From: Acidobacteriota bacterium | Lineage (GTDB): Bacteria; Acidobacteriota; Terriglobia; Acidiferrales; 2-02-FULL-67-57 | Reading direction: 5' to 3' | Assembly (NCBI GenBank): GCA_022571295.1 | Contig: JACZYA010000005.1 | Coordinates: 1 to 54,626, forward strand | Length of the DNA stretch: 54,626 bases | Shown: positions 1 to 54,626 of the stretch, one piece after another | Position numbering within the stretch: the first letter of the stretch is position 1 | Layout: each line of letters starts with the position of its first letter | Translations under genes and position numbers: made by a program | The notes under the pieces: model-generated | The model's database searches: none | Seen by the model: the letters and a program-made list of their open reading frames with translations, nothing else | Told to the model about the DNA's origin: nothing

Positions 1-552
1 GGGGCCGTCGTCGAGCGCAAAGACAGTGGCCTGGCCCTCGAAGCGGAAGATGCTGCCATAGACGTTGGGCTTGCCCAGCAGCACGCAGGCGTCGTTGACC
101 AGATAGCGGGTGGGGAAGTTGTCGGTGCCGTCCACGATGATGTCGTAGTCGCGCAGGATGTCGAGCGCGTTCTCGCTGGTGAGCTTGACTTCGTGGGTGT
201 CAATCTGGATTTCTGGGTTGAGGCCGTGCAAGCGGTCGCGGGCGGCTTCGATCTTGCGCTTGCCCACGTCTTGCGTGGTGAAAGTCACCTGCCGTTGCAA
301 GTTGGTGAAGTCCACCACGTCGAAGTCCACCAGGCCCAGTCGGCCCACGCCGGCGGCGGTCAGGTAGAGACCCAGCGGCGCGCCCAGCCCGCCGGTGCCG
401 ATCAGCAGCACCTTGGCGGCTTTGAGCTTCAACTGCCCGTCCATGCCGACCTCGGGCATGATCAAGTGGCGGCTGTAGCGCAGGATTTCCTGCTGCGAGA
501 GCGCCGGCACCTCAGCCGTTTGCTGATTCTTGATTGCAGTTTGATTGCTCAT
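1..552 (-). CDS. moeB: MoeB/ThiF-family adenylyltransferase, 3' end outside window
   Basis: E1-like enzyme that adenylates the C-terminal Gly-Gly of a ubiquitin-fold sulfur carrier so that it can become a thiocarboxylate. The visible 184 residues begin MSNQTAIKNQQ at 552 and carry the ATP loop GTGGLG (residues 52-57), an acidic pair after the second beta strand (DFD, 76-78), NLQRQ (84-88) and DGTDNF (141-146), all typical of MoeB/ThiF/HesA. The C-terminal half, with the zinc cysteines and any rhodanese domain, lies beyond base 1, so a MoeB-only and a MoeZ-like form cannot be told apart. It is last in the run cysM-mec-cysO-moeB, which makes the adjacent carrier its likely substrate (inference). 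A block of hairpin repeats separates it from cysO. Confidence 0.9.
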   Translation of the reverse strand, partial: MSNQTAIKNQQTAEVPALSQQEILRYSRHLIMPEVGMDGQLKLKAAKVLLIGTGGLGAPLGLYLTAAGVGRLGLVDFDVVDFTNLQRQVTFTTQDVGKRKIEAARDRLHGLNPEIQIDTHEVKLTSENALDILRDYDIIVDGTDNFPTRYLVNDACVLLGKPNVYGSIFRFEGQATVFALDDGP

Positions 553-587
553 TGTCTTTACTCCAACGCTGCTTTCGTAAATCCCTC

Positions 588-737
588 CGGGGCTAAAGCC
601 CTGATTGGAGGCCTCTGTTTAGGGCAGAGCTGAAGCCCTGCCCCGCCGAACTTTCCTGTCGCCCGCATGGCGGGTCAGGCCTTCAGGCCTGACTTACTGG
701 CAACCGCTTTTATCTGCGGCTTTAGCCGCTGAGGACT
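588..737. repeat. Hairpin-repeat cluster, copy A, overlapping the cysO 3' end
   Basis: Several short hairpins lie side by side: GGGGCTAAAGCCC near 590, GCAGAGCTGAAGCCCTGC near 625-642, a 26-bp block at 668-693 built on CAGGCCTTCAGGCCTG, and GGCTTTAGCCGCTGAGG at 718-734. The 26-bp block recurs without change at 1343-1368, and the last hairpin recurs with one change at 1393-1409. The stems vary but the apical sequences are of the CTAAAG or CTTCAG type. The block overlaps the last codons of cysO. Confidence 0.8.
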
Positions 738-1011
738 CTATTCCGCCGGCGATGGAGGGCACGATGCTGACCACGTCGTTCTCCTGTACCGGGGTGTTTT
801 CCTTTTGCAGGTAGCGGATGTCCTCGTCGTTGAGATAGACGTTGACGAAGCTGCGCAGCTTGCCGTCGTCGGTGTAGAGATGGCGGCGCAGGTCGCTGTG
901 TTGGGTGGTCAACTCGGTCAGCAACTCGCCAATGGTCTTCGCTTTCAGGTCAATCGCCTCCTGCTTGCCGGCGTATTGCCGCAGCGGCGTGGGAATAATT
1001 ACTTTCGGCAT
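694..1011 (-). CDS. cysO: MoaD/ThiS-fold sulfur carrier protein (CysO-like) with C-terminal extension
   Basis: Small ubiquitin-fold sulfur carrier of 105 residues. In the mycobacterial CysO-CysM-Mec pathway the carrier ends in Gly-Gly, is thiocarboxylated, donates sulfur to O-phosphoserine on CysM, and is freed from cysteine by the JAMM protease Mec. Those partners are encoded just upstream here. The conserved end reads SIVPSIAGG (Gly-Gly at 89-90), but 15 further residues follow before the stop. They are encoded by a hairpin repeat. Removing one A after the second Gly codon would read GGC GGA TAG, an immediate stop. The tail could be a frameshift, an assembly error, or a pro-form trimmed by Mec. 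The family call is firm; assignment to cysteine rather than molybdopterin or thiamine synthesis rests on the neighbours. Confidence 0.85.
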   Translation of the reverse strand: MPKVIIPTPLRQYAGKQEAIDLKAKTIGELLTELTTQHSDLRRHLYTDDGKLRSFVNVYLNDEDIRYLQKENTPVQENDVVSIVPSIAGGIESSAAKAADKSGCQ

Positions 1012-1383
1012 CAGCCTTTACCTCTCATCGGTTTTGACATCACACCCAGCGGCCTGCCTGCACCTGCCTGCGGTAGGCAGGGTAGGCAGGCGGGAACTCG
1101 TCCTGAAAGCTCGCCCTGAAGGGCCGCTAGGTTGGACTTCAGCATGTCTTGTAGCCCTCCGTCCAGCCCCGTGGCTTGTCCTGAGCCTGTCCCGAGCGAA
1201 GTCGAGGGGCAGAGAGGCGAAGGGCCCTCGCCACGGGGAACCTCCCAAATTCCTCAGGGGCTAAAGCCCCTCTTTTTTTCTCAGCCTGTTCGGCGGGGTT
1301 GAAACCCCGCCCCGCCAAAGAATCTTCACCTTCTTGTTGTTCTGGCGGGTCAGGCCTTCAGGCCTGACACTCTTCTCACATCC
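1012..1383. repeat. 372-bp gap of nested intergenic repeats between cysO and mec
   Basis: No convincing gene. From left to right: a CCTGCCTGCGGTAGGCAGG-type palindrome (1051-1094); two 9-bp arms CCCCGTGGC (1167-1175) and GCCACGGGG (1230-1238), separated by a TGTCCTGAGCCTGT...TCGAGGGG repeat; AGGGGCTAAAGCCCCT (1256-1271) followed by seven T; GCGGGGTTGAAACCCCGC near 1293-1310; then the second copy of the 26-bp CTTCAG block (1343-1368). Short frames here, such as one on the minus strand at 1018-1248, are translated repeat. Confidence 0.75.
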
Positions 1384-1409
1384 TCAATCCTTGGCTTTAG
1401 CCACTGAGG
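1343..1409. repeat. Hairpin-repeat cluster, copy B, overlapping the mec 3' end
   Basis: Holds the same 26-bp block as 668-693, followed by GGCTTTAGCCACTGAGG (1393-1409), one base different from 718-734. The last hairpin codes for the final residues of mec. Copies A and B share the order GAAACCCCGCC or GAAGCCCTGCC hairpin, CTTCAG block, TTTAGCC hairpin, so they look like a duplicated composite unit. Confidence 0.75.
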
Positions 1410-1860
1410 CCGTCTTTCCCCCATTTGATTCAGCGGGTTCCCGCATGGGTTCCGCCAGGAAGCGGCTGCGGTCTTCCGCCAGCACCCAGTTAGTGGTTTC
1501 CTGCGCCGTGCCCCCCTGAACGCGGACGATAATATAAGAATACCACGGCAGCGCATGCTCGCGGTCGTAGTCCGACGGACGCGCGGGATGGTCGGGATGA
1601 GAATGATAAAAACCTACAATCTCCAGTCCCTGCGCGCGCGCAAACTTTTCGGCGGCGCGGTAGTCGTCGGCTGTGACCAGGAAACGCGTGCGGGCGGCTT
1701 CGTCCTCACGGCGATTGTCGAGCGGCAGCAGCGCCCGCACCGCCTTGCCGCTCTCGTCCGTCAATACACCCAGCAGCGCCCCGCAACACTCGTGCGGATA
1801 GGCGCGCGTCCCGTGCCCGCGAATCTCCCCCAGCAGTGTTTCGCTAATCTCCAACGCCAT
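1384..1860 (-). CDS. mec: JAMM/MPN+ metallopeptidase, Mec-like
   Basis: Zinc-dependent isopeptidase-type hydrolase of 158 residues. The JAMM centre is complete: Glu24 in HECCG, HSHP with His86 and His88, Ser96 and Asp99. In mycobacteria Mec releases cysteine from the CysO-cysteine adduct; related JAMM proteins also trim carrier proteins to expose Gly-Gly. The start codon directly follows the cysM stop (no gap), so the two are co-transcribed and probably coupled. The last residues (ASVAKAKD) come from a hairpin repeat, so the ancestral protein was probably slightly shorter. Carrier processing here is inferred from the neighbours; the metalloprotease fold is clear. Confidence 0.88.
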   Translation of the reverse strand: MALEISETLLGEIRGHGTRAYPHECCGALLGVLTDESGKAVRALLPLDNRREDEAARTRFLVTADDYRAAEKFARAQGLEIVGFYHSHPDHPARPSDYDREHALPWYSYIIVRVQGGTAQETTNWVLAEDRSRFLAEPMREPAESNGGKTASVAKAKD

Positions 1861-2859
1861 CTATACGTCCTCGTCCCAGAAGCGCTCGCTCAGATACTTG
1901 TCGGCGCCGTCAGGACATATGATGACCATGACCGCGCCTTCGCTTCGGGGAACGCGCCGCGCCAACTCCAGCGCCACCCAAATTGCCGCCCCCGAAGAGA
2001 CCCCCACCAGCAGGCCCTCCTCGCGCGCCATCATCTTCACCAGGCGGTAGGCGTTCTCAGTGGCCACGGCCAAGTCTTCGTCGGCCAGCGCGGGGTCGTA
2101 GATGCCGGGCACGATGGCGGTCTCCATGTGCTTCATGCCTTCCAGGCCGTGGAAGGGCCCGTCGGGCTGAAACGAGATGCAGCGAATACGCGGGTTGAAC
2201 TCCTTCAGACGGCGGGTGGTGCCGACGAAAGTCCCGCTGGTGCCGAGCCCGGCGATGAAGTGCGTGATGCGCCCGGCGGTCTGCTCCCAGATCTCCACCG
2301 CCGTGCCATTGTAGTGCGCCTGCCAGTTGGCGGGGTTGTTGTACTGGTCGGGATAAAAATAGGTGTCGGCGTCTTGGGCGTAGAGTTCCCTGGCTTTGCG
2401 GATGGCGCCGTCGGAGCCTTCGGCCGGGTCGGTCAGGATCAACTCTGCCCCGTAAGCCTTGAGAATTCGCTTGCGCTCCAGGCTGGCGTTGGCCGGCAGG
2501 CAGAGCCGTACCCGGTAGCCGCGGGCCGCGCCCAGCAAAGCGTAGGCGATGCCGGTGTTGCCGGAGGTGGCGTCCAGAATAATCTTGCCGGCGGTGAGCT
2601 TCCCGCTGCGCTCGCCTTCCAAAATCATGTTGAGCGCCGGGCGGTCTTTGACCGAGCCGCCGGGGTTGAACCACTCCGCCTTGAGGTAGAACTCCACCTG
2701 CGGGAACTCGCGCCCCACCCGCGCCACGCGCAGCAGCGGCGTGTGACCCACGCGCTCGGCCACCGAGACGCCCAGCGGCAGCTCGATTTTAGTTTTTTCG
2801 GTCAGAGTCAACGCCCCTCCAACGCTCTGCATATAGTTAGATGCATCAGAGAGAATCAT
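1861..2859 (-). CDS. cysM: PLP-dependent cysteine synthase, CysM type
   Basis: Fold-type II PLP enzyme of 332 residues that makes cysteine by beta-replacement. Visible marks are the Schiff-base lysine in NPGGSVKDR (Lys71), the substrate loop TSGNTG (98-103) and GLGTSGTF, the glycine-rich PLP-phosphate loop. The neighbouring JAMM protease and sulfur carrier suggest that it takes sulfur from CysO thiocarboxylate and uses O-phosphoserine, as mycobacterial CysM does, rather than sulfide and O-acetylserine. That is inference. It is first in the run cysM-mec-cysO-moeB. There is no clear Shine-Dalgarno before 2859, and Met10 (2832) is an alternative start. Length is normal for the family. Confidence 0.88.
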   Translation of the reverse strand: MILSDASNYMQSVGGALTLTEKTKIELPLGVSVAERVGHTPLLRVARVGREFPQVEFYLKAEWFNPGGSVKDRPALNMILEGERSGKLTAGKIILDATSGNTGIAYALLGAARGYRVRLCLPANASLERKRILKAYGAELILTDPAEGSDGAIRKARELYAQDADTYFYPDQYNNPANWQAHYNGTAVEIWEQTAGRITHFIAGLGTSGTFVGTTRRLKEFNPRIRCISFQPDGPFHGLEGMKHMETAIVPGIYDPALADEDLAVATENAYRLVKMMAREEGLLVGVSSGAAIWVALELARRVPRSEGAVMVIICPDGADKYLSERFWDEDV

Positions 2860-2957
2860 TCGATTCTACGGATACGCGCAGGGGGAGGTCAACCGATGTA
2901 CGGCCCAACCACACGAAAGCGCCGCTCAACGGCTGGTAGAAGCGCCTGGTGGCGCAG

Positions 2958-3007
2958 ACCTGCCTGCGCCTGCCTGCCCGCCACGGGCGGGCCTGCGGTA
3001 GGCAGGT
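2958..3007. repeat. CCTGCCTGC/GCAGGCAGG palindromic repeat
   Basis: Roughly 50 bp with ends ACCTGCCT and AGGCAGGT and an inner CCCGCC/GGCGGG hairpin. Related copies are at 1051-1094, 5215-5257 and 8876-8898. It lies between cysM and the ABC ATPase and carries no gene. Confidence 0.7.
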
Positions 3008-3016
3008 ACCAATCAA

Positions 3017-3679
3017 CTAATCAACAATCCATCCATCGTGGAGCTTGATGATTCGACTCCCATAGGAAGCATTGAACTCGGAGTGCGTGACCTGGATGAT
3101 GGTGGTTCCCTCTTCATTCAACCGCTTGAACAGGTCCATGATTTCCTTGCCCTGGCTGGAGTGCAGGTTGCCGGTGGGCTCGTCGGCCAGAAGCAGTTTG
3201 GGTTTCCCGATGATGGCGCGGGCGACCGCCACCAACTGCTGCTGCCCGCCGGAGAGCTGCGTGGGGTAGAGGTCTTTCTTGCCGACGATTTGGAAGCGGT
3301 CCAGGATGTCGCAGACGATGGTCTCGCGCTGCGCTTTCTTGATGTCGCGGTAGGAGAGCGGAATGTCCAGGTTTTCGTAGACGGTCAGGTTGTCGAGCAG
3401 GTGGTACTGCTGGAAAACAAAGCCGACGTACTGCTTGTGCAGCTCCGTGCGCTGCCGGGGGTTGAGCTTGTGGACGAGTTGATCCGCAAAATAAAACTCG
3501 CCGCCGGAAGCGCTGTCGAGCATGCCCAGGATGCCCAGCAAGGTGGACTTGCCGGCGCCCGAAGGCCCCATGACGGAGACGAACTCCCCTTCCTTGATGT
3601 CAATGCTGATGCGACGCAGGACGAAGGTCTTCCCGGCCCCGGTCTTGTAGAACTTTTCCAGATCGATCATCCGAATCAT
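3017..3679 (-). CDS. ABC transporter ATPase, LolD/MacB/FtsE type
   Basis: Cytoplasmic ATPase subunit of 220 residues that would drive a MacB/LolCDE/FtsX-type permease. It has Walker A GPSGAGKST (38-46), a Q-loop (FVFQQ), signature LSGGQQQ (141-147), Walker B LLLADEP (161-167) and the switch histidine in VTHSE. This subfamily usually works with FtsX-like permeases that extract lipoproteins, export macrolides or remodel the envelope. No permease gene is adjacent, so it is an orphan here and its substrate cannot be assigned. Met4 (3670) is an equally plausible start. Confidence 0.85.
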   Translation of the reverse strand: MIRMIDLEKFYKTGAGKTFVLRRISIDIKEGEFVSVMGPSGAGKSTLLGILGMLDSASGGEFYFADQLVHKLNPRQRTELHKQYVGFVFQQYHLLDNLTVYENLDIPLSYRDIKKAQRETIVCDILDRFQIVGKKDLYPTQLSGGQQQLVAVARAIIGKPKLLLADEPTGNLHSSQGKEIMDLFKRLNEEGTTIIQVTHSEFNASYGSRIIKLHDGWIVD

Positions 3680-3853
3680 GGTCGTGGGCGGAGCGCCTGC
3701 ACCCCCTCCTCCTTCAGTCTATTACTCCTGCGGTTCCGCTGCAGTTTAACCGACGAGTCGGCCAGAAGGCCGAGAATGAATACACGTCATCCGGCGAAGA
3801 GGGCAGCGCTGGCTTGCCGGGTGAGTTGACGTTCGGCTACACTGGCGCAATCC

Positions 3854-4324
3854 ATGGCTCGACAAACCGAAACACCCAAACCACTGCTGGAGACAGCCTT
3901 CGAGGACGGCACGCTCGACCTTCTGCGTGCCGCTGGCTTCGAGGTCGCCGTAATCGGCAGCAACCCCGAGCGCATCCGCGTGCTCAAGGACGCCTGCGCG
4001 GCGCTGTTCGAGCGGCAGTCCGACGAGACGCTGCGGCTGGCGCAGGCGCCGGGCTACCTGATCCGAGGCGAGATCGGGCGGCTGTGGGACGCCGGCTACC
4101 AGAAGTTCTGGCTGCTGGGCCCGCCCACCGACGAGCCCTTCAACGAGCCGCACCGCCCGGCGCTGGCCGCGCAACTGAAAGCCCTGCACCGCTTCGACGC
4201 CGAGTTGAAGGCCGCGCTCGGCATTCCCAGCTTCTACAACGAGTCCATCGGCAGCACCAACGAGATCAGCGCCTACGACCGCGTCCACGGGCGCGACTCC
4301 TCCTCCGGACAGCGCTTCTCCTGA
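3854..4324 (+). CDS. Unrecognised 156-residue cytoplasmic protein
   Basis: I do not recognise this family. The frame shows coding-type third-position GC, begins MARQTETPK and has no signal peptide, membrane segment or cysteine motif. The middle is alpha/beta-like (AGFEVAVIGSNPERIRVLKD) and the C-terminal third is charged and helical, ending SSSGQRFS. The opposite strand carries a long overlapping frame of poorer composition, which I take as a shadow. It opens a run of small plus-strand genes reaching to 5122. The start is uncertain because no good Shine-Dalgarno precedes it. Confidence 0.55.
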   Translation: MARQTETPKPLLETAFEDGTLDLLRAAGFEVAVIGSNPERIRVLKDACAALFERQSDETLRLAQAPGYLIRGEIGRLWDAGYQKFWLLGPPTDEPFNEPHRPALAAQLKALHRFDAELKAALGIPSFYNESIGSTNEISAYDRVHGRDSSSGQRFS

Positions 4325-4499
4325 TTGCCCGTCGTGACGGCGCGGCGCGTCCACGTTGACCTCACCGGCCGGACGGCGATGGAACTTTCTGGTGCGGGAC
4401 TCGTATTAATTGTTGTGGGGCGGTCGTATGGCTGCCCGCGGAAATAAAGTTTCAAACCAGTCGCAGCAGCGGTACAATGCACTCGGGAGGGAGGAAACC

Positions 4500-4694
4500 A
4501 TGAGCGAACCGTTGAAAGAAATGGCCCACTTTGCCGGCAAGGCCTGCGGCACCATTGTCAAAGACGTGGCGGAGTTCTCCCAGCCGCTGACGGAAGCGTT
4601 CCGTCAAGGCTGGCGCGAAGCCATGGCCGACCAGCCCAAGCCCAAAACCGAGCCCGCGCCCGCAGCCGACAATCACGCTGCCGAGTCGGCCTAA
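4500..4694 (+). CDS. Unrecognised small protein, 64 residues
   Basis: Short protein beginning MSEPLKEMAHFAGKACG with a Pro/Glu/Ala-rich tail. It is soluble, has one Cys and no recognisable domain. The start is well supported: a purine-rich GGGAGGGAGGAAACC ends just before the ATG. A longer in-frame start at 4410 lacks such a site. A possible promoter (TTTCAA, 17 bp, TACAAT at 4473-4478) would give a very short leader. The following receiver-domain gene begins 41 bp later and is probably co-transcribed. Confidence 0.6.
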   Translation: MSEPLKEMAHFAGKACGTIVKDVAEFSQPLTEAFRQGWREAMADQPKPKTEPAPAADNHAAESA

Positions 4695-4735
4695 GCCTCG
4701 GGCCCGGCCCGAACCCGCTTCCAAAGGAACGCCGC

Positions 4736-5122
4736 ATGCCCAGTGTTGTTGCTGTCGTTGACGATCTCTTCTTTGTCTCCAAGTTGCAGGAGACCGCGCG
4801 GCTGGTGGGCGCGCAACTCGTGACGGTGCGCGCGGCCGCCTTTCACCTCGACGACTTGCGCCAGCAGAAGCCCGCGCTGATTATCTTCGATCTGAACACC
4901 ACTTCGGGAAACGCGGCCGAGCTGATTCGCCAACTCAAAAGCGACGCTGAGTTGAAGGAAATCCCCGTGATGGCTTTCTTCTCGCACGTGCAGGTGGAGT
5001 TGCAGCGCGCCGCCCAAGAAGCCGGCTGCGACCAAATTCTGCCGCGCTCCCAATTCACCGCCACCCTGCCGCAACTCCTGCGCCAGTTCGCACCCGGCGC
5101 ACAGCCCACGCCCGCAAGCTAA
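4736..5122 (+). CDS. Stand-alone response-regulator receiver-like domain
   Basis: 128-residue CheY-like fold with no output domain. The acidic pair is present (VVDD near residues 8-10), the phospho-acceptor is Asp in IIFDLN, and the usual lysine near the C-terminus is Arg in LPRSQF. Loss of that Lys is common in atypical receivers, so phosphorylation-dependent switching is uncertain. AAAGGAACGCCGC before the ATG gives a reasonable ribosome site. No histidine kinase is adjacent. It probably acts as a protein-protein adaptor (inference). Confidence 0.7.
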   Translation: MPSVVAVVDDLFFVSKLQETARLVGAQLVTVRAAAFHLDDLRQQKPALIIFDLNTTSGNAAELIRQLKSDAELKEIPVMAFFSHVQVELQRAAQEAGCDQILPRSQFTATLPQLLRQFAPGAQPTPAS

Positions 5123-5148
5123 CAAAGTGCTAAAAAAGATTCTTGTGG

Positions 5149-5272
5149 TGTCATTCTGAGCGAAGCGAAGAATCTCGCTTCTGGAGAAAGCAGCGAGTTA
5201 GAGATTCTTCGTCGCCTGCAGTAGGCAGGGCGGGCAGGCCTGCCTACCGCAGGCAGGCTCCTCAGAATGACA
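5149..5272. repeat. 124-bp foldable repeat with TGTCATTCTGAG ends
   Basis: The ends are a perfect 12-bp inverted pair (5149-5160, TGTCATTCTGAG; 5261-5272, CTCAGAATGACA). Inside are CGAAGAATCT (5166-5175) with its complement AGATTCTTCG (5202-5211), and a CCTGCCTACCGCAGGCAGG-type palindrome (5215-5257). It is a copy of the CATTCTGAGCGAAGCGAAG family also seen at 26909-26970 and flanking the GIY-YIG gene near 28.7-29.1 kb. Confidence 0.8.
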
Positions 5273-5349
5273 AGCGCGGCGAGTTCGTCAGTACCTTGCT
5301 AACCTGAAACACTCTGTGGGCTCTGGGTCTCGGTGGAAAATCGGGCGGG

Positions 5350-6102
5350 CTAGCGGACAGCTTCCAGCGCCACCAAGAAGGGCGTGCGGTCGCGCAGGTG
5401 CGGCTCCAGCACGGCGGGATTGCGATTGCGCTGCACTTCGAGGCCGATTTGCTCCAATTGCGCCCGGCTCAACTCCTCCGGCATCTGGTACACGAACTCC
5501 AGCCGCCGGTTGGCGGCGCCTGCCAGCGGCGTTCGCTGCGCCACCGTGTAGAGTCCCTGCGCGCCCCAGAGTTGCAGGTCGGTCTCCAGCGTCGCGCCGA
5601 ACTTTTCCCGCACGCTGGCAAAAGTTTCCTGCCCCAGGCGCAGCCCGGCCAGGGTGGGGATGTTCAGCGCCTGCGTCCCGTCCAGCGCCACCCCAACCTT
5701 CTCCAGTCGACCGTCGCCGTCGGCGTTGAGGCGAATGAGAACGCCGGCTTCCAGTTCCCACTCGTACTGGAAAATCGGCCGCCCATCGCTGGTCCAAGAG
5801 CGGGAGCGGGTCTCCAAACCAAAGCGTTCGCGCGCCTGCGCCAGCGTATCGCCCGGCTGCAAGCCAGCCAATGTGCTCCGGGTGGCGTCCTGCTCGAACA
5901 AGGCCAGGATGGCCGGCGGCGCGGTCGCGGCGTCATTCTCTTCGCCCCCCTGTTCCACCTTCGCCCGCAGGCGCTCCACTTCCTGCCGCAGGAGTTCCAT
6001 CTCCTCCTGGCTGGCCGACCCGCCGCAACTCGCCAGCGCCAGAACCAGCAGCGCCACCCCGGCGCTCACCCTGTACTGTCCGAAACTCATCGCCGCTCTC
6101 AT
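5350..6102 (-). CDS. Predicted lipoprotein with coiled coil and two BamE-like repeats
   Basis: 250-residue exported protein. The N-terminus is a lipoprotein signal ending in the lipobox LASC, followed by GGSAS and a short heptad segment (EEMELLRQEVERLRAKVEQ). Two similar stretches follow, TLAGLQPGDTLAQARERFG and TLAGLRLGQETFASVREKFG, which resemble the small beta-alpha repeat of BamE/SmpA-type proteins. The rest is unrecognised. It is likely anchored in the inner or outer membrane facing the periplasm. Met5 (6090) is an alternative start. It is divergent from bioY. Confidence 0.7.
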   Translation of the reverse strand: MRAAMSFGQYRVSAGVALLVLALASCGGSASQEEMELLRQEVERLRAKVEQGGEENDAATAPPAILALFEQDATRSTLAGLQPGDTLAQARERFGLETRSRSWTSDGRPIFQYEWELEAGVLIRLNADGDGRLEKVGVALDGTQALNIPTLAGLRLGQETFASVREKFGATLETDLQLWGAQGLYTVAQRTPLAGAANRRLEFVYQMPEELSRAQLEQIGLEVQRNRNPAVLEPHLRDRTPFLVALEAVR

Positions 6103-6146
6103 AACCCGCTATTCTAGCACTCGCTCCACCGCTGCTGAATTTTTCC

Positions 6147-6175
6147 CTGGCAGGCCGCCGCGCCTGTTGTAGAAT
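6147..6175 (+). promoter_or_regulatory. Possible sigma-70 promoter for bioY
   Basis: CTGGCA and TAGAAT are separated by 17 bp, about 60 bp upstream of the bioY ATG. The -35 matches 4 of 6 and the -10 matches 5 of 6 consensus bases. Confidence 0.35.
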
Positions 6176-6237
6176 ACGGTTTCTTTATCGGAAAGAGAGA
6201 AGACGTACGCAGGAGCTAAGCAAGTAAGCTGATTCCC

Positions 6238-6834
6238 ATGACTGCCCGTGCCTCCACTCTCAGCTTGATGGATGTCCTGCTCCCCCGCGCCACTCTGGTC
6301 CAAAACATTCTGCTGATTTTCTCCGGCAGCCTGTTGGTGGCGCTCTGCGCGCAGATCAGCTTCTACCTGCCGTTCAGCCCGGTGCCCGTCACCGGCCAGA
6401 CGTTTGCCCTACTGCTGGTGGGCGCCACCTTTGGAGCCCGCCGCGCCGCCGCCGCCTTGTTGCTCTACCTGGCCCAAGGGGCGATCGGCCTGCCGGTCTT
6501 TGCGCCGGGCGGATTGCCCGGCCTAGCCCGCTTTGCCGGCCCGACCGCGGGCTACCTGCTGGCCTACCCGTTGGCAGCTTTCCTACTGGGCTGGCTGACT
6601 GAACGCCTGCCGCGCCGCGCCTGGTTGCTGGCGGTGCTGGCCGCCGAAGCGGTCATCTTTGCCAGCGGCGTCAGTTGGCTCAAGGTGTGGGCGCAGTTGA
6701 CCTGGCCGCAAGCCGCCGCGCAAGGGCTGCTGCCGTTCCTGCCGGGAGGTTTGCTGAAAGTGATGTTGGTGGGCGCATGCCTGCCGGCGTCCTGGTGGGC
6801 GCTGGAAAAACGGCGCCCCACGCGCGAACGCTAG
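6238..6834 (+). CDS. bioY: BioY biotin transporter S component
   Basis: 198-residue integral membrane protein with about six hydrophobic helices. It carries the BioY features PFSPVPVTGQTFALLLVGA in the first third and a glycine/proline-rich LPVFAPGGLPGL region. BioY binds biotin as the S component of an ECF transporter and needs an EcfT/EcfA module, which is not nearby, although BioY alone can transport in some bacteria. The C-terminus ends in a basic cluster on the cytoplasmic side. No biotin biosynthesis gene is adjacent. A plausible promoter lies upstream. The next frame starts inside its 3' end. Confidence 0.88.
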   Translation: MTARASTLSLMDVLLPRATLVQNILLIFSGSLLVALCAQISFYLPFSPVPVTGQTFALLLVGATFGARRAAAALLLYLAQGAIGLPVFAPGGLPGLARFAGPTAGYLLAYPLAAFLLGWLTERLPRRAWLLAVLAAEAVIFASGVSWLKVWAQLTWPQAAAQGLLPFLPGGLLKVMLVGACLPASWWALEKRRPTRER

Positions 6835-7268
6835 CCGAAGCCGCCCCCGACCAACCGCCCGTGAAACCGGAAGAGAAAGTCCTGGCCGCCAACCAGCGGT
6901 TCTACACCGCCATGGACAGCCTCGACCTGGAGGGAATGGAAGCGGTCTGGCTGCACGCCGACTGGGTCAAGTGCGTGCATCCGGGCTGGGAGCTGCTGGA
7001 AGGCTGGGAGGAAGTCCGCGAGAGTTGGAAGCGCATCTTCGCCAACACCCAGCGCATGCAGGTCATCGTCAGCGACGTCCAGGTGCAGGTGGACGGCAGC
7101 ATGGCCTGGGTGGTGGATGTGGAACAGGTGACCTCCACCTTCGAGACCGGCTTCTCCACCGCTTGGGTGCAGGCCACCAACCTCTTCGTGGAGCACAAGG
7201 GCGAGTGGCTCATGGTGCACCACCACGCCTCTCCCCTCCCCCGCAGCGAGGACGAAACCGTGCAGTAA
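6777..7268 (+). CDS. SnoaL/NTF2-like fold protein
   Basis: Small alpha+beta cone protein related to nuclear transport factor 2 and SnoaL. The core runs from VLAANQRFYTAMDSLDLEGM through WLHADWVKCVHPGWELLEG to a C-terminal sheet ending HHHASPLP. Many relatives are cytoplasmic proteins of unknown role. The frame overlaps bioY. Met at 6777 is used here, but GTG at 6861 (VKPEEKV) sits closer to the domain edge and neither has a good ribosome site. It is likely co-transcribed with bioY. Confidence 0.75.
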   Translation: MPAGVLVGAGKTAPHARTLAEAAPDQPPVKPEEKVLAANQRFYTAMDSLDLEGMEAVWLHADWVKCVHPGWELLEGWEEVRESWKRIFANTQRMQVIVSDVQVQVDGSMAWVVDVEQVTSTFETGFSTAWVQATNLFVEHKGEWLMVHHHASPLPRSEDETVQ

Positions 7269-7274
7269 CCCCCG

Positions 7275-8177
7275 CTACTCCACGTAGGTGCCGTAGCGGG
7301 TCGCGCGGCTCAACCGCCAAAAGTAGTCGTAGACCGTGCGCAGAAGTTCCTTGAAAGCTTTGGAGGCCTCGTCCCCCACGGCGTAGTTCTCCATCACGAC
7401 CGTGATATAAGGCCGGTCTTCCAGATAGACAATCGCCCACTCGGTCGCCACTCCCGGGATTCCGCCGGTCTTGAAGGCCACCTCGGGGTATCGCGGCAGC
7501 GCGTATCTGCCCTCGGGCTTGGTCTTTTTGAGGATATCGAGAATGTCATCGCAGGCTGCACGGTCGAGAAACTCTCCCCGGTAGAGGATTTCCATGATAC
7601 GGGCGGCTTCGGCGGGCGTGGAGAGGTTCTCGTCGCCACGGGCTCTGGCGGCGATGTCCATCATCACGCGCTGGACCTTAGTGTTCTCCAGGCCAAGCGA
7701 AGCCATCGTGCGGGTAATGCTCTCCATTCCCACCAGATCAATCAGAATATTGGTAGCGGTATTGTCGCTGACTAGAATCATCAGCACGGCGAGGTCGCGG
7801 ATGCTCAAGTGCGAGGTGCCGTCGCCAAGCTCCTTCAAGACGCCGCTCCCTCCCACCTGCTGCTGCTTCGTCACCGGGAGCGAGTCGCTGAGCTTGAACT
7901 CGCCCTCGGCGGCCTGCTTGTACACCTCCATCAGGATGGGAATCTTGATGGCACTGGCTTGGGGGAAGACCAGATTCTCGTTTAGGCCGAAGCGCTCGCC
8001 GGTCGTGAGATCGACCGCCACGAGTCCCATCACGCCTTTGACTTCTTTAACGATCTCTTGCAGCTGCGCTTCGGTCTTGGCCCGCACGATGGCCCAGTGT
8101 TCTTGCTGGGCTTCGAGCGACTGCACTCCAACCGATGCAACCAGGAAAAGGCATAGGGGGAGCAAAACAAATCGCAT
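7275..8177 (-). CDS. Class A beta-lactamase-related serine hydrolase
   Basis: 300-residue exported protein. The start at 8177 is set by AGGAGG before MRFVLLPLCLFLVAS, a signal peptide; the longer frame upstream lacks this. The penicillin-recognising motifs are S-A-I-K (Ser75, Lys78), S-D-N (137-139) and K-T-G (236-238). The Omega-loop region reads VMMDIAARARGDENLSTP, so the canonical ExxLN of class A enzymes is not evident. Periplasmic. It could hydrolyse beta-lactams or be a peptidoglycan-related serine hydrolase; the missing Glu166 equivalent makes strong lactamase activity uncertain. It is divergent from the secreted protein at 8390. Confidence 0.82.
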   Translation of the reverse strand: MRFVLLPLCLFLVASVGVQSLEAQQEHWAIVRAKTEAQLQEIVKEVKGVMGLVAVDLTTGERFGLNENLVFPQASAIKIPILMEVYKQAAEGEFKLSDSLPVTKQQQVGGSGVLKELGDGTSHLSIRDLAVLMILVSDNTATNILIDLVGMESITRTMASLGLENTKVQRVMMDIAARARGDENLSTPAEAARIMEILYRGEFLDRAACDDILDILKKTKPEGRYALPRYPEVAFKTGGIPGVATEWAIVYLEDRPYITVVMENYAVGDEASKAFKELLRTVYDYFWRLSRATRYGTYVE

Positions 8178-8310
8178 GGCTGTGTTTCCTCCTGACTCTC
8201 CGTATGGTGGAGGGGTGACACCATGCTGCGAGGATAGGGCGCGGCTTGTCAAGCGCCTTACTCAACCGTACCGACCCCTCCCGACTCCTTGGAACACGAC
8301 TGGCGGCGCG

Positions 8311-8339
8311 TTGACTTGCCGGCGGGCGCGGCCTACGAT
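8311..8339 (+). promoter_or_regulatory. Sigma-70-like promoter for the secreted protein at 8390
   Basis: TTGACT, a 17-bp spacer, then TACGAT, ending 50 bp before the start codon. Confidence 0.5.
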
Positions 8340-8389
8340 GACCGCCGAGTTGGGGGCTTGGTTGAAAATCATTCCTCGGAGGACAAACC

Positions 8390-8839
8390 ATGAAGCTAAG
8401 AACAATTCGCTTCGCCCTTGCGGCACCGGTGTTGCTTGCCGCTCTGGCTTCGAGCGCCGGGGCCGAAGCCACGCCGGATGAGGAACTCCTGCAACCGCTG
8501 ATCGAAAGCCACTACAAGATCGCGCCCGGCAAAACCGACGAGTGGCTGCATCGCTACACCACCCAGCACCTGCCCATCCTGAAAGAGTTGCAACGCGAAG
8601 GCCGCATCCTGCAAATCACTATCCTGCGGCCCGCGCTCCACCAGGGCGGCCCGGAGTGGCACTTCAAAGTCATCCTGCGCTTCCGCGACTTCGCTGCCCT
8701 GGGCGACAGCGCCCACGAAGAAACCGTCGAGCGCCGCCTCTTCCCCGACTGGGAGCAGCATAAGGAAGACGAGCGCCGCCGCTGGGAAATCACCCTCCGC
8801 CACTGGGACGACCTCATGGTCGAGGTGCCGACCGACTAG
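8390..8839 (+). CDS. Small exported protein of unknown function
   Basis: 149 residues with a clear signal peptide (LAAPVLLAALASSAGAEA). The mature part may form a ferredoxin-like dimeric alpha/beta barrel: helix HYKIAPGKTDEWLHRYTTQ, strand GRILQITILRP, strand WHFKVILRF, then a charged helix rich in Glu/Arg. GGAGGACAAACC precedes the ATG, and a good promoter lies at 8311-8339. I do not recognise a named family. Periplasmic or secreted. Confidence 0.7.
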   Translation: MKLRTIRFALAAPVLLAALASSAGAEATPDEELLQPLIESHYKIAPGKTDEWLHRYTTQHLPILKELQREGRILQITILRPALHQGGPEWHFKVILRFRDFAALGDSAHEETVERRLFPDWEQHKEDERRRWEITLRHWDDLMVEVPTD

Positions 8840-8875
8840 AGTTATTTCATTGTGCACTCGGCGCTCTCTGCGCCA

Positions 8876-8898
8876 GCCTGCCGTGGCGGGCAGGCAGG
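8876..8898. repeat. GCCTGCCGTGGCGGGCAGG-type palindrome
   Basis: Short member of the GGCAGG palindrome family between the exported protein and mqnD. No gene is seen in this gap (8840-8995). Confidence 0.55.
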
Positions 8899-8995
8899 TC
8901 TCTGCTGGTAAGAACGCTTTGGTATCCCCGGTGAGTCCCGCGCTTGCGGCCTCGCGATTGCCGTGGTAGCGTTTTCCGTTTCACCAAGGACTTGC

Positions 8996-9829
8996 ATGCC
9001 GACTGAACTCACGCTCGCGCACAGCCCCGACCCCGACGACGCCTTCATGTTCTACGCGCTCGCCACCGAGCGCATTGACGCCGACGGCTTGCACTTCCAG
9101 CACGTGCTCGCCGACATCGAAACCCTGAACCAGAAAGCCCTGCGCTCCACCTACGACGTCACCGCCATCAGCTTCCACGCTTACGCTTACCTGCGCGACC
9201 GCTACCGGCTGCTCCGCTGCGGCGCCAGCTTCGGCGACGGCTACGGGCCGCTGCTGGTCGCGCGCGCGCCGCTCGCCGCCGCCGACCTCGGCAAGAAATG
9301 CGTGGCCGTGCCCGGAACCCTGACCAGCGCCTACCTGCTGCTCAAACTCTTCGCGCCAGAAGTCGAGACCACCACCATGCAGTTCGACCGCATCCCCGCC
9401 GCCGTCGCTGCCGGCGAAGCCGAAGCCGGCCTGCTCATCCACGAAGGCCAGTTGACCTACGCCGGCGCTGGCCTGCACAAAGTAGTGGACCTGGGCGAGT
9501 GGTGGAAGCAGCAGACCGGACTGCCGGTGCCGCTGGGCGGCAACGCCATCCGGCGCGACCTGGAGCCGGAGCTGGTCGGCCGCATCGCCGCCGTGCTCGA
9601 GCGCAGCATCCGCTACGCGCTCGACCATCGCCCCGAAGCCCTGGCCCACGCCCTGCAATACGGCCGCGGGCTTTCCACCGAGTTGGGCGACAAGTTCGTC
9701 GGCATGTACGTCAACCGCTGGACGCTCGACTGCGGCCCGGACGGCCGCCGCTCCATCCAGCTCCTGCTCGACCGCGCCCACCAGGCGCAGCTCATCCCCG
9801 AACCAGCCAAAATCGAAATAGTAGGGTAA
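8996..9829 (+). CDS. mqnD: 1,4-dihydroxy-6-naphthoate synthase (futalosine menaquinone pathway)
   Basis: 277-residue enzyme with a periplasmic-binding-protein-like fold that converts cyclic dehypoxanthinyl futalosine to 1,4-dihydroxy-6-naphthoate. Family marks are SPDPDDAFMFYAL near the N-terminus, the central YGPLLVA, LLIHEGQLTYAGAGL, and DLGEWWKQQTGLPVPLGG. The start at 8996 follows AAGGACTTGC; the upstream extension to 8963 is unlikely. Other mqn genes are not in the window. It implies menaquinone made by the futalosine route, which fits the ETF:quinone oxidoreductase at 27-28.6 kb. MqnA is the main alternative, but the DLGEWW...PLGG region favours MqnD. Confidence 0.82.
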   Translation: MPTELTLAHSPDPDDAFMFYALATERIDADGLHFQHVLADIETLNQKALRSTYDVTAISFHAYAYLRDRYRLLRCGASFGDGYGPLLVARAPLAAADLGKKCVAVPGTLTSAYLLLKLFAPEVETTTMQFDRIPAAVAAGEAEAGLLIHEGQLTYAGAGLHKVVDLGEWWKQQTGLPVPLGGNAIRRDLEPELVGRIAAVLERSIRYALDHRPEALAHALQYGRGLSTELGDKFVGMYVNRWTLDCGPDGRRSIQLLLDRAHQAQLIPEPAKIEIVG

Positions 9830-9838
9830 AATAGTTAG

Positions 9839-10825
9839 ATGAAGCTTCTCCTGGCCAATCACAGCAGCTACCCGCGCATCGGCGGAACGCGCGAGCTGCA
9901 ACAACTCCGCCGCACCATCGCCGCCTGGGAGCGCAAGGAAGCCAACGACGAGACCCTGCACGCAGCCCAGAACGCCCTGGTACACGCCGCCATCAAAGAG
10001 CAGGAAGAAGCCGGGCTCGACGTCCTCACCGACGGCCTGATTCGCTGGTACGACCCCATCTCCCACTTGGCGGGCAAGATGGACGGGATTGAAATCTCCG
10101 GCCTGCTGCGCTTCTTCGATACCAACTCCTACTTCCGCCAGCCGGTCGCCAAGGCAGAAATCCAGGCGAAGAACGGGTTGACCGTGTCTGAGTTCGAGTT
10201 CGCCACCACCGCCACCCAAAAACCGGTGAAGGCGGTTCTGACCGGCCCCTACACTCTGGCACGGCACACCATCGCCGAGCACGCGCCCTACAAAGAGATC
10301 GGGCCGCTCACCCACGCCTATGCCGAAGTTCTGGCCAAAGAAATTTCCGCCCTGGCCGCGCGCGGCTGCCAAATCATCCAACTGGACGAGCCGGCCATCC
10401 TGAAACACCGAGCAGACTTCCCCGTCTTGCAGCGCGCGGTTCAGTTCCTCAGCAGACACAAGGGCAAAGCCATGCTTTCACTGGCGGTTTATTTCGGCGA
10501 CCCGCAGCCGCTCTACGAACGCTTGCAGGAGCTTCCCATTGACATGCTCGCCCTCGACTTCACCTACAACCCCAAGCTGGTCGAGCGGGTGGTGGCCCTG
10601 GGCGCGCAGAAACCTCTTGCACTGGGCTTGGTGGACGGCCGCAACACCCGCCTGGAAGACGCCGCCAAACTGGCGCACCTGATTGATCGCATCCTGCTGC
10701 GAGTCAAAGGCGAGTTCTGCCACCTGCAACCTTCCTGCGGCCTGGAGTATTTGCCCCGCGACCGCGCCGCCGCCAAGTTAAAACTCCTCCAGCAGGTGCG
10801 CGCGCATTTGAAAGGAAGTAAGTGA
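9839..10825 (+). CDS. MetE N-terminal-domain-like protein, separate polypeptide
   Basis: 328-residue (beta/alpha)8 protein of the cobalamin-independent methionine synthase family. It matches the N-terminal barrel of MetE: SSYPRIGGTREL at the start, AGLDVLTDGLIRWYDP, QLDEPAIL and SCGLEYLP. The zinc-site His-x-Cys of catalytic barrels is replaced by SLAVYF (about 214-219) and the later Glu is missing; Cys300 remains but aligns with the non-catalytic SC of MetE N-domains. It therefore probably does not bind the catalytic zinc. The next gene, 4 bp downstream, has the complete site. The pair looks like a split MetE in which this subunit has a structural or folate-binding role (inference). Confidence 0.82.
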   Translation: MKLLLANHSSYPRIGGTRELQQLRRTIAAWERKEANDETLHAAQNALVHAAIKEQEEAGLDVLTDGLIRWYDPISHLAGKMDGIEISGLLRFFDTNSYFRQPVAKAEIQAKNGLTVSEFEFATTATQKPVKAVLTGPYTLARHTIAEHAPYKEIGPLTHAYAEVLAKEISALAARGCQIIQLDEPAILKHRADFPVLQRAVQFLSRHKGKAMLSLAVYFGDPQPLYERLQELPIDMLALDFTYNPKLVERVVALGAQKPLALGLVDGRNTRLEDAAKLAHLIDRILLRVKGEFCHLQPSCGLEYLPRDRAAAKLKLLQQVRAHLKGSK

Positions 10826-10829
10826 CGCA

Positions 10830-11822
10830 ATGAGCAGAGAAAAACTCCTACAACTCGGACTCGACCTGCCGCTCTTCCCGGTCACTGCGGTGGGCAGCTT
10901 CCCTAAGCCCGACTACTTGCTGCAAGGGCGCAGCGACTTCCGCAAGCACAAGATCACCGCCGACCAGCTGCACAAGCTGGAAGAGCGCGCCACCACCTTC
11001 TGGATTGAACAGCAGGAGGAGCTGGGCCTGGACGTGCTGGTGGACGGTGAGATGTACCGCGGCGACATGGTTGCTTACTTCGCCGAAAACCTGCCCGGCT
11101 TCGAGCAAGGCGGGCTGGTACGCAGCTACGGCAACCGCTACTACCACAAGCCCATCATCACCGGCGCGGTCGAGTGGACCCGCCCCATGACGGTGGACTG
11201 GTGGAAGTTCGCCCAGAACCTCACCCAAAAACCGGTCAAGGGCATGCTCACCGGCCCCTACACCATCATGGACTGGTCCTTCAACGAGCATTACCCCGAC
11301 CGCCGCGCCACCTGCCTGGCGCTGGCGTGGGTGATTCGCCGCGAGGTCGAAGCCCTGATCGAAGCCGGCTGCAAAATCATTCAGGTGGACGAGCCCGCCA
11401 TGTCGGTCCGCCCGGAAGAGTTGCCGGTGTTGATCGAAGGCCTGCAAGCTGTGACCCAGGGCCTGTCCGCCTACTTCATCACCCACGCCTGCTACGGCGC
11501 CTTCGAGCACATCTACCCCGACATGCTCAAGGCCCCGGTGGACAACTTCGACCTGGAGATGTCCAACAGCGATCTCGACATGCTGGACCTGTTCCGCAAG
11601 AACCCTTTTACCAAAGACATCAGCTTCGGCGTGACCGACTCGCACTCCCACAAGATTGAGGACGTGGCCACCGTGCGCCGGCGCGTGGAGCAGGCCCTGA
11701 CCGTCCTGCCCAAAGAGCAGATCTGGCTCGACCCCGACTGCGGCCTCAAAACCCGCAGCGTGGAGGAATCCATCGGTAAACTGCGCGTCATCGTCGAAGC
11801 CGCTAAGTCCTTGCGCTCGTGA
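10830..11822 (+). CDS. metE: Core MetE catalytic-domain methionine synthase
   Basis: 330-residue (beta/alpha)8 enzyme matching the C-terminal catalytic half of cobalamin-independent methionine synthase, which transfers a methyl group to homocysteine. The zinc ligands are all present: His219 and Cys221 (THACYG), Glu243 (LEMSNSD) and Cys304 (DPDCGLKTR). VDEPA (187-191) supplies the homocysteine-binding acidic residues. It stands directly after the zinc-less partner and is surely co-transcribed with it. Stand-alone core MetE proteins can use corrinoid methyl donors instead of methyl-folate. The adjacent N-domain-like gene here leaves the methyl donor open. Confidence 0.87.
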   Translation: MSREKLLQLGLDLPLFPVTAVGSFPKPDYLLQGRSDFRKHKITADQLHKLEERATTFWIEQQEELGLDVLVDGEMYRGDMVAYFAENLPGFEQGGLVRSYGNRYYHKPIITGAVEWTRPMTVDWWKFAQNLTQKPVKGMLTGPYTIMDWSFNEHYPDRRATCLALAWVIRREVEALIEAGCKIIQVDEPAMSVRPEELPVLIEGLQAVTQGLSAYFITHACYGAFEHIYPDMLKAPVDNFDLEMSNSDLDMLDLFRKNPFTKDISFGVTDSHSHKIEDVATVRRRVEQALTVLPKEQIWLDPDCGLKTRSVEESIGKLRVIVEAAKSLRS

Positions 11823-11872
11823 GGGTTTTCCCCTACGGCACAGCCATACGCCCCCCGGCCAAGAGCAACCAT

Positions 11873-11886
11873 AGGACTAAAGTCCT
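11873..11886. repeat. AGGACTAAAGTCCT hairpin
   Basis: Isolated member of the stem-CTAAAG-stem hairpin family, in the gap between metE and the next gene. Nothing else is recognisable in 11823-11964. Confidence 0.5.
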
Positions 11887-11964
11887 GTTGCGCCCGGGGC
11901 AACCTTTGAGAGACAATAAGCGTCCATGTTCGAAGAGGGCAATTCTAAGTCTGCGAGGTTAACT

Positions 11965-12924
11965 ATGAGGCTACGACTTTTTGCGAGTACAGCGACAGTG
12001 GCGCTGGCTTTGGCGCTCGGGACCGCTCCCGCCGCTCTGGCGCAAAACACCCAATCGCTGACCAAGAAGGAAGCCAAGAAACTTCTCAAGCAGAGCCAGA
12101 AAGACCTCAAGAAAGCCAAGAAGGCCAGCAACCGCGCTGACGGTGATGCAGCCGCCGAACATGCCAGCAACTTCGCCAACAACATGAACCGCCTCAACCG
12201 CGGCCTTTCCTCCAGCCACATGAGCGACCACGATATGCTGGACGTGGCCGCAAAGGTGGACGAAGCCACTTCCCGCCACGAACAGGTGCTGATGGACTTG
12301 CTCGCAGGCGACCAGCTCCCGGAGCAGGCCCGATCCCATGTGGAAGACGCTCTGGCGGCATCTCTCCGCGGGCACGACACCGCCACCGAAGCCGTCCTCA
12401 ACCGCGGCCAAGTTGATCTTCCCAACGGAATGCTGAACAACCAATCCGCCAAAGCCGCCATGCGCAAGAACGACGCGCTCGTCCGGCAAGCCGAACGCGC
12501 CCAGAAGCGTGGCGACAACTCCACCGTGCGCCGCAGCGTTGACCAGTTCACCGCCAACATGGGCACCATCAACAACGCCATCGAACATGGCCAGGTAGAA
12601 CAGTCCGATGCCATCAGCGTATTCGACCGTGTGAATAACAACACCAGTCGGCACATCTCGAAACTGGAAGACCTGCTGGGCACAGTGCCCGAAGAAGCCC
12701 AGGCCGGCATTCAACGCGCCCTAGACAACTCCGTGCGCGGCCGTGACATGGCAACCCAGGCCCTGCAGCGCTCGCGTGCCGCTAGCATCATGGCGGGACG
12801 CCGCGGCGCCACCGGCGCACCCACAGGCATTGGTGGCCGTCCGAGCGGCGCTGGTGCTGGTGGCGGCCGCCCAAGTGGTGTTGGTGGTGGCCGACCTTCA
12901 GGTGCCGGCCGACCGCCGCGCTAA
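11965..12924 (+). CDS. Exported DUF5667-like protein with duplicated helical repeat and Gly/Arg-rich tail
   Basis: 319-residue secreted or periplasmic protein. A signal peptide (LALALGTAPAALA) is followed by a basic helix rich in KKEAKKLLKQ. Two similar helical units follow: one with EATSRHEQVLMDLLAG then ASLRGHDTATEAVL, the other with NNTSRHISKLEDLLGT then NSVRGRDMATQAL. This pattern (a leucine-rich helix, a short PE-containing turn, then a helix with S-x-RG) resembles DUF5667. The tail is low-complexity, with repeated GGRPSG units. The start at 11965 is chosen because MRLRLFAS begins the signal peptide. Function unknown; an extracytoplasmic structural or sigma-factor-linked role is only a guess. 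Confidence 0.65.
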   Translation: MRLRLFASTATVALALALGTAPAALAQNTQSLTKKEAKKLLKQSQKDLKKAKKASNRADGDAAAEHASNFANNMNRLNRGLSSSHMSDHDMLDVAAKVDEATSRHEQVLMDLLAGDQLPEQARSHVEDALAASLRGHDTATEAVLNRGQVDLPNGMLNNQSAKAAMRKNDALVRQAERAQKRGDNSTVRRSVDQFTANMGTINNAIEHGQVEQSDAISVFDRVNNNTSRHISKLEDLLGTVPEEAQAGIQRALDNSVRGRDMATQALQRSRAASIMAGRRGATGAPTGIGGRPSGAGAGGGRPSGVGGGRPSGAGRPPR

Positions 12925-12957
12925 CCCGCGCATAGAAAACCTGTCAAAGTACCGGGA

Positions 12958-12975
12958 GGGGCCGGCAACGGCCCC
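12958..12975 (+). terminator. Terminator-like hairpin after the DUF5667-like gene
   Basis: GGGGCCG-GCAA-CGGCCCC, a 7-bp GC stem with a GNRA tetraloop, 34 bp after the stop, followed by TTCTACATTT rather than a pure T run. Confidence 0.45.
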
Positions 12976-13024
12976 TTCTACATTTCCCACCAAACGAAAA
13001 CTGTGGCTTCTTTCTCCCGGACTT

Positions 13025-13143
13025 GGTAGTGGGTCTTTTTGAAAATGGGAAGCTCACGCCGAGCCCCGTGGCACCTGCCACGGGGCGCTTGTGCCGCTTT
13101 TCTGCCCGGCGGCAAATCAATACCGTGAAGCTACCCCACTACC
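13025..13143. mobile_element. MITE-like element, GGTAGTG family, copy 1
   Basis: 119 bp beginning GGTAGTGGGTCTTTTT (13025-13040) and ending CACTACC (13137-13143). Inside, CACGCCGAG leads into a hairpin whose 9-bp stem CCCCGTGGC/GCCACGGGG closes the loop ACCT (13064-13085). The ends and the CAC-CCGAG plus hairpin match the copies at 17466-17605 and 36224-36352. It is more decayed than they are. Confidence 0.6.
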
Positions 13144-13221
13144 CCGGACCTGCCTGTCTTGACCCTCCTGTTTCTTTGGAATAGAGTGAACCGTTTAGAG
13201 GCGTTGGATCAACAATTCTCG

Positions 13222-14973
13222 ATGCGTCGCTTTTGCAACCGGTTCCTTCCCGCCCTTCTCCTGTTTGCGCTGGCGTTCCCGCCTTCGCCGACCGCTGCCC
13301 AAGCGCCTGACACCGCCACCGGCTCCGACGGAATGGTGGTAGCGGCGGAACCCTTCGCCGCCGAAGCGGGGCTCGAAATTCTCAAACAGGGAGGCAATGC
13401 CGTGGACGCCGCGGTGGCGGTGGGCTTCGCCCTGGCGGTCACCTACCCGCAAGCCGGCAACCTCGGCGGCGGCGGCTTTATGCTCATCCGTATGGCCGAC
13501 GGCCGCGCCGCCCTGGTGGACTACCGCGAAGCTGCTCCCGGCGCGGCCCACCGTGACATGTACCTGGACGCCGAAGGCAACCTCGTCCCCCAGGCCAGCA
13601 CCGTCGGCTGGCGCGCCGTCGGCGTACCCGGCGCGGTGGCGGGCCTGACCCTGGCCCAGGAAAAATTCGGCGCCCTGCCCCTAAAGAAAGTTATGGCGCC
13701 CGCCATCCGCCTGGCCGAAAAAGGCTTCCCGGTGAGCGAACGCCTCGCCCAGGAACTGCGCGACGCTGCGCCTTTACTCTCGCAGTTCCCGGAGAGCCGC
13801 CGGATTTTCCTCCGCAACGGCCGCTACTATGAACCGGGCGAAACTTTCCGGCAGAAAGACTTGGCCCGAACCCTGAAGAAAATTGCCAAGCGCGGCGCGC
13901 GTGCCTTCTACCAGGGTTCCATCGCCAAGCGCTTCGCGCGCGAAATGAAGCGCCACCACGGGCTCATCACCCGCGCCGACCTGCGCCGCTACCAAGCTCG
14001 CGTGCGCCAACCGCTGCTCGGGCACTTCCGGGGCTACGAAATCCTGGGCGCCCCGCCGCCCAGCTCCGGCGGCGTGGCCGTGCTCGAAATGCTGAACATC
14101 CTCGACCCACTGCTGCCTCCCGACGCGGAACCCCTGGCACCCCAAACCATCCACTTGATGACAGAAACCATGCGCCGCGCCTTCGCCGACCGCGCCCGTT
14201 TTCTCGGCGATGCCGACTTCGCCTCCGTGCCCGTGCGCGGCCTGCTCGACCTTGGCTATGCCCGAGCGCTGCGCGCCTCCATCGACCCTGCGCGCGCTTC
14301 CGCCAGTGAGCAACTTTCCCTGCCCGACCCGCCGGGGTATGAAGCGCGTTCCGGCAACCGCGCGGTCCTGGCCCCGCGCCGCGAAAGTGCCAACACCACC
14401 CACTTCTCCGTCGTGGACGGCACAGGCAACGCCGTCGCCACCAGCATCACCATCAACTCTTTTTTCGGCAACGGCGTCACCCTCCCCGGCCTCGGGTTCC
14501 TGCTCAACAACGAGATGGACGACTTCACCGCCAAGCCCGGCGCCCCCAACGCACTCTTCGACCTGGTGCAGTCGCAAGCCAACAAGATCGAACCCGGCAA
14601 GCGTCCGCTCTCTTCCATGTCGCCCACCATCGTCATCCGCAACGGCGAAGTTATCCTGGCGCTTGGCAGTCCCGGCGGCCCCCGCATCATCAACGCCGTT
14701 CTCCTGGTGCTGCTGAACCGGCTGGCCTTTGGCCGCCCGCTGGCGGAGGCGGTGGCGCTGCCCCGCTACCACCACCAGTGGATGCCTGACACCCTCTTCC
14801 TGGAAAAAAACCTCTTCAGCCAGGAACAGCTCGACGCCCTCGCCGCCCGCGGCCACGCACTGCGCGAACGCGAATCCATCGGAGCCGTCAACGCCATCGA
14901 GCGCGACCCGGCCACCGGCCGGCTCACCGGCGTGAGCGACGCCCGCCGCCGGGGCGTGGCACGAGGCTTCTGA
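13222..14973 (+). CDS. ggt: Gamma-glutamyltransferase (glutathione hydrolase)
   Basis: 583-residue N-terminal-nucleophile hydrolase, exported by a signal peptide (RFLPALLLFALAFPPSPTAAQA). It cleaves gamma-glutamyl bonds of glutathione and transfers the glutamyl group to water or amino acids in the periplasm. The autoprocessing site and nucleophile are the Thr in NTTHFSVVD (about residue 392), splitting the chain into large and small subunits. KQGGNAVDAAVAVGF, NLGGGGFM, and the later PLSSMSPTIV and GSPGGPRII are conserved. The longer frame from 13159 adds residues before the signal peptide and is rejected. The stop overlaps the next start (TGATG), so translation is coupled. Confidence 0.9.
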   Translation: MRRFCNRFLPALLLFALAFPPSPTAAQAPDTATGSDGMVVAAEPFAAEAGLEILKQGGNAVDAAVAVGFALAVTYPQAGNLGGGGFMLIRMADGRAALVDYREAAPGAAHRDMYLDAEGNLVPQASTVGWRAVGVPGAVAGLTLAQEKFGALPLKKVMAPAIRLAEKGFPVSERLAQELRDAAPLLSQFPESRRIFLRNGRYYEPGETFRQKDLARTLKKIAKRGARAFYQGSIAKRFAREMKRHHGLITRADLRRYQARVRQPLLGHFRGYEILGAPPPSSGGVAVLEMLNILDPLLPPDAEPLAPQTIHLMTETMRRAFADRARFLGDADFASVPVRGLLDLGYARALRASIDPARASASEQLSLPDPPGYEARSGNRAVLAPRRESANTTHFSVVDGTGNAVATSITINSFFGNGVTLPGLGFLLNNEMDDFTAKPGAPNALFDLVQSQANKIEPGKRPLSSMSPTIVIRNGEVILALGSPGGPRIINAVLLVLLNRLAFGRPLAEAVALPRYHHQWMPDTLFLEKNLFSQEQLDALAARGHALRERESIGAVNAIERDPATGRLTGVSDARRRGVARGF

Positions 14974-15824
14974 TGCCGTTCACCGAACGCGCGCTCTCCA
15001 CTCACTTGTTCGTCAACCAGCGCTTGACGGCGCCCATCCTGCACCAGATTGAGCAGGCCGGCATCCGCTCGGTGGAAATCTTCTGCGCCAAGCAGCACTT
15101 CGACTACTCCAACCCCGAGCAGGTGCGGGAGTTGGCGGCTTGGTTCCGCGACCACCAGCTCCAACTCCGCTCCCTGCACGCCCCCTTGTACAAAGACGAA
15201 GAATGGGGCCGCAGCCACAGCAGCGCCACCGTCAACATCGCCGAGCCCGAGCGCATGCGCCGCCTGCAATCAGTGGATGAAATCAAGCGCGCCCTCGAAG
15301 TGGCCGAGCACATCCCCTTCCGTTACCTGGTGCAACACCTGGGCACCTCCCACGAAGAATACCAGCAGAAAAAATTCGACGCCGCTTACTCCAGTCTGGA
15401 GCCCCTGAAACTATTTGCCACGCAGCGCGGCGTGCAGATTCTGTTGGAAAACATTCCCAATGAACTTTCCACTCCCCAGCGACTGCTCGAGTTCCGCCTC
15501 TACACCCGCATGGCCGACCTGCGCATCTGCTTCGATATCGGCCACGCCCACCTGACCGGCGGAGTGGTGCCCGACTTCGAAGCGCTGCGCGACCTGGTGA
15601 TCTCCACTCACATCCACGACAACCGCGGCGACCGCGACGACCACCTCTTCCCTTTCCAGGGCACCATCGACTGGGAGGCCGCCCTGCGCGCCTTCGCCGC
15701 CGCCAAGAACGACTTCCCCTTGCAGCTCGAACTGCGCGACCACGGCGAGTTCTCCCAGCCGCTGGAAAAAGCGCTGGAAATCTTCGAGCGTCTGGAAGAG
15801 CTTTCCGTCGCCCCGCACTCCTGA
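14973..15824 (+). CDS. Sugar phosphate isomerase/epimerase-like TIM barrel
   Basis: 283-residue xylose-isomerase-like (AP endonuclease family 2) barrel. Typical elements are [79 protein letters not shown] and LQLELRD, which supply the usual metal-binding Glu/His/Asp set. The substrate is unknown. It overlaps ggt by one base and is followed by asnS 5 bp later, forming an operon-like run. The neighbours do not point to a sugar pathway. Confidence 0.78.
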
Positions 15825-15829
15825 CGCCC

Positions 15830-17134
15830 ATGTCCGAGTTCACCATTGCTCAGGCCGCCCGCTTCCAGGGCCAGCAGGTCACCCTGCGCGGCTGGCTCTA
15901 CAACCTGCGCGAGTCCGGCAAGCTCCTCTTCCCCCAGTTCCGCGACGGCACCGGCATCATGCAGGCGGTGGTCTCCAAAGCCGACGTCAGCTCGGAAGTG
16001 TGGGAGCGCGCGACTACCTTGACCCAAGAGTCCAGCGTCATCGCCCACGGCACCGTCCGCGCCGACAAGCGTGCCCCCGGCGGCTACGAGTTGGTGCTCA
16101 ACGACCTCACGGTCGTCCAGCGCGTCCCCACCGACCAGCCCTATCCCATCTCCCCCAAAGAGCACGGCGTGGACTTCCTGATGAGCCAGCGCCACCTCTG
16201 GATGCGCTCTGCCAAGCAGTCTGCCCTGCTCCGCCTGCGCCACGAAGTCATCGCCGCCATCCGCGACTTCTTCGACTCCAACGGCTTCATCCTCACCGAC
16301 GCCCCCATCCTCACCCCCGCAGCCTGCGAGGGCACTACTACCCTGTTCGAACTCGACTACTTCGACCTCGGCCCCGCTTACCTCACCCAGTCGGGCCAGC
16401 TCTACATTGAGGCCACCGCCGCCGCTCTCGGCAAGGTCTATTGCTTCGGGCCTACCTTCCGCGCCGAGAAATCCAAGACCCGGCGCCACCTGACCGAGTT
16501 CTGGATGGTCGAGCCCGAGCTGTCCTTCGCCACCCTGGACGACTTGATGAAGTTGGGCGAAGACTTGGTGACGCACATCGTGGCCCGCGTGCTGGAGCGC
16601 CGCCGCCCGGAATTGGAAACGCTGGAGCGCGACACCAGTAAGCTGGAAAACGTCCGTCCCCCCTTCCACCGCCTCAGCTACGACGATGCGCTGAAGCTGC
16701 TGCACCAGAAAGGCAGCCAGCTTCCCTGGGGCGAAGACCTGAGCGGAGCCGACGAGACCTTCATCTCCCAGCAGTTCGATAAGCCGGTCATCGTCCACCG
16801 CTACCCCGCCAAGGCCAAAGCTTTCTACATGGAGCCCGACCCGGAGCGCCCCGAGCTCGCCCTCTGCATGGACATGCTGGCGCCGGACGGCTATGGCGAG
16901 ATCATCGGCGGCAGCCAGCGCATCGACAGCTACGATCTACTGCTCAAACGTTTGCGCGAAAACAACCTGCCCGAAGACGCCTTCCAGTGGTACCTCGACC
17001 TGCGCCGCTACGGCAGCGTTCCCCACGGCGGCTTCGGGCTGGGCGTCGAGCGCACCGTCGCCTGGATTGCCGGCATCTCCCACATCCGTGAAACCATTCC
17101 ATTCCCGCGCATGATTTATCGCATCTACCCATAA
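15830..17134 (+). CDS. asnS: Asparaginyl-tRNA synthetase
   Basis: Class IIb aminoacyl-tRNA synthetase of 434 residues that charges tRNA-Asn with asparagine. An N-terminal OB-fold anticodon-binding domain ([15 protein letters not shown]) is followed by the class II core: motif 2 [19 protein letters not shown] and motif 3 [13 protein letters not shown], ending [28 protein letters not shown] and the PRMIYR ending match AsnRS rather than AspRS. Having AsnRS means Asn-tRNA can be made directly, without an obligatory amidotransferase route. It follows the TIM-barrel gene by 5 bp. Confidence 0.92.
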
Positions 17135-17142
17135 GGTTCCCT

Positions 17143-17408
17143 ATGCCCGGCAAAGTCTCCATCATTGGCGTCCCGATGGATCTGGGCGCAGACCGCCGCG
17201 GGGTGGACATGGGCCCGTCTGCCCTGCGCGTCGCCGGCCTGAACAGCCGCCTCAGTGCTCTGAGCTACTCGGTGGACGACCGGGGCAATATCTCGGTGCG
17301 CGTCCCGGAGATGTGGTGGAAACCAACCCGGTGATTGACCTGAGCAACAGCACCGCCCAACTGGGGGTGGAGCTGGTGCTCTCGGCCCTGGGCAAGAAGA
17401 TTCTTTGA
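17143..17408 (+). pseudogene. Arginase remnant: both ends present, catalytic core deleted and frame broken
   Basis: The first 50 or so codons read like an arginase N-terminus ([25 protein letters not shown]). The frame stops at 17334 after an unrelated tail. In another frame, from about 17311 to the stop at 17408, the sequence reads [19 protein letters not shown] then [11 protein letters not shown], the arginase C-terminus. About 200 residues, including all the Mn-binding Asp/His motifs, are gone and the two ends are out of frame. It cannot be a functional ureohydrolase. It sits 8 bp after asnS and 58 bp before a MITE-like element. Confidence 0.8.
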
Positions 17409-17465
17409 TGGTATCTCTACCAGTTGTAGCATAGTAGGTGGGCCGTAGAAGTGAGGAGACGAATG

Positions 17466-17605
17466 GGTAGTGAGCCAATTTCACGCCGGCCTCTCGATTC
17501 CGGCACTCTCTCCTCTTACGTCCAACCCGGTGGCCCCTGCCACCGGGAAGGCATCCCTTTCCCAGCGGCTGGGGCCGCTGGGTTGGACAAAATTAACGCA
17601 CTACC
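17466..17605. mobile_element. MITE-like element, GGTAGTG family, copy 2
   Basis: 140 bp with 16-bp terminal inverted repeats matching at 13 positions (17466-17481, GGTAGTGAGCCAATTT; 17590-17605, AAATTAACGCACTACC). Inside an outer stem GTCCAACCC/GGGTTGGAC (17520-17528/17580-17588) are two hairpins: CCCGGTGGC-CCCT-GCCACCGGG (17526-17547) and CCCAGCGGC-TGGG-GCCGCTGGG (17561-17582). The 38-bp spacer 17482-17519 contains CGATTCCGGCACTC, related to the spacer of the 36-kb copy in inverse orientation. No protein is encoded. Confidence 0.75.
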
Positions 17606-17660
17606 GACGAAGAGGCGGGATCACCCGCTACAACATCAACCCGTGGGAGCGGAGGAAACT

Positions 17661-19418
17661 ATGAAGACACTGATTCTGGTCGGACTGCTGGTGGTGACGC
17701 CTTTCGCTTTGACGGCGCAGGCGCCCGAAGGCGCGGCCCTGCCCCGTGCCAGCGAGTCTATCACCGTCTCCGGCCCGCCCGGCGCCATCATCAGCTTCCG
17801 TCCGCGTGGCACCACCACGGTGGAGCTCAGGGGAACCGAGCACATTCCCCGCGCCTTCATCTCCCTCAAGGTGCAAAGCCGCCGCGGCTTCGTGGAAATT
17901 GACATCAACCGCGGCGCCATCAAGGGTCTTGAGCCGCCCTGGACTTTTGGCCCCGACTTCCTCACCTACGTCCTCTGGGTGGTATCAGTGGACGGCGCCG
18001 CCAGCAACATCGGCGAGATTACCTTCGAGCGCGGCCAACCCATCAGCATCAACGTCACTACCCCCTACCAGACCTTCTGGATGATGGTCACGGCCGAGCC
18101 CGACTTTGCCGTCCACGACCCCAGCCCGGTGGTGGTGCTGGTGAGCCAGAGCCAGGCGGACATCTCCACCGGCAACAAAGGCTTCCCCATCCCGGGCCGC
18201 CTGATCTATCACACCAACTACACGCAGTACAAAATCGGCGAGCTGGCGGAGGAACCCACCGGCGCGCCCATCCACTTGCTGCAAGCCCGCAAGGCCATCG
18301 AGTTCGCCTCCCAATCGGGCATCCTGGCAACCCCGACGTCCCGAGACACCGAGTCGCTGCCCGAAGAGGAGCGCACCCGTGAGACGCTGGAGGTGGCGCG
18401 CTCCTACCTCGCCCAGGCCGAGCTCGAGTTCCGGCGCGGCGGCCGCAACGACCAGACCATTCAGTTCGCTCGCGCCGCCACCCAGATTGCCGAGAATGCC
18501 CGCGCCCTGGCCCTGGGCGCCGTCGGCGGCCTCGCCGTCCTGCAGCTCGAGCGCGAACTCGACAAACTGGAGGCTGACGTCGAACCCTTGCGGCGGGCGG
18601 CGGACGAAGCCCGCCTAGCATTGGCCCGCAGCCAGCGCGAACTCGCCAGCCTGCGCGAGCAACTCACGGAAATTGACAGCCTGGGCGACCAGCTCGCCCA
18701 ACTCGAAGCGGCGCTCGACCGCGAACGCGGCCTCACCAGAGAGTTGGAAAGCCAGCTGCTCGCCCTGCGCGAACAAATCTCCTTGCTGGAAGGGCGACTG
18801 GGAACCGCCGGACAGGAGGCGGCCGGCTTGCGCAGCGACCGCAACGCCATCTGCGCTGAGCTCAACAAGCAGCTCTCCTCGCTCGGACAGCTCACCGAAA
18901 CCGGCGGAGACCTCATGCTGAACCTCGCCTCCGACATCCTCTTCGACTTCAACCGCTACGACCTCCGCCCCGCCGCCCGCGAAACCCTGGCCAAGCTGGC
19001 GGTGCTGCGGCTGATGCTCTTCTCCCGCGCCGCTGTCCGCTATGAAGGGCACACCGACCTGGCGGGCGAGGAAGACTACAACCAGTGGCTTTCCGAGCAG
19101 CGCGCCCTGGCGGTGTACCGCTACTTTCTCCAAGACCGTCTCTCCTACGCGGCGCAGGCGAGTGATCGGGCCGACGCGCAAGAAAAATCTCGCAGCGTCG
19201 AGGCGTTGCTGAACATGAACTTCAACGCCGCGCGCCGGGCCCCCGACCGTCGCCAGGAACTGCTCGGCCGCCTGGGCGACGCCGTTACCGGCCGAGGGAT
19301 GCGCGAACCGCTGATCCCCGTACAAGGCGCCAACGAGGAGAACCGCCGCGTCACCCTCATCTTCCCCGAAGCTCAGGCCGGGCAACTGAGCTCCCTGTGC
19401 GCCGCTGCAACGAGATGA
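17661..19418 (+). CDS. OmpA-family outer membrane protein with long coiled coil
   Basis: 585-residue exported protein. The start at 17661 is set by GGAGGAAACT before [12 protein letters not shown], a signal peptide; the longer frame runs through a MITE-like element. The order is a beta-rich N-terminal region (about 30-210), a long Ala/Leu/Glu/Arg coiled coil (about 220-410, with [17 protein letters not shown]), then a C-terminal OmpA-like peptidoglycan-binding domain: [30 protein letters not shown] and [10 protein letters not shown]. The OmpA domain carries a roughly 50-residue insertion (about [12 protein letters not shown] to DAVTGRGM). It is likely anchored between outer membrane and murein. 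ddl follows 6 bp later. Confidence 0.8.
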
Positions 19419-19424
19419 GGGACG

Positions 19425-20588
19425 ATGGCGAAACTGCGCGTCGGTGTTCTGTTCGGTGGGCGCTCCAGTGAGCACGAAGTCTCGCTGGTCTCCGCCGCCG
19501 CGGTGCTCCGCAGCCTCGACCCGCAAAAGTACGACGTCGTCCCCATCGGCATCACCAAAGACGGCCGGTGGATGCTACCTCCTCCGGTCAGTGGCGCTCT
19601 GACCCACGCGAGCTTGCGGAAAGCCCTGGGAGAGGCTACCCCCGTGCTCCTGCCGGCCGAGCCCGGTTCCACTTCGCTGATTCCCCTAAATTCTTCTCCG
19701 TCGCCAGCGGCACAACCGGAAACTTCTTCTTCCTCTCTTCACCTCGACGTCGTCTTCCCTGTCCTGCACGGCACTTTCGGCGAGGACGGCACCGTGCAGG
19801 GGCTGCTGGAGCTCGCCAGTATCCCCTACGTCGGCGCCGACGTCTTGGGCTCAGCCGTGGGCATGGACAAGGAAGTCCAGAAGCGGCTTTTCTTGCAGGC
19901 CAAGCTACCCGTCGTGTCCTACCTCTGCGTGCGTCGGCACGCGTGGGAAACTCAGCGGGAGAAAATTCTCGCCGCCATTCGCCGCCGCTTCCGCTTCCCG
20001 CTGTTTGTGAAGCCGGCGGCGCTGGGCTCTTCGATCGGCATCACCAAAGTGCGCAAAGCCGGCGAGCTGCCGCCGGCCATCGAGCACGCCGCCGAATTCG
20101 GCGAAAAAATCCTGATCGAGCGCGCCGTCCGCGCCCGCGAGTTCGAAGTCGCGATCCTCGGCAACCAGGAGCCCAGCGCCTCGCTGCCGGGCGAGGTGCT
20201 GCCAGCCCGCGACTTCTACGACTACACCGCCAAGTACCTGGAAGACACCACCCGCTTCCGCGTGCCGGCCAAACTTCCGCCGCCCAAGGTGCGCCGCCTG
20301 CAAGAGCTGGCGGTAGCTGCCTTCCGCGCCTGCGAGTGCGAAGGAATGGCGCGGGTGGATTTCCTGCTGGATCGCGCCAGCGGGAAAATTTTCATCAACG
20401 AGATCAACACCATCCCTGGCTTCACCGCCATCAGCATGTATCCCAAGTTGTGGGAGGCCAGCGGCCTGCCCTACCCGGCCTTGCTCGACCGCTTGATTCA
20501 ACTCGCGCTCGCACGGCATCAGCGCAAAGCCCGTACTCGCTACTCAGTCCAACTTCCGGCCCGGCGCGGCGGCGTGCTGAAAGAATAG
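19425..20588 (+). CDS. ddl: D-alanine--D-alanine ligase
   Basis: ATP-grasp ligase of 387 residues that makes the D-Ala-D-Ala end of the murein precursor. Seen are [14 protein letters not shown] at the N-terminus, [14 protein letters not shown], the [10 protein letters not shown] loop, [11 protein letters not shown] in the ATP site, DYTAKY, and [18 protein letters not shown] at the C-terminus. The omega-loop Tyr context (FYDYTAKY) indicates D-Ala specificity rather than a D-lactate ligase. A roughly 30-residue Ser/Pro-rich insertion ([17 protein letters not shown]) lies in the N-terminal domain. It follows the OmpA-family gene by 6 bp. Confidence 0.92.
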
Positions 20589-20606
20589 CCCCGCCGCCAA
20601 CGCGCA

Positions 20607-20695
20607 ATGTCTTAACCCCGCACCGATCCCCCAGGCCCCTAAATCCCACGGGCGCAAGCCCGCGGGCTGAACCTTGCAGGTTCGCTCAAGAATTG
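20607..20695. repeat. Degenerate GGTAGTG-family element copy
   Basis: TGTCTTAACCCCGCACCGAT then CCCCCAGGCCCCT matches the left half of the 36-kb element base for base over long stretches. The second hairpin survives as CCCACGGGC-GCAA-GCCCGCGGG with one mismatch, and TTCGCTCAA matches the right spacer. The first hairpin has lost its 3' arm. Confidence 0.55.
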
Positions 20696-20697
20696 GT

Positions 20698-20752
20698 GGG
20701 GCAGACATTCTTGTCTGCCTCTCCCGCGCCGCGCAGACAAGAATGTCTGCGC
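20698..20752. repeat. GCAGACATTCTTGTCTGC inverted pair
   Basis: GGCAGACATTCTTGTCTGCC and GCGCAGACAAGAATGTCTGC face each other across about 11 bp. Each is itself near-palindromic. They lie in the 299-bp gap between ddl and the small membrane protein; no gene is seen in the gap. Confidence 0.65.
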
Positions 20753-20887
20753 CACTGTACTCTTGAACGCTTCAAGCACCGAGCCCCGGCACAACTGTTT
20801 GCACCGGCTGGCTCCATTTGCTACGCTTTCCGTGGAGTGATTACGTTTCTTTCCCGGCGCGCACGCTGGAAAAGAGCCGCGCAGACT

Positions 20888-21358
20888 ATGACACTGCTGG
20901 ACCCTCAACCCCCGCCGCCACCCAACCCCTGGCCCAAGCGCATCCTGGTCGCGCTGGTGCTCGTCCTAGCGGTCGGCAGCGTGCTCTACTGGCAGTTCCG
21001 CTACTACGGAGAAGAAAAACAGGTCGAGCAGTTCATGGACGCTCTGGTCGCCGGCGACTATCCCCACGCCTACCAACTTTGGAAGCCCAGTCCCAGCTAC
21101 CGGTACCAAGCTTTCCTCGAAGACTGGGGCGAGATCAGCACCTGGGGCAGGATTCACAGCTACAAAATCGTGCGGGTGGAGGAAAGCAAATCCCCGCTGC
21201 TTCGCGTGCCGGGGCCGGGAGGCACGGGCGCGCGCACGATTGAGCTCTCGGGCCAAAGTTCGGGCCTGGTAATCAGCGTGCGCATCAACCGGCGACTCCA
21301 ACCGGAGCGCATCTGGGTGGAGAGGAAAGACAAGAGCCTCTCCTTCCCGCCCTTCTAG
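20888..21358 (+). CDS. Small membrane-anchored protein, unknown function
   Basis: 156 residues: a proline-rich cytoplasmic N-terminus (DPQPPPPPNPWPKR), one transmembrane helix (ILVALVLVLAVGSVLYW), then a soluble domain containing EEKQVEQFMDALVAGDYPHA and YRYQAFLEDWGEIS. That domain resembles small DUF4878/NTF2-type extracytoplasmic folds, but I cannot name it securely. The start at 20888 places the helix correctly; longer in-frame extensions are repeat or ddl antiframe. It converges on and overlaps the heptose kinase gene by 4 bp. Confidence 0.65.
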   Translation: MTLLDPQPPPPPNPWPKRILVALVLVLAVGSVLYWQFRYYGEEKQVEQFMDALVAGDYPHAYQLWKPSPSYRYQAFLEDWGEISTWGRIHSYKIVRVEESKSPLLRVPGPGGTGARTIELSGQSSGLVISVRINRRLQPERIWVERKDKSLSFPPF

Positions 21359-22416
21359 GTTTTCCCGCCGCGGTTGCCCAGCGCAGCGCGCAACTCCTCC
21401 GCCGTACAGACTGCGGTTCCCAGTTTTCCCACCACCACTCCGGCGGCGGCGTTGGCCAGCCGGGCCGCTTCCAGGACGCGGGCGCCCGCCACCACCGCCA
21501 GCGTTAGAGTTGCCATCACCGTGTCGCCGGCGCCGGTGACGTCGAACACTTCCCAGGGCTTGGTCCGGTCCGCCGCCAGACTGGCCCGCCGCGGCGGGCT
21601 GGCCCCACCGCTGGCCCTACCTTTAGCGGGGCTGGCGCGGCTCGCCCGCTCGAACACTCTCATGCCTTCGCTGCCCAGCGTCAGAACCAGCGCTTCGCAC
21701 GGATAGCGCGCCAGCAGGTGGCGGCCCACCAGCTCCAGCGCCTTTGCGCTGCGGATGCGGATTCCGGCCATCTCTTCCGCGCGCTGTTTGCTCACTTGCA
21801 CCAGCCGCACTCCCGGCTCCAGCCTGCGGTCCACCTTGAGGTCAACGAACACCGGCACCCCGGCGCGCCGGGCGCTTCCAATAATCTCTTCCAACAGCGC
21901 GTCGGTCAGAACGCCCTTGTCGTAATCGGACAGCACCAGCGCGTCCAACCCAGGCAGCGCCCGCCGGACCCGGGAGGCAAGCCGGGCCTGCTCCCGCTCC
22001 GGCAACGGTTCGGTGTCTTCCCAATCCACGCGCACCACGTGATGGTGCAGGGCAATGATGCGCGTCTTGACCGTGGTGACGCGCTTCCGCACCACCACCA
22101 GCGCATCTTTGGCTCCCGCCACTTGGTGCAACTTCCGACGCAGCAGCCGCCCGCTCGTGTCCGCCCCCACCACTCCCAGCGCCAGCGGACGCGCGCCGAG
22201 CGCTGCCAGGTTCGCCACCACGTTGCCGGCGCCGCCCAGTCGCGCGTCTTCGCCGTCGGGGGCCACGCGCACCAGCGGCACCGGGGCCTCCGGTGAAATG
22301 CGCGCGACGCTGCCGCGGATGAAGCGGTCGAGCATGAAGTCGCCCACCACTCCAATCCGCCGCCCGCGGAAACGCCGCAGCAAAGTTGCGGGATGCAAGC
22401 GTGCCATACCAGCCAC
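21355..22416 (-). CDS. PfkB-family heptose 7-phosphate kinase (HldE kinase-domain type)
   Basis: 353-residue ribokinase-fold sugar kinase matching the first domain of HldE/RfaE, which phosphorylates D-glycero-D-manno-heptose 7-phosphate at C1 in ADP-heptose synthesis. Evidence is GVVGDFMLDRFIRGSVARIS, EAPVPLVRV, LGGAGNVVANLAALGA, SDYDKGVLT and the catalytic DVTGAGDT. The cytidylyl/adenylyl domain of bifunctional HldE is absent, so a separate HldC is needed. An Ala/Arg/Ser/Gly-rich insertion of about 25 residues (from ASRASPAKGRASGG) sits just before WEVFDVTGAGD and looks repeat-derived. It lies 1 bp after the heptosyltransferase gene; gmhA at 51 kb supplies the preceding step. Confidence 0.82.
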   Translation of the reverse strand: MAGMARLHPATLLRRFRGRRIGVVGDFMLDRFIRGSVARISPEAPVPLVRVAPDGEDARLGGAGNVVANLAALGARPLALGVVGADTSGRLLRRKLHQVAGAKDALVVVRKRVTTVKTRIIALHHHVVRVDWEDTEPLPEREQARLASRVRRALPGLDALVLSDYDKGVLTDALLEEIIGSARRAGVPVFVDLKVDRRLEPGVRLVQVSKQRAEEMAGIRIRSAKALELVGRHLLARYPCEALVLTLGSEGMRVFERASRASPAKGRASGGASPPRRASLAADRTKPWEVFDVTGAGDTVMATLTLAVVAGARVLEAARLANAAAGVVVGKLGTAVCTAEELRAALGNRGGKT

Positions 22417-22417
22417 C

Positions 22418-23503
22418 TCAAACCGCCGTCGGCACTGCGCTCAGAACGCGCTCGATTGCCGAGCGAACCTGCCCGACCGAAATCGAAAGAATACATTCCG
22501 GCTGCTCAAAAGCATAGCAGCGGTCGCAGCGGCAGGGACTGCACGCATACTCGTTCTGCACCACGGCATAAGGCGCGCCCCACGGACGCCACACAGTCGA
22601 GTCGGTCGGACCAAACAAGACCACACAGGGACGCCCCAGCGCCGCCGCAATGTGGGCGGGCCCGCTGTCGTTCCCCACGAAAATCGTTGCGCCCTCAATC
22701 AACGCCACCAGTTCAGGGATGGTCAAGGGGTCGAACCGCACCAGCGGCTTCCCCGCCGCATCCGCCACCGCATCCAGCTTCGCCCCTTCGCCCGGCATAC
22801 AATCGAAAATCGGGATCAGCTTATGTTCCCGCTCCAGATAGTTCGCAATGCCGGCGTAGCGCTCGAACGGCCACTCCTTGGTAAAGAACTTGGCGCTGGC
22901 TTGCAGGACCGCATAGCGCACACCCGGCCCGATTCCGGCCGCACTGAGTCTCTCTCTCATCGTCTGGCGGGCCTCCGACTGCGGAAAGAGTTGCAGCCGC
23001 GGGATTTCACCTGGGGGCAGTCCGGCCCAATAAAAAACCGCCAGGCGATCCTCCACGCTGTGGAGTTGCTCGCGGCCGAAAATTACCTTCGACGCCGGCG
23101 GCATCGCGGTGTAGGCCCAACGATGGCGGAAGCGGCCGGCGGCCAACCGATGGGGAGCGCCGCTGGCTCGCGTCAGCCAAGCGCTGAAGGTATTCCCGTG
23201 CAGGTTGAAGCAGACATGAAATCTCCGCCGGCGGATGCGCCGCACCAGCGCAAGCACGGCGGTCCACTGGCCCCGCTCCAACTCGATCAACTCTTCTACA
23301 TCGGGATTGCCGTGCAGAATGGGGGCGAATTCCTTGTATAAGACCAGCGACACTCGCAAGTCCGGCCGCCACTGCTTGAGCGCGCGCAGGGCGGGCGTGG
23401 TCAGCAGGAGGTCGCCCAGCGACCGCAGCCGAATCAGCAGCACGCGCGCCTGCGGAGGAAGATCCGGCAGAAGAAATTTGGGAGAGTTGCCCCCAGCGGG
23501 CAT
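22418..23503 (-). CDS. Glycosyltransferase family 9 (ADP-heptose:LPS heptosyltransferase-like)
   Basis: 361-residue GT-B enzyme that would add heptose to the lipopolysaccharide inner core at the cytoplasmic membrane face. Marks are VLLIRLRSLGDLLLTTPALRAL at the N-terminus, NLHGNTFSAWL, ASAKFFTKEWPFERYA, and FVGNDSGPAHIAAALGRPCVVLFGPTD in the nucleotide-sugar site. A Cys-rich stretch near the end (ACSPCRCDRCYAFEQPEC) is common in this family. The adjacent heptose kinase supports the substrate. Whether it is heptosyltransferase I, II or another GT9 cannot be said. It begins 6 bp after the Trm112-like gene. Confidence 0.83.
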   Translation of the reverse strand: MPAGGNSPKFLLPDLPPQARVLLIRLRSLGDLLLTTPALRALKQWRPDLRVSLVLYKEFAPILHGNPDVEELIELERGQWTAVLALVRRIRRRRFHVCFNLHGNTFSAWLTRASGAPHRLAAGRFRHRWAYTAMPPASKVIFGREQLHSVEDRLAVFYWAGLPPGEIPRLQLFPQSEARQTMRERLSAAGIGPGVRYAVLQASAKFFTKEWPFERYAGIANYLEREHKLIPIFDCMPGEGAKLDAVADAAGKPLVRFDPLTIPELVALIEGATIFVGNDSGPAHIAAALGRPCVVLFGPTDSTVWRPWGAPYAVVQNEYACSPCRCDRCYAFEQPECILSISVGQVRSAIERVLSAVPTAV

Positions 23504-23509
23504 GGTGTA

Positions 23510-23680
23510 CTACGACTCGACGCGGGCTTCGTCCACCAGCATGATGGGAATATCGTCCTTGATGGGATAGACGCGCTTGCAAGTGCCGCAGCGCAGCCCC
23601 TGCTCATCGCTGGTCAACGTTACCGGCGCCTTGCAGGCCGGGCACACAAGAATTTTCAACAACTCAGCATCAATCGCCAC
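23510..23680 (-). CDS. Trm112-family zinc-ribbon-like protein
   Basis: 56-residue protein with two CxxC motifs (CPAC and CGTC) and the family ending YPIKDDIPIMLVDEA. The start is GTG at 23680 (read as MAIDAELLKIL), with AAGG upstream; the frame open to 23752 adds an unconserved leader. Trm112-like proteins in bacteria are small and often lie beside lipopolysaccharide or lipid A genes, as here beside a heptosyltransferase. Their role is poorly defined; in eukaryotes Trm112 activates methyltransferases. Confidence 0.82.
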   Translation of the reverse strand: MAIDAELLKILVCPACKAPVTLTSDEQGLRCGTCKRVYPIKDDIPIMLVDEARVES

Positions 23681-23837
23681 GGGCCCTGCCTTATTACCTG
23701 AAACTCGGCTCACTCTAGCACGCGGCCCCAGCTTTGGCAACGCGCCCGCCACAAGCAGGTCCGCGTTTCGGCCCCGGCCAGAGCCTGCGGCTGACTATGC
23801 TAAGATGAAGCCGAGGGCAAAAACGAAGGAGGCTGAC

Positions 23838-24794
23838 GTGGCTGCGCGTTTGCTCAGCGGCACCGAAACCAGCAAACAAATTCAGGCTGAGTTGCTGCCG
23901 CAGATCGAGGAGTTGAAGCGCGCCGGCGTCATTCCCTGCCTGGCGGCCGTGCTGGTGGGAGACAACCCCGCCTCGCAAATCTACGTCCGCAACAAGATGC
24001 GAGCCTGTGAAAAGTTGGGGCTGCACAGCGAGCACATCACCCCGCCCACCAGCAGCACCACCGCAGAATTAGTCGGCCTGGTACAGGAGCTCAACCGCCG
24101 CGACGACGTGGACGGCATCCTGGTACAACTGCCACTGCCGCCGCAGGTGGACACGCAGCAGGTGCTGCTGGCCGTTGACCCGGCCAAAGACGTGGACGGC
24201 TTCCACCCCATGAACGTCGGAGCGCTGGTGAGCAAGCGCGATGCCTTGCGGCCGTGCACACCCGCTGGTGTGATGGAGTTGCTGCGCCGGCACGGCATCG
24301 ACCCCGAGGGGCAGCACGCGGTGGTCATCGGCCGCAGCGACATTGTCGGCAAGCCGCTGGCCTTCCTGCTGCTGCACGCCCACGCCACCGTCACGCTCTG
24401 CCACAGCCGCACGCGCGACCTGCCCGCGATGGCGCGCACAGCCGACATCCTGGTGGCGGCCATGGGCCGAACCGCTTACGTCACTCCGGAGTTCGTCCGA
24501 CCGGGCGCCACCGTCATCGACGTCGGAATCAATCGGATTGACGACCCGGCGTTAGCGGAAAAGCTATTCGCCCGGCACCCGCAACGGCTGGAAAAGTTTC
24601 GCCAGAAAGACTCGGCGCTGATGGGCGACGTCCATCCCGACGTGGTGGAAGTGGCAGGGGCCTTGACGCCGGTGCCGGGCGGCGTGGGCCCGCTGACGAT
24701 TGCCATGCTGATGGTCAACACGGTGGCGGCGGCCCGGATGCGTCGCGGACAAGCGGCAGCCGCCCAGCGCAGCGGTGTGGCCGCTGCGACCTAA
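23838..24794 (+). CDS. folD: Methylenetetrahydrofolate dehydrogenase/cyclohydrolase
   Basis: Bifunctional FolD, about 318 residues, interconverting methylene-, methenyl- and formyl-tetrahydrofolate in the cytoplasm. The GTG start at 23838 is favoured by AAGGAGG with 5-bp spacing; an ATG at 23805 and a longer frame from 23577 are less likely. Conserved parts are YVRNKMRACEKLG with the catalytic Lys, DGILVQLPLP, DPAKDVDGFHP, CTPAGVMELL, VIGRSDIVGKPLA in the NADP site, and LTPVPGGVGPLTIAML. There is a C-terminal Ala/Arg/Gln-rich extension of about 20 residues. coaE follows 14 bp later. Confidence 0.92.
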   Translation: MAARLLSGTETSKQIQAELLPQIEELKRAGVIPCLAAVLVGDNPASQIYVRNKMRACEKLGLHSEHITPPTSSTTAELVGLVQELNRRDDVDGILVQLPLPPQVDTQQVLLAVDPAKDVDGFHPMNVGALVSKRDALRPCTPAGVMELLRRHGIDPEGQHAVVIGRSDIVGKPLAFLLLHAHATVTLCHSRTRDLPAMARTADILVAAMGRTAYVTPEFVRPGATVIDVGINRIDDPALAEKLFARHPQRLEKFRQKDSALMGDVHPDVVEVAGALTPVPGGVGPLTIAMLMVNTVAAARMRRGQAAAAQRSGVAAAT

Positions 24795-24808
24795 GCGAGG
24801 AGACCCCG

Positions 24809-25429
24809 GTGCTCAAGGTCGGCCTCACCGGCAGCATCGCCACCGGCAAGAGTCTCGTCGCCGAGTTGCTGGCGGCGCGCGGTTGCCGAGTGCTGCACGC
24901 CGACCTGATCGCGCACGAACTGATGGCGCCCGGCAAGCCCGCCTACGAAGAAATTGTTTCGCAGTTCGGCCGGGACATCCTGGGACCGACGGGCGTCATC
25001 GACCGGCAGCGCTTGGCGAAGATTGTCTTCGCCGACCGCCAGCAGTTGGAGCAGCTCAACCGCATTCTCCACCCGCGCGTACTCACCGAGACCGAACAGG
25101 AAATGGCGCGCCTGAAGCAGGCGGACTCCCAGGCCGTGGTGGTGCTGGAGGCGGCCTTGCTGATTGAAAGCGGCTACCACAAGCAGTTGGACAAACTCAT
25201 CGTCACCTGGTGCCCCCCCGAGCAACAGATCGAGCGCCTGCGCGCGCGGGACGGGCTGACGCCGGCCGCCGCGCAGCAACGAGTGCAAGCGCAAATGTCC
25301 ACGGAGGAAAAGCGCCGCCACGCGGACTACGAAATTGACTGCTCCAACTCGCTGGAGGAAACCGAAGCGCAAGTGGAGCGCCTTTACCAGGAACTGCGTG
25401 GGCTGGCGGAAAAGCCCGCGGCCCGCTGA
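24809..25429 (+). CDS. coaE: Dephospho-CoA kinase
   Basis: 206-residue P-loop kinase for the last step of coenzyme A synthesis. GTG start (read MLKVGLTGSIATGKS) with GCGAGGAG upstream. It has the P-loop GSIATGKS, DADLIAH-like LHADLIAHELM, and the substrate region DRQRLAKIVFADRQQLEQL then LNRILHPRV. The ending DYEIDCSNSLEETEAQVE is typical. It is in a row with folD and the HtrA gene, all plus strand with short gaps, probably one transcript. Confidence 0.92.
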   Translation: MLKVGLTGSIATGKSLVAELLAARGCRVLHADLIAHELMAPGKPAYEEIVSQFGRDILGPTGVIDRQRLAKIVFADRQQLEQLNRILHPRVLTETEQEMARLKQADSQAVVVLEAALLIESGYHKQLDKLIVTWCPPEQQIERLRARDGLTPAAAQQRVQAQMSTEEKRRHADYEIDCSNSLEETEAQVERLYQELRGLAEKPAAR

Positions 25430-25461
25430 TCTGCCCAGGCCCTGCTGGAGGGAGAAACAAC

Positions 25462-26658
25462 ATGCGAATCCGCGCGGTGTACTGGCTGCTGCTGGTGGTG
25501 GCAGGATTTCTGGTCGGCTACTACCTCGAATGGCCCGGCACAACACCGGAGCCGGCCCTCCCACCCTTCGAATCAGAGGTGGCCCAAGCGAACGGTGCCA
25601 CGACAGAAGCAGCTACATCTTCGCCGGTGGCAGAGGCCGCAGCGGCGCCCGCGCCCGTACGAACAGAGTTGGGACAAGGCGAGCGCAACAACGTCGCGGT
25701 GTACCAGCAAGCCGCGGCGGCGGTGGTCAACATAACCACCCGCACGGTGGAAATGGACTTTTTCCGTCGCGCCGTTCCGCGGGAGGGTTCGGGGTCAGGC
25801 TTCCTGATCGACCAGCGCGGCCACATCGTCACCAATCACCATGTGGTGGCGAACGCCGGCCAAATCCAGGTGACACTGGCCGACCGCAGCAGCTTTGAAG
25901 CAAAAGTTGTGGGGCTCGACCCGCTGACCGACCTGGCGGTGCTGCGAATTGATCCGGGCGGGCGACGCCTGCCCACGCTCCCACTGGGGGATTCCAGCCG
26001 CTTGCAGGTCGGCCAGAAAGTGCTGGCCATCGGCAACCCCTTCGGCTTCCAGGGCACCTTGACCACCGGCGTCATCAGCGCGCTGGAGCGTTCGCTCGAA
26101 AACAAGCAGGGCGGTTTGCTGGACGAAGCCATCCAGACCGACGCCGCCATCAACAGCGGCAATTCCGGCGGGCCGCTGCTGGACTCGCAGGGACAGGTGA
26201 TTGGTGTCAACAGCATGATCTTCACGCCCTCGGGCGGCAGCGTGGGCATCGGTTTTTCCATTCCGGTCAATACGGTGAAGTTCGTGGTCAATGACCTGAT
26301 CCGCTTCGGAAAGGTACGGCGGGGCTGGCTGGGCATCAGCGGCCTGGAGATCTGGCCGGACCTGGCCGAGGCGCTGGACCTCCCGGTGGACCGCGGGGTG
26401 TTGGTGGAGCGTCTGGTGCGCGGCGCCACCGCCGACCAAGCTGGCTTGCGCGGGGGCGACCGCTGGGCGCGCTGGGGGCGTTACCGCTTCCGCATCGGCG
26501 GCGACTTGAGCGTAACCGTGAACGGGAAACCAGTGGAAAAGGTGCTCGATGTCAATCGGCTTATTTACAAGAAGCGCCCGGGCGAGACAGTGGAGATTGA
26601 ATTCTACCGCGGGCGGCGCAAGCGCTCAGCGCGGGTGAAGTTGCAGGAACGCCCCTGA
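25462..26658 (+). CDS. HtrA/DegP-family serine protease with one PDZ domain
   Basis: 398-residue periplasmic protease anchored by an N-terminal helix (VYWLLLVVAGFLVGYYL) followed by a Pro/Ala linker. The chymotrypsin-fold domain has the catalytic triad His127 (TNHHVV), Asp157 (LTDLAVL) and Ser235 (SGNSGGPLL). A single C-terminal PDZ domain follows (from about RRGWLGISGLEI), containing the atypical GGDRWARWGRYRFRIGGD where most PDZ domains have a GD-x-I turn. Single-PDZ anchored HtrA proteins are DegS-like in layout and act in envelope stress or quality control. Downstream of coaE by 32 bp. Confidence 0.87.
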   Translation: MRIRAVYWLLLVVAGFLVGYYLEWPGTTPEPALPPFESEVAQANGATTEAATSSPVAEAAAAPAPVRTELGQGERNNVAVYQQAAAAVVNITTRTVEMDFFRRAVPREGSGSGFLIDQRGHIVTNHHVVANAGQIQVTLADRSSFEAKVVGLDPLTDLAVLRIDPGGRRLPTLPLGDSSRLQVGQKVLAIGNPFGFQGTLTTGVISALERSLENKQGGLLDEAIQTDAAINSGNSGGPLLDSQGQVIGVNSMIFTPSGGSVGIGFSIPVNTVKFVVNDLIRFGKVRRGWLGISGLEIWPDLAEALDLPVDRGVLVERLVRGATADQAGLRGGDRWARWGRYRFRIGGDLSVTVNGKPVEKVLDVNRLIYKKRPGETVEIEFYRGRRKRSARVKLQERP

Positions 26659-26979
26659 CGCCCTTTCCCCCCTCTGATCACAAAGGCGACACCCCCCAAA
26701 TTGGTAGCGACGAAGAATCCGCGTTGCGGATTCTTCGTCGGCCTTTCCGAACTCTGCCGCCGCGTTCGCATATCTCGAGAACAAAACTGGCAAGGAAGAC
26801 ACGTGCTTTCCTTGCCGCGACCCGACTAGCGGGTGCCCCGCTGTTCGCAGGATAAACTCTGCACCTCTTCCAAACTGTCTTGGTTTTTGCCGTGCCCCGA
26901 CGAGGAACTGTCATGCTGAACGAAGTGAAGCATCTCAAAGAAGGGATTCTTCGCTTCGCTCAGAATGACAGCGTGGTTG
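26659..26979. repeat. 321-bp gap with hairpin repeats between htrA and etf-qo
   Basis: It contains a perfect 15-bp stem CGACGAAGAATCCGC/GCGGATTCTTCGTCG (26708-26740, 3-nt loop), which could terminate the htrA transcript, and an inverted pair of CATTCTGAGCGAAG-type repeats (26909-26935 and 26945-26970, 22 of 26 positions complementary). No gene is seen. Confidence 0.75.
26708..26740 (+). terminator. Strong hairpin after htrA, terminator-like
   Basis: 15-bp perfect stem with GTT loop, 50 bp after the htrA stop. It is followed by GCCTTTCC rather than a long T run, so rho-independent termination is possible but not certain. Its arm GAAGAATCC is shared with the neighbouring repeat family. Confidence 0.4.
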
Positions 26980-28656
26980 TTACATCCCCTCGTAGTGCGG
27001 GCCGCCGCCGCCTTCCGGCGGCACCCAGGTGATGATCTCATAGGGGTCCATGATGTCGCAGGCCTTGCAGTGCACACAGTTGGACGGGTTCAGCCGCAGT
27101 TGTTTGCGCCCTTCGGATTCGACCATCTCATAGACAGCCGCGGGGCAAAAATACTGGCAGGGGTTGCCGTACTCGGCTACGCAGCGGTTGGAGCAAATGT
27201 CAGTATCCTGGACCAGCAAGTGGACGGGCTGATCTTCTTCGTGGCGGGTGCCGGAGTGGTAGACGTCGGTCACCTTGTCGAAGGTCAGCACGCCGTCGGG
27301 CTGGATTGGCGTCGGCTTCGCCGGCGGAAGTTCCGACAGCCGTTTGTAGTGCTCATGGCCGGCGCGGTTGCGGTAGCGGTTGCGCAGGCCGCGCCCGCCG
27401 GTAATCTGTTGCAGGGCCGCATGCGCGAGCCCCCGCCAGAGGCCGTGCTCAAAACCCTGGTGGAAGTTGCGCACTCGCCAGAGCTGCTTCTTCACCCAAC
27501 TGGTCTCGACCCGCTCCCCAAAAGTTTTCAGTACGCGGGTTGAGGTATCACCGCTGCGCAGGGCCTCAAAAATTGTTTCCGCCGCCAGCATCCCGGTCTT
27601 CAAAGCCATGTGGATACCTTTCAAGCGTTGCGAGTCGAGAAAGCCGCCGCTGTCGCCGACAATCAAGGCGCCGTCCACGAAGGTCTGTGGGATGGCCCAG
27701 TAGCCGCCCTCAGGAATGGTCTTGGCGCCGTAGCGGAGCAGCTTGCCGCCTTCCAGCAGCCGCCGGACGAAGGGATGCAGCTTGAACTGTTGGAAAGCGG
27801 TGTGCGGGTCGAAGAGCGGATTGGCGTATTGCAGCCCCGATACCAAACCCACCGAGATGCGGCTGTCTTGCAGCCCATAGACCCAGCCGCCACCGTACAT
27901 GTCCGAGCCCAACGGGTAACCCATGGTGTGCCAGACCGTGCCCGGCTGAATGCGCCCCCCGGGCACCTCCCAGATTTCTTTCACTCCCAGGGCGTACACC
28001 TGCGGGTTGCGGCCTTCGTCGAGCTTGAAGCGGTCAATCAGTTGCCTGGTCAGCGAGCCGCGCGGGCCTTCGGCCAGCACCGTGACCCGGGCGCGCAGCT
28101 CGTAGCCGGCCTGGAAGTTGCTCTTGCGGTTTCCGTTCTTGTCGATGCCTTTATCGTCGGTCTGAATGCCGACTACGCGCCTGTCTTCGAGAAGCAAAGC
28201 AGAGCCGGCAAAGCCGGTGAAGATATTGATGCCGGCCTGCTCGGCCCGCTGCCCCAGCCACTGCACCAGCCGCGCCAGCGAGACCACGTAGTTGCCGTGG
28301 TTGCGCAGCGGCGGGGGCGTGATGGGAAAACGCAGGGCGCGCTTCGCGGTCAGGAAGTAGGCGGCATCGTCCGTCACCGGGGTATCGAGCGGCGCCCCTT
28401 GCTTTTCACAGTCGGGCACCAGCTCGCGCAGTCCGCGCGGATCCATGACCGCGCCCGAGAGCGAGTGCATCCCCAGCTCGTCGGCTTTCTCGATGACGTA
28501 GATGTTTTCCGCGCTGAGGGAGGAGTTGCCGCTCTCGCGGTTGTGGTTGGCAATCAGTTCGGCCAAGCGAAGGGCGCAAGCCAACCCGGCGGGCCCGGCG
28601 CCCACAATCACCACATCGGCTTCGAGCTGCTCACGCTCGATTTTCTCAGTACTCAT
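26980..28656 (-). CDS. Electron-transfer flavoprotein:quinone oxidoreductase
   Basis: 558-residue FAD and 4Fe-4S protein that passes electrons from ETF to membrane quinone, linking fatty-acid and amino-acid oxidation to respiration. Evidence is the FAD loop VIVGAGPAGLACALRLAE, ADELGMHSLSGAVMDPRGL, and GDSGGFLDSQRLKGIHMALKTG, plus a C-terminal cluster domain with CPAAVYEM and CVHCKACDIMDP. It is a peripheral membrane enzyme. In many bacteria it follows etfBA; here a 472-bp gap holding a GIY-YIG cassette separates it from etfA. The stop lies 10 bp beyond a repeat pair. Confidence 0.93.
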   Translation of the reverse strand: MSTEKIEREQLEADVVIVGAGPAGLACALRLAELIANHNRESGNSSLSAENIYVIEKADELGMHSLSGAVMDPRGLRELVPDCEKQGAPLDTPVTDDAAYFLTAKRALRFPITPPPLRNHGNYVVSLARLVQWLGQRAEQAGINIFTGFAGSALLLEDRRVVGIQTDDKGIDKNGNRKSNFQAGYELRARVTVLAEGPRGSLTRQLIDRFKLDEGRNPQVYALGVKEIWEVPGGRIQPGTVWHTMGYPLGSDMYGGGWVYGLQDSRISVGLVSGLQYANPLFDPHTAFQQFKLHPFVRRLLEGGKLLRYGAKTIPEGGYWAIPQTFVDGALIVGDSGGFLDSQRLKGIHMALKTGMLAAETIFEALRSGDTSTRVLKTFGERVETSWVKKQLWRVRNFHQGFEHGLWRGLAHAALQQITGGRGLRNRYRNRAGHEHYKRLSELPPAKPTPIQPDGVLTFDKVTDVYHSGTRHEEDQPVHLLVQDTDICSNRCVAEYGNPCQYFCPAAVYEMVESEGRKQLRLNPSNCVHCKACDIMDPYEIITWVPPEGGGGPHYEGM

Positions 28657-28722
28657 CCTGAAACCAGTTTACTAGAAGTTACGTTTGAAGTGGAAAGACC
28701 AAGAGCAACCAAACACGCAAGT

Positions 28723-29094
28723 TGTCATTCCGAGCAAAGCGAGGAATCTGCTTTCTCGAATGCGGGCGTTGGGAACCACGACGCTGCCAGGTCTTCCCAC
28801 GTCGGGTTGCTGGCTTGGATCAAGGCCACTTTCTTCTCCCGCCGCCAAGATTTGATTTGCTTTTCGCACCTGATGGCGTCGCGGACATCTTGGAAGGATT
28901 CAAAATAGACGAGCCGATGAACGCGGTACTTCGCGGTAAAACCCTTTACCGACTTCTGTTTGTGTTCAAAGACCCTGCGAAACAGATTATTGGTCAAACC
29001 GGTGTACAAATTGCGCGACCGGCTAGCCAGGATGTAAACAAAGTAGCGCTTCTCTGAACTCAACAGCAGATCCCTCGCTGCGCTCGGGATGACA
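28723..29094. mobile_element. GIY-YIG nuclease cassette bounded by inverted repeats
   Basis: A 30-bp repeat at 28723-28752 (beginning TGTCATTCCGAGCAAAGCG) and its inverse at 29065-29094 agree at 26 of 30 positions. Between them is only a small GIY-YIG nuclease gene. The unit sits in the gap between etfA and the ETF oxidoreductase gene, an otherwise conserved pairing, so it looks inserted. No target-site duplication is obvious. Confidence 0.6.
28725..29063 (-). CDS. Small GIY-YIG superfamily endonuclease
   Basis: 112-residue single-domain nuclease. The catalytic signature is YFVYILAS...LYTGLTNNLFRRVFEH, with Arg on the following helix and a later Glu in KQIKSWRREKKV. The start is TTG at 29063, 2 bp from the bounding repeat, whose GAGGGA gives a Shine-Dalgarno-like site 7 bp upstream. 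The last eight residues (ADSSLCSE) and the TGA come from the other repeat copy. It is related to UvrC-type N-terminal nuclease domains and to many short stand-alone proteins of unknown role. A role in moving or cutting the repeat is a hypothesis. Confidence 0.82.
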   Translation of the reverse strand: MSSEKRYFVYILASRSRNLYTGLTNNLFRRVFEHKQKSVKGFTAKYRVHRLVYFESFQDVRDAIRCEKQIKSWRREKKVALIQASNPTWEDLAASWFPTPAFEKADSSLCSE

Positions 29095-29128
29095 CTGTCT
29101 CTTGCGTGAAGTTTGAGAGGTGACCACT

Positions 29129-30121
29129 CTATCCACCCTTAGTTTTCTCCAGTTCTTCGATGAGCGCGGGGACGACTTCAAACAGGTCGCCCACGATGCC
29201 GTAGTCGGCGACCTCAAAAATGGGAGCGTTCTTGTCCTTGTTGATGGCGACGATGGTGCGCGCGCCCTTCATCCCCACCACGTGCTGGATGGCGCCGGAG
29301 ATGCCCAGCGCCAGGTAGAGCTTGGGGGCGACGGTCTGCCCGGAGCTGCCGACCTGCCGCTCCATCGGCAGCCAGCCTTCGTCGCAAACGGGCCGCGAGG
29401 CGGCCAACTCGCCGCCCAGCTTTTCGGCCAGCTTCCGAACCATATCGAGGTTTTCCGGCTTCTTGATGCCGCGGCCGACGGCAACAATGATCTCCGCCTG
29501 CGTCAAGTCCACCGCCTGCTTGGCCTCACGGAAAGGCTCTTCCGGCCTGCTGCGAATCTGCGCGGCTTCCAGTTGGAACTCCGCCTTTTTGACCTCGGCC
29601 TTCTTCGCGCCCTCCTTGACCTGATCGGCACGGAAGGCGCCGGCCTGGAAGCTGACGAAGTGGGGCGGGTCGCCCACCGGCACCACGTCGGCGTTGGTCT
29701 TGCCCTGGAACATTTGCCGGACAAAGATAGTTTTGGCGCCGTCGGCCTGCAGGCCGACGCAGTCGCTGATCAGGCTGCGTTTGAAACCGGTGGCCAGCTT
29801 GGGAGCGAAGTCGCGCACCTGATAGGAATGCGGGAACAGCACCAGCGTAGGCTGGAGTTTTTCGATGAGCTGCCGCAGGGCCGCACAGAAGCCATCGGGG
29901 GTATAGGGTTCCAGCAGGTCATGCTCGACCAGCCAGCACTCGTCCATCTGCTTGGCGGCCAGCTCGTCTGCCAACCCGGCGATGCCCTTGCCCGCCAGCG
30001 CCACCGCCAACCGCGCTGAGCGGCCGGCGGCCAATTGTTGCGCGGCCACAAGTGTTTCCCAACTCTGCCGGTTGAGCTGGCCCTGGCGTTGCTCGGCGAT
30101 GACGAGAATCGCGTCAGCCAT
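29129..30121 (-). CDS. etfA: Electron transfer flavoprotein alpha subunit
   Basis: 330-residue FAD-binding ETF subunit. The C-terminal FAD domain shows [55 protein letters not shown] and AIQHVVGMK, ending in a VVPALIEEL helix. With EtfB it collects electrons from acyl-CoA and other dehydrogenases and hands them to the quinone oxidoreductase encoded downstream. Its ATG overlaps the etfB stop (TGATG), so the subunits are translationally coupled. Confidence 0.94.
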
Positions 30122-30894
30122 CAGAGCACTCGCGCTTCGTGCCGGAGTTTTTCCACCAGCTTGGCAGCGGCTTGTTTGGGCGTGCCTTCGAGGAATTCGG
30201 TCTGCTTGGTTTTCTCCGGCACGTAGAGTTTGGTGGTCCGCTGGGTGGCGACCAGGTCGGCGGCCAGCGCGTCGGCGCGAGCCACGGCGCGAATCTCTTT
30301 CTTCTTCGCCGCCATGATGCCTTTCAGGCTGGCGTAGCGCGGCTTGTTGATGCCGGACTGAATGCTGAGCACCGCCGGCAGGGGCAAGTCAATCCACTGG
30401 AACCAGCCCGCTTCCAGCTCGCGCTTCACCCGCAACTTTCCGTTTTGCACTTCGATATCCATGATGATGGTGGCGTGCGGGCGCCCCAGCAGCTCGGCCA
30501 GCACCACTCCGGTCTGGCCGTAGCCGTGGTCGTCGGACTGGAGGCCGGTGAGGATGAGGTCAAAGTTCTCCTCCCGCACCGCGCCGGCGATGGCGCCGGC
30601 CATCTGCAAGGGGTCGAGCTGGAAAAACTTGTCGTCGGTGATGTGGATGGCGCGCTCGGCGCCCTTGGCCAGGCCTTCTTTGATGACCTGGCGCACACGC
30701 TCGGGGCCGAGGGAGATGACCACCACCTCGCCGCCGTGTTTTTCCTTCAATTGCAGGCCGGCTTCGAGGGCAAAGTTGTCGGGCTCGCAGGTTTCGTAGC
30801 TGATGTCGCCTTCGCGTACCCAGGCGGCGCCTTCGTCAATGCGCAGGGGCGCATCCTTGGCCGGGACCTGCTTCATGCAAACGCCAATCTTCAT
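30121..30894 (-). CDS. etfB: Electron transfer flavoprotein beta subunit
   Basis: 257-residue AMP-binding subunit of ETF. Conserved parts are MKIGVCMKQVP at the start, ALEAGLQLKEKHGGEVVVISLGP, GLQSDDHGYGQTGVVLAELLG, and VLSIQSGINKPRYASLKGIMAAKKKEI, the beta-subunit signature. It is first in the transcript etfB-etfA(-GIY-YIG)-oxidoreductase. The two subunits form a soluble cytoplasmic heterodimer. Confidence 0.94.
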   Translation of the reverse strand: MKIGVCMKQVPAKDAPLRIDEGAAWVREGDISYETCEPDNFALEAGLQLKEKHGGEVVVISLGPERVRQVIKEGLAKGAERAIHITDDKFFQLDPLQMAGAIAGAVREENFDLILTGLQSDDHGYGQTGVVLAELLGRPHATIIMDIEVQNGKLRVKRELEAGWFQWIDLPLPAVLSIQSGINKPRYASLKGIMAAKKKEIRAVARADALAADLVATQRTTKLYVPEKTKQTEFLEGTPKQAAAKLVEKLRHEARVL

Positions 30895-30936
30895 CGGCGG
30901 GCAGTCTCTGAGGGCGGCATGAAAGCCACAGACATG

Positions 30937-32181
<1,245 letters not shown>

Positions 32182-32251
32182 GCGCACACCTCCCCCGCCA
32201 AATGGGACCACGGTCTGGAAAAGGGGGCGTGCACCAGGGGGACCAAGCTTC

Positions 32252-32488
32252 CTATTTCTTCTTCTTCTCGATGTACTCGATGGCTTCCTTGACGCTGGTG
32301 ATCTTTTCCGCGTCTTCGTCGGGGATCTCGATGTTGAAAGCCTCCTCGAACGCCATCACCAACTCGACGGTATCGAGCGAGTCGGCTCCCAGGTCGTCCA
32401 CGAAAGACGCCGTCGGGGTGACTTCCGCTTCGTCAACGCCCAATTGTTCCACAATAATCTGCTTAACCTTCTCCTGCACAGAAGCCAT
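32252..32488 (-). CDS. acpP: Acyl carrier protein
   Basis: 78-residue acidic helical carrier for fatty-acid synthesis. Ser37 in [16 protein letters not shown] is the phosphopantetheine site. The N-terminus [18 protein letters not shown] and the lysine-rich end EYIEKKKK are typical. It lies between fabG and fabF. A GGAGGGAGAGACG stretch precedes the ATG and is a strong ribosome site, as expected for a very abundant protein. Confidence 0.96.
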
Positions 32489-32615
32489 CGTCTCTCCCTC
32501 CTCAACGTGGGGAACTGTATGAAGTACCGAAAGCGGCTGTATTCTAGTCGCGCCTCCCCCTGCAGGTCAAGACAACCGCCGACCGCCCCCGCCCGCATTC
32601 AGTCCAGGGGAAGGG

Positions 32616-33359
32616 CTATGCCAAGTAGAGGCCGCCGTTGATGCCGAGCACGTGGCCGGTAACGTAGCTGGCCTGGTCGGAGGCCAGGAAAGCGATGCCG
32701 TAGGCCACCTCGCGGTCGGTGCCCATGCGGCCGAGGGGAATGCGCGCGATCAGTGCCTGCTTGTTCTTCTCCGGCAGGCCGTCGGTCATGGGCGAGATGA
32801 TGAAGCCCGGCGCAATAGCATTGACGGTGATCTTTCGCGACGCCACCTCCACCGCCAGCGCCTTGGTCAAACCAATGAGGCCCGCCTTGGAAGCAACATA
32901 GTTGGCCTGGCCGGGGTTGCCGGTCTGCGCCACCACCGAGGTGACGTTGATGATGCGCCCGTAGCGCTGGCGCAGCATCCCCGGCAGCACCCGCTGGATG
33001 CAAAGATGCGCGCCGGTCAAGTTGGTGGCGAGCACGGCTTCCCAGTCGGCGCGCTTCATGCGTATCTGGAGCTGGTCGCGGGTGATGGCGGCGTTGTTGA
33101 CCAGGATGTCAATGTGCCCGAAGTGCTCCAACGCCTGCTTGATACCGCTCTTAACCTGCTCCTCGTCGGACACGTCCAGGGTGACAGCCAGCGCTTGGCC
33201 GCCCGCCTGCCTGATTTCCGCTTCGACCGCGGCCAGCTTGTCGGCACTGCGCGCCGCCAGCACCACTCGCGCGCCGCGCTCGGCAAACAACAACGCGGTG
33301 GCGCGCCCGATGCCCTGGGAAGCGCCGGTGATGAGTGCCACTCGGTCATTCAAAGTCAT
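32616..33359 (-). CDS. fabG: 3-oxoacyl-ACP reductase
   Basis: 247-residue NADPH-dependent short-chain dehydrogenase that reduces the ketoacyl-ACP made by FabF/FabH. It has the nucleotide loop TGASQGIGRA (11-20), NNAAITRD, the catalytic YVASKAG with Ser-Tyr-Lys, and the ending DQASYVTGHVLGINGGLYL. Its ATG overlaps the fabD stop by 4 bp, so translation is coupled. Confidence 0.94.
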   Translation of the reverse strand: MTLNDRVALITGASQGIGRATALLFAERGARVVLAARSADKLAAVEAEIRQAGGQALAVTLDVSDEEQVKSGIKQALEHFGHIDILVNNAAITRDQLQIRMKRADWEAVLATNLTGAHLCIQRVLPGMLRQRYGRIINVTSVVAQTGNPGQANYVASKAGLIGLTKALAVEVASRKITVNAIAPGFIISPMTDGLPEKNKQALIARIPLGRMGTDREVAYGIAFLASDQASYVTGHVLGINGGLYLA

Positions 33360-34336
33360 GAGGCAGCCTCGCTCTTGGGCGCGGGAGCCAACCCCGCCGT
33401 CGGCGGGGCCAGCGCCGCCAGGGTCTTTTCCAGGCTGGCGGGGTCTTCGACGCTCAGCGCCCGCACGCTGCGGTCAATCTGCCGCAGCAGACCGGCCAGC
33501 ACTTTTCCGGGACCCACTTCGATAAAACAGTCGCAGCCCAACTCGATCAGCTTGCGCATTGATTCTTCCCAGCGCACCGGAGCCGGCACCTGACGAAGGA
33601 GGGCGTCGCGAGCCGCCTGCGGGGTTTCGATCACCTCGGCATCCACGTTGGTGACCAGCGGGATGCTCAGGCCGCCGAAGCGGATTCGCTGAAAGTCATT
33701 TTCCAAACGCGCCGCTGCCGGCTGCAAGAGAGACGAATGGAAAGGCGCGCTCACGGGCAACAGGACGGCGCGCTTGGCGCCGGCATCCTTGGCGGCCGCA
33801 GCGGCGCGCTCCACCGCTTCCTTATGACCTGAGATAACAATCTGACCGGGAGAATTAAGATTGGCCGGCACCACCACCTGTCCCTGGGCCGCCTGCTCGC
33901 ACACCTGTTGCACTTCCGGCAACGGCAGGCCCAGCAGAGCTGCCATTGCGCCCTGGCCGGCGGGCACGGCTTCCTGCATGTAGGTGCCGCGGTTACGCAC
34001 AGTGACGACGGCTTCCGAAAGCGAGAGGCAATCACTGGCCACCAGCGCCGAGTACTCGCCCAAGCTGTGCCCGGCGACGTAGTCGGGCGCGATTCCCTGC
34101 TCTTCCAGCACGCGGTAGGCGGCCACGGAAGTGGTCAGGATGGCGGGCTGGGTATTGGCGGTGAGCTTGAGCTCCTCCTCGGGACCTTCGAAGCACAGCG
34201 TGGAAAGCGGAAACCCCAGCGCCTGGTCGGCCTGGTCGAAGACGGCGCGCGCGGCGGGGAACTGCTCCGCCAGCTCCTTGCCCATGCCGGCGCGCTGCGA
34301 GCCTTGCCCGGGAAAAATGAATGCCAGCTTGCCCAT
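33356..34336 (-). CDS. fabD: Malonyl-CoA:ACP transacylase
   Basis: 326-residue acyltransferase that loads malonyl groups onto ACP. The start at 34336 (MGKLAFIFPGQGSQ) is the family start; the frame upstream into plsX is unconserved. The nucleophile is Ser91 in AGHSLGEYSAL, with His in APFHSSLL and the substrate Arg in VTVRNRGTYM. The tail beyond residue 305 is Ala/Pro-rich. It overlaps fabG by 4 bp and follows plsX by 25 bp, the place where fabH often lies. Confidence 0.94.
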   Translation of the reverse strand: MGKLAFIFPGQGSQRAGMGKELAEQFPAARAVFDQADQALGFPLSTLCFEGPEEELKLTANTQPAILTTSVAAYRVLEEQGIAPDYVAGHSLGEYSALVASDCLSLSEAVVTVRNRGTYMQEAVPAGQGAMAALLGLPLPEVQQVCEQAAQGQVVVPANLNSPGQIVISGHKEAVERAAAAAKDAGAKRAVLLPVSAPFHSSLLQPAAARLENDFQRIRFGGLSIPLVTNVDAEVIETPQAARDALLRQVPAPVRWEESMRKLIELGCDCFIEVGPGKVLAGLLRQIDRSVRALSVEDPASLEKTLAALAPPTAGLAPAPKSEAAS

Positions 34337-34361
34337 ACTTTTTTCGCGTACTCCGTCGGTG

Positions 34362-35372
34362 CTATTTTGCTGCCGCCAATGCCAGGTCGCGCTCAATCTT
34401 TTCGTTGATGCCGCGGCTGGAAAAGTCCGCCGCCACTCGAATGGCATTCTTGATGGCGTTCGCGTTCGAGCGGCCGTGGCAGATGACGCAGACCCCCTTG
34501 ATACCCAGCAGCGGCACGCCGCCGGACTCGGTGTAATCCACCCGCTTCTTGAAATTCTCGTAGGCCTGCCGGGAAAGCAGGGAGCCGACCTTCGCGCTCA
34601 GGGTGCTGCCCAGGGCTTCCTTCAACATGGATACTAGGGCGTCCACCAGACCTTCGCTGATTTTCAAGGCGACGTTGCCGATGAAGCCGTCGCAGACCAC
34701 CACGTGCACTTCGCCGGTGTACACGTCGCGGCCCTCAACATTGCCGACGAAATCGAAGCTCAGGGAAGACTCCTTCAACCGGCGATGGGTCTCGCGCACC
34801 ACTTCGTTGCCCTTGCTGGCTTCTTCGCCGATGGAGAGCAAGCCCACACGCGGGCGCGGCTCGCCGAACATCACCCGGTAGTACACCTCGCCCATGATGG
34901 CGAATTGTTGCAAGTGTTGCGGCTTGCAATCCACGTTGGCGCCCACGTCCAACAACACGGACGGCGTGCCGCGCTTGGTGGGAAACACCGAGGCCAGCGC
35001 GGGCCGGTCTACGCCTGGCAACATACCCAAGGCGGTTTTCACGATCGCCATGGCCGCGCCGGTGTTGCCCGCCGTCACCACACCGTCGGCCCGGCCTTCC
35101 TGTGCCGCCCGCGCCGCCACGTGCAGGGAGGAGTCGCGCTTCTTGCGGAGGGCGCGGATGGGGTTTTCCCCCATCGCGATTACCTGACTGGCCGCGAGCA
35201 CCTCGACCGGCAACCCGTCGGTCTTGTGGCGGGCCAGCTCGGCGCGCAGGACATCTTCTTGGCCCACCAGCAGCACGCGCACGCCGTGTTCGCGGGCGGC
35301 GAGCAGCGCGCCTTCAACTTCACTCTGCGGGGCGTGGTCGCCCCCCATGGCGTCAACGGCGATGGTGGTCAT
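34362..35372 (-). CDS. plsX: Phosphate acyltransferase PlsX
   Basis: 336-residue enzyme converting acyl-ACP to acyl-phosphate for phospholipid synthesis; membrane-associated. Marks are IAVDAMGGDHAP at the N-terminus, GVVTAGNTGAAMAI, VLLDVGANVDCKPQHL, GLLSIGEEASKGNE, VVCDGFIGNVALK and the end GKSNANAIKNAI-like GRSNANAIKNAIRVA. It lies after rpmF in the conserved operon. Confidence 0.95.
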   Translation of the reverse strand: MTTIAVDAMGGDHAPQSEVEGALLAAREHGVRVLLVGQEDVLRAELARHKTDGLPVEVLAASQVIAMGENPIRALRKKRDSSLHVAARAAQEGRADGVVTAGNTGAAMAIVKTALGMLPGVDRPALASVFPTKRGTPSVLLDVGANVDCKPQHLQQFAIMGEVYYRVMFGEPRPRVGLLSIGEEASKGNEVVRETHRRLKESSLSFDFVGNVEGRDVYTGEVHVVVCDGFIGNVALKISEGLVDALVSMLKEALGSTLSAKVGSLLSRQAYENFKKRVDYTESGGVPLLGIKGVCVICHGRSNANAIKNAIRVAADFSSRGINEKIERDLALAAAK

Positions 35373-35396
35373 CAGCCGCTCGGGCGCTCCTGCGAA

Positions 35397-35579
35397 CTAC
35401 TCGCTTTCAACCGCCACCGCAGCGCGGCCCCGGTAGTAACCACAACGGGGACAAACGCGGTGGGGCAGTTTGGGCTCGTGGCAGTTGGAGCACTCGCCCA
35501 ATTGCCGCGGGGTGAGCGCATCGTGCGCACGCCGCTGGTTCTTGCGTGACTTGGAATGACGTCGTTTCGGGTTTGCCAT
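35397..35579 (-). CDS. rpmF: Ribosomal protein L32, zinc-binding form
   Basis: 60-residue large-subunit protein: MANPKRRHSKSRKNQRRAHD at the N-terminus and a four-cysteine zinc ribbon (CSNC...CPRC). It lies between the YceD-family gene and plsX, as in many bacteria. Confidence 0.97.
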   Translation of the reverse strand: MANPKRRHSKSRKNQRRAHDALTPRQLGECSNCHEPKLPHRVCPRCGYYRGRAAVAVESE

Positions 35580-35607
35580 AAGGTTCTCTTCCTCAAAATT
35601 CTGTTTG

Positions 35608-36147
35608 CTAGCCTGCGCCCTGGCTTTTCTTCCGGTCCAGCCATTCGGCCAGCGGAGCCAAGCGCGGGTCCCTGGGGCGCGAGCCGCAGCGGCAGCGCTC
35701 CCGGTTCAGGTTCGCGCCGCAGTGCGGGCACAGGCCCCGGCACTCTTCGCTGCACACGGTTTTCATCGGCAGCGCCAAATGAACCTGCTCGGCGACCACG
35801 TCGGCCAGGAAAAGGCCATCGCCGGAGTAGAAGCCGTAGTCCAAATCCTGGTCGTGCAACTCGATCTCTTCGTCGCGCCGGATGCTAGCCACCGGCCGGT
35901 AGAAAAGCTCGAACCGGCGCTCGACCGCGCGCTCAATCGACCCCAAGCAGCGGGCGCAGAGAAGCGCCAGGCGCGTCCGCAAGCGACCCGCAATGTGGAT
36001 TTCGTCGCCTTCCAGCGCCGCCGACGCCGTCACTTGCAGCGGGCCGGTCTGCCGAAACTCCGCTGAATGGAAATCCACCGTTCCAGGCGCGAACTCTTCC
36101 TGGAACGTCAGCTCATGCTGCTCCAACTCTTTGACGCCAATAAACAT
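35608..36147 (-). CDS. yceD: YceD/DUF177-family protein
   Basis: 179-residue protein of the YceD family, usually co-transcribed with rpmF and linked to 23S rRNA or ribosome assembly in bacteria and chloroplasts. It contains a beta-rich N-terminal half and two cysteine pairs, CARC in the middle and CSEEC/CPHC near the end, suggesting a metal site. It is first in the fatty-acid operon, directly downstream of a strong promoter at 36180-36208. Function in this organism is inferred only from family and position. Confidence 0.87.
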   Translation of the reverse strand: MFIGVKELEQHELTFQEEFAPGTVDFHSAEFRQTGPLQVTASAALEGDEIHIAGRLRTRLALLCARCLGSIERAVERRFELFYRPVASIRRDEEIELHDQDLDYGFYSGDGLFLADVVAEQVHLALPMKTVCSEECRGLCPHCGANLNRERCRCGSRPRDPRLAPLAEWLDRKKSQGAG

Positions 36148-36179
36148 GCCCGGAAACGCAAGCCAAACGAAGAAAGGAA

Positions 36180-36208
36180 ATTATACGTGCAGAGGCCCGG
36201 AACTGCAA
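36180..36208 (-). promoter_or_regulatory. Sigma-70-like promoter for the yceD-fabF operon
   Basis: On the minus strand TTGCAG (36208-36203), a 17-bp spacer, and a perfect TATAAT (36185-36180). The start codon of yceD is 33 bp past the -10. A MITE-like element begins 16 bp upstream of the -35. Confidence 0.7.
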
Positions 36209-36223
36209 GGCAGGCTGCTCGCT

Positions 36224-36352
36224 GGTAGTGTCTTAATTTCACACCGAGCCCCCAGGCCCCTGCCTGGGGGAAGCGAAAATCCCTGCGGCGGGGGCCGCAG
36301 GGCTCGGTGTGATTTGGGCCGAGTTCCGAATCGCTCAAATTAAGACACTACC
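36224..36352. mobile_element. MITE-like element, GGTAGTG family, copy 3, best preserved
   Basis: 129 bp with perfect 16-bp terminal inverted repeats (36224-36239, GGTAGTGTCTTAATTT; 36337-36352). An inner perfect 12-bp stem, CACACCGAGCCC/GGGCTCGGTGTG (36240-36251/36300-36311), encloses two hairpins: CCCCCAGGC-CCCT-GCCTGGGGG (36249-36270) and CCCTGCGGC-GGGG-GCCGCAGGG (36281-36302). A 25-bp spacer (36312-36336) lies on the right. The whole could fold as a three-way junction in RNA or single-stranded DNA. No protein is encoded. Confidence 0.8.
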
Positions 36353-36397
36353 CGCTCGCTCGGGAAACGACGCTGAGGCCAGCACCATCCTGGGCCT

Positions 36398-37546
36398 CTA
36401 CCGCAGGCGGGAGGCGGGCTGGGACGCGAGGTCCCCGAGCAGGTCGCGGTGGACGCGGAAGACGTAGGTGTCGGTCATGCCAGCCAGGTAGTCGCAGGCC
36501 ACGCGATGGGCCGGCTGCGTTTTCGCTTGCGCGGCGTAGGCGCGCGGGAGCCGCTCCGGCTGCTGGACGAAGAACGCAAACAACTCTTCCAGCATCTTCA
36601 CCGCGCGCTCGCGCTCCTCAGTAATCTGCGGATGTTGATAGAGCCGGCGATTGAGAAACTCTTGCAGGACGCGCTTCTCTTCCGCCACTGCCGGGCTGAA
36701 CGCAACCAGCCGCCGGGGGCAGGCGCGCACCGCCTCCAGCGAGGCGACGTGGTTGGCCGTCAACTGGCTGCGGGTGTGCTCAATCAGGTCGGAGGTCAGG
36801 CGGTCGATGAGACTCTTGAGCGCCTCGTTGAACTGCAACTTCTCCGCCGCCTGCGGGTAGCGGCTTACCGCCTGGTCGAGCAAGCCGCGAAAGACCGGCA
36901 CCTCCGCGCGCATCATCTCCGGCCGGAGCAGCTTGGCCTCGTAGCCGTCGTCGAGGTCGGCGGTGTTGTAGGCGATCTCATCGGCCAGGTCGATCAACTG
37001 CGCTTCCAGCGGCGGCCGCTCTCCCAAACGATACTCAGCCAGCTCAGGGTGCGCGTCGGGGCGGTAGTCGCGCGAGTGCTTTACGATGCCCTCCCGCACT
37101 TCAAAGGTGAGGTTCAAGCCGGGGAAAGCCGCGTAGCGCTGCTCGAAACTCTCCACCATGCGCAGCGCGTGCAGGTTGTGGTCGAAGACGTCGCCATGCG
37201 CGCCCATGAGCGCGTCCAGCTTTCGCTCCCCGGCGTGCCCGAAAGGCGGGTGGCCGATATCGTGCACCAGCGCCAGCGCCTCACACAACTCCTCGTTCAA
37301 CCCCAGCGCGCGCGCAATGGTGCGGGCAATCTGCGCGACCTCGAGCGTGTGCGTCAGGCGATTGCGGAAATGGTCGGAGAAACGCCGGGTGAAGACCTGG
37401 GTCTTGGCTTCCAGCCGCCGGAAGGCGCGGCTGTGGATGATGCGGTCGCGGTCGCGGTGATAGTCGTCCCGGTAGGGATGAGCGGGTTCGGCGTGGCGGC
37501 GCCCCTGGCTGCGGGCCACGTCCATCGCATAGGGCGCCAAACTCAT
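36398..37546 (-). CDS. dgt: dGTP triphosphohydrolase-like HD-domain protein
   Basis: 382-residue HD-domain dNTPase that hydrolyses dGTP (or other dNTPs) to nucleoside and triphosphate. The N-terminus has the RGRRHAEPAHPYRDDYHRDR-type region and RAFRRLEAKTQVF; the metal site is His in RLTHTLEVAQIAR and the HD in ALVHDIGHPPFGHAGE; LIDLADEIAYNTADLDDG follows. It belongs to the shorter dGTPase-like class found widely in bacteria. The TPR gene lies 36 bp upstream on the same strand. Confidence 0.9.
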   Translation of the reverse strand: MSLAPYAMDVARSQGRRHAEPAHPYRDDYHRDRDRIIHSRAFRRLEAKTQVFTRRFSDHFRNRLTHTLEVAQIARTIARALGLNEELCEALALVHDIGHPPFGHAGERKLDALMGAHGDVFDHNLHALRMVESFEQRYAAFPGLNLTFEVREGIVKHSRDYRPDAHPELAEYRLGERPPLEAQLIDLADEIAYNTADLDDGYEAKLLRPEMMRAEVPVFRGLLDQAVSRYPQAAEKLQFNEALKSLIDRLTSDLIEHTRSQLTANHVASLEAVRACPRRLVAFSPAVAEEKRVLQEFLNRRLYQHPQITEERERAVKMLEELFAFFVQQPERLPRAYAAQAKTQPAHRVACDYLAGMTDTYVFRVHRDLLGDLASQPASRLR

Positions 37547-37582
37547 GGAACTCTGCTGTGCGTCGGCAGCCGAAGAAACGCG

Positions 37583-38314
37583 CTAGGGCTGCGGGGGTTC
37601 GGGCAGCAGCTCCAAGCGGCGCGTCACTTCCGCGGCAATGGTGGTGTCGGGAAACTCGTCCTTCACCTGCTGGTAGAGCTGGCGGGCCTCCGCCGGGTTC
37701 TTCTCCGCCACCAGCGCGGCCAAGTCGAACAGCGCCACCGCTTTCGGCACGGTAGCGGTCGGTTTTTCACTCAGCTCCCGATAGAACTTTTCTGCTTCCT
37801 CCGCCCGACCCACTCCCTGGTAGAAGCCAGCCAAGTGGAATTTCGCCAGCGCCGCCACCTCGGGGTCGCTCGCCCGACTGACCTCTTCCAGCGCCGCCAA
37901 GCCCGGCTCCTGCTGCCCCAAGCGTAATTTGCACACACCCTCGTAGTGCCGCGCCAACAAACCCGCCTGCGTGCCGGCGTATTCCTCCCGTACGGCCGCA
38001 AACTCCTCCAGCGCCGCCTGCCACTTTTCTTCTTCGCTGGAAAAAACCCTTTCCGTACCTTGCCCCGGCAGCGACGGCAAGCCCGCCTGCACCGACGCCT
38101 CGAACGTCACCATGGCGGCCCCCAGAGCAATGCTGGCCTTCTCGGCTTGCTGGCCCGAATACCACCAGTAGCCGCCCACCGCCGCACTCCCCAGCACAAT
38201 CGCCACCGCCAGCACCGCCAGCCGCCGCCCGTGCCCCTCCACGTAGAGCAGCACCCGATCCACTATGTCCACGAACTCGTCGTGCTTCAGTTCCTTCCGG
38301 TGAAGTCGCGCCAT
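37583..38314 (-). CDS. Membrane-anchored tetratricopeptide protein, YfgM-like
   Basis: 243-residue protein: a charged cytoplasmic N-terminus with LKHDEFVDIVDRVLLYVEGH, one transmembrane helix (LAVLAVAIVLGSAAVGGYWWY), then periplasmic TPR-like helices (AGLLARHYEGVCKLRLGQ, AKFHLAGFYQGVGRAEEAEKFYREL, ARQLYQQVKDEFPDT). The layout resembles YfgM and related tetratricopeptide proteins acting at the Sec translocon or in envelope assembly. It is probably in one transcript with dgt. Confidence 0.78.
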   Translation of the reverse strand: MARLHRKELKHDEFVDIVDRVLLYVEGHGRRLAVLAVAIVLGSAAVGGYWWYSGQQAEKASIALGAAMVTFEASVQAGLPSLPGQGTERVFSSEEEKWQAALEEFAAVREEYAGTQAGLLARHYEGVCKLRLGQQEPGLAALEEVSRASDPEVAALAKFHLAGFYQGVGRAEEAEKFYRELSEKPTATVPKAVALFDLAALVAEKNPAEARQLYQQVKDEFPDTTIAAEVTRRLELLPEPPQP

Positions 38315-38819
38315 GCTTGTCTCTGCCTCTGTTTGACTTAGAAACCCTGATGCTAACAGCCGCCCCTTCCGGCTGTCAATTCAGGCTCCAGATGAATATC
38401 ATGGTCGCCCTGCGCTACGAGTAGGGAGCGTCCGCGGAGATTGCAAACCAAAACATTATCACCACAGAGACGCGGAGGACACAGAGGAAGAAACGCAAGA
38501 TGCAAATCCTTGCTTACCTCCTTGCCAAAAGAGAAAGTTAGTTCGGAAGAGGTGCTTCGCACCCGCCGAACGGCCCCTGTGGTCTTGTGGGTTGCGGCTT
38601 CTCGGAGCGAAACGGAGACCCCGCTTGTCCTGAGCAGAGTCGAAGGGCGCTAGTTGCGAGGAGCCGCGACAAAAAGAACAGGAGCGCCAGAACTGAAGCA
38701 GGGCTCTAGCCTCTGAAGCACAAACTTCTTCCCTCTGGCGGCGCGAATCCGCCGCAGTACCGACATAATCAAAACAGGTGTACACTGAATGGTTTCAGGA
38801 TGCGTCTAAAGAGTTGACC
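38315..38819. repeat. Gene-free gap of about 500 bp with dispersed repeats
   Basis: No convincing coding frame. It contains ACCACAGAGACGCGGAGG followed by ACACAGAGG (38461-38487) and CTTGTCCTGAGCAGAGTCGAAG (38624-38645, a relative of the repeat at 1176-1209). Both look like dispersed intergenic repeats. The frames through this stretch on both strands are repeat translations. It should hold the promoters for the divergent TPR gene and RND adaptor, but I cannot pick convincing hexamers. Confidence 0.6.
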
Positions 38820-39920
38820 GTGACCCCGCAGAAAATAAATTGGCCTATTCTTTCTCTCAGCGCTCTTGCCCTAGGAGTGCTGGCAGTAGTGTCCTTGCCC
38901 CTGCCGGCGCAGCAGCGGCCTCCCAGCCCGGTGCGCTTTACCGAGGCGCGTGAACACGCACTCCGCCGCACCATCCAGCTGCCCGGCTCGGTCGAGTCCC
39001 GCACGGTCAGCACAGTCGCCAGCACCGTCCCGGGCTTGGTGGTGGACTTCCCCGCGCGCGAAGGCGACACCGTAAAAAAAGGCCAGCCCCTGGCTCAGTT
39101 GCGCCGGCAGACGCTGGAGATCAGCCTGCGCGCGGCCCGAGCCCAACTCCAGGAAGCCGAATCCCGCCAGAAGTTGGCAGAGCGCAACCTGGAGCGCGCC
39201 CGCGACCTCTTTGAGTCCAAGGTCTTCAGCCAGCAGCAACTCGACGGCACTTTCTTCGAGTTCAACGCCTGGCAGGGCCGGGTGGACCAACTCACGGCCG
39301 AACTTGACCGCATCCGGGACGAGCTCGACCGCTGCACCATCCGGGCTCCCTTTGACGGCGTGGTCGTCCGCGAACACACCGAGCTGGGCGAATGGGTCAA
39401 GGTCGGCGACCCGGTGGTGGAGTTGCTTGCGCTCAACCAACTGGAAATTCTGATCGATGTCCCCGAACGCTACTTCCGCAGCCTCAAGCGCGGCGGACGT
39501 GCCACCGTCACTTTCGAGTCGCTCCCCGGACTGACCGTCCGCGGCCGCATCAACGCCCTGATTCCGCGCGCCGATCCGCAGGCCCGCACCTTCCCCGTCA
39601 AAGTGCGCATCCCCAACCGTGGCAGGCGCATCGGCGTCGGCATGCTGGCCCAGGTTTCCTTTCCCGCCGGCGAGCCCTACCGCGCCACCGTCGTCCCCAA
39701 AGACGCCGTCATCACCCGCGGCCCGCAGAAATTTGTCTATCTGATGAATGGCGACAACACCGTCAGCCTACTTTCCGTCCAGACGGGTTCAGGCGTTGGC
39801 TCTTGGATTGAAATCCGGGGCTCGGTGCGCGCCGGCCAGAAAGTCATCACCCGCGGCAATGAGCGCCTGCAACCCGGCCAGACCGTCCAGGGCCAACTGC
39901 TGGAGTACGAGTTGCCGTGA
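38820..39920 (+). CDS. RND efflux membrane fusion (adaptor) protein
   Basis: 366-residue periplasmic adaptor linking an RND pump to an outer-membrane channel. A signal or anchor (ILSLSALALGVLAVVSLPLPA) is followed by the barrel-sandwich (lipoyl) half ARTVSTVASTVPG-type region, EGDTVKKGQPLAQL, a coiled-coil hairpin (ARAQLQEAESRQKLAERNLE), then DRCTIRAPFDGVVVREH and beta-barrel segments. The GTG at 38820 (VTPQKINWP) is preferred because AAAGAG precedes it; GTG at 38778 would add 14 residues. It overlaps the pump gene by 4 bp (GTGA). No TolC-like gene is adjacent. Confidence 0.87.
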   Translation: MTPQKINWPILSLSALALGVLAVVSLPLPAQQRPPSPVRFTEAREHALRRTIQLPGSVESRTVSTVASTVPGLVVDFPAREGDTVKKGQPLAQLRRQTLEISLRAARAQLQEAESRQKLAERNLERARDLFESKVFSQQQLDGTFFEFNAWQGRVDQLTAELDRIRDELDRCTIRAPFDGVVVREHTELGEWVKVGDPVVELLALNQLEILIDVPERYFRSLKRGGRATVTFESLPGLTVRGRINALIPRADPQARTFPVKVRIPNRGRRIGVGMLAQVSFPAGEPYRATVVPKDAVITRGPQKFVYLMNGDNTVSLLSVQTGSGVGSWIEIRGSVRAGQKVITRGNERLQPGQTVQGQLLEYELP

Positions 39921-42900
39921 AGATCATCCACGACGCCATTCGCTTCCCGGTTACCACCGCCGTCGGCGTCATCCTGCTGGTGCTGTTCGGCAGCATCGCC
40001 CTCATGCGCATCCCTGTGCAGCTCACCCCCAACGTCGAAAAACCGGAGATCACCGTCAGCACCGTCTGGCCCGGCGCCAGCCCACAGGAAATCGAGCGCG
40101 AAATCGTTGACGAGCAGGAAGAGCAGCTCAAGTCGCTCGCAGGGCTCACCAAGATGGAGAGCTCCAGCTCCGACAGCCGCGGCAGCATCACCCTGACGTT
40201 CCAGATCGGCACCGACATCGACAGCGCCCTGCTCAAGGTCTCCAACCGCCTCGAACAGGTGCCCAGCTACCCCGACGATGCCAACAAGCCCGTCATTCGC
40301 AGCGTGAACATCGAGGCCAGCGCCATTGCGTGGTTTGCTCTGATTCCCACGGAAGAGAACGGCTTCGAGGGCGACATCACCACCCTCTTTGACTTTATCG
40401 ACGAGTTTATTAAGCCAGAGTTTGAGCGTGTTCCCGGCGTTGCTGCCTCCAATATCTACGGCGGCCGCGAGCGCGAGATGCACGTCATTTTTGATCCAGC
40501 CCGGCTGGCCGCCCGCCGCATTACCCTAAACCAACTGGGCGCGGCACTGGAACGCGAGAACCGCAATTACAGCGGCGGCGACTTCGACGAAGGCAAGCGC
40601 CGCTACATTGTCCGCACTGTAGGTGAATACGGCTCGCCGGAAGACATTGAAGACATCGTCATCGCCGTCCGCAATGGCGTCCCCATCTACCTCAAAGACG
40701 TCGCGCGCGCTCAGTTGGGCTATAGCAAAGCCACCTTCAAGGCCTTCTACAAGAGCGGGCAGGTTATGTTCTTGAACGCCCTCAAGGAACCCGGCTCAAA
40801 TATCTTGGAGGTCATGGCCGGCCTCAAAAAACAAATGGCGCGCTTGAACGCCGAACTCTTGCAGCCCCGAGGGCTTCAGCTCATGCAGGCCTCCGATGCA
40901 ACCGACTACATTCGGGACGCCATTGGGCTGGTGCGCCAAAGCCTCTTCATTGGCGGCTTCCTGGCTATCATCATCCTGCTGCTCTTTCTCCGCAGTAGCA
41001 CCAGCACTCTAGTGATTGCCGTCGCCATCCCCATCAGCATTATCGGCACCTTCCTGATGATGACCTGGTTTGACCGCACCCTCAATGTAATCAGCCTGGC
41101 GGGCATGGCCTTCGCGGTAGGCATGGTGGTGGACAACTCCATCGTGGTGCTAGAAAACATCTATCGCCACAGCCAGATGGGCAAACCCCGTTTCACCGCC
41201 GCTTACGACGGCGCCCGCGAAGTCTGGGGCGCGGTCCTGGCCAGCACCCTCACCACCATTGCAGTATTTGTTCCGGTGGTGTTCATCCAGGAAGAAGCCG
41301 GGCAACTCTTCGGCGACATCGCCATCGCCATCAGTTGCGCCGTTGCCCTCAGCCTGCTGGTAGCCATCACCGTCATCCCCAGCCTCTCGGCCAAGATCCT
41401 CCGCGCCGCCGAGCATAAGCCGGACGAGCGCGGCTACCACAACCTCTGGGGCTTTTTGCGCCTGACCCGCGGCTTCACCCACGGAGTGACCAGTACCGTC
41501 GATTGGATCAACACTTCCACCGCGCGCCGCCTGGCGGTCATCCTGACCCTCACCACCGCTTCCATCGGCCTCAGCGTCCTGCTCATGCCCAAGACCGAAT
41601 ACCTGCCGGTCGGCAACCAGAACTTCCTCTTCGGCCTCATACTGCCCCCGCCTGGCTACAACCTGGACGAAGTGGGAAGGTTGTATCAGATCTACGACAA
41701 GGAACTTTCTCCCCTTTGGCAAGCCGAGCCGGGTTCGCCCGAGGCGCGGGCACTGCCCGGCGGCGGCATCCGAACCTTCTTTTTTGGCACCAGCAGCGGA
41801 TTTGTTTTCATGGGGGCGCGTGCGAACGATCCCATGCGGGTCCGAGAGCTCATCCCCGAATTTCAACGGGCTAACGCCCAAATCCCCGGAGCTATCGCTA
41901 TCATTAACCAAGCCAGCATCTTCCAGCGCGGGCGCGGCGAGGGCCGCAATATCGACATCGAAATTACCGGCCCCGAACTGGAGCGCCTGATTGCACTGGG
42001 CGCCGAAGTCTTCCAAAGCGTGATGCAGAAGTTGCCCGAGGCCCAGGCCCGGCCCATCCCCAGCCTCGACCTCGGCAACCCGGAAGTCCAAGTGCGCACC
42101 CACCGCCGCCGCGCCGCCGAGCTGGGCATCTCCAACCGCGACCTGGGCTTTGCCGTCAGCGCCCTGGTGGACGGCGTCAAGGTCAGCGACTACCAATACG
42201 AGGGCAGGGAAATCGACCTCAAGGTGATGGCCGAAAAGAGCTTCGCCCACCGCACCCACTTGCTCGAGCAGATGCCCATCGCCACCCCCGACGGCCGTTT
42301 GGTCACGCTGGGCTCGGTGGCCGACATCTCCGTCGTTACCGGCCCCACCCAGATCAATCACAGCGAGCGGCAGCGCACCATCACCATCCAGGTAACGCCG
42401 CCCGAGCAGATGCCGCTGGAAGCGGCCATGGACTTGATCAGCAACGAGATCGTCGGCCCCCTGCGCGAAAGCGGCCAGCTCGGCGGCCTCTACCGGGCCA
42501 CCCTCAGCGGCAGCGCCGACAAACTTACGCAGACCGGCCGCTCCCTGCGGTGGAACATCCTGCTCGCTCTGGCGATCACCTATCTGCTGATGGCCGCCCT
42601 GTTTGAGAGCTTCCTCTACCCCTTCGTCATCATGTTCAGCGTGCCGCTGGCGGCCCTGGGAGGCTTTCTAGGGCTGGCGGCGGTCAACCTCTTCACTTAT
42701 CAAGCCCTGGACGTGCTCACCATGTTGGGCTTCATCATCCTGGTGGGTACGGTGGTCAACAACGCCATCCTGATCGTTCACCAATCGCTCAACCACATGC
42801 GCGAGGAAGGCTTGGAGCCGCGCGAAGCCATCCGCGAGGCGGTCGGTAACCGCATCCGCCCCATCTTCATGAGCGTCTCCACCAGCGTCTTCGCCATGAT

Positions 42901-43105
42901 GCCGCTGGTGCTCTTCCCCGGCGCGGGCTCGGAACTCTACCGCGGGCTGGGCAGCGTGGTGATCGGCGGCCTGATTGTCTCCACCATCTTCACGCTGTTC
43001 CTGGTGCCGGCGCTCTTCAGCCTCACGCTCGACATCCGCGCCGCGCTCAGCGCCCGCCTCCACGGCCTGCTCCACCCCGCCGAGCACCCCACCGCCGACG
43101 ACTAA
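39917..43105 (+). CDS. RND-family efflux pump permease (HAE1/AcrB type)
   Basis: 1062-residue inner-membrane proton-driven exporter. There are twelve predicted helices in two halves, with two large periplasmic loops. Seen are VTTAVGVILLVLFGSIALMRIPVQL at the first helix, the docking-domain GGREREMHV, helix 4 AFAVGMVVDNSIVVLENIY, and the second-half LTMLGFIILVGTVVNNAILIVH with AVGNRIRPIFMSVSTS. Helix 4 has Asp-Asn where AcrB has Asp-Asp, a variation seen in other RND pumps. GTG start overlaps the adaptor stop. Substrate unknown; drug or organic-solute export is likely rather than metal export. Confidence 0.92.
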   Translation: MKIIHDAIRFPVTTAVGVILLVLFGSIALMRIPVQLTPNVEKPEITVSTVWPGASPQEIEREIVDEQEEQLKSLAGLTKMESSSSDSRGSITLTFQIGTDIDSALLKVSNRLEQVPSYPDDANKPVIRSVNIEASAIAWFALIPTEENGFEGDITTLFDFIDEFIKPEFERVPGVAASNIYGGREREMHVIFDPARLAARRITLNQLGAALERENRNYSGGDFDEGKRRYIVRTVGEYGSPEDIEDIVIAVRNGVPIYLKDVARAQLGYSKATFKAFYKSGQVMFLNALKEPGSNILEVMAGLKKQMARLNAELLQPRGLQLMQASDATDYIRDAIGLVRQSLFIGGFLAIIILLLFLRSSTSTLVIAVAIPISIIGTFLMMTWFDRTLNVISLAGMAFAVGMVVDNSIVVLENIYRHSQMGKPRFTAAYDGAREVWGAVLASTLTTIAVFVPVVFIQEEAGQLFGDIAIAISCAVALSLLVAITVIPSLSAKILRAAEHKPDERGYHNLWGFLRLTRGFTHGVTSTVDWINTSTARRLAVILTLTTASIGLSVLLMPKTEYLPVGNQNFLFGLILPPPGYNLDEVGRLYQIYDKELSPLWQAEPGSPEARALPGGGIRTFFFGTSSGFVFMGARANDPMRVRELIPEFQRANAQIPGAIAIINQASIFQRGRGEGRNIDIEITGPELERLIALGAEVFQSVMQKLPEAQARPIPSLDLGNPEVQVRTHRRRAAELGISNRDLGFAVSALVDGVKVSDYQYEGREIDLKVMAEKSFAHRTHLLEQMPIATPDGRLVTLGSVADISVVTGPTQINHSERQRTITIQVTPPEQMPLEAAMDLISNEIVGPLRESGQLGGLYRATLSGSADKLTQTGRSLRWNILLALAITYLLMAALFESFLYPFVIMFSVPLAALGGFLGLAAVNLFTYQALDVLTMLGFIILVGTVVNNAILIVHQSLNHMREEGLEPREAIREAVGNRIRPIFMSVSTSVFAMMPLVLFPGAGSELYRGLGSVVIGGLIVSTIFTLFLVPALFSLTLDIRAALSARLHGLLHPAEHPTADD

Positions 43106-43242
43106 CCGAGCTCTGCAACGACCTCAGAAGGGCCACCCATGCAGGTGAACTTTCGAGGGCGGCGCACTTTTTCGCGCTGGCATCAGTTAAAGGGAGTATA
43201 CTTGGTCTGCTCAGGGTGCCAGGGGTCCCGTGTCGGACGGGC

Positions 43243-45156
43243 ATGGATAAACAGGTTTGGTATTTTAGCGATTCTCCGGCCGCTTCCCTGATCGGCTCGC
43301 TTCCCCAGTGCTACATCGCCAAGGCGGTCTCCCGCACCCGGCCTTTTTCCACCCCGCCGCAAATCCGGCTGGTCTGGCTGGCCGACCTGGACCGCGATGC
43401 AAAAGACCTGGACGGCTGGGCGCAGCGCAATTCTCAGGCGCGGGTGGTTTATGTTCTTCCGCCGGACACCAACCCGCCCGCCGGCAATCGAGCCGCCTTT
43501 GCTTACCTGCCCCCGCAACCTTCGCCTGCCTTCCTGGACCAAACCCTCGCCAGCGCTTTTGAGAACATGGAGCTGGCGGCGCGGGCGGCCCGGGCCGAAG
43601 AACAACTGGCGCGCAGCTCTCACGAAATCAACGAGCTCAACCGCATCGGCGTGGCCCTCTCCTCGGAACGAGACCCCCAACGGTTGCTCAACTTGATCCT
43701 ACAAGCGAGCCGGGAGATTACCTCCTCCGACGCCGGCTCTCTCTACCTGGTGGAAGACGTATCGGAAAAAGAAAAGCGCCTGCGCTTCAAGCTCACCCAA
43801 AACGACAGCGCCCCGGTGGGCTTCACCGAGTTCACCGTGCCCATGGACCGGAGCAGCATTGCCGGCTACGTCGCCGTCACCGGCGAAGTCCTCCCCCTCG
43901 CCGACACCTATGATATCCCCTCCGATGCCCCCTACCGTTTCAACCGCCGCTTTGACGAGGAAACTGGCTACCGCACCAAATCCATGCTCACCATCCCGAT
44001 GCAAAACCAGCAAGGCGAGATCCTGGGCGTGCTGCAGCTCATCAACTGCAAGCGCGACTTCCGCCAGCGCATCACTTCCCCCGAGGAGATCGAGCGCGAG
44101 GTGGTTCCCTATGGTCCGCGCCAAATCGAGTTGGCCACTTCCCTCGCTTCCCAGGCCGCGGTCGCCTACGAGAACAACATCCTCTACGAGAACATCCAGA
44201 CTCTGTTCGAGGGCTTCGTCAAAGCCGCCGTCACCGCCATCGAGCAGCGCGATCCCACCACCTCCGGCCACTCCTTCCGCGTCAGCCGACTGACCTGCAG
44301 CTTGGCCGAAACGGTGGACAAGGTCGAAACCGGCCCCTACGCCGACCTGCACTTCAACCACGAGCAGATGCGGGAGATTCGTTACGCTGCGCTCTTGCAC
44401 GATTTCGGCAAGGTCGGCGTGCGCGAGGAAATCCTGCTCAAAGCGAAAAAACTTTACCCGCACGAGCTCGATCTCGTCCGGCACCGCTTTGACTACATCC
44501 GCAAGGTGCTCGAAGCCGACCACCTGCAACGCAAACTGGAGGCGACGGAGCGCAAGCAGCCGCCGGAAGCCTTTCGCAACCTGGAGGAGGAATACCAGAT
44601 CCGCTTGGCGGAACTTGAAGACTATCTGCAATTCATCTTGCAGGCGAGCGAACCCACCGTCCTCCCCGCCGGCAACTTTGACAAGCTGCTGCACATCGCC
44701 CAGCGCACCTACGTGGACGGTCGCGGGGTGGAGCGCCCCTACGTCACCCCGGAAGAAGTGCGCTTTCTCTCCATTCCCATGGGCAGCCTCGACCCGGAGG
44801 AACGCCTGCAAGTCGAGTCGCACGTCATTCACACCTTCAACTTCCTGGCCCAGATTCCCTGGACGCGCGAAATCAAGTCCATCCCCCTGATTGCGCGCGC
44901 GCACCACGAAAAGCTCGATGGCTCCGGCTACCCCTACAAGCTGCGCGATCCGCAGATCCCGCCCCAAACCAAGATAATGACCATCTGCGACATCTTCGAT
45001 GCCCTCTCCGCCGCCGACCGGCCCTACAAGAAAGCAGTTCCGCCTGAGCACGCGCTGGAAATCCTGGCCGAGAGCGTCAAGCAAGGCCAGCTCGACCCCT
45101 TCCTCTTCCAACTCTTCCTGGACGCCAAAATCTACCAACTCACCGCCAAACGCTAA
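43243..45156 (+). CDS. GAF and HD-GYP domain protein, probable c-di-GMP phosphodiesterase
   Basis: 637-residue cytoplasmic signalling protein. An N-terminal region of unclear fold (1-110) and a short coiled coil (LAARAARAEEQLARSSHEINELNRI) precede a GAF domain (about 144-311), then an HD-GYP domain: HD in ALLHDFGKVGV (386-387) and HHEKLDGSGYP (554-564). The distance between HD and HHE is about 165 residues, roughly 100 more than usual; the extra part (about 425-525) is charged and partly coiled coil. Metal and GYP residues are intact, so cyclic-di-GMP hydrolysis is likely. Start MDKQVWYF at 43243; 43216 is possible. Confidence 0.87.
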   Translation: MDKQVWYFSDSPAASLIGSLPQCYIAKAVSRTRPFSTPPQIRLVWLADLDRDAKDLDGWAQRNSQARVVYVLPPDTNPPAGNRAAFAYLPPQPSPAFLDQTLASAFENMELAARAARAEEQLARSSHEINELNRIGVALSSERDPQRLLNLILQASREITSSDAGSLYLVEDVSEKEKRLRFKLTQNDSAPVGFTEFTVPMDRSSIAGYVAVTGEVLPLADTYDIPSDAPYRFNRRFDEETGYRTKSMLTIPMQNQQGEILGVLQLINCKRDFRQRITSPEEIEREVVPYGPRQIELATSLASQAAVAYENNILYENIQTLFEGFVKAAVTAIEQRDPTTSGHSFRVSRLTCSLAETVDKVETGPYADLHFNHEQMREIRYAALLHDFGKVGVREEILLKAKKLYPHELDLVRHRFDYIRKVLEADHLQRKLEATERKQPPEAFRNLEEEYQIRLAELEDYLQFILQASEPTVLPAGNFDKLLHIAQRTYVDGRGVERPYVTPEEVRFLSIPMGSLDPEERLQVESHVIHTFNFLAQIPWTREIKSIPLIARAHHEKLDGSGYPYKLRDPQIPPQTKIMTICDIFDALSAADRPYKKAVPPEHALEILAESVKQGQLDPFLFQLFLDAKIYQLTAKR

Positions 45157-45206
45157 TCCTGTTCTGCCTGTGTTAGAATTCCAGCAACAACAGCAGGAAG
45201 GTAAAC

Positions 45207-46292
45207 ATGCTTCCGTGGTGGAGTCTGCTAATCATTGCCGTGCTGGCCGGCCTTGTGGCTTGGCTGTGGGCCACAACCACAGAGCGGAACAAACAGTCGG
45301 CTCGACTGCTCGACTTGGGAGCACGGTGCAAATCGTTTGAGAGCTCGGCAGAGGAACTGCGCAGTCGGCTCACAGAAAAGGAGAAGCAAGTAGAATCAAT
45401 CCGAGCCGATCTCCAACAAGCCCGAGAAGTCAAAACGGCCGCTGAGGCAAGACTCCAGGAATCACAGACAGCACTGCAGCAACAAGGAAAACTCCTTGAG
45501 CAGGCGAAGGACATCTTTGCCAACCTCCGCACGCCCAGCGTCAAGGGTCGCTGGGGAGAGCTGACACTCCGCCGGGTTGTCGAGCTGGCTGGAATGTCGG
45601 AGCAGTGCGACTTCGAAGAGCAAGTAACAACCGACTCAAACGAAAGCCGGGCCCGACCGGATATGATTGTGCGCCTGCCGGCTGGACGTCAGGTAATCAT
45701 CGATGCCAAGGCCCCGTTGGACGCATTCCAAGATGCGATGCAAGCCACTTCGGAGGAAAACCGCAAGGCGGCGATGAGTCGTCATGCGCAATTGGTTCGA
45801 TCTCATATGAACGCCCTCAGCTCAAAGTCCTATTGGAACCAGTTTTCTCAGACGCCGGACTTTGTTGTTCTCTTCCTGCCAGGAGAGTCGTTTTTTAGCG
45901 GGGCGCTGGAGTGCGATCGGACGCTGATTGAAGACGGGATCTCTCAACGTGTAATCCTAGCCACCCCCACCACGCTGATCGCTCTTCTGTGGGCCGTCGC
46001 AAACGGCTGGCGCTGGGAAGCGATTGCCAAAAATACCGAAGCAATCAGCCAACTGGGTGCGCAGGTGTACGACCGCATGAACGTGCTCACGAATCATCTT
46101 TCCGACGTCGGCTCGGCTTTGACCAAAGCGGTTGAAACCTACAACCGGGCCGTGGGTTCGATGGAAAGTCGTTTATTACCATCCGTGCGGAAGTTTAAGG
46201 AACTAGGTGCGACGGCGGCAGAAGACATCGCCACCTTGGAACCCGTAGATCAAGCCCCCCGCAGCCTACCGGAAGAATCAAAAACCCGGTAA
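45207..46292 (+). CDS. rmuC: RmuC-family DNA recombination protein
   Basis: 361-residue protein with an N-terminal membrane helix (LLIIAVLAGLVAWLWA), a coiled coil (about 30-105), then the RmuC core: TPSVKGRWGELTLRRVVELAGM, RPDMIVRLPAGRQVIIDAKAPLDAF, DFVVLFLPGESFFSGAL and LATPTTLIALLWAVANGWRWE. RmuC proteins have a restriction-endonuclease-like fold and limit recombination at inverted repeats in E. coli. CAGGAAGG precedes the ATG. Codon third positions look less GC-rich than in the flanking genes (about two thirds GC in the first 56 codons by eye), which may mark later acquisition. Confidence 0.9.
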   Translation: MLPWWSLLIIAVLAGLVAWLWATTTERNKQSARLLDLGARCKSFESSAEELRSRLTEKEKQVESIRADLQQAREVKTAAEARLQESQTALQQQGKLLEQAKDIFANLRTPSVKGRWGELTLRRVVELAGMSEQCDFEEQVTTDSNESRARPDMIVRLPAGRQVIIDAKAPLDAFQDAMQATSEENRKAAMSRHAQLVRSHMNALSSKSYWNQFSQTPDFVVLFLPGESFFSGALECDRTLIEDGISQRVILATPTTLIALLWAVANGWRWEAIAKNTEAISQLGAQVYDRMNVLTNHLSDVGSALTKAVETYNRAVGSMESRLLPSVRKFKELGATAAEDIATLEPVDQAPRSLPEESKTR

Positions 46293-46306
46293 GGCCAGCG
46301 AAAAAG

Positions 46307-49300
46307 TTACCAACTCAACTTCACGCCGAATTGGAACTGGCGCGCGTCCAGCGCCGCCGTGGGTTGGCCGGCGATGCAACGGCCGCCGATGGGGTCGCAG
46401 AGTTGGTTTACGTCGCCGACGTTGAAACGGTTGAAGAGGTTGAACATATCGGCGATCAACTCCAGGTTCCAGCGCTCGTCAAAATGGATTTTGCGGGCAA
46501 CCCGCAAGTCCAGGTTCCAGGTCATCGGCCGTGTGAAGGTATTCCGTCCCAGGGTTCCCGTGCAACCGTCGGAGCCCGTCAATGCGGTTGAGGTGGAGGG
46601 ACACACCGTGGGCGGCGCGAATGCCACACCCTCCAGGAAGGGCGAAGTAAAACTGCCGGCGGTCCCCACCGGTACCACGGTCGGCCGGTCGGAGAAAGGC
46701 GAGAAGTCCAGGTTGGAGTCCCGCCCCGTCAAGACGCTGAAGGGCCGCCCGGAACTGACCTCAAAAATAGGGGCGATGACAAAGTCGGCGAAGACTTTCC
46801 GCCAGGCACCGGCGTCATTGCGGCTGAAGGGGCTCTCGAACACTGCGCTGAAGACGAAACGGTGCCGCAGGTCAAAGGTAGAGTTGCCGCGCTCCAGGTC
46901 CGGCCGGCGGTTGTCCTGCGGGTTCAACAACGTCTGCAAATCAGTGGAGTCGTCGATGGCGTGCGACCAGGTGTAGCTGGCCAGGAACTGGTAGTGGTTG
47001 CCGTAGCGCTTGCGCAGGTTGACGGTCAATGCGTGGTAGATGGAGGCGCCCGAAGATTCCTGCTGGTTGACGTCGCTGAAGGGCACGAAAAACCCGGGCC
47101 CCAGCGGATAGCCCGCTGCCGCAGCCACACCGAGGATGGCGGCGTCGGGTATCCCCAGTCCACCGGTCAAGGCAAGGTTCGGCCCGGTTGCCCGGAAAAA
47201 GTTGAACGCCGCCGCGGTCCCAATAGCACCCACGGGCGCGCCAGCACAACCCGGTGCGCCGAACCCGGTGCCGAATATTCCCGGGATCGAAAGCAGGATG
47301 CTCCCGCCCAGGGACGTATCGACGCACGCTCCGGGAGCAAACGGCAGCCCCGTGGACGGATCAATGCCGGGAACCTGAATCCCCAGCGGCGTAAAGCCGG
47401 GAGGAAACAGTCCCGCCAGAAAGGCGGCATTGGCATTGGCTACCAACAGAGCGCCGTTGGCCGGGTTGATGTTGCGCGGCCGGTTCAGGTGCGCGCCTTT
47501 CACACCCTGGTAGCTGACGCTGAGCGAGAGGTCGTGCACCAGCTCGCGCTCAACGGTCAGGTTCCACTGCTGGGCATAGCCAAACTCGAAGTTCTCTTCA
47601 ATCGGCAGAGTCCAGGGCAGGATGGCCAAGGGGAAGCCACCCGCACACTGCCGGGTGGCGTCGGACGACGGACAGAAGTTCTGGTTGATGAAGATGGAGT
47701 TTGGTGTGAAGGGGTCGAACCGCTGCTGGTTGGACTGGTAGCCGAAGTTGAACGGGTCAGAAATGGCCCCCAGGCTGGTATCCAGAATGCCCTGGAAGAC
47801 ATTGGTCGCGTTCAGGCAGCCGGGGTTGACCAGGATGCTGGTAGCAGGGACGCAAGGCGCACCCCCGCCGAGAATCTGCTGGGTGGACTGCGCCCCGTCG
47901 GCCGTGTCAGCGTTGAAGGCAATCGCCAGCAGCGGGTGGTCGTAGAAAAGACCATAGGCTGCGCGGATCACCGTCTTGCCGTCGTTGCCCGGGTCCCAGG
48001 CCAAGCCGATGCGAGGCGCCACATTGTCCCAGTCGCGCCGGATGCCTTCGGTCACGCCCAGAAATGCCTCCGCCTGGGCAGTGACGTCATTGAAGGCGGG
48101 CAACTGCGGCGTGGCCTCGCCCTCCCACCGCACTCCATAGTTAAGAGTGAAGTTGGAACGGATGCGCCAACTATCCTGGGCATAGAAGGCGATGGCAGTA
48201 TTGTTAAAAGCACTGAACGAATCACCGATCCCCTGGATGAAGCTGGACGGAAGCCCAATGCCGTAGGCCTGCACACTGCTGAAGCCGGGAATGTCCAGGG
48301 TGCCCACGCCTGGGACCGTAATCACATCAGGAAACTGGAGCGAGGTTTCCGAGAGCGCGCCGAACCGCATGCTTCCACCGAAGTTCAACTCGAACACCTG
48401 GTTATTGGAAAACCGGGGACCGATCTCAATGAAGTTGATGTCGGCCCCGAACTTGAAAGTATGGCTGCCGCGCAGATAGGAGACGTTGTCGGTCCACTGG
48501 TAGCGGCGCTCCACCCGGTCTACCCGCGAAAATGGTTCTCGTCCGAAGTGAGCGAACCCGCCGATGTCCACACCCAGACCACTGCCTCCTAAGGGCTCGC
48601 CCGGCCCCCCGGCGAAATTCGACGGCGTGTAGCTCAGACCGCGCCGGGCAATCTGAAACCGGGCTTCGTTGACCCAACTATTGCCCAAGGTGGTAACGTT
48701 CTGCGCCACCACCGCCCAATCACGGACGGACTGCTCCGAGCTGCGCGAAAAGGCGTTCTGGCCGAAACTTTGGTTCTGGGCGTTCACCTGAATGCCGGTC
48801 ACATCACTGGGCGTGACGCTGCCGCGGACAAAGAAGCTGTTGTCGTTGTTCCAGCGATGGTCAATGCGCGCCGAGATGAAGTTGGTGTCCTCCTCCACCG
48901 GATAGTTGCCCCGCAGCGCGTTCAGTTGGACAAAGGACGAAGGCAAAGGAACAACTCCCGTCAGTGAAAGGGGCGGGAAAAAGGGACCACCCAGAAAAGG
49001 ATTGATTCCGGTCAAGGCCACCCCGGAACCACCCGCAGCCAGGAAAAGATAGTTCTCCAAGTTGGTATTGGGAAAACCATCCAGGAAATCAATCGGTCCG
49101 AGAAAAGCGCTGGCCAGAGGGTCGTTGAGGAAAGAGAGTTGCGCCGGCGTCACCAATAGTGAGCCCAGGGGCGTCGCAAACGGCACCAGCCCGAAGTTGT
49201 CCGCGCCGATGCTGGAAAAGCCTTCCTCCTGCCGCCGGCGAGTCTCAAAAGAAAAAAAGTAGAAGCTGCGATCCTGCTTGAGCGGCCCGCCGATGGTGAA

Positions 49301-50164
49301 GCCCGCCTGCAAGCGAGTGAAAGCGGGATCGTCCACGGTAGAGAAAGGATTGCGGGCCTGGAAGCGCTTGTTGCGGAGGAAACCGAAGACGTTGCCGTGC
49401 ACTTCGTTGCTGCCGCCTTTGGTGACAATGTTCACAATCGCGCCGCTGGCGCGGCCGAACTCAGCCATGTAGCTGTTGGTGATGATCTGGAATTCCTGCA
49501 CTGCTTCCTGCGACACCGTCGCGCGCACGCCGTTGGTGGAGTTGTCGGTGGCGTCGGCACCGTCCACCGACACCTGGTTGGAGCGTGCACGCTGGCCGCC
49601 GAAGTTCAACCCGCTGGTGGGCGCGGCGCCGATGCTGGGGGCGCTGTCGCGGGCGGCGTTCGAGGCCAGCAGGGTAAAGTTCAGGTAATCGCGCTGGTTG
49701 ATGGGAAGGTTCTGGATATCGCGGGAGGTAATGGTCTCGGTCACGGCGGTGCGCTGGGTTTCAATCAAAGCGGCCTCGGTGGTGACGACCACCGTTTCCT
49801 GTCCGGCGCGCACTTCGAGGTGAACATCGTAGTTGGCGACGCTGCCGATCAGGAGTTCCAGCGCGGGATTGCGCACGGTGGCAAAGCCGGGGGCGTCCAC
49901 CACCACCTCATACCGGCCCGGCGGGAGCGCCAGTACGCGATACACGCCAGCCGCATCGCTGGTGGTGCTGCGCTCCAGATTGGTGGCCAGGTTGCGCACC
50001 GTGACGGTTGCGCCCGGCACACGCGCCCCGGTGGGGTCGGACACCACTCCCTGCAAATCGGCTGCATTGCTCTGCGTCTGGGCGGCAGCGGGCGCCGCCA
50101 GCAGCAGGCACGCACCGGCAAGTCCAAGCAAGAAAAACAAAACCTGCTTCCTTGGTTGCGTCAT
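46307..50164 (-). CDS. Oar-like TonB-dependent outer membrane receptor with carboxypeptidase-regulatory domain
   Basis: 1285-residue outer-membrane protein. The start at 50164 is set by GGGGGAGA before MTQPRKQVLFFLLGLAG, a signal peptide; 44 codons upstream are excluded. Next is a carboxypeptidase-D-regulatory/CNA-B-like domain (LQGVVSDPTGARVPGATVTV to VVVDAPGF), then a plug domain (TSRDIQNLPINQRDYLNF, NQVSVDGADATDN, GASGAIVNIVTKGG-type GRASGAIVNIVTKGG), and a 22-strand-type barrel ending QFQFGVKLSW with aromatic last residue. Such Oar-like receptors are strongly expanded in Acidobacteriota and may import oligosaccharides or peptides. Substrate unknown. It converges with rmuC. Confidence 0.9.
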   Translation of the reverse strand: MTQPRKQVLFFLLGLAGACLLLAAPAAAQTQSNAADLQGVVSDPTGARVPGATVTVRNLATNLERSTTSDAAGVYRVLALPPGRYEVVVDAPGFATVRNPALELLIGSVANYDVHLEVRAGQETVVVTTEAALIETQRTAVTETITSRDIQNLPINQRDYLNFTLLASNAARDSAPSIGAAPTSGLNFGGQRARSNQVSVDGADATDNSTNGVRATVSQEAVQEFQIITNSYMAEFGRASGAIVNIVTKGGSNEVHGNVFGFLRNKRFQARNPFSTVDDPAFTRLQAGFTIGGPLKQDRSFYFFSFETRRRQEEGFSSIGADNFGLVPFATPLGSLLVTPAQLSFLNDPLASAFLGPIDFLDGFPNTNLENYLFLAAGGSGVALTGINPFLGGPFFPPLSLTGVVPLPSSFVQLNALRGNYPVEEDTNFISARIDHRWNNDNSFFVRGSVTPSDVTGIQVNAQNQSFGQNAFSRSSEQSVRDWAVVAQNVTTLGNSWVNEARFQIARRGLSYTPSNFAGGPGEPLGGSGLGVDIGGFAHFGREPFSRVDRVERRYQWTDNVSYLRGSHTFKFGADINFIEIGPRFSNNQVFELNFGGSMRFGALSETSLQFPDVITVPGVGTLDIPGFSSVQAYGIGLPSSFIQGIGDSFSAFNNTAIAFYAQDSWRIRSNFTLNYGVRWEGEATPQLPAFNDVTAQAEAFLGVTEGIRRDWDNVAPRIGLAWDPGNDGKTVIRAAYGLFYDHPLLAIAFNADTADGAQSTQQILGGGAPCVPATSILVNPGCLNATNVFQGILDTSLGAISDPFNFGYQSNQQRFDPFTPNSIFINQNFCPSSDATRQCAGGFPLAILPWTLPIEENFEFGYAQQWNLTVERELVHDLSLSVSYQGVKGAHLNRPRNINPANGALLVANANAAFLAGLFPPGFTPLGIQVPGIDPSTGLPFAPGACVDTSLGGSILLSIPGIFGTGFGAPGCAGAPVGAIGTAAAFNFFRATGPNLALTGGLGIPDAAILGVAAAAGYPLGPGFFVPFSDVNQQESSGASIYHALTVNLRKRYGNHYQFLASYTWSHAIDDSTDLQTLLNPQDNRRPDLERGNSTFDLRHRFVFSAVFESPFSRNDAGAWRKVFADFVIAPIFEVSSGRPFSVLTGRDSNLDFSPFSDRPTVVPVGTAGSFTSPFLEGVAFAPPTVCPSTSTALTGSDGCTGTLGRNTFTRPMTWNLDLRVARKIHFDERWNLELIADMFNLFNRFNVGDVNQLCDPIGGRCIAGQPTAALDARQFQFGVKLSW

Positions 50165-50268
50165 GACAGTCTCCCCCCTGTTTGGTGATGGGCACAGAAA
50201 CGGCTTGCCCTCGCGGGTCATCTCTCTGCCTCCGGAGCGTTTCGGGTACACGGCAAAGACAGGTCGGT

Positions 50269-50296
50269 TGTATACCAACCTGCCCGGCGCTGGCAA
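50269..50296 (-). promoter_or_regulatory. Promoter for the Oar-like receptor, overlapping a short palindrome
   Basis: On the minus strand TTGCCA (50296-50291), 16 bp, TATACA (50274-50269), about 105 bp before the ATG. GGTTGTATACCAACC (50266-50280), a 5-bp inverted pair, covers the -10. Confidence 0.5.
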
Positions 50297-50331
50297 GGCA
50301 AAAGTGGATCACACCACCCCCCCCCGGTTCT

Positions 50332-50610
50332 TCAACCGTGCGAGCGCTGGTTCATCCCCTGTCCCGTCTTCAGCGGGGCCTGCTCTAGCCGGCGGCGGAA
50401 TTGCTCCCTGTCCAGACGGTGCTTGGCCACTTTGCGACCGTCGAGGAAGATAACGGGGATGTCGTGGCCGTACCGCGCCCGCAAAGCCTCGTCAGAATCG
50501 ATGTCCACTTCCCGAAAAGTAAAGTGGAATTCATCCCGCAGCGGCATCAACACCTTCTTGGCTTCGTCGCACAGATGGCAGCCCGCGCGTGTGTACAGGA
50601 CAACTTCCAT
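50332..50610 (-). CDS. Glutaredoxin-like thiol protein (DUF836 type)
   Basis: 92-residue thioredoxin-fold protein with the redox pair in YTRAGCHLCDEAK near the N-terminus, the cis-Pro in DIPVIFLDG, and a C-terminal helix DREQFRRRLEQA. Such single-domain proteins reduce disulfides in the cytoplasm; partners are unknown. AAGCGGGGGAGGTTGC precedes the start. The stop is 79 bp from the gmhA stop-side neighbour upstream, and both are on the minus strand. Confidence 0.83.
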   Translation of the reverse strand: MEVVLYTRAGCHLCDEAKKVLMPLRDEFHFTFREVDIDSDEALRARYGHDIPVIFLDGRKVAKHRLDREQFRRRLEQAPLKTGQGMNQRSHG

Positions 50611-50689
50611 GCAACCTCCCCCGCTTGAGAAAACTGAGAAACTGGAGCGCAGCGTTCGGGCACGCGCACAAAATTATTCCCGGAGCTGC

Positions 50690-51286
50690 CTACTCGGTTC
50701 CGAACAGGATGCGCTCCACCAACTCGCAATACATGTGTCCCAGCAGGCTGTGCGTTTCCTGTATCCGCTGCGTATCTTCCGACGGCACCGCCAGCAGCAA
50801 GTCTACCCGGCCGGCCAATTCGCCGCCGCCTTTCCCTGTCCACGCCACCGTGTAGCACCGCCGGGCCCGGGCCGCATCCACCGCACGGATGACGTTGGGC
50901 GAGCGGCCACTGGTGCTGATGGCAATCACCACATCGTTCGCCTGAGCAAAAGCCTCCACCTGACGCACAAAGATTTCCTCAAAACCGGTGTCGTTCGGCA
51001 CCGCGGTAAGAATCGAACTGTTGGTGGTGAGAGCCATCGCCGGCAACGCCTTGCGCTGGAGCCGAAACCGGCCCACCAGCTCAGCCGCAACGTGCTGGGC
51101 GTCGGCGGCGCTGCCCCCATTTCCCATCAGCAGCACTTTGTTGCCCTGCCCGTACGCGGCTACCGTACGCTCCGCCAGTGTCCACACCGCCTCCAGGAAC
51201 TCCGGCGAGAGGCTGCGTTTGACCGCGCAGCTTTCTTCAACCTGTTGCCGCAACAACTCCAGCCCGGCTTTCTTTGAGAGTGTCAT
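50690..51286 (-). CDS. gmhA: Sedoheptulose 7-phosphate isomerase-like SIS protein
   Basis: 198-residue SIS-domain enzyme that makes D-glycero-D-manno-heptose 7-phosphate, the first step of ADP-heptose synthesis. Key stretches are MGNGGSAADAQHVAAELVGRF, ALTTNSSILTAVPND, AISTSGRSPNVIRAV, and THSLLGHMYCELVE. The start MTLSKKAG at 51286 is preferred over the 21-residue extension to 51349. A good minus-strand promoter (51361-51388) lies upstream. It complements the heptose kinase and heptosyltransferase at 21-23 kb. A DiaA-like SIS protein is the main alternative. Confidence 0.84.
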   Translation of the reverse strand: MTLSKKAGLELLRQQVEESCAVKRSLSPEFLEAVWTLAERTVAAYGQGNKVLLMGNGGSAADAQHVAAELVGRFRLQRKALPAMALTTNSSILTAVPNDTGFEEIFVRQVEAFAQANDVVIAISTSGRSPNVIRAVDAARARRCYTVAWTGKGGGELAGRVDLLLAVPSEDTQRIQETHSLLGHMYCELVERILFGTE

Positions 51287-51360
51287 CCGTTGTCTTTCCC
51301 TTTGCGGCCTTTTCTTCTCAAGCTCCGTTCTCGGAAGTAAGAGAACCAATCGGTGCAGCG

Positions 51361-51388
51361 ATTATACAAAAAAGAAAAAATATCCCAA
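51361..51388 (-). promoter_or_regulatory. Promoter for gmhA
   Basis: Minus strand TTGGGA (51388-51383), 16 bp, perfect TATAAT (51366-51361), about 75 bp before the ATG. Confidence 0.55.
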
Positions 51389-51428
51389 GAGAAAGCCCGC
51401 TGGTGGCCTGCTGAGCGCGGACGGCGTA

Positions 51429-51457
51429 TTGACCTTCGATTGAACGGCCAGTATAAA
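51429..51457 (+). promoter_or_regulatory. Promoter for rfbD
   Basis: TTGACC, 17 bp, TATAAA, ending 54 bp before the ATG. It is back to back with the gmhA promoter, 40 bp away. Confidence 0.65.
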
Positions 51458-51511
51458 CTTGTTGCTTCACCAGACTGCCAACCAAGAACGCCGGCGGAGG
51501 GCACAGGCATC

Positions 51512-52366
51512 ATGCGGATTCTCCTTTTCGGGGCCAACGGTCAGCTTGCCCAAGACCTCAAAGTAGCCTTGACGGAAGACGAAGTCATCGGCCTGACCCA
51601 CGGGGAGATCGATATCCGCGACTACCCCGCCGTCGAAGCCGCAGCGAAGAAACATCAGCCGGACTGCCTGTTGAACACCGCCGCCTTCCACCGCGTGGAC
51701 GAGTGCGAAGACCAAGTGGAGCCGAGCTTTGCCGTCAACGCTGCCGGTGTCCACAACTTGGTGCGTGTCGCCAATCAGTGCGGGGCTGTGCTGGTTCACT
51801 TCAGCACCGACTACGTCTTTGAAGGCGTGCAACGAAAACCCCGGGTGGAAACCGACGCGCCCAACCCGCAGTCCATCTACGCCCTGTCGAAGCTGGCGGG
51901 GGAGCTGATCGTCCGCCGCTACGCCCAGAAGTATTTTCTCATTCGCACCTGCGGCCTCTACGGGCGGGCGGGCAGCGGCGGCAAGGGCGGCAACTTCGTC
52001 GAGACCATGCTGCGGCTGGCACGCGCAGGGAAACCCATCCGGGTGGTCAGCGATCAGGTACTCACTCCCACCAACACCAAGGACCTGGCGGAAAAATTGG
52101 CGCCGTTGCTCCACACCAACAAGTACGGCCTCTACCACATGACCAACGCGGGAGAATGCAGTTGGTGCGACTTCGCCGCTGAAATCTTTCGTTTGGCCGG
52201 CCTGACGCCCGACCTGCAACCCACCACCAGCGCCGCCTTCGGCGCCAAGGCCCGTCGCCCGGCCTACTCCGTCCTCGACAACCTGGCCTACCGCAACGCC
52301 AGCTTTGCTGATTTTCGACCCTGGCAGGAAGCCCTGGCCGATTACATGCGAACCGCTAAACCCTGA
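51512..52366 (+). CDS. rfbD: dTDP-4-dehydrorhamnose reductase-like protein
   Basis: 284-residue extended short-chain dehydrogenase for the last step of dTDP-L-rhamnose synthesis. Evidence is MRILLFGANGQLAQDL (NADPH loop), EIDIRDYPAV, LNTAAFHRVDECE, HFSTDYVFEG, the catalytic YALSKLAGE (Tyr-x3-Lys) and LYGRAGSGGKGGNFVETML. The start at 51512 matches the conserved N-terminus; the upstream frame is promoter. GGAGG lies about 12 bp before it. rfbA, rfbB and rfbC are not in the window. A general NDP-sugar reductase is the alternative. Confidence 0.85.
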   Translation: MRILLFGANGQLAQDLKVALTEDEVIGLTHGEIDIRDYPAVEAAAKKHQPDCLLNTAAFHRVDECEDQVEPSFAVNAAGVHNLVRVANQCGAVLVHFSTDYVFEGVQRKPRVETDAPNPQSIYALSKLAGELIVRRYAQKYFLIRTCGLYGRAGSGGKGGNFVETMLRLARAGKPIRVVSDQVLTPTNTKDLAEKLAPLLHTNKYGLYHMTNAGECSWCDFAAEIFRLAGLTPDLQPTTSAAFGAKARRPAYSVLDNLAYRNASFADFRPWQEALADYMRTAKP

Positions 52367-52372
52367 GCACTC

Positions 52373-54211
52373 TTAGGGCGCGCGCTTGGCCTCGAAGCTA
52401 TGCGCCCAACGCCGCACGGAAGCTGTCTCCCAATCCTCCATGAAATACCATTCGACCCGCAGCTTGGGGTCGGTGGCCACGTCCGTGACTTGAACGTGGA
52501 CAAAGCCAGCTTGGCGGAGAGAATCCACCAGTTCTGCCTCACCCTGCTCATCGCGATAGAAAACGTTTCCGAGCGCAACGATGTCGTCCGCGAAGGGGCC
52601 GCTGCCGAACTCATGCAGGGTGAACCGCTGGTCGTGCGTCTGGTAGCGGCTGTGCCAGATGAAGTGCCGGTCGCCCGAGACGAAATAAACGTTCTTCAGC
52701 TCTTCGCGCTGCAAGGCCTCCAGGAAGCGGGCCAACTCTTGCCGGAAGCGCCGCACGTGGTTATCCGCCTTGCGTCGCACGGGCCGGAGCGAGAGCTCCG
52801 GATAAATATCTTGGCCGGGCCCCAGCACCGGCGTGGGGGAAACGATGATCTTGAAATAGGCGTCGCTGCTCTTGAGCGATTCCATCAGCCAGGAAAACTG
52901 CTTCTGGCCCCAGCCTTCCTCCACTGAGGGTGCGCCGCAGTAGTCCGGGTAGTACAGGTGCCCATCATACCGGCCCTCTTGGGGCGCGCTGAGGCCTTCC
53001 AGTTTGTACCGCTCCAGTTCCCGCCCGTTGGGATAGCGGCATTCGCGCGACTCCAATAGCCAGACTTGCAACCCGCGTCCCCAGCGGAAAGTGCGGTAGG
53101 GCGCGGCTTGCGGTCCGCGCTCGACGGGGTGCATCTCCTCGAAAATCTTTTTCCCCAGCAACGGCCCCGGCGGCCCGCGGTAATACTTGCCGATTTGCCG
53201 ATAGAAGCGCGGCGGCGAAGTCTGGGCGCTGAAGACCGGATCGGCATCGTTGAAGCGCCAGTCGTGGTCGTCCTTCAGGAAATAAGCGGGGAATTGCCGG
53301 AAAAACTCCTGCGCTAGAGGAAGAAGATAGTTGTCAAAGTAGCGGGCGCGCATGCCGCGGGGTTGGTGCTCGGGCCGGCTGCGGTAGCCAGAACCTTGCT
53401 TGTCCAGATAAACCGTGTCGCCATTGAGGATGGCAAAATCGAAGGAGAGCGCCCCCGCCTTCACCCGCTCCAGCAGGCCGCGAAACATGCGGAACCCTTG
53501 CGCCGGCCACACGCCTTCCTCCAGGTCTTTCAACACGGCATGATTAAAGCAAGTGGTGGCAATGAAGCTGACGTCGCGCAGGTCACTCGGCTCGGGTGCG
53601 GTCGCAAAGCGGTGGACTTGCCCCGCGCGCACGAGGTCGGCTTCTTCCCCTTTGATCCACAAACGAAAGTGGTATGGAGTCGATGGCCTGAGCGAAGTAA
53701 GCCGCAGATGAACCGAATAGTCGGTCGCCTGCGCTTTATCGATGAGCGCCTGCTGGTCCGGGTTGTGCGGGTTCGTCAGGGGAGACAGGTCTTGCGGAAC
53801 TCGGACCCAAGCCGTGAATTTACTGCCGACCTGCGTTTGCTTGTATTGGTCAAAGTCGGCTTGCGAGAGCGGGCGAGGAACCGGTTGCTTCAACTCAGAA
53901 GTGCTGTACTCAATTCGGACCCAGCCCGACTTTCCCCGATAATTTCGGTCGGCGTAGTCCTGGCGGAGCAACGCCTCCGCCGGCTGGCTGAGCAGGTAAC
54001 TGTGAATCACAGCCGAGCTCGGCCCCACCTCGCCCACCTTCGCGCCCACGCTGGCAAAAGGGGGGCCGCTGACTTCCGGCAGCGGCTGAGTCCGCCGGGC
54101 CTTCTCGGGCCGCCGCGTGCTCCAGAGCGCGACCAGGCCGGCCACCAGCACCACGGCCAGAACAAGAAGTTTTCCTGCCGTGCTCCGACTTAGCGCTCTC
54201 AAAGCCATCAC
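52373..54211 (-). CDS. PhoD-like metallophosphatase, membrane-anchored
   Basis: 612-residue extracytoplasmic phosphatase of the PhoD/DUF7800-like group. An N-terminal helix (LLVLAVVLVAGLVALW) is followed by a beta-sandwich domain (about 45-195) and the metallophosphatase core: SFIATTCF, LNGDTVYLD, YFLKDDHDW, and VSGDRHFIW near the C-terminus, which supply Asp, His and Asn-type metal ligands. PhoD enzymes hydrolyse phosphodiesters and monoesters with iron and calcium. Exported by the Tat or Sec route; no twin-arginine motif is clear. It converges with rfbD, 6 bp apart. Confidence 0.8.
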   Translation of the reverse strand: MMALRALSRSTAGKLLVLAVVLVAGLVALWSTRRPEKARRTQPLPEVSGPPFASVGAKVGEVGPSSAVIHSYLLSQPAEALLRQDYADRNYRGKSGWVRIEYSTSELKQPVPRPLSQADFDQYKQTQVGSKFTAWVRVPQDLSPLTNPHNPDQQALIDKAQATDYSVHLRLTSLRPSTPYHFRLWIKGEEADLVRAGQVHRFATAPEPSDLRDVSFIATTCFNHAVLKDLEEGVWPAQGFRMFRGLLERVKAGALSFDFAILNGDTVYLDKQGSGYRSRPEHQPRGMRARYFDNYLLPLAQEFFRQFPAYFLKDDHDWRFNDADPVFSAQTSPPRFYRQIGKYYRGPPGPLLGKKIFEEMHPVERGPQAAPYRTFRWGRGLQVWLLESRECRYPNGRELERYKLEGLSAPQEGRYDGHLYYPDYCGAPSVEEGWGQKQFSWLMESLKSSDAYFKIIVSPTPVLGPGQDIYPELSLRPVRRKADNHVRRFRQELARFLEALQREELKNVYFVSGDRHFIWHSRYQTHDQRFTLHEFGSGPFADDIVALGNVFYRDEQGEAELVDSLRQAGFVHVQVTDVATDPKLRVEWYFMEDWETASVRRWAHSFEAKRAP

Positions 54212-54535
54212 AGAGCTTCTACCTTCCCAGAGGCACCCCTGGGCGTCAAGGAGAGCACTGCCCAGGGGGATGAACTAAGACCGTATTGCTCTGGTGGTGA
54301 TGATAGTGCCGGCGATTAGCCAAGGTACCGGCAGGGCAGGGTTTTAACCCTGCCGTTGTGTGCTGCCCTCCCAGCGGCTTCAGCCCCTGAGGGCCCCAGC
54401 GGCTGAAACCGCACATATTTGGATAGCATGCTACGGCACGGCTAAAGCCGTGCCCTGACGGGGGAGCGGGAAACGCCGTAAAGGAAAGTAAAAAACTGCG
54501 CCGAACTCTATTTGACTAACATCGGAGGATTCCTT
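54212..54535. repeat. 324-bp gap with CTAAAG/TTAA/CTTCAG-type hairpins
   Basis: At least four stem-loops: GGCAGGGTTTTAACCCTGCC near 54335-54354, GCGGCTTCAGCCCCTG near 54374, CAGCGGCTGAAACCGC near 54398, and GGCACGGCTAAAGCCGTGCC (54434-54453). They belong to the same family as the hairpins at 588-737 and 1256-1409. No gene is seen until 54536. Confidence 0.7.
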
Positions 54536-54626
54536 ATGGTAAGGGCTATGGCCCACAGGCCGGAGGGGGGATTGCGCGTGCGCTGCTTATTCTTGGCGGG
54601 GGTGGCTTTTGTTCTGGCGCTCCCCG
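54536..54626 (+). CDS. Start of an exported protein, 3' end outside window
   Basis: The last 91 bases open a frame from ATG 54536, with GGAGG 7 bp upstream. The visible residues are MVRAMAHRPEGGLRVR followed by a hydrophobic stretch CLFLAGVAFVLALP, a typical signal peptide. Nothing more can be said. Confidence 0.6.
   Translation, partial: MVRAMAHRPEGGLRVRCLFLAGVAFVLALP

Follow-up and report, generated by a model that had tools for sequence, protein, structure and literature searches.

A REPIN core with atypical tags in IS1-type MITEs: a probable composite mobile element of Acidobacteriota

The window, a stretch of 54,626 nt that makes up contig C94 of an Acidobacteriota draft genome (G000; 3.24 Mb, 287 contigs), harbours three elements with GGTAGTG...CACTACC ends and one decayed relative, all of them at the positions given in the initial annotation (Table 1). 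In the window the copies are intergenic. Two features were absent from that first description. The copy at 36224 has terminal inverted repeats of 16 bp (GGTAGTGTCTTAATTT), and a search for target duplications, which had been recommended, revealed 8 bp at each of the three bounded copies (7, 6 and 7 of 8 positions identical). A tagged-hairpin pattern matched the window nine times with up to two mismatches (six matches are exact), versus 1.4 +/- 1.2 matches expected.

The first hairpins of the three bounded copies (CCCCCAGGC-CCCT, CCCGGTGGC-CCCT and CCCCGTGGC-ACCT) each have their exact complement, as described before. A second hairpin of 9 bp had also been reported for each of them. This is right for CCCTGCGGC and CCCAGCGGC, which are intact, but the third sequence (CCCACGGGC) belongs to the decayed copy, where an A.C mismatch leaves 8 of 9 pairs and the tag is a different one (TCAG). 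The copy at 13025 contains only one whole hairpin; in comparison to L063, its second hairpin is without loop, 3' arm and tag, corresponding to a loss of about 22 bp. The outer stems CACACCGAG/CTCGGTGTG and GTCCAA/TTGGAC do pair, but the CCC that had been counted there is the foot of the hairpin. With these corrections to the second hairpins and the outer stems, the first observation is borne out in large part.

Table 1. Elements and their parts in the window, and RAYT genes with REPs on both sides
Feature	Position	Strand	Remarks
IS1-type MITE, subfamily A, complete REPIN core	36224..36352	+	ends; fold; other near-identical copies
Left terminal inverted repeat GGTAGTGTCTTAATTT	36224..36239	+	same as end of transposase-bearing element L148
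Right terminal inverted repeat of 36224 copy	36337..36352	-	
Left target duplication of 36224 copy, TGCTCGCT	36216..36223	.	7/8 match to right one
Right target duplication of 36224 copy, CGCTCGCT	36353..36360	.	
REP unit 1 of 36224 copy: tag CGAG + hairpin CCCCCAGGC-CCCT-GCCTGGGGG	36245..36270	+	exact pattern match
REP unit 2 of 36224 copy, inverted: tag CGAG + hairpin CCCTGCGGC-CCCC-GCCGCAGGG	36281..36306	-	exact pattern match
IS1-type MITE, C-type REPIN core	17466..17605	+	
Target duplications of 17466 copy, GACGAATG/GACGAAGA	17458-17465 / 17606-17613		6/8 identical
REP unit of 17466 copy: tag CCAA + hairpin CCCGGTGGC-CCCT-GCCACCGGG	17522..17547	+	
Inverted REP unit of 17466 copy: tag CCAA + hairpin CCCAGCGGC-CCCA-GCCGCTGGG	17561..17586	-	
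IS1-type MITE, subfamily B, second hairpin truncated	13025..13143	+	
Target duplications of 13025 copy, CCGGACTT/CCGGACCT	13017-13024 / 13144-13151		7/8 identical
REP unit of 13025 copy: tag CGAG + hairpin CCCCGTGGC-ACCT-GCCACGGGG	13060..13085	+	
Decayed copy: subfamily A left half fused to TCAG-tagged REP	20607..20695	+	BLAST E 0.001
REP unit of decayed copy: tag TCAG + hairpin CCCGCGGGC-TTGC-GCCCGTGGG, one mismatch	20645..20670	-	
RAYT L293	G000, C256		REPs on both sides
RAYT L294	G003 (another genus), C222		REPs on both sides

A BLAST search of G000 with the copy at 36224 returned a dozen strong relatives, and L002 and L003 are 98% identical to this copy across the full length. The end pattern GGTAGTGNNNNANTT occurs 48 times in G000, as compared to two occurrences of the reversed control. 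Pairing of the ends led to about 26 elements of 119-287 bp with duplications of 8-9 bp, the proportion with duplications being somewhat favoured since end pairs were accepted by end similarity or by duplication. Exact target duplications include CGAAATTG, CAACTCAC, CTGTCTTT and GTGGTTTC, and exact 8/8 duplications are far beyond chance. Three core types are found in G000, A (CCCCCAGGC/CCCTGCGGC), B (CCCCGTGGC/CCCGGCGGC) and C (CCCGGTGGC/CCCAGCGGC), and none of the short paired-end elements of this genome is a REP-free MITE. The elements L004 and L010 are chimeras of subfamilies A and B, and the REPIN core of L009 (1461-1591) is inverted relative to the MITE arms when compared to L001 (1501-1629), which shows exchange between copies.

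The gap that is syntenic to the location of the 36224 copy is without the element in G001, G002 and G004. This is consistent with a lineage-specific insertion and answers the earlier call for an empty site in part, the sequence in these three gaps being too diverged for the target to be discerned and for a base-exact empty site. The contigs C93, C101, C112 and C141 of G000 begin inside element copies or at most about 70 bp from them, and thus further copies, perhaps also an autonomous partner, may be missing from the assembly.

Judged from its sequence, the outer layer of these elements is an IS1-type MITE. The 16-bp terminal inverted repeats, the short length (119-287 bp), the lack of coding capacity and the target-site duplications of 8-9 bp, several of them exact in G000, are MITE traits. 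The MITE-like nature proposed initially is supported by these ends and duplications, by the genome-wide copies and by elements in relatives that combine these ends with a transposase. Elements of 330-3172 bp delimited by ends of this kind are found in relatives of the same order; exact 8-bp duplications accompany many of them, and one such element, L111, contains a partial IS1-like transposase. A search with this transposase revealed relatives in 19 of 61 genomes; many of them sit in elements of 1.8-3.2 kb with near-perfect ends and exact duplications of 8-9 bp. The end of L128 (GGTAGTGGGTCAGTTT) is identical to the typical subfamily B end, and that of L148 (GGTAGTGTCTTAATTT) to the subfamily A end, each at 16 of 16 bases. 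The transposases of L128, L148 and L138 passed the cut-off of PF03400 (DDE_Tnp_IS1) with moderate matches, while with the NCBIfam IS1 model E values of 1e-18 to 1e-19 were obtained for the transposases of the relatives, yet below the cut-off. IS1595 was rejected as the source of the ends, because PF12762 (DDE_Tnp_IS1595) is absent from G000 and the same-ended elements of relatives carry an IS1-type enzyme.

IS1 begins with GGTGATG and makes target duplications of 8-9 bp. The elements described here share with the IS1 family the DDE_Tnp_IS1 transposase (PF03400), the GGT..TG start of the end and the 8-9 bp duplication. They differ as a divergent branch with a single-frame transposase and passenger genes, which scores below the NCBIfam IS1 cut-off. 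An IS1-type transposase was not matched in G000, a draft assembly that is broken inside repeats, and therefore we infer that the MITE is mobilised in trans.

The IS1-like elements L110, L111, L125, L138, L141 and L148 of relatives (1.8-3.2 kb) have passenger genes enclosed by perfect ends. On visual inspection, those of L110 resemble a HigB/HigA-like toxin-antitoxin pair in which the antitoxin is extended, and that of L111 a Fic-type protein. Further, L113 and L114, located at both ends of contig C188 of G003, are inverted copies of each other over at least about 860 bp, and each of them holds a 35-bp head-to-head pair of GGTAGTG ends. The inverted ends of this contig are either genuine, as a terminal repeat, or produced by the assembly.

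The inner layer is an inverted pair of tagged palindromes, each with the tag YSAR, the 9-bp stem CCCNNNGGC and a loop of 4 nt. In relatives the layout is the same: tag, 9-bp hairpin, spacer, inverted hairpin and inverted tag. A constant 5' tag with a hairpin in many copies, and inverted pairs with a spacer, are traits of REPs and REPINs. The tags seen are CGAG, TGAG, TCAG, TCAA, CCAG and CCAA, while the canonical guide tag GT[AG]G was not found among them. Because of this difference we do not claim membership in the canonical REPs and file the core as an atypical-tag variant; the REP tags described so far are GT[AG]G and CGTC (PMC3733652, PMC6006769). A covariance model built from 14 cores gave 54 matches in G000, 2 in G001, 50 in G002, 29 in G003, 13 in G004 and 40 in G005, counted per strand, so that near-symmetric cores often match twice; the 75 genomes of family f3 yielded one marginal match only. 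Similarly, a hairpin pattern in which the stem is fixed at the outer and inner triplets only occurs 99, 6, 81, 44, 18 and 46 times in G000 to G005, respectively, and at most once per family f3 genome. Its reversed control had zero matches in G000-G005 and one in G016.

Y1 transposases occur frequently in the order. In 20 neighbourhoods that were read, two genes are bordered at both ends by REPs that are YGAG-tagged or of a similar CCCGGTGGC type, L293 in the genome of the window and L294 in another genus. Their products are 67% identical and reach 94.8 and 93.2 bits, respectively, with the NCBIfam model REP_Tyr_transpos (cut-off 80), and L293 matches TnpA-REP 4ER8 with an E value of 5e-5. At the positions aligned with Trp94, Glu100 and Arg104 of the E. 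coli protein, which were named in connection with the GTAG guide (PMC6006769), L293 and L294 have Leu, Val and Met/Thr, the residue numbers being only indicative due to the weak alignment to 4ER8. The Trp is kept in all 13 other aligned RAYTs, one of which, L288, is also without the acid and the Arg. The Y motif of L293 and L294 is YIHANP (class 2), and the class 3 motif YV[VI].EQ was not found in them. Both open frames continue upstream through REP sequence, which reads as SPVAPATG repeats (three in L294), so that REPs are located in or just before the coding start of these RAYTs.

A RAYT flanked by TCAR/CCAR-tagged hairpins, the tag class of the 17466 copy, was not found among the 20 neighbourhoods. 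G002, G004 and G005 have many REPINs and no RAYT with YGAG-REP flanks was seen in them; two of the genomes are about 60% complete. Many other RAYT genes have other hairpin classes as flanks, as would be the case with a separate REP for every RAYT. It is tempting to speculate, with slightly less than even confidence, that an acidobacterial RAYT lineage reads a YGAG guide via changed guide-contact residues, and that its REPINs are spread both by the HUH enzyme and, as a MITE core, by a DDE transposase.

Taking both layers together, one element of 130 bp combines two kinds of mobile DNA that are unrelated to each other. We consider it quite probable that this is a composite non-autonomous mobile element, with an IS1-type MITE outside and a RAYT-substrate REPIN inside. 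A DDE transposase of the IS1 family would recognise the 16-bp ends in trans, insert the MITE as double-stranded DNA and duplicate 8-9 bp. The two 5'-tagged REP hairpins in mirror orientation would be substrates of a RAYT, an HUH single-strand transposase; candidates are the RAYTs of G000 and of a relative whose genes have REPs of this tag class at their flanks. The founders of REP families would be well-paired hairpins, folding being needed by the mobile master copies. One REPIN would then have become the core of an IS1-type MITE in this lineage and have been amplified with it. Points against this reading are that no IS1-type transposase was found in G000 and that the PF03400 matches in relatives are moderate, that REP-flanked RAYTs were seen for the CGAG/TGAG tag and not for TCAR/CCAR, that G002, G004 and G005 are rich in REPINs without such a RAYT being seen, and that G000 yielded no REP-free MITE. 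Most likely, REPINs persist as single-stranded DNA substrates of RAYTs, and captured copies would need no function at their sites, in agreement with the stem decay within families. In summary, the initial observation is real and mostly explained by known kinds of elements, with unusual stacking and an atypical REP tag.

The compensatory changes between the copies had been attributed to selection on a folded molecule. The folding z-values against dinucleotide shuffles are -11.2 (36224), -8.3 (17466), -4.3 (13025) and -0.4 (decayed copy). The three free middle pairs of the stem are all Watson-Crick in 123 of the 149 variable-stem units listed, mostly from G001-G004, while after shuffling of the 3' arms 21 +/- 4 units were fully paired in the middle (largest value 35 in 2000 shuffles); since relatedness inflates such arm shuffles, it is the count of distinct perfect stems that carries weight, and the units listed contain twelve different perfect middle triplets. 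In the 14-row alignment of cores, 10 of 27 pairs are changed on both sides. No shuffle reaches that number, and the signal was destroyed when the partners were slid. Thus covariation, the absence of which would have spoken against the initial annotation, is present. However, wherever a hairpin stem is changed on both sides, the difference is one between A, B and C. Within A and within B the changes are one-sided and several break a pair, which does not support a selected structure at each site, so that selection on the folded molecule is backed between families only. This pattern can be understood if only a folded hairpin is a substrate: each REP family then starts well paired, and full compensation is found between families and decay only within a family.

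Alternatively, the compensation could be unselected and result from hairpin-templated repair, in which strand switching perfects palindromes, or from the exchange of whole hairpins between copies. Such processes could act together with the mechanism proposed above, and the chimeras L004 and L010 as well as the inverted core in L009 versus L001 are in line with them. Nevertheless, we regard this explanation as rather unlikely: mutated copies within a family stay uncorrected, and the tag and the CCC...GGC ends are constant while the middle of the stem varies, as expected for recognition by a protein.

Still less probable, in our view, is a plain IS1-type MITE, with the hairpins as its own interior and the stand-alone cores of relatives as MITEs that have lost their ends. 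In its favour, 31 of 48 CGAG/TGAG cores in G000 are located between IS1-type ends (random positions, 2%), and in G002 and G003 such ends also enclose three cores of type C (L187, L188 and one of L220/L224). In G002-G005, however, 0 of 43 CGAG/TGAG cores have both ends, and in G002 and G003 the flanks of the cores differ right up to the tag. Single tagged hairpins (L013, L015, L018) and the RAYT genes flanked by REP units also argue against it. Since CGAG/TGAG cores occur without GGTAGTG ends in relatives, the core is a separate entity. Several G005 copies have common flanking sequence beyond the tag, and thus another carrier may exist in that genome.

A structured RNA that is under selection at every site, as a cis-regulatory element or terminator, is very improbable despite the strong fold, the covariation between families and the intergenic location of the copies in the window, since no Rfam family reached its threshold, no T run follows the hairpins, stem changes within families are one-sided and often pair-breaking, and the copies bear transposon ends and target duplications. 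The comparison with Rfam had been suggested as a search for an already described family; no family attained the gathering threshold, and the sub-threshold matches, mainly to animal microRNA precursors, are those of any good hairpin. Between folded RNA and single-stranded DNA, which were both proposed at first, a single-stranded DNA substrate of a RAYT is therefore preferred. Like the Rfam families including the Acidobacteria motifs, the elements are intergenic, folded and covarying. The suggestion of an undescribed family holds only in the sense of a variant, as REPINs, RAYTs and MITEs are already known kinds.

With the REP/REPIN and RAYT (TnpA-REP) system, the 'REPtron' (PMC3116915, PMC2817692, PMC6006769, PMC8266576), the core shares the short 5'-tagged hairpin, the high copy number, the intergenic location, the inverted pairs with a spacer, a RAYT gene flanked by its own hairpins, and stems which vary between families. 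It differs in the tag, which is YGAG (or TCAR/CCAR) instead of GT[AG]G, in a RAYT without the Trp/acid/Arg set at the GTAG-contact positions, and in that many copies are inside an IS1-type MITE. For acidobacterial TnpA-Y1 enzymes of class 3, hairpins with the foot CnGA are reported, with about 600 copies in Solibacter usitatus (PMC6006769). The phylum, the atypical foot resembling C-Y-G-A and the high copy number are common to both, but the enzymes described here have YIHANP (class 2) and not YV..EQ, and the C-type tags misfit CnGA.

From IS1-type MITEs the elements differ by a core that is a REPIN and not a deleted IS interior. Several folded bacterial MITEs have TA or a similar target duplication. 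The folded MITEs ERIC, NEMIS/Correia, RUP and Nezha (PMC3733652) likewise have 70-300 bp, terminal inverted repeats, a strong internal fold and no coding capacity; their ends and duplications are different, and the core described here consists of REPs that also live alone. A REPIN serving as core of an IS1-type MITE was not encountered in the open-licence literature, which is weak evidence of absence.

The distinction is important for several reasons. What looks like a single folded element is resolved into two layers, and the compensatory changes are explained without RNA. Further, a guide tag that has changed together with the guide-contact residues is a natural experiment on how RAYTs choose their REPs. 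Last but not least, if REPINs indeed ride in a DDE-type MITE, a population of REPs would be able to spread without depending on its own transposase.

Other hairpins were observed in the same genomes. A canonical REPIN adjoins the decayed copy at 20696-20755 of the window (GTGG-GGCAGACA-TTCT-TGTCTGCC with an inverted GTGG-CGCAGACA partner). CAGACA hairpins flank RAYT genes in G002, G003 and G004, and probably at C249 of G000. At least six hairpin classes, often inverted, flank the RAYT genes L288-L307 (GGCGGGGC, GGCACGGC, GTCAACCC, GGCAGACA and others), the genomes of which are one clade with many REP-RAYT pairs. In addition, second-level palindromes, e.g. CTGTCCTGAGCAGAGTCGAAGGGC or TGCCTACCGCAGGCAGGCC, are present in the REP loops of L035, L039, L046, L059, L062, L066, L067, L214, L223, L224 and L227. 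They are located at the GGC/GCC loop boundary with an apparent trinucleotide duplication, and other repeats may insert preferentially into REP loops.
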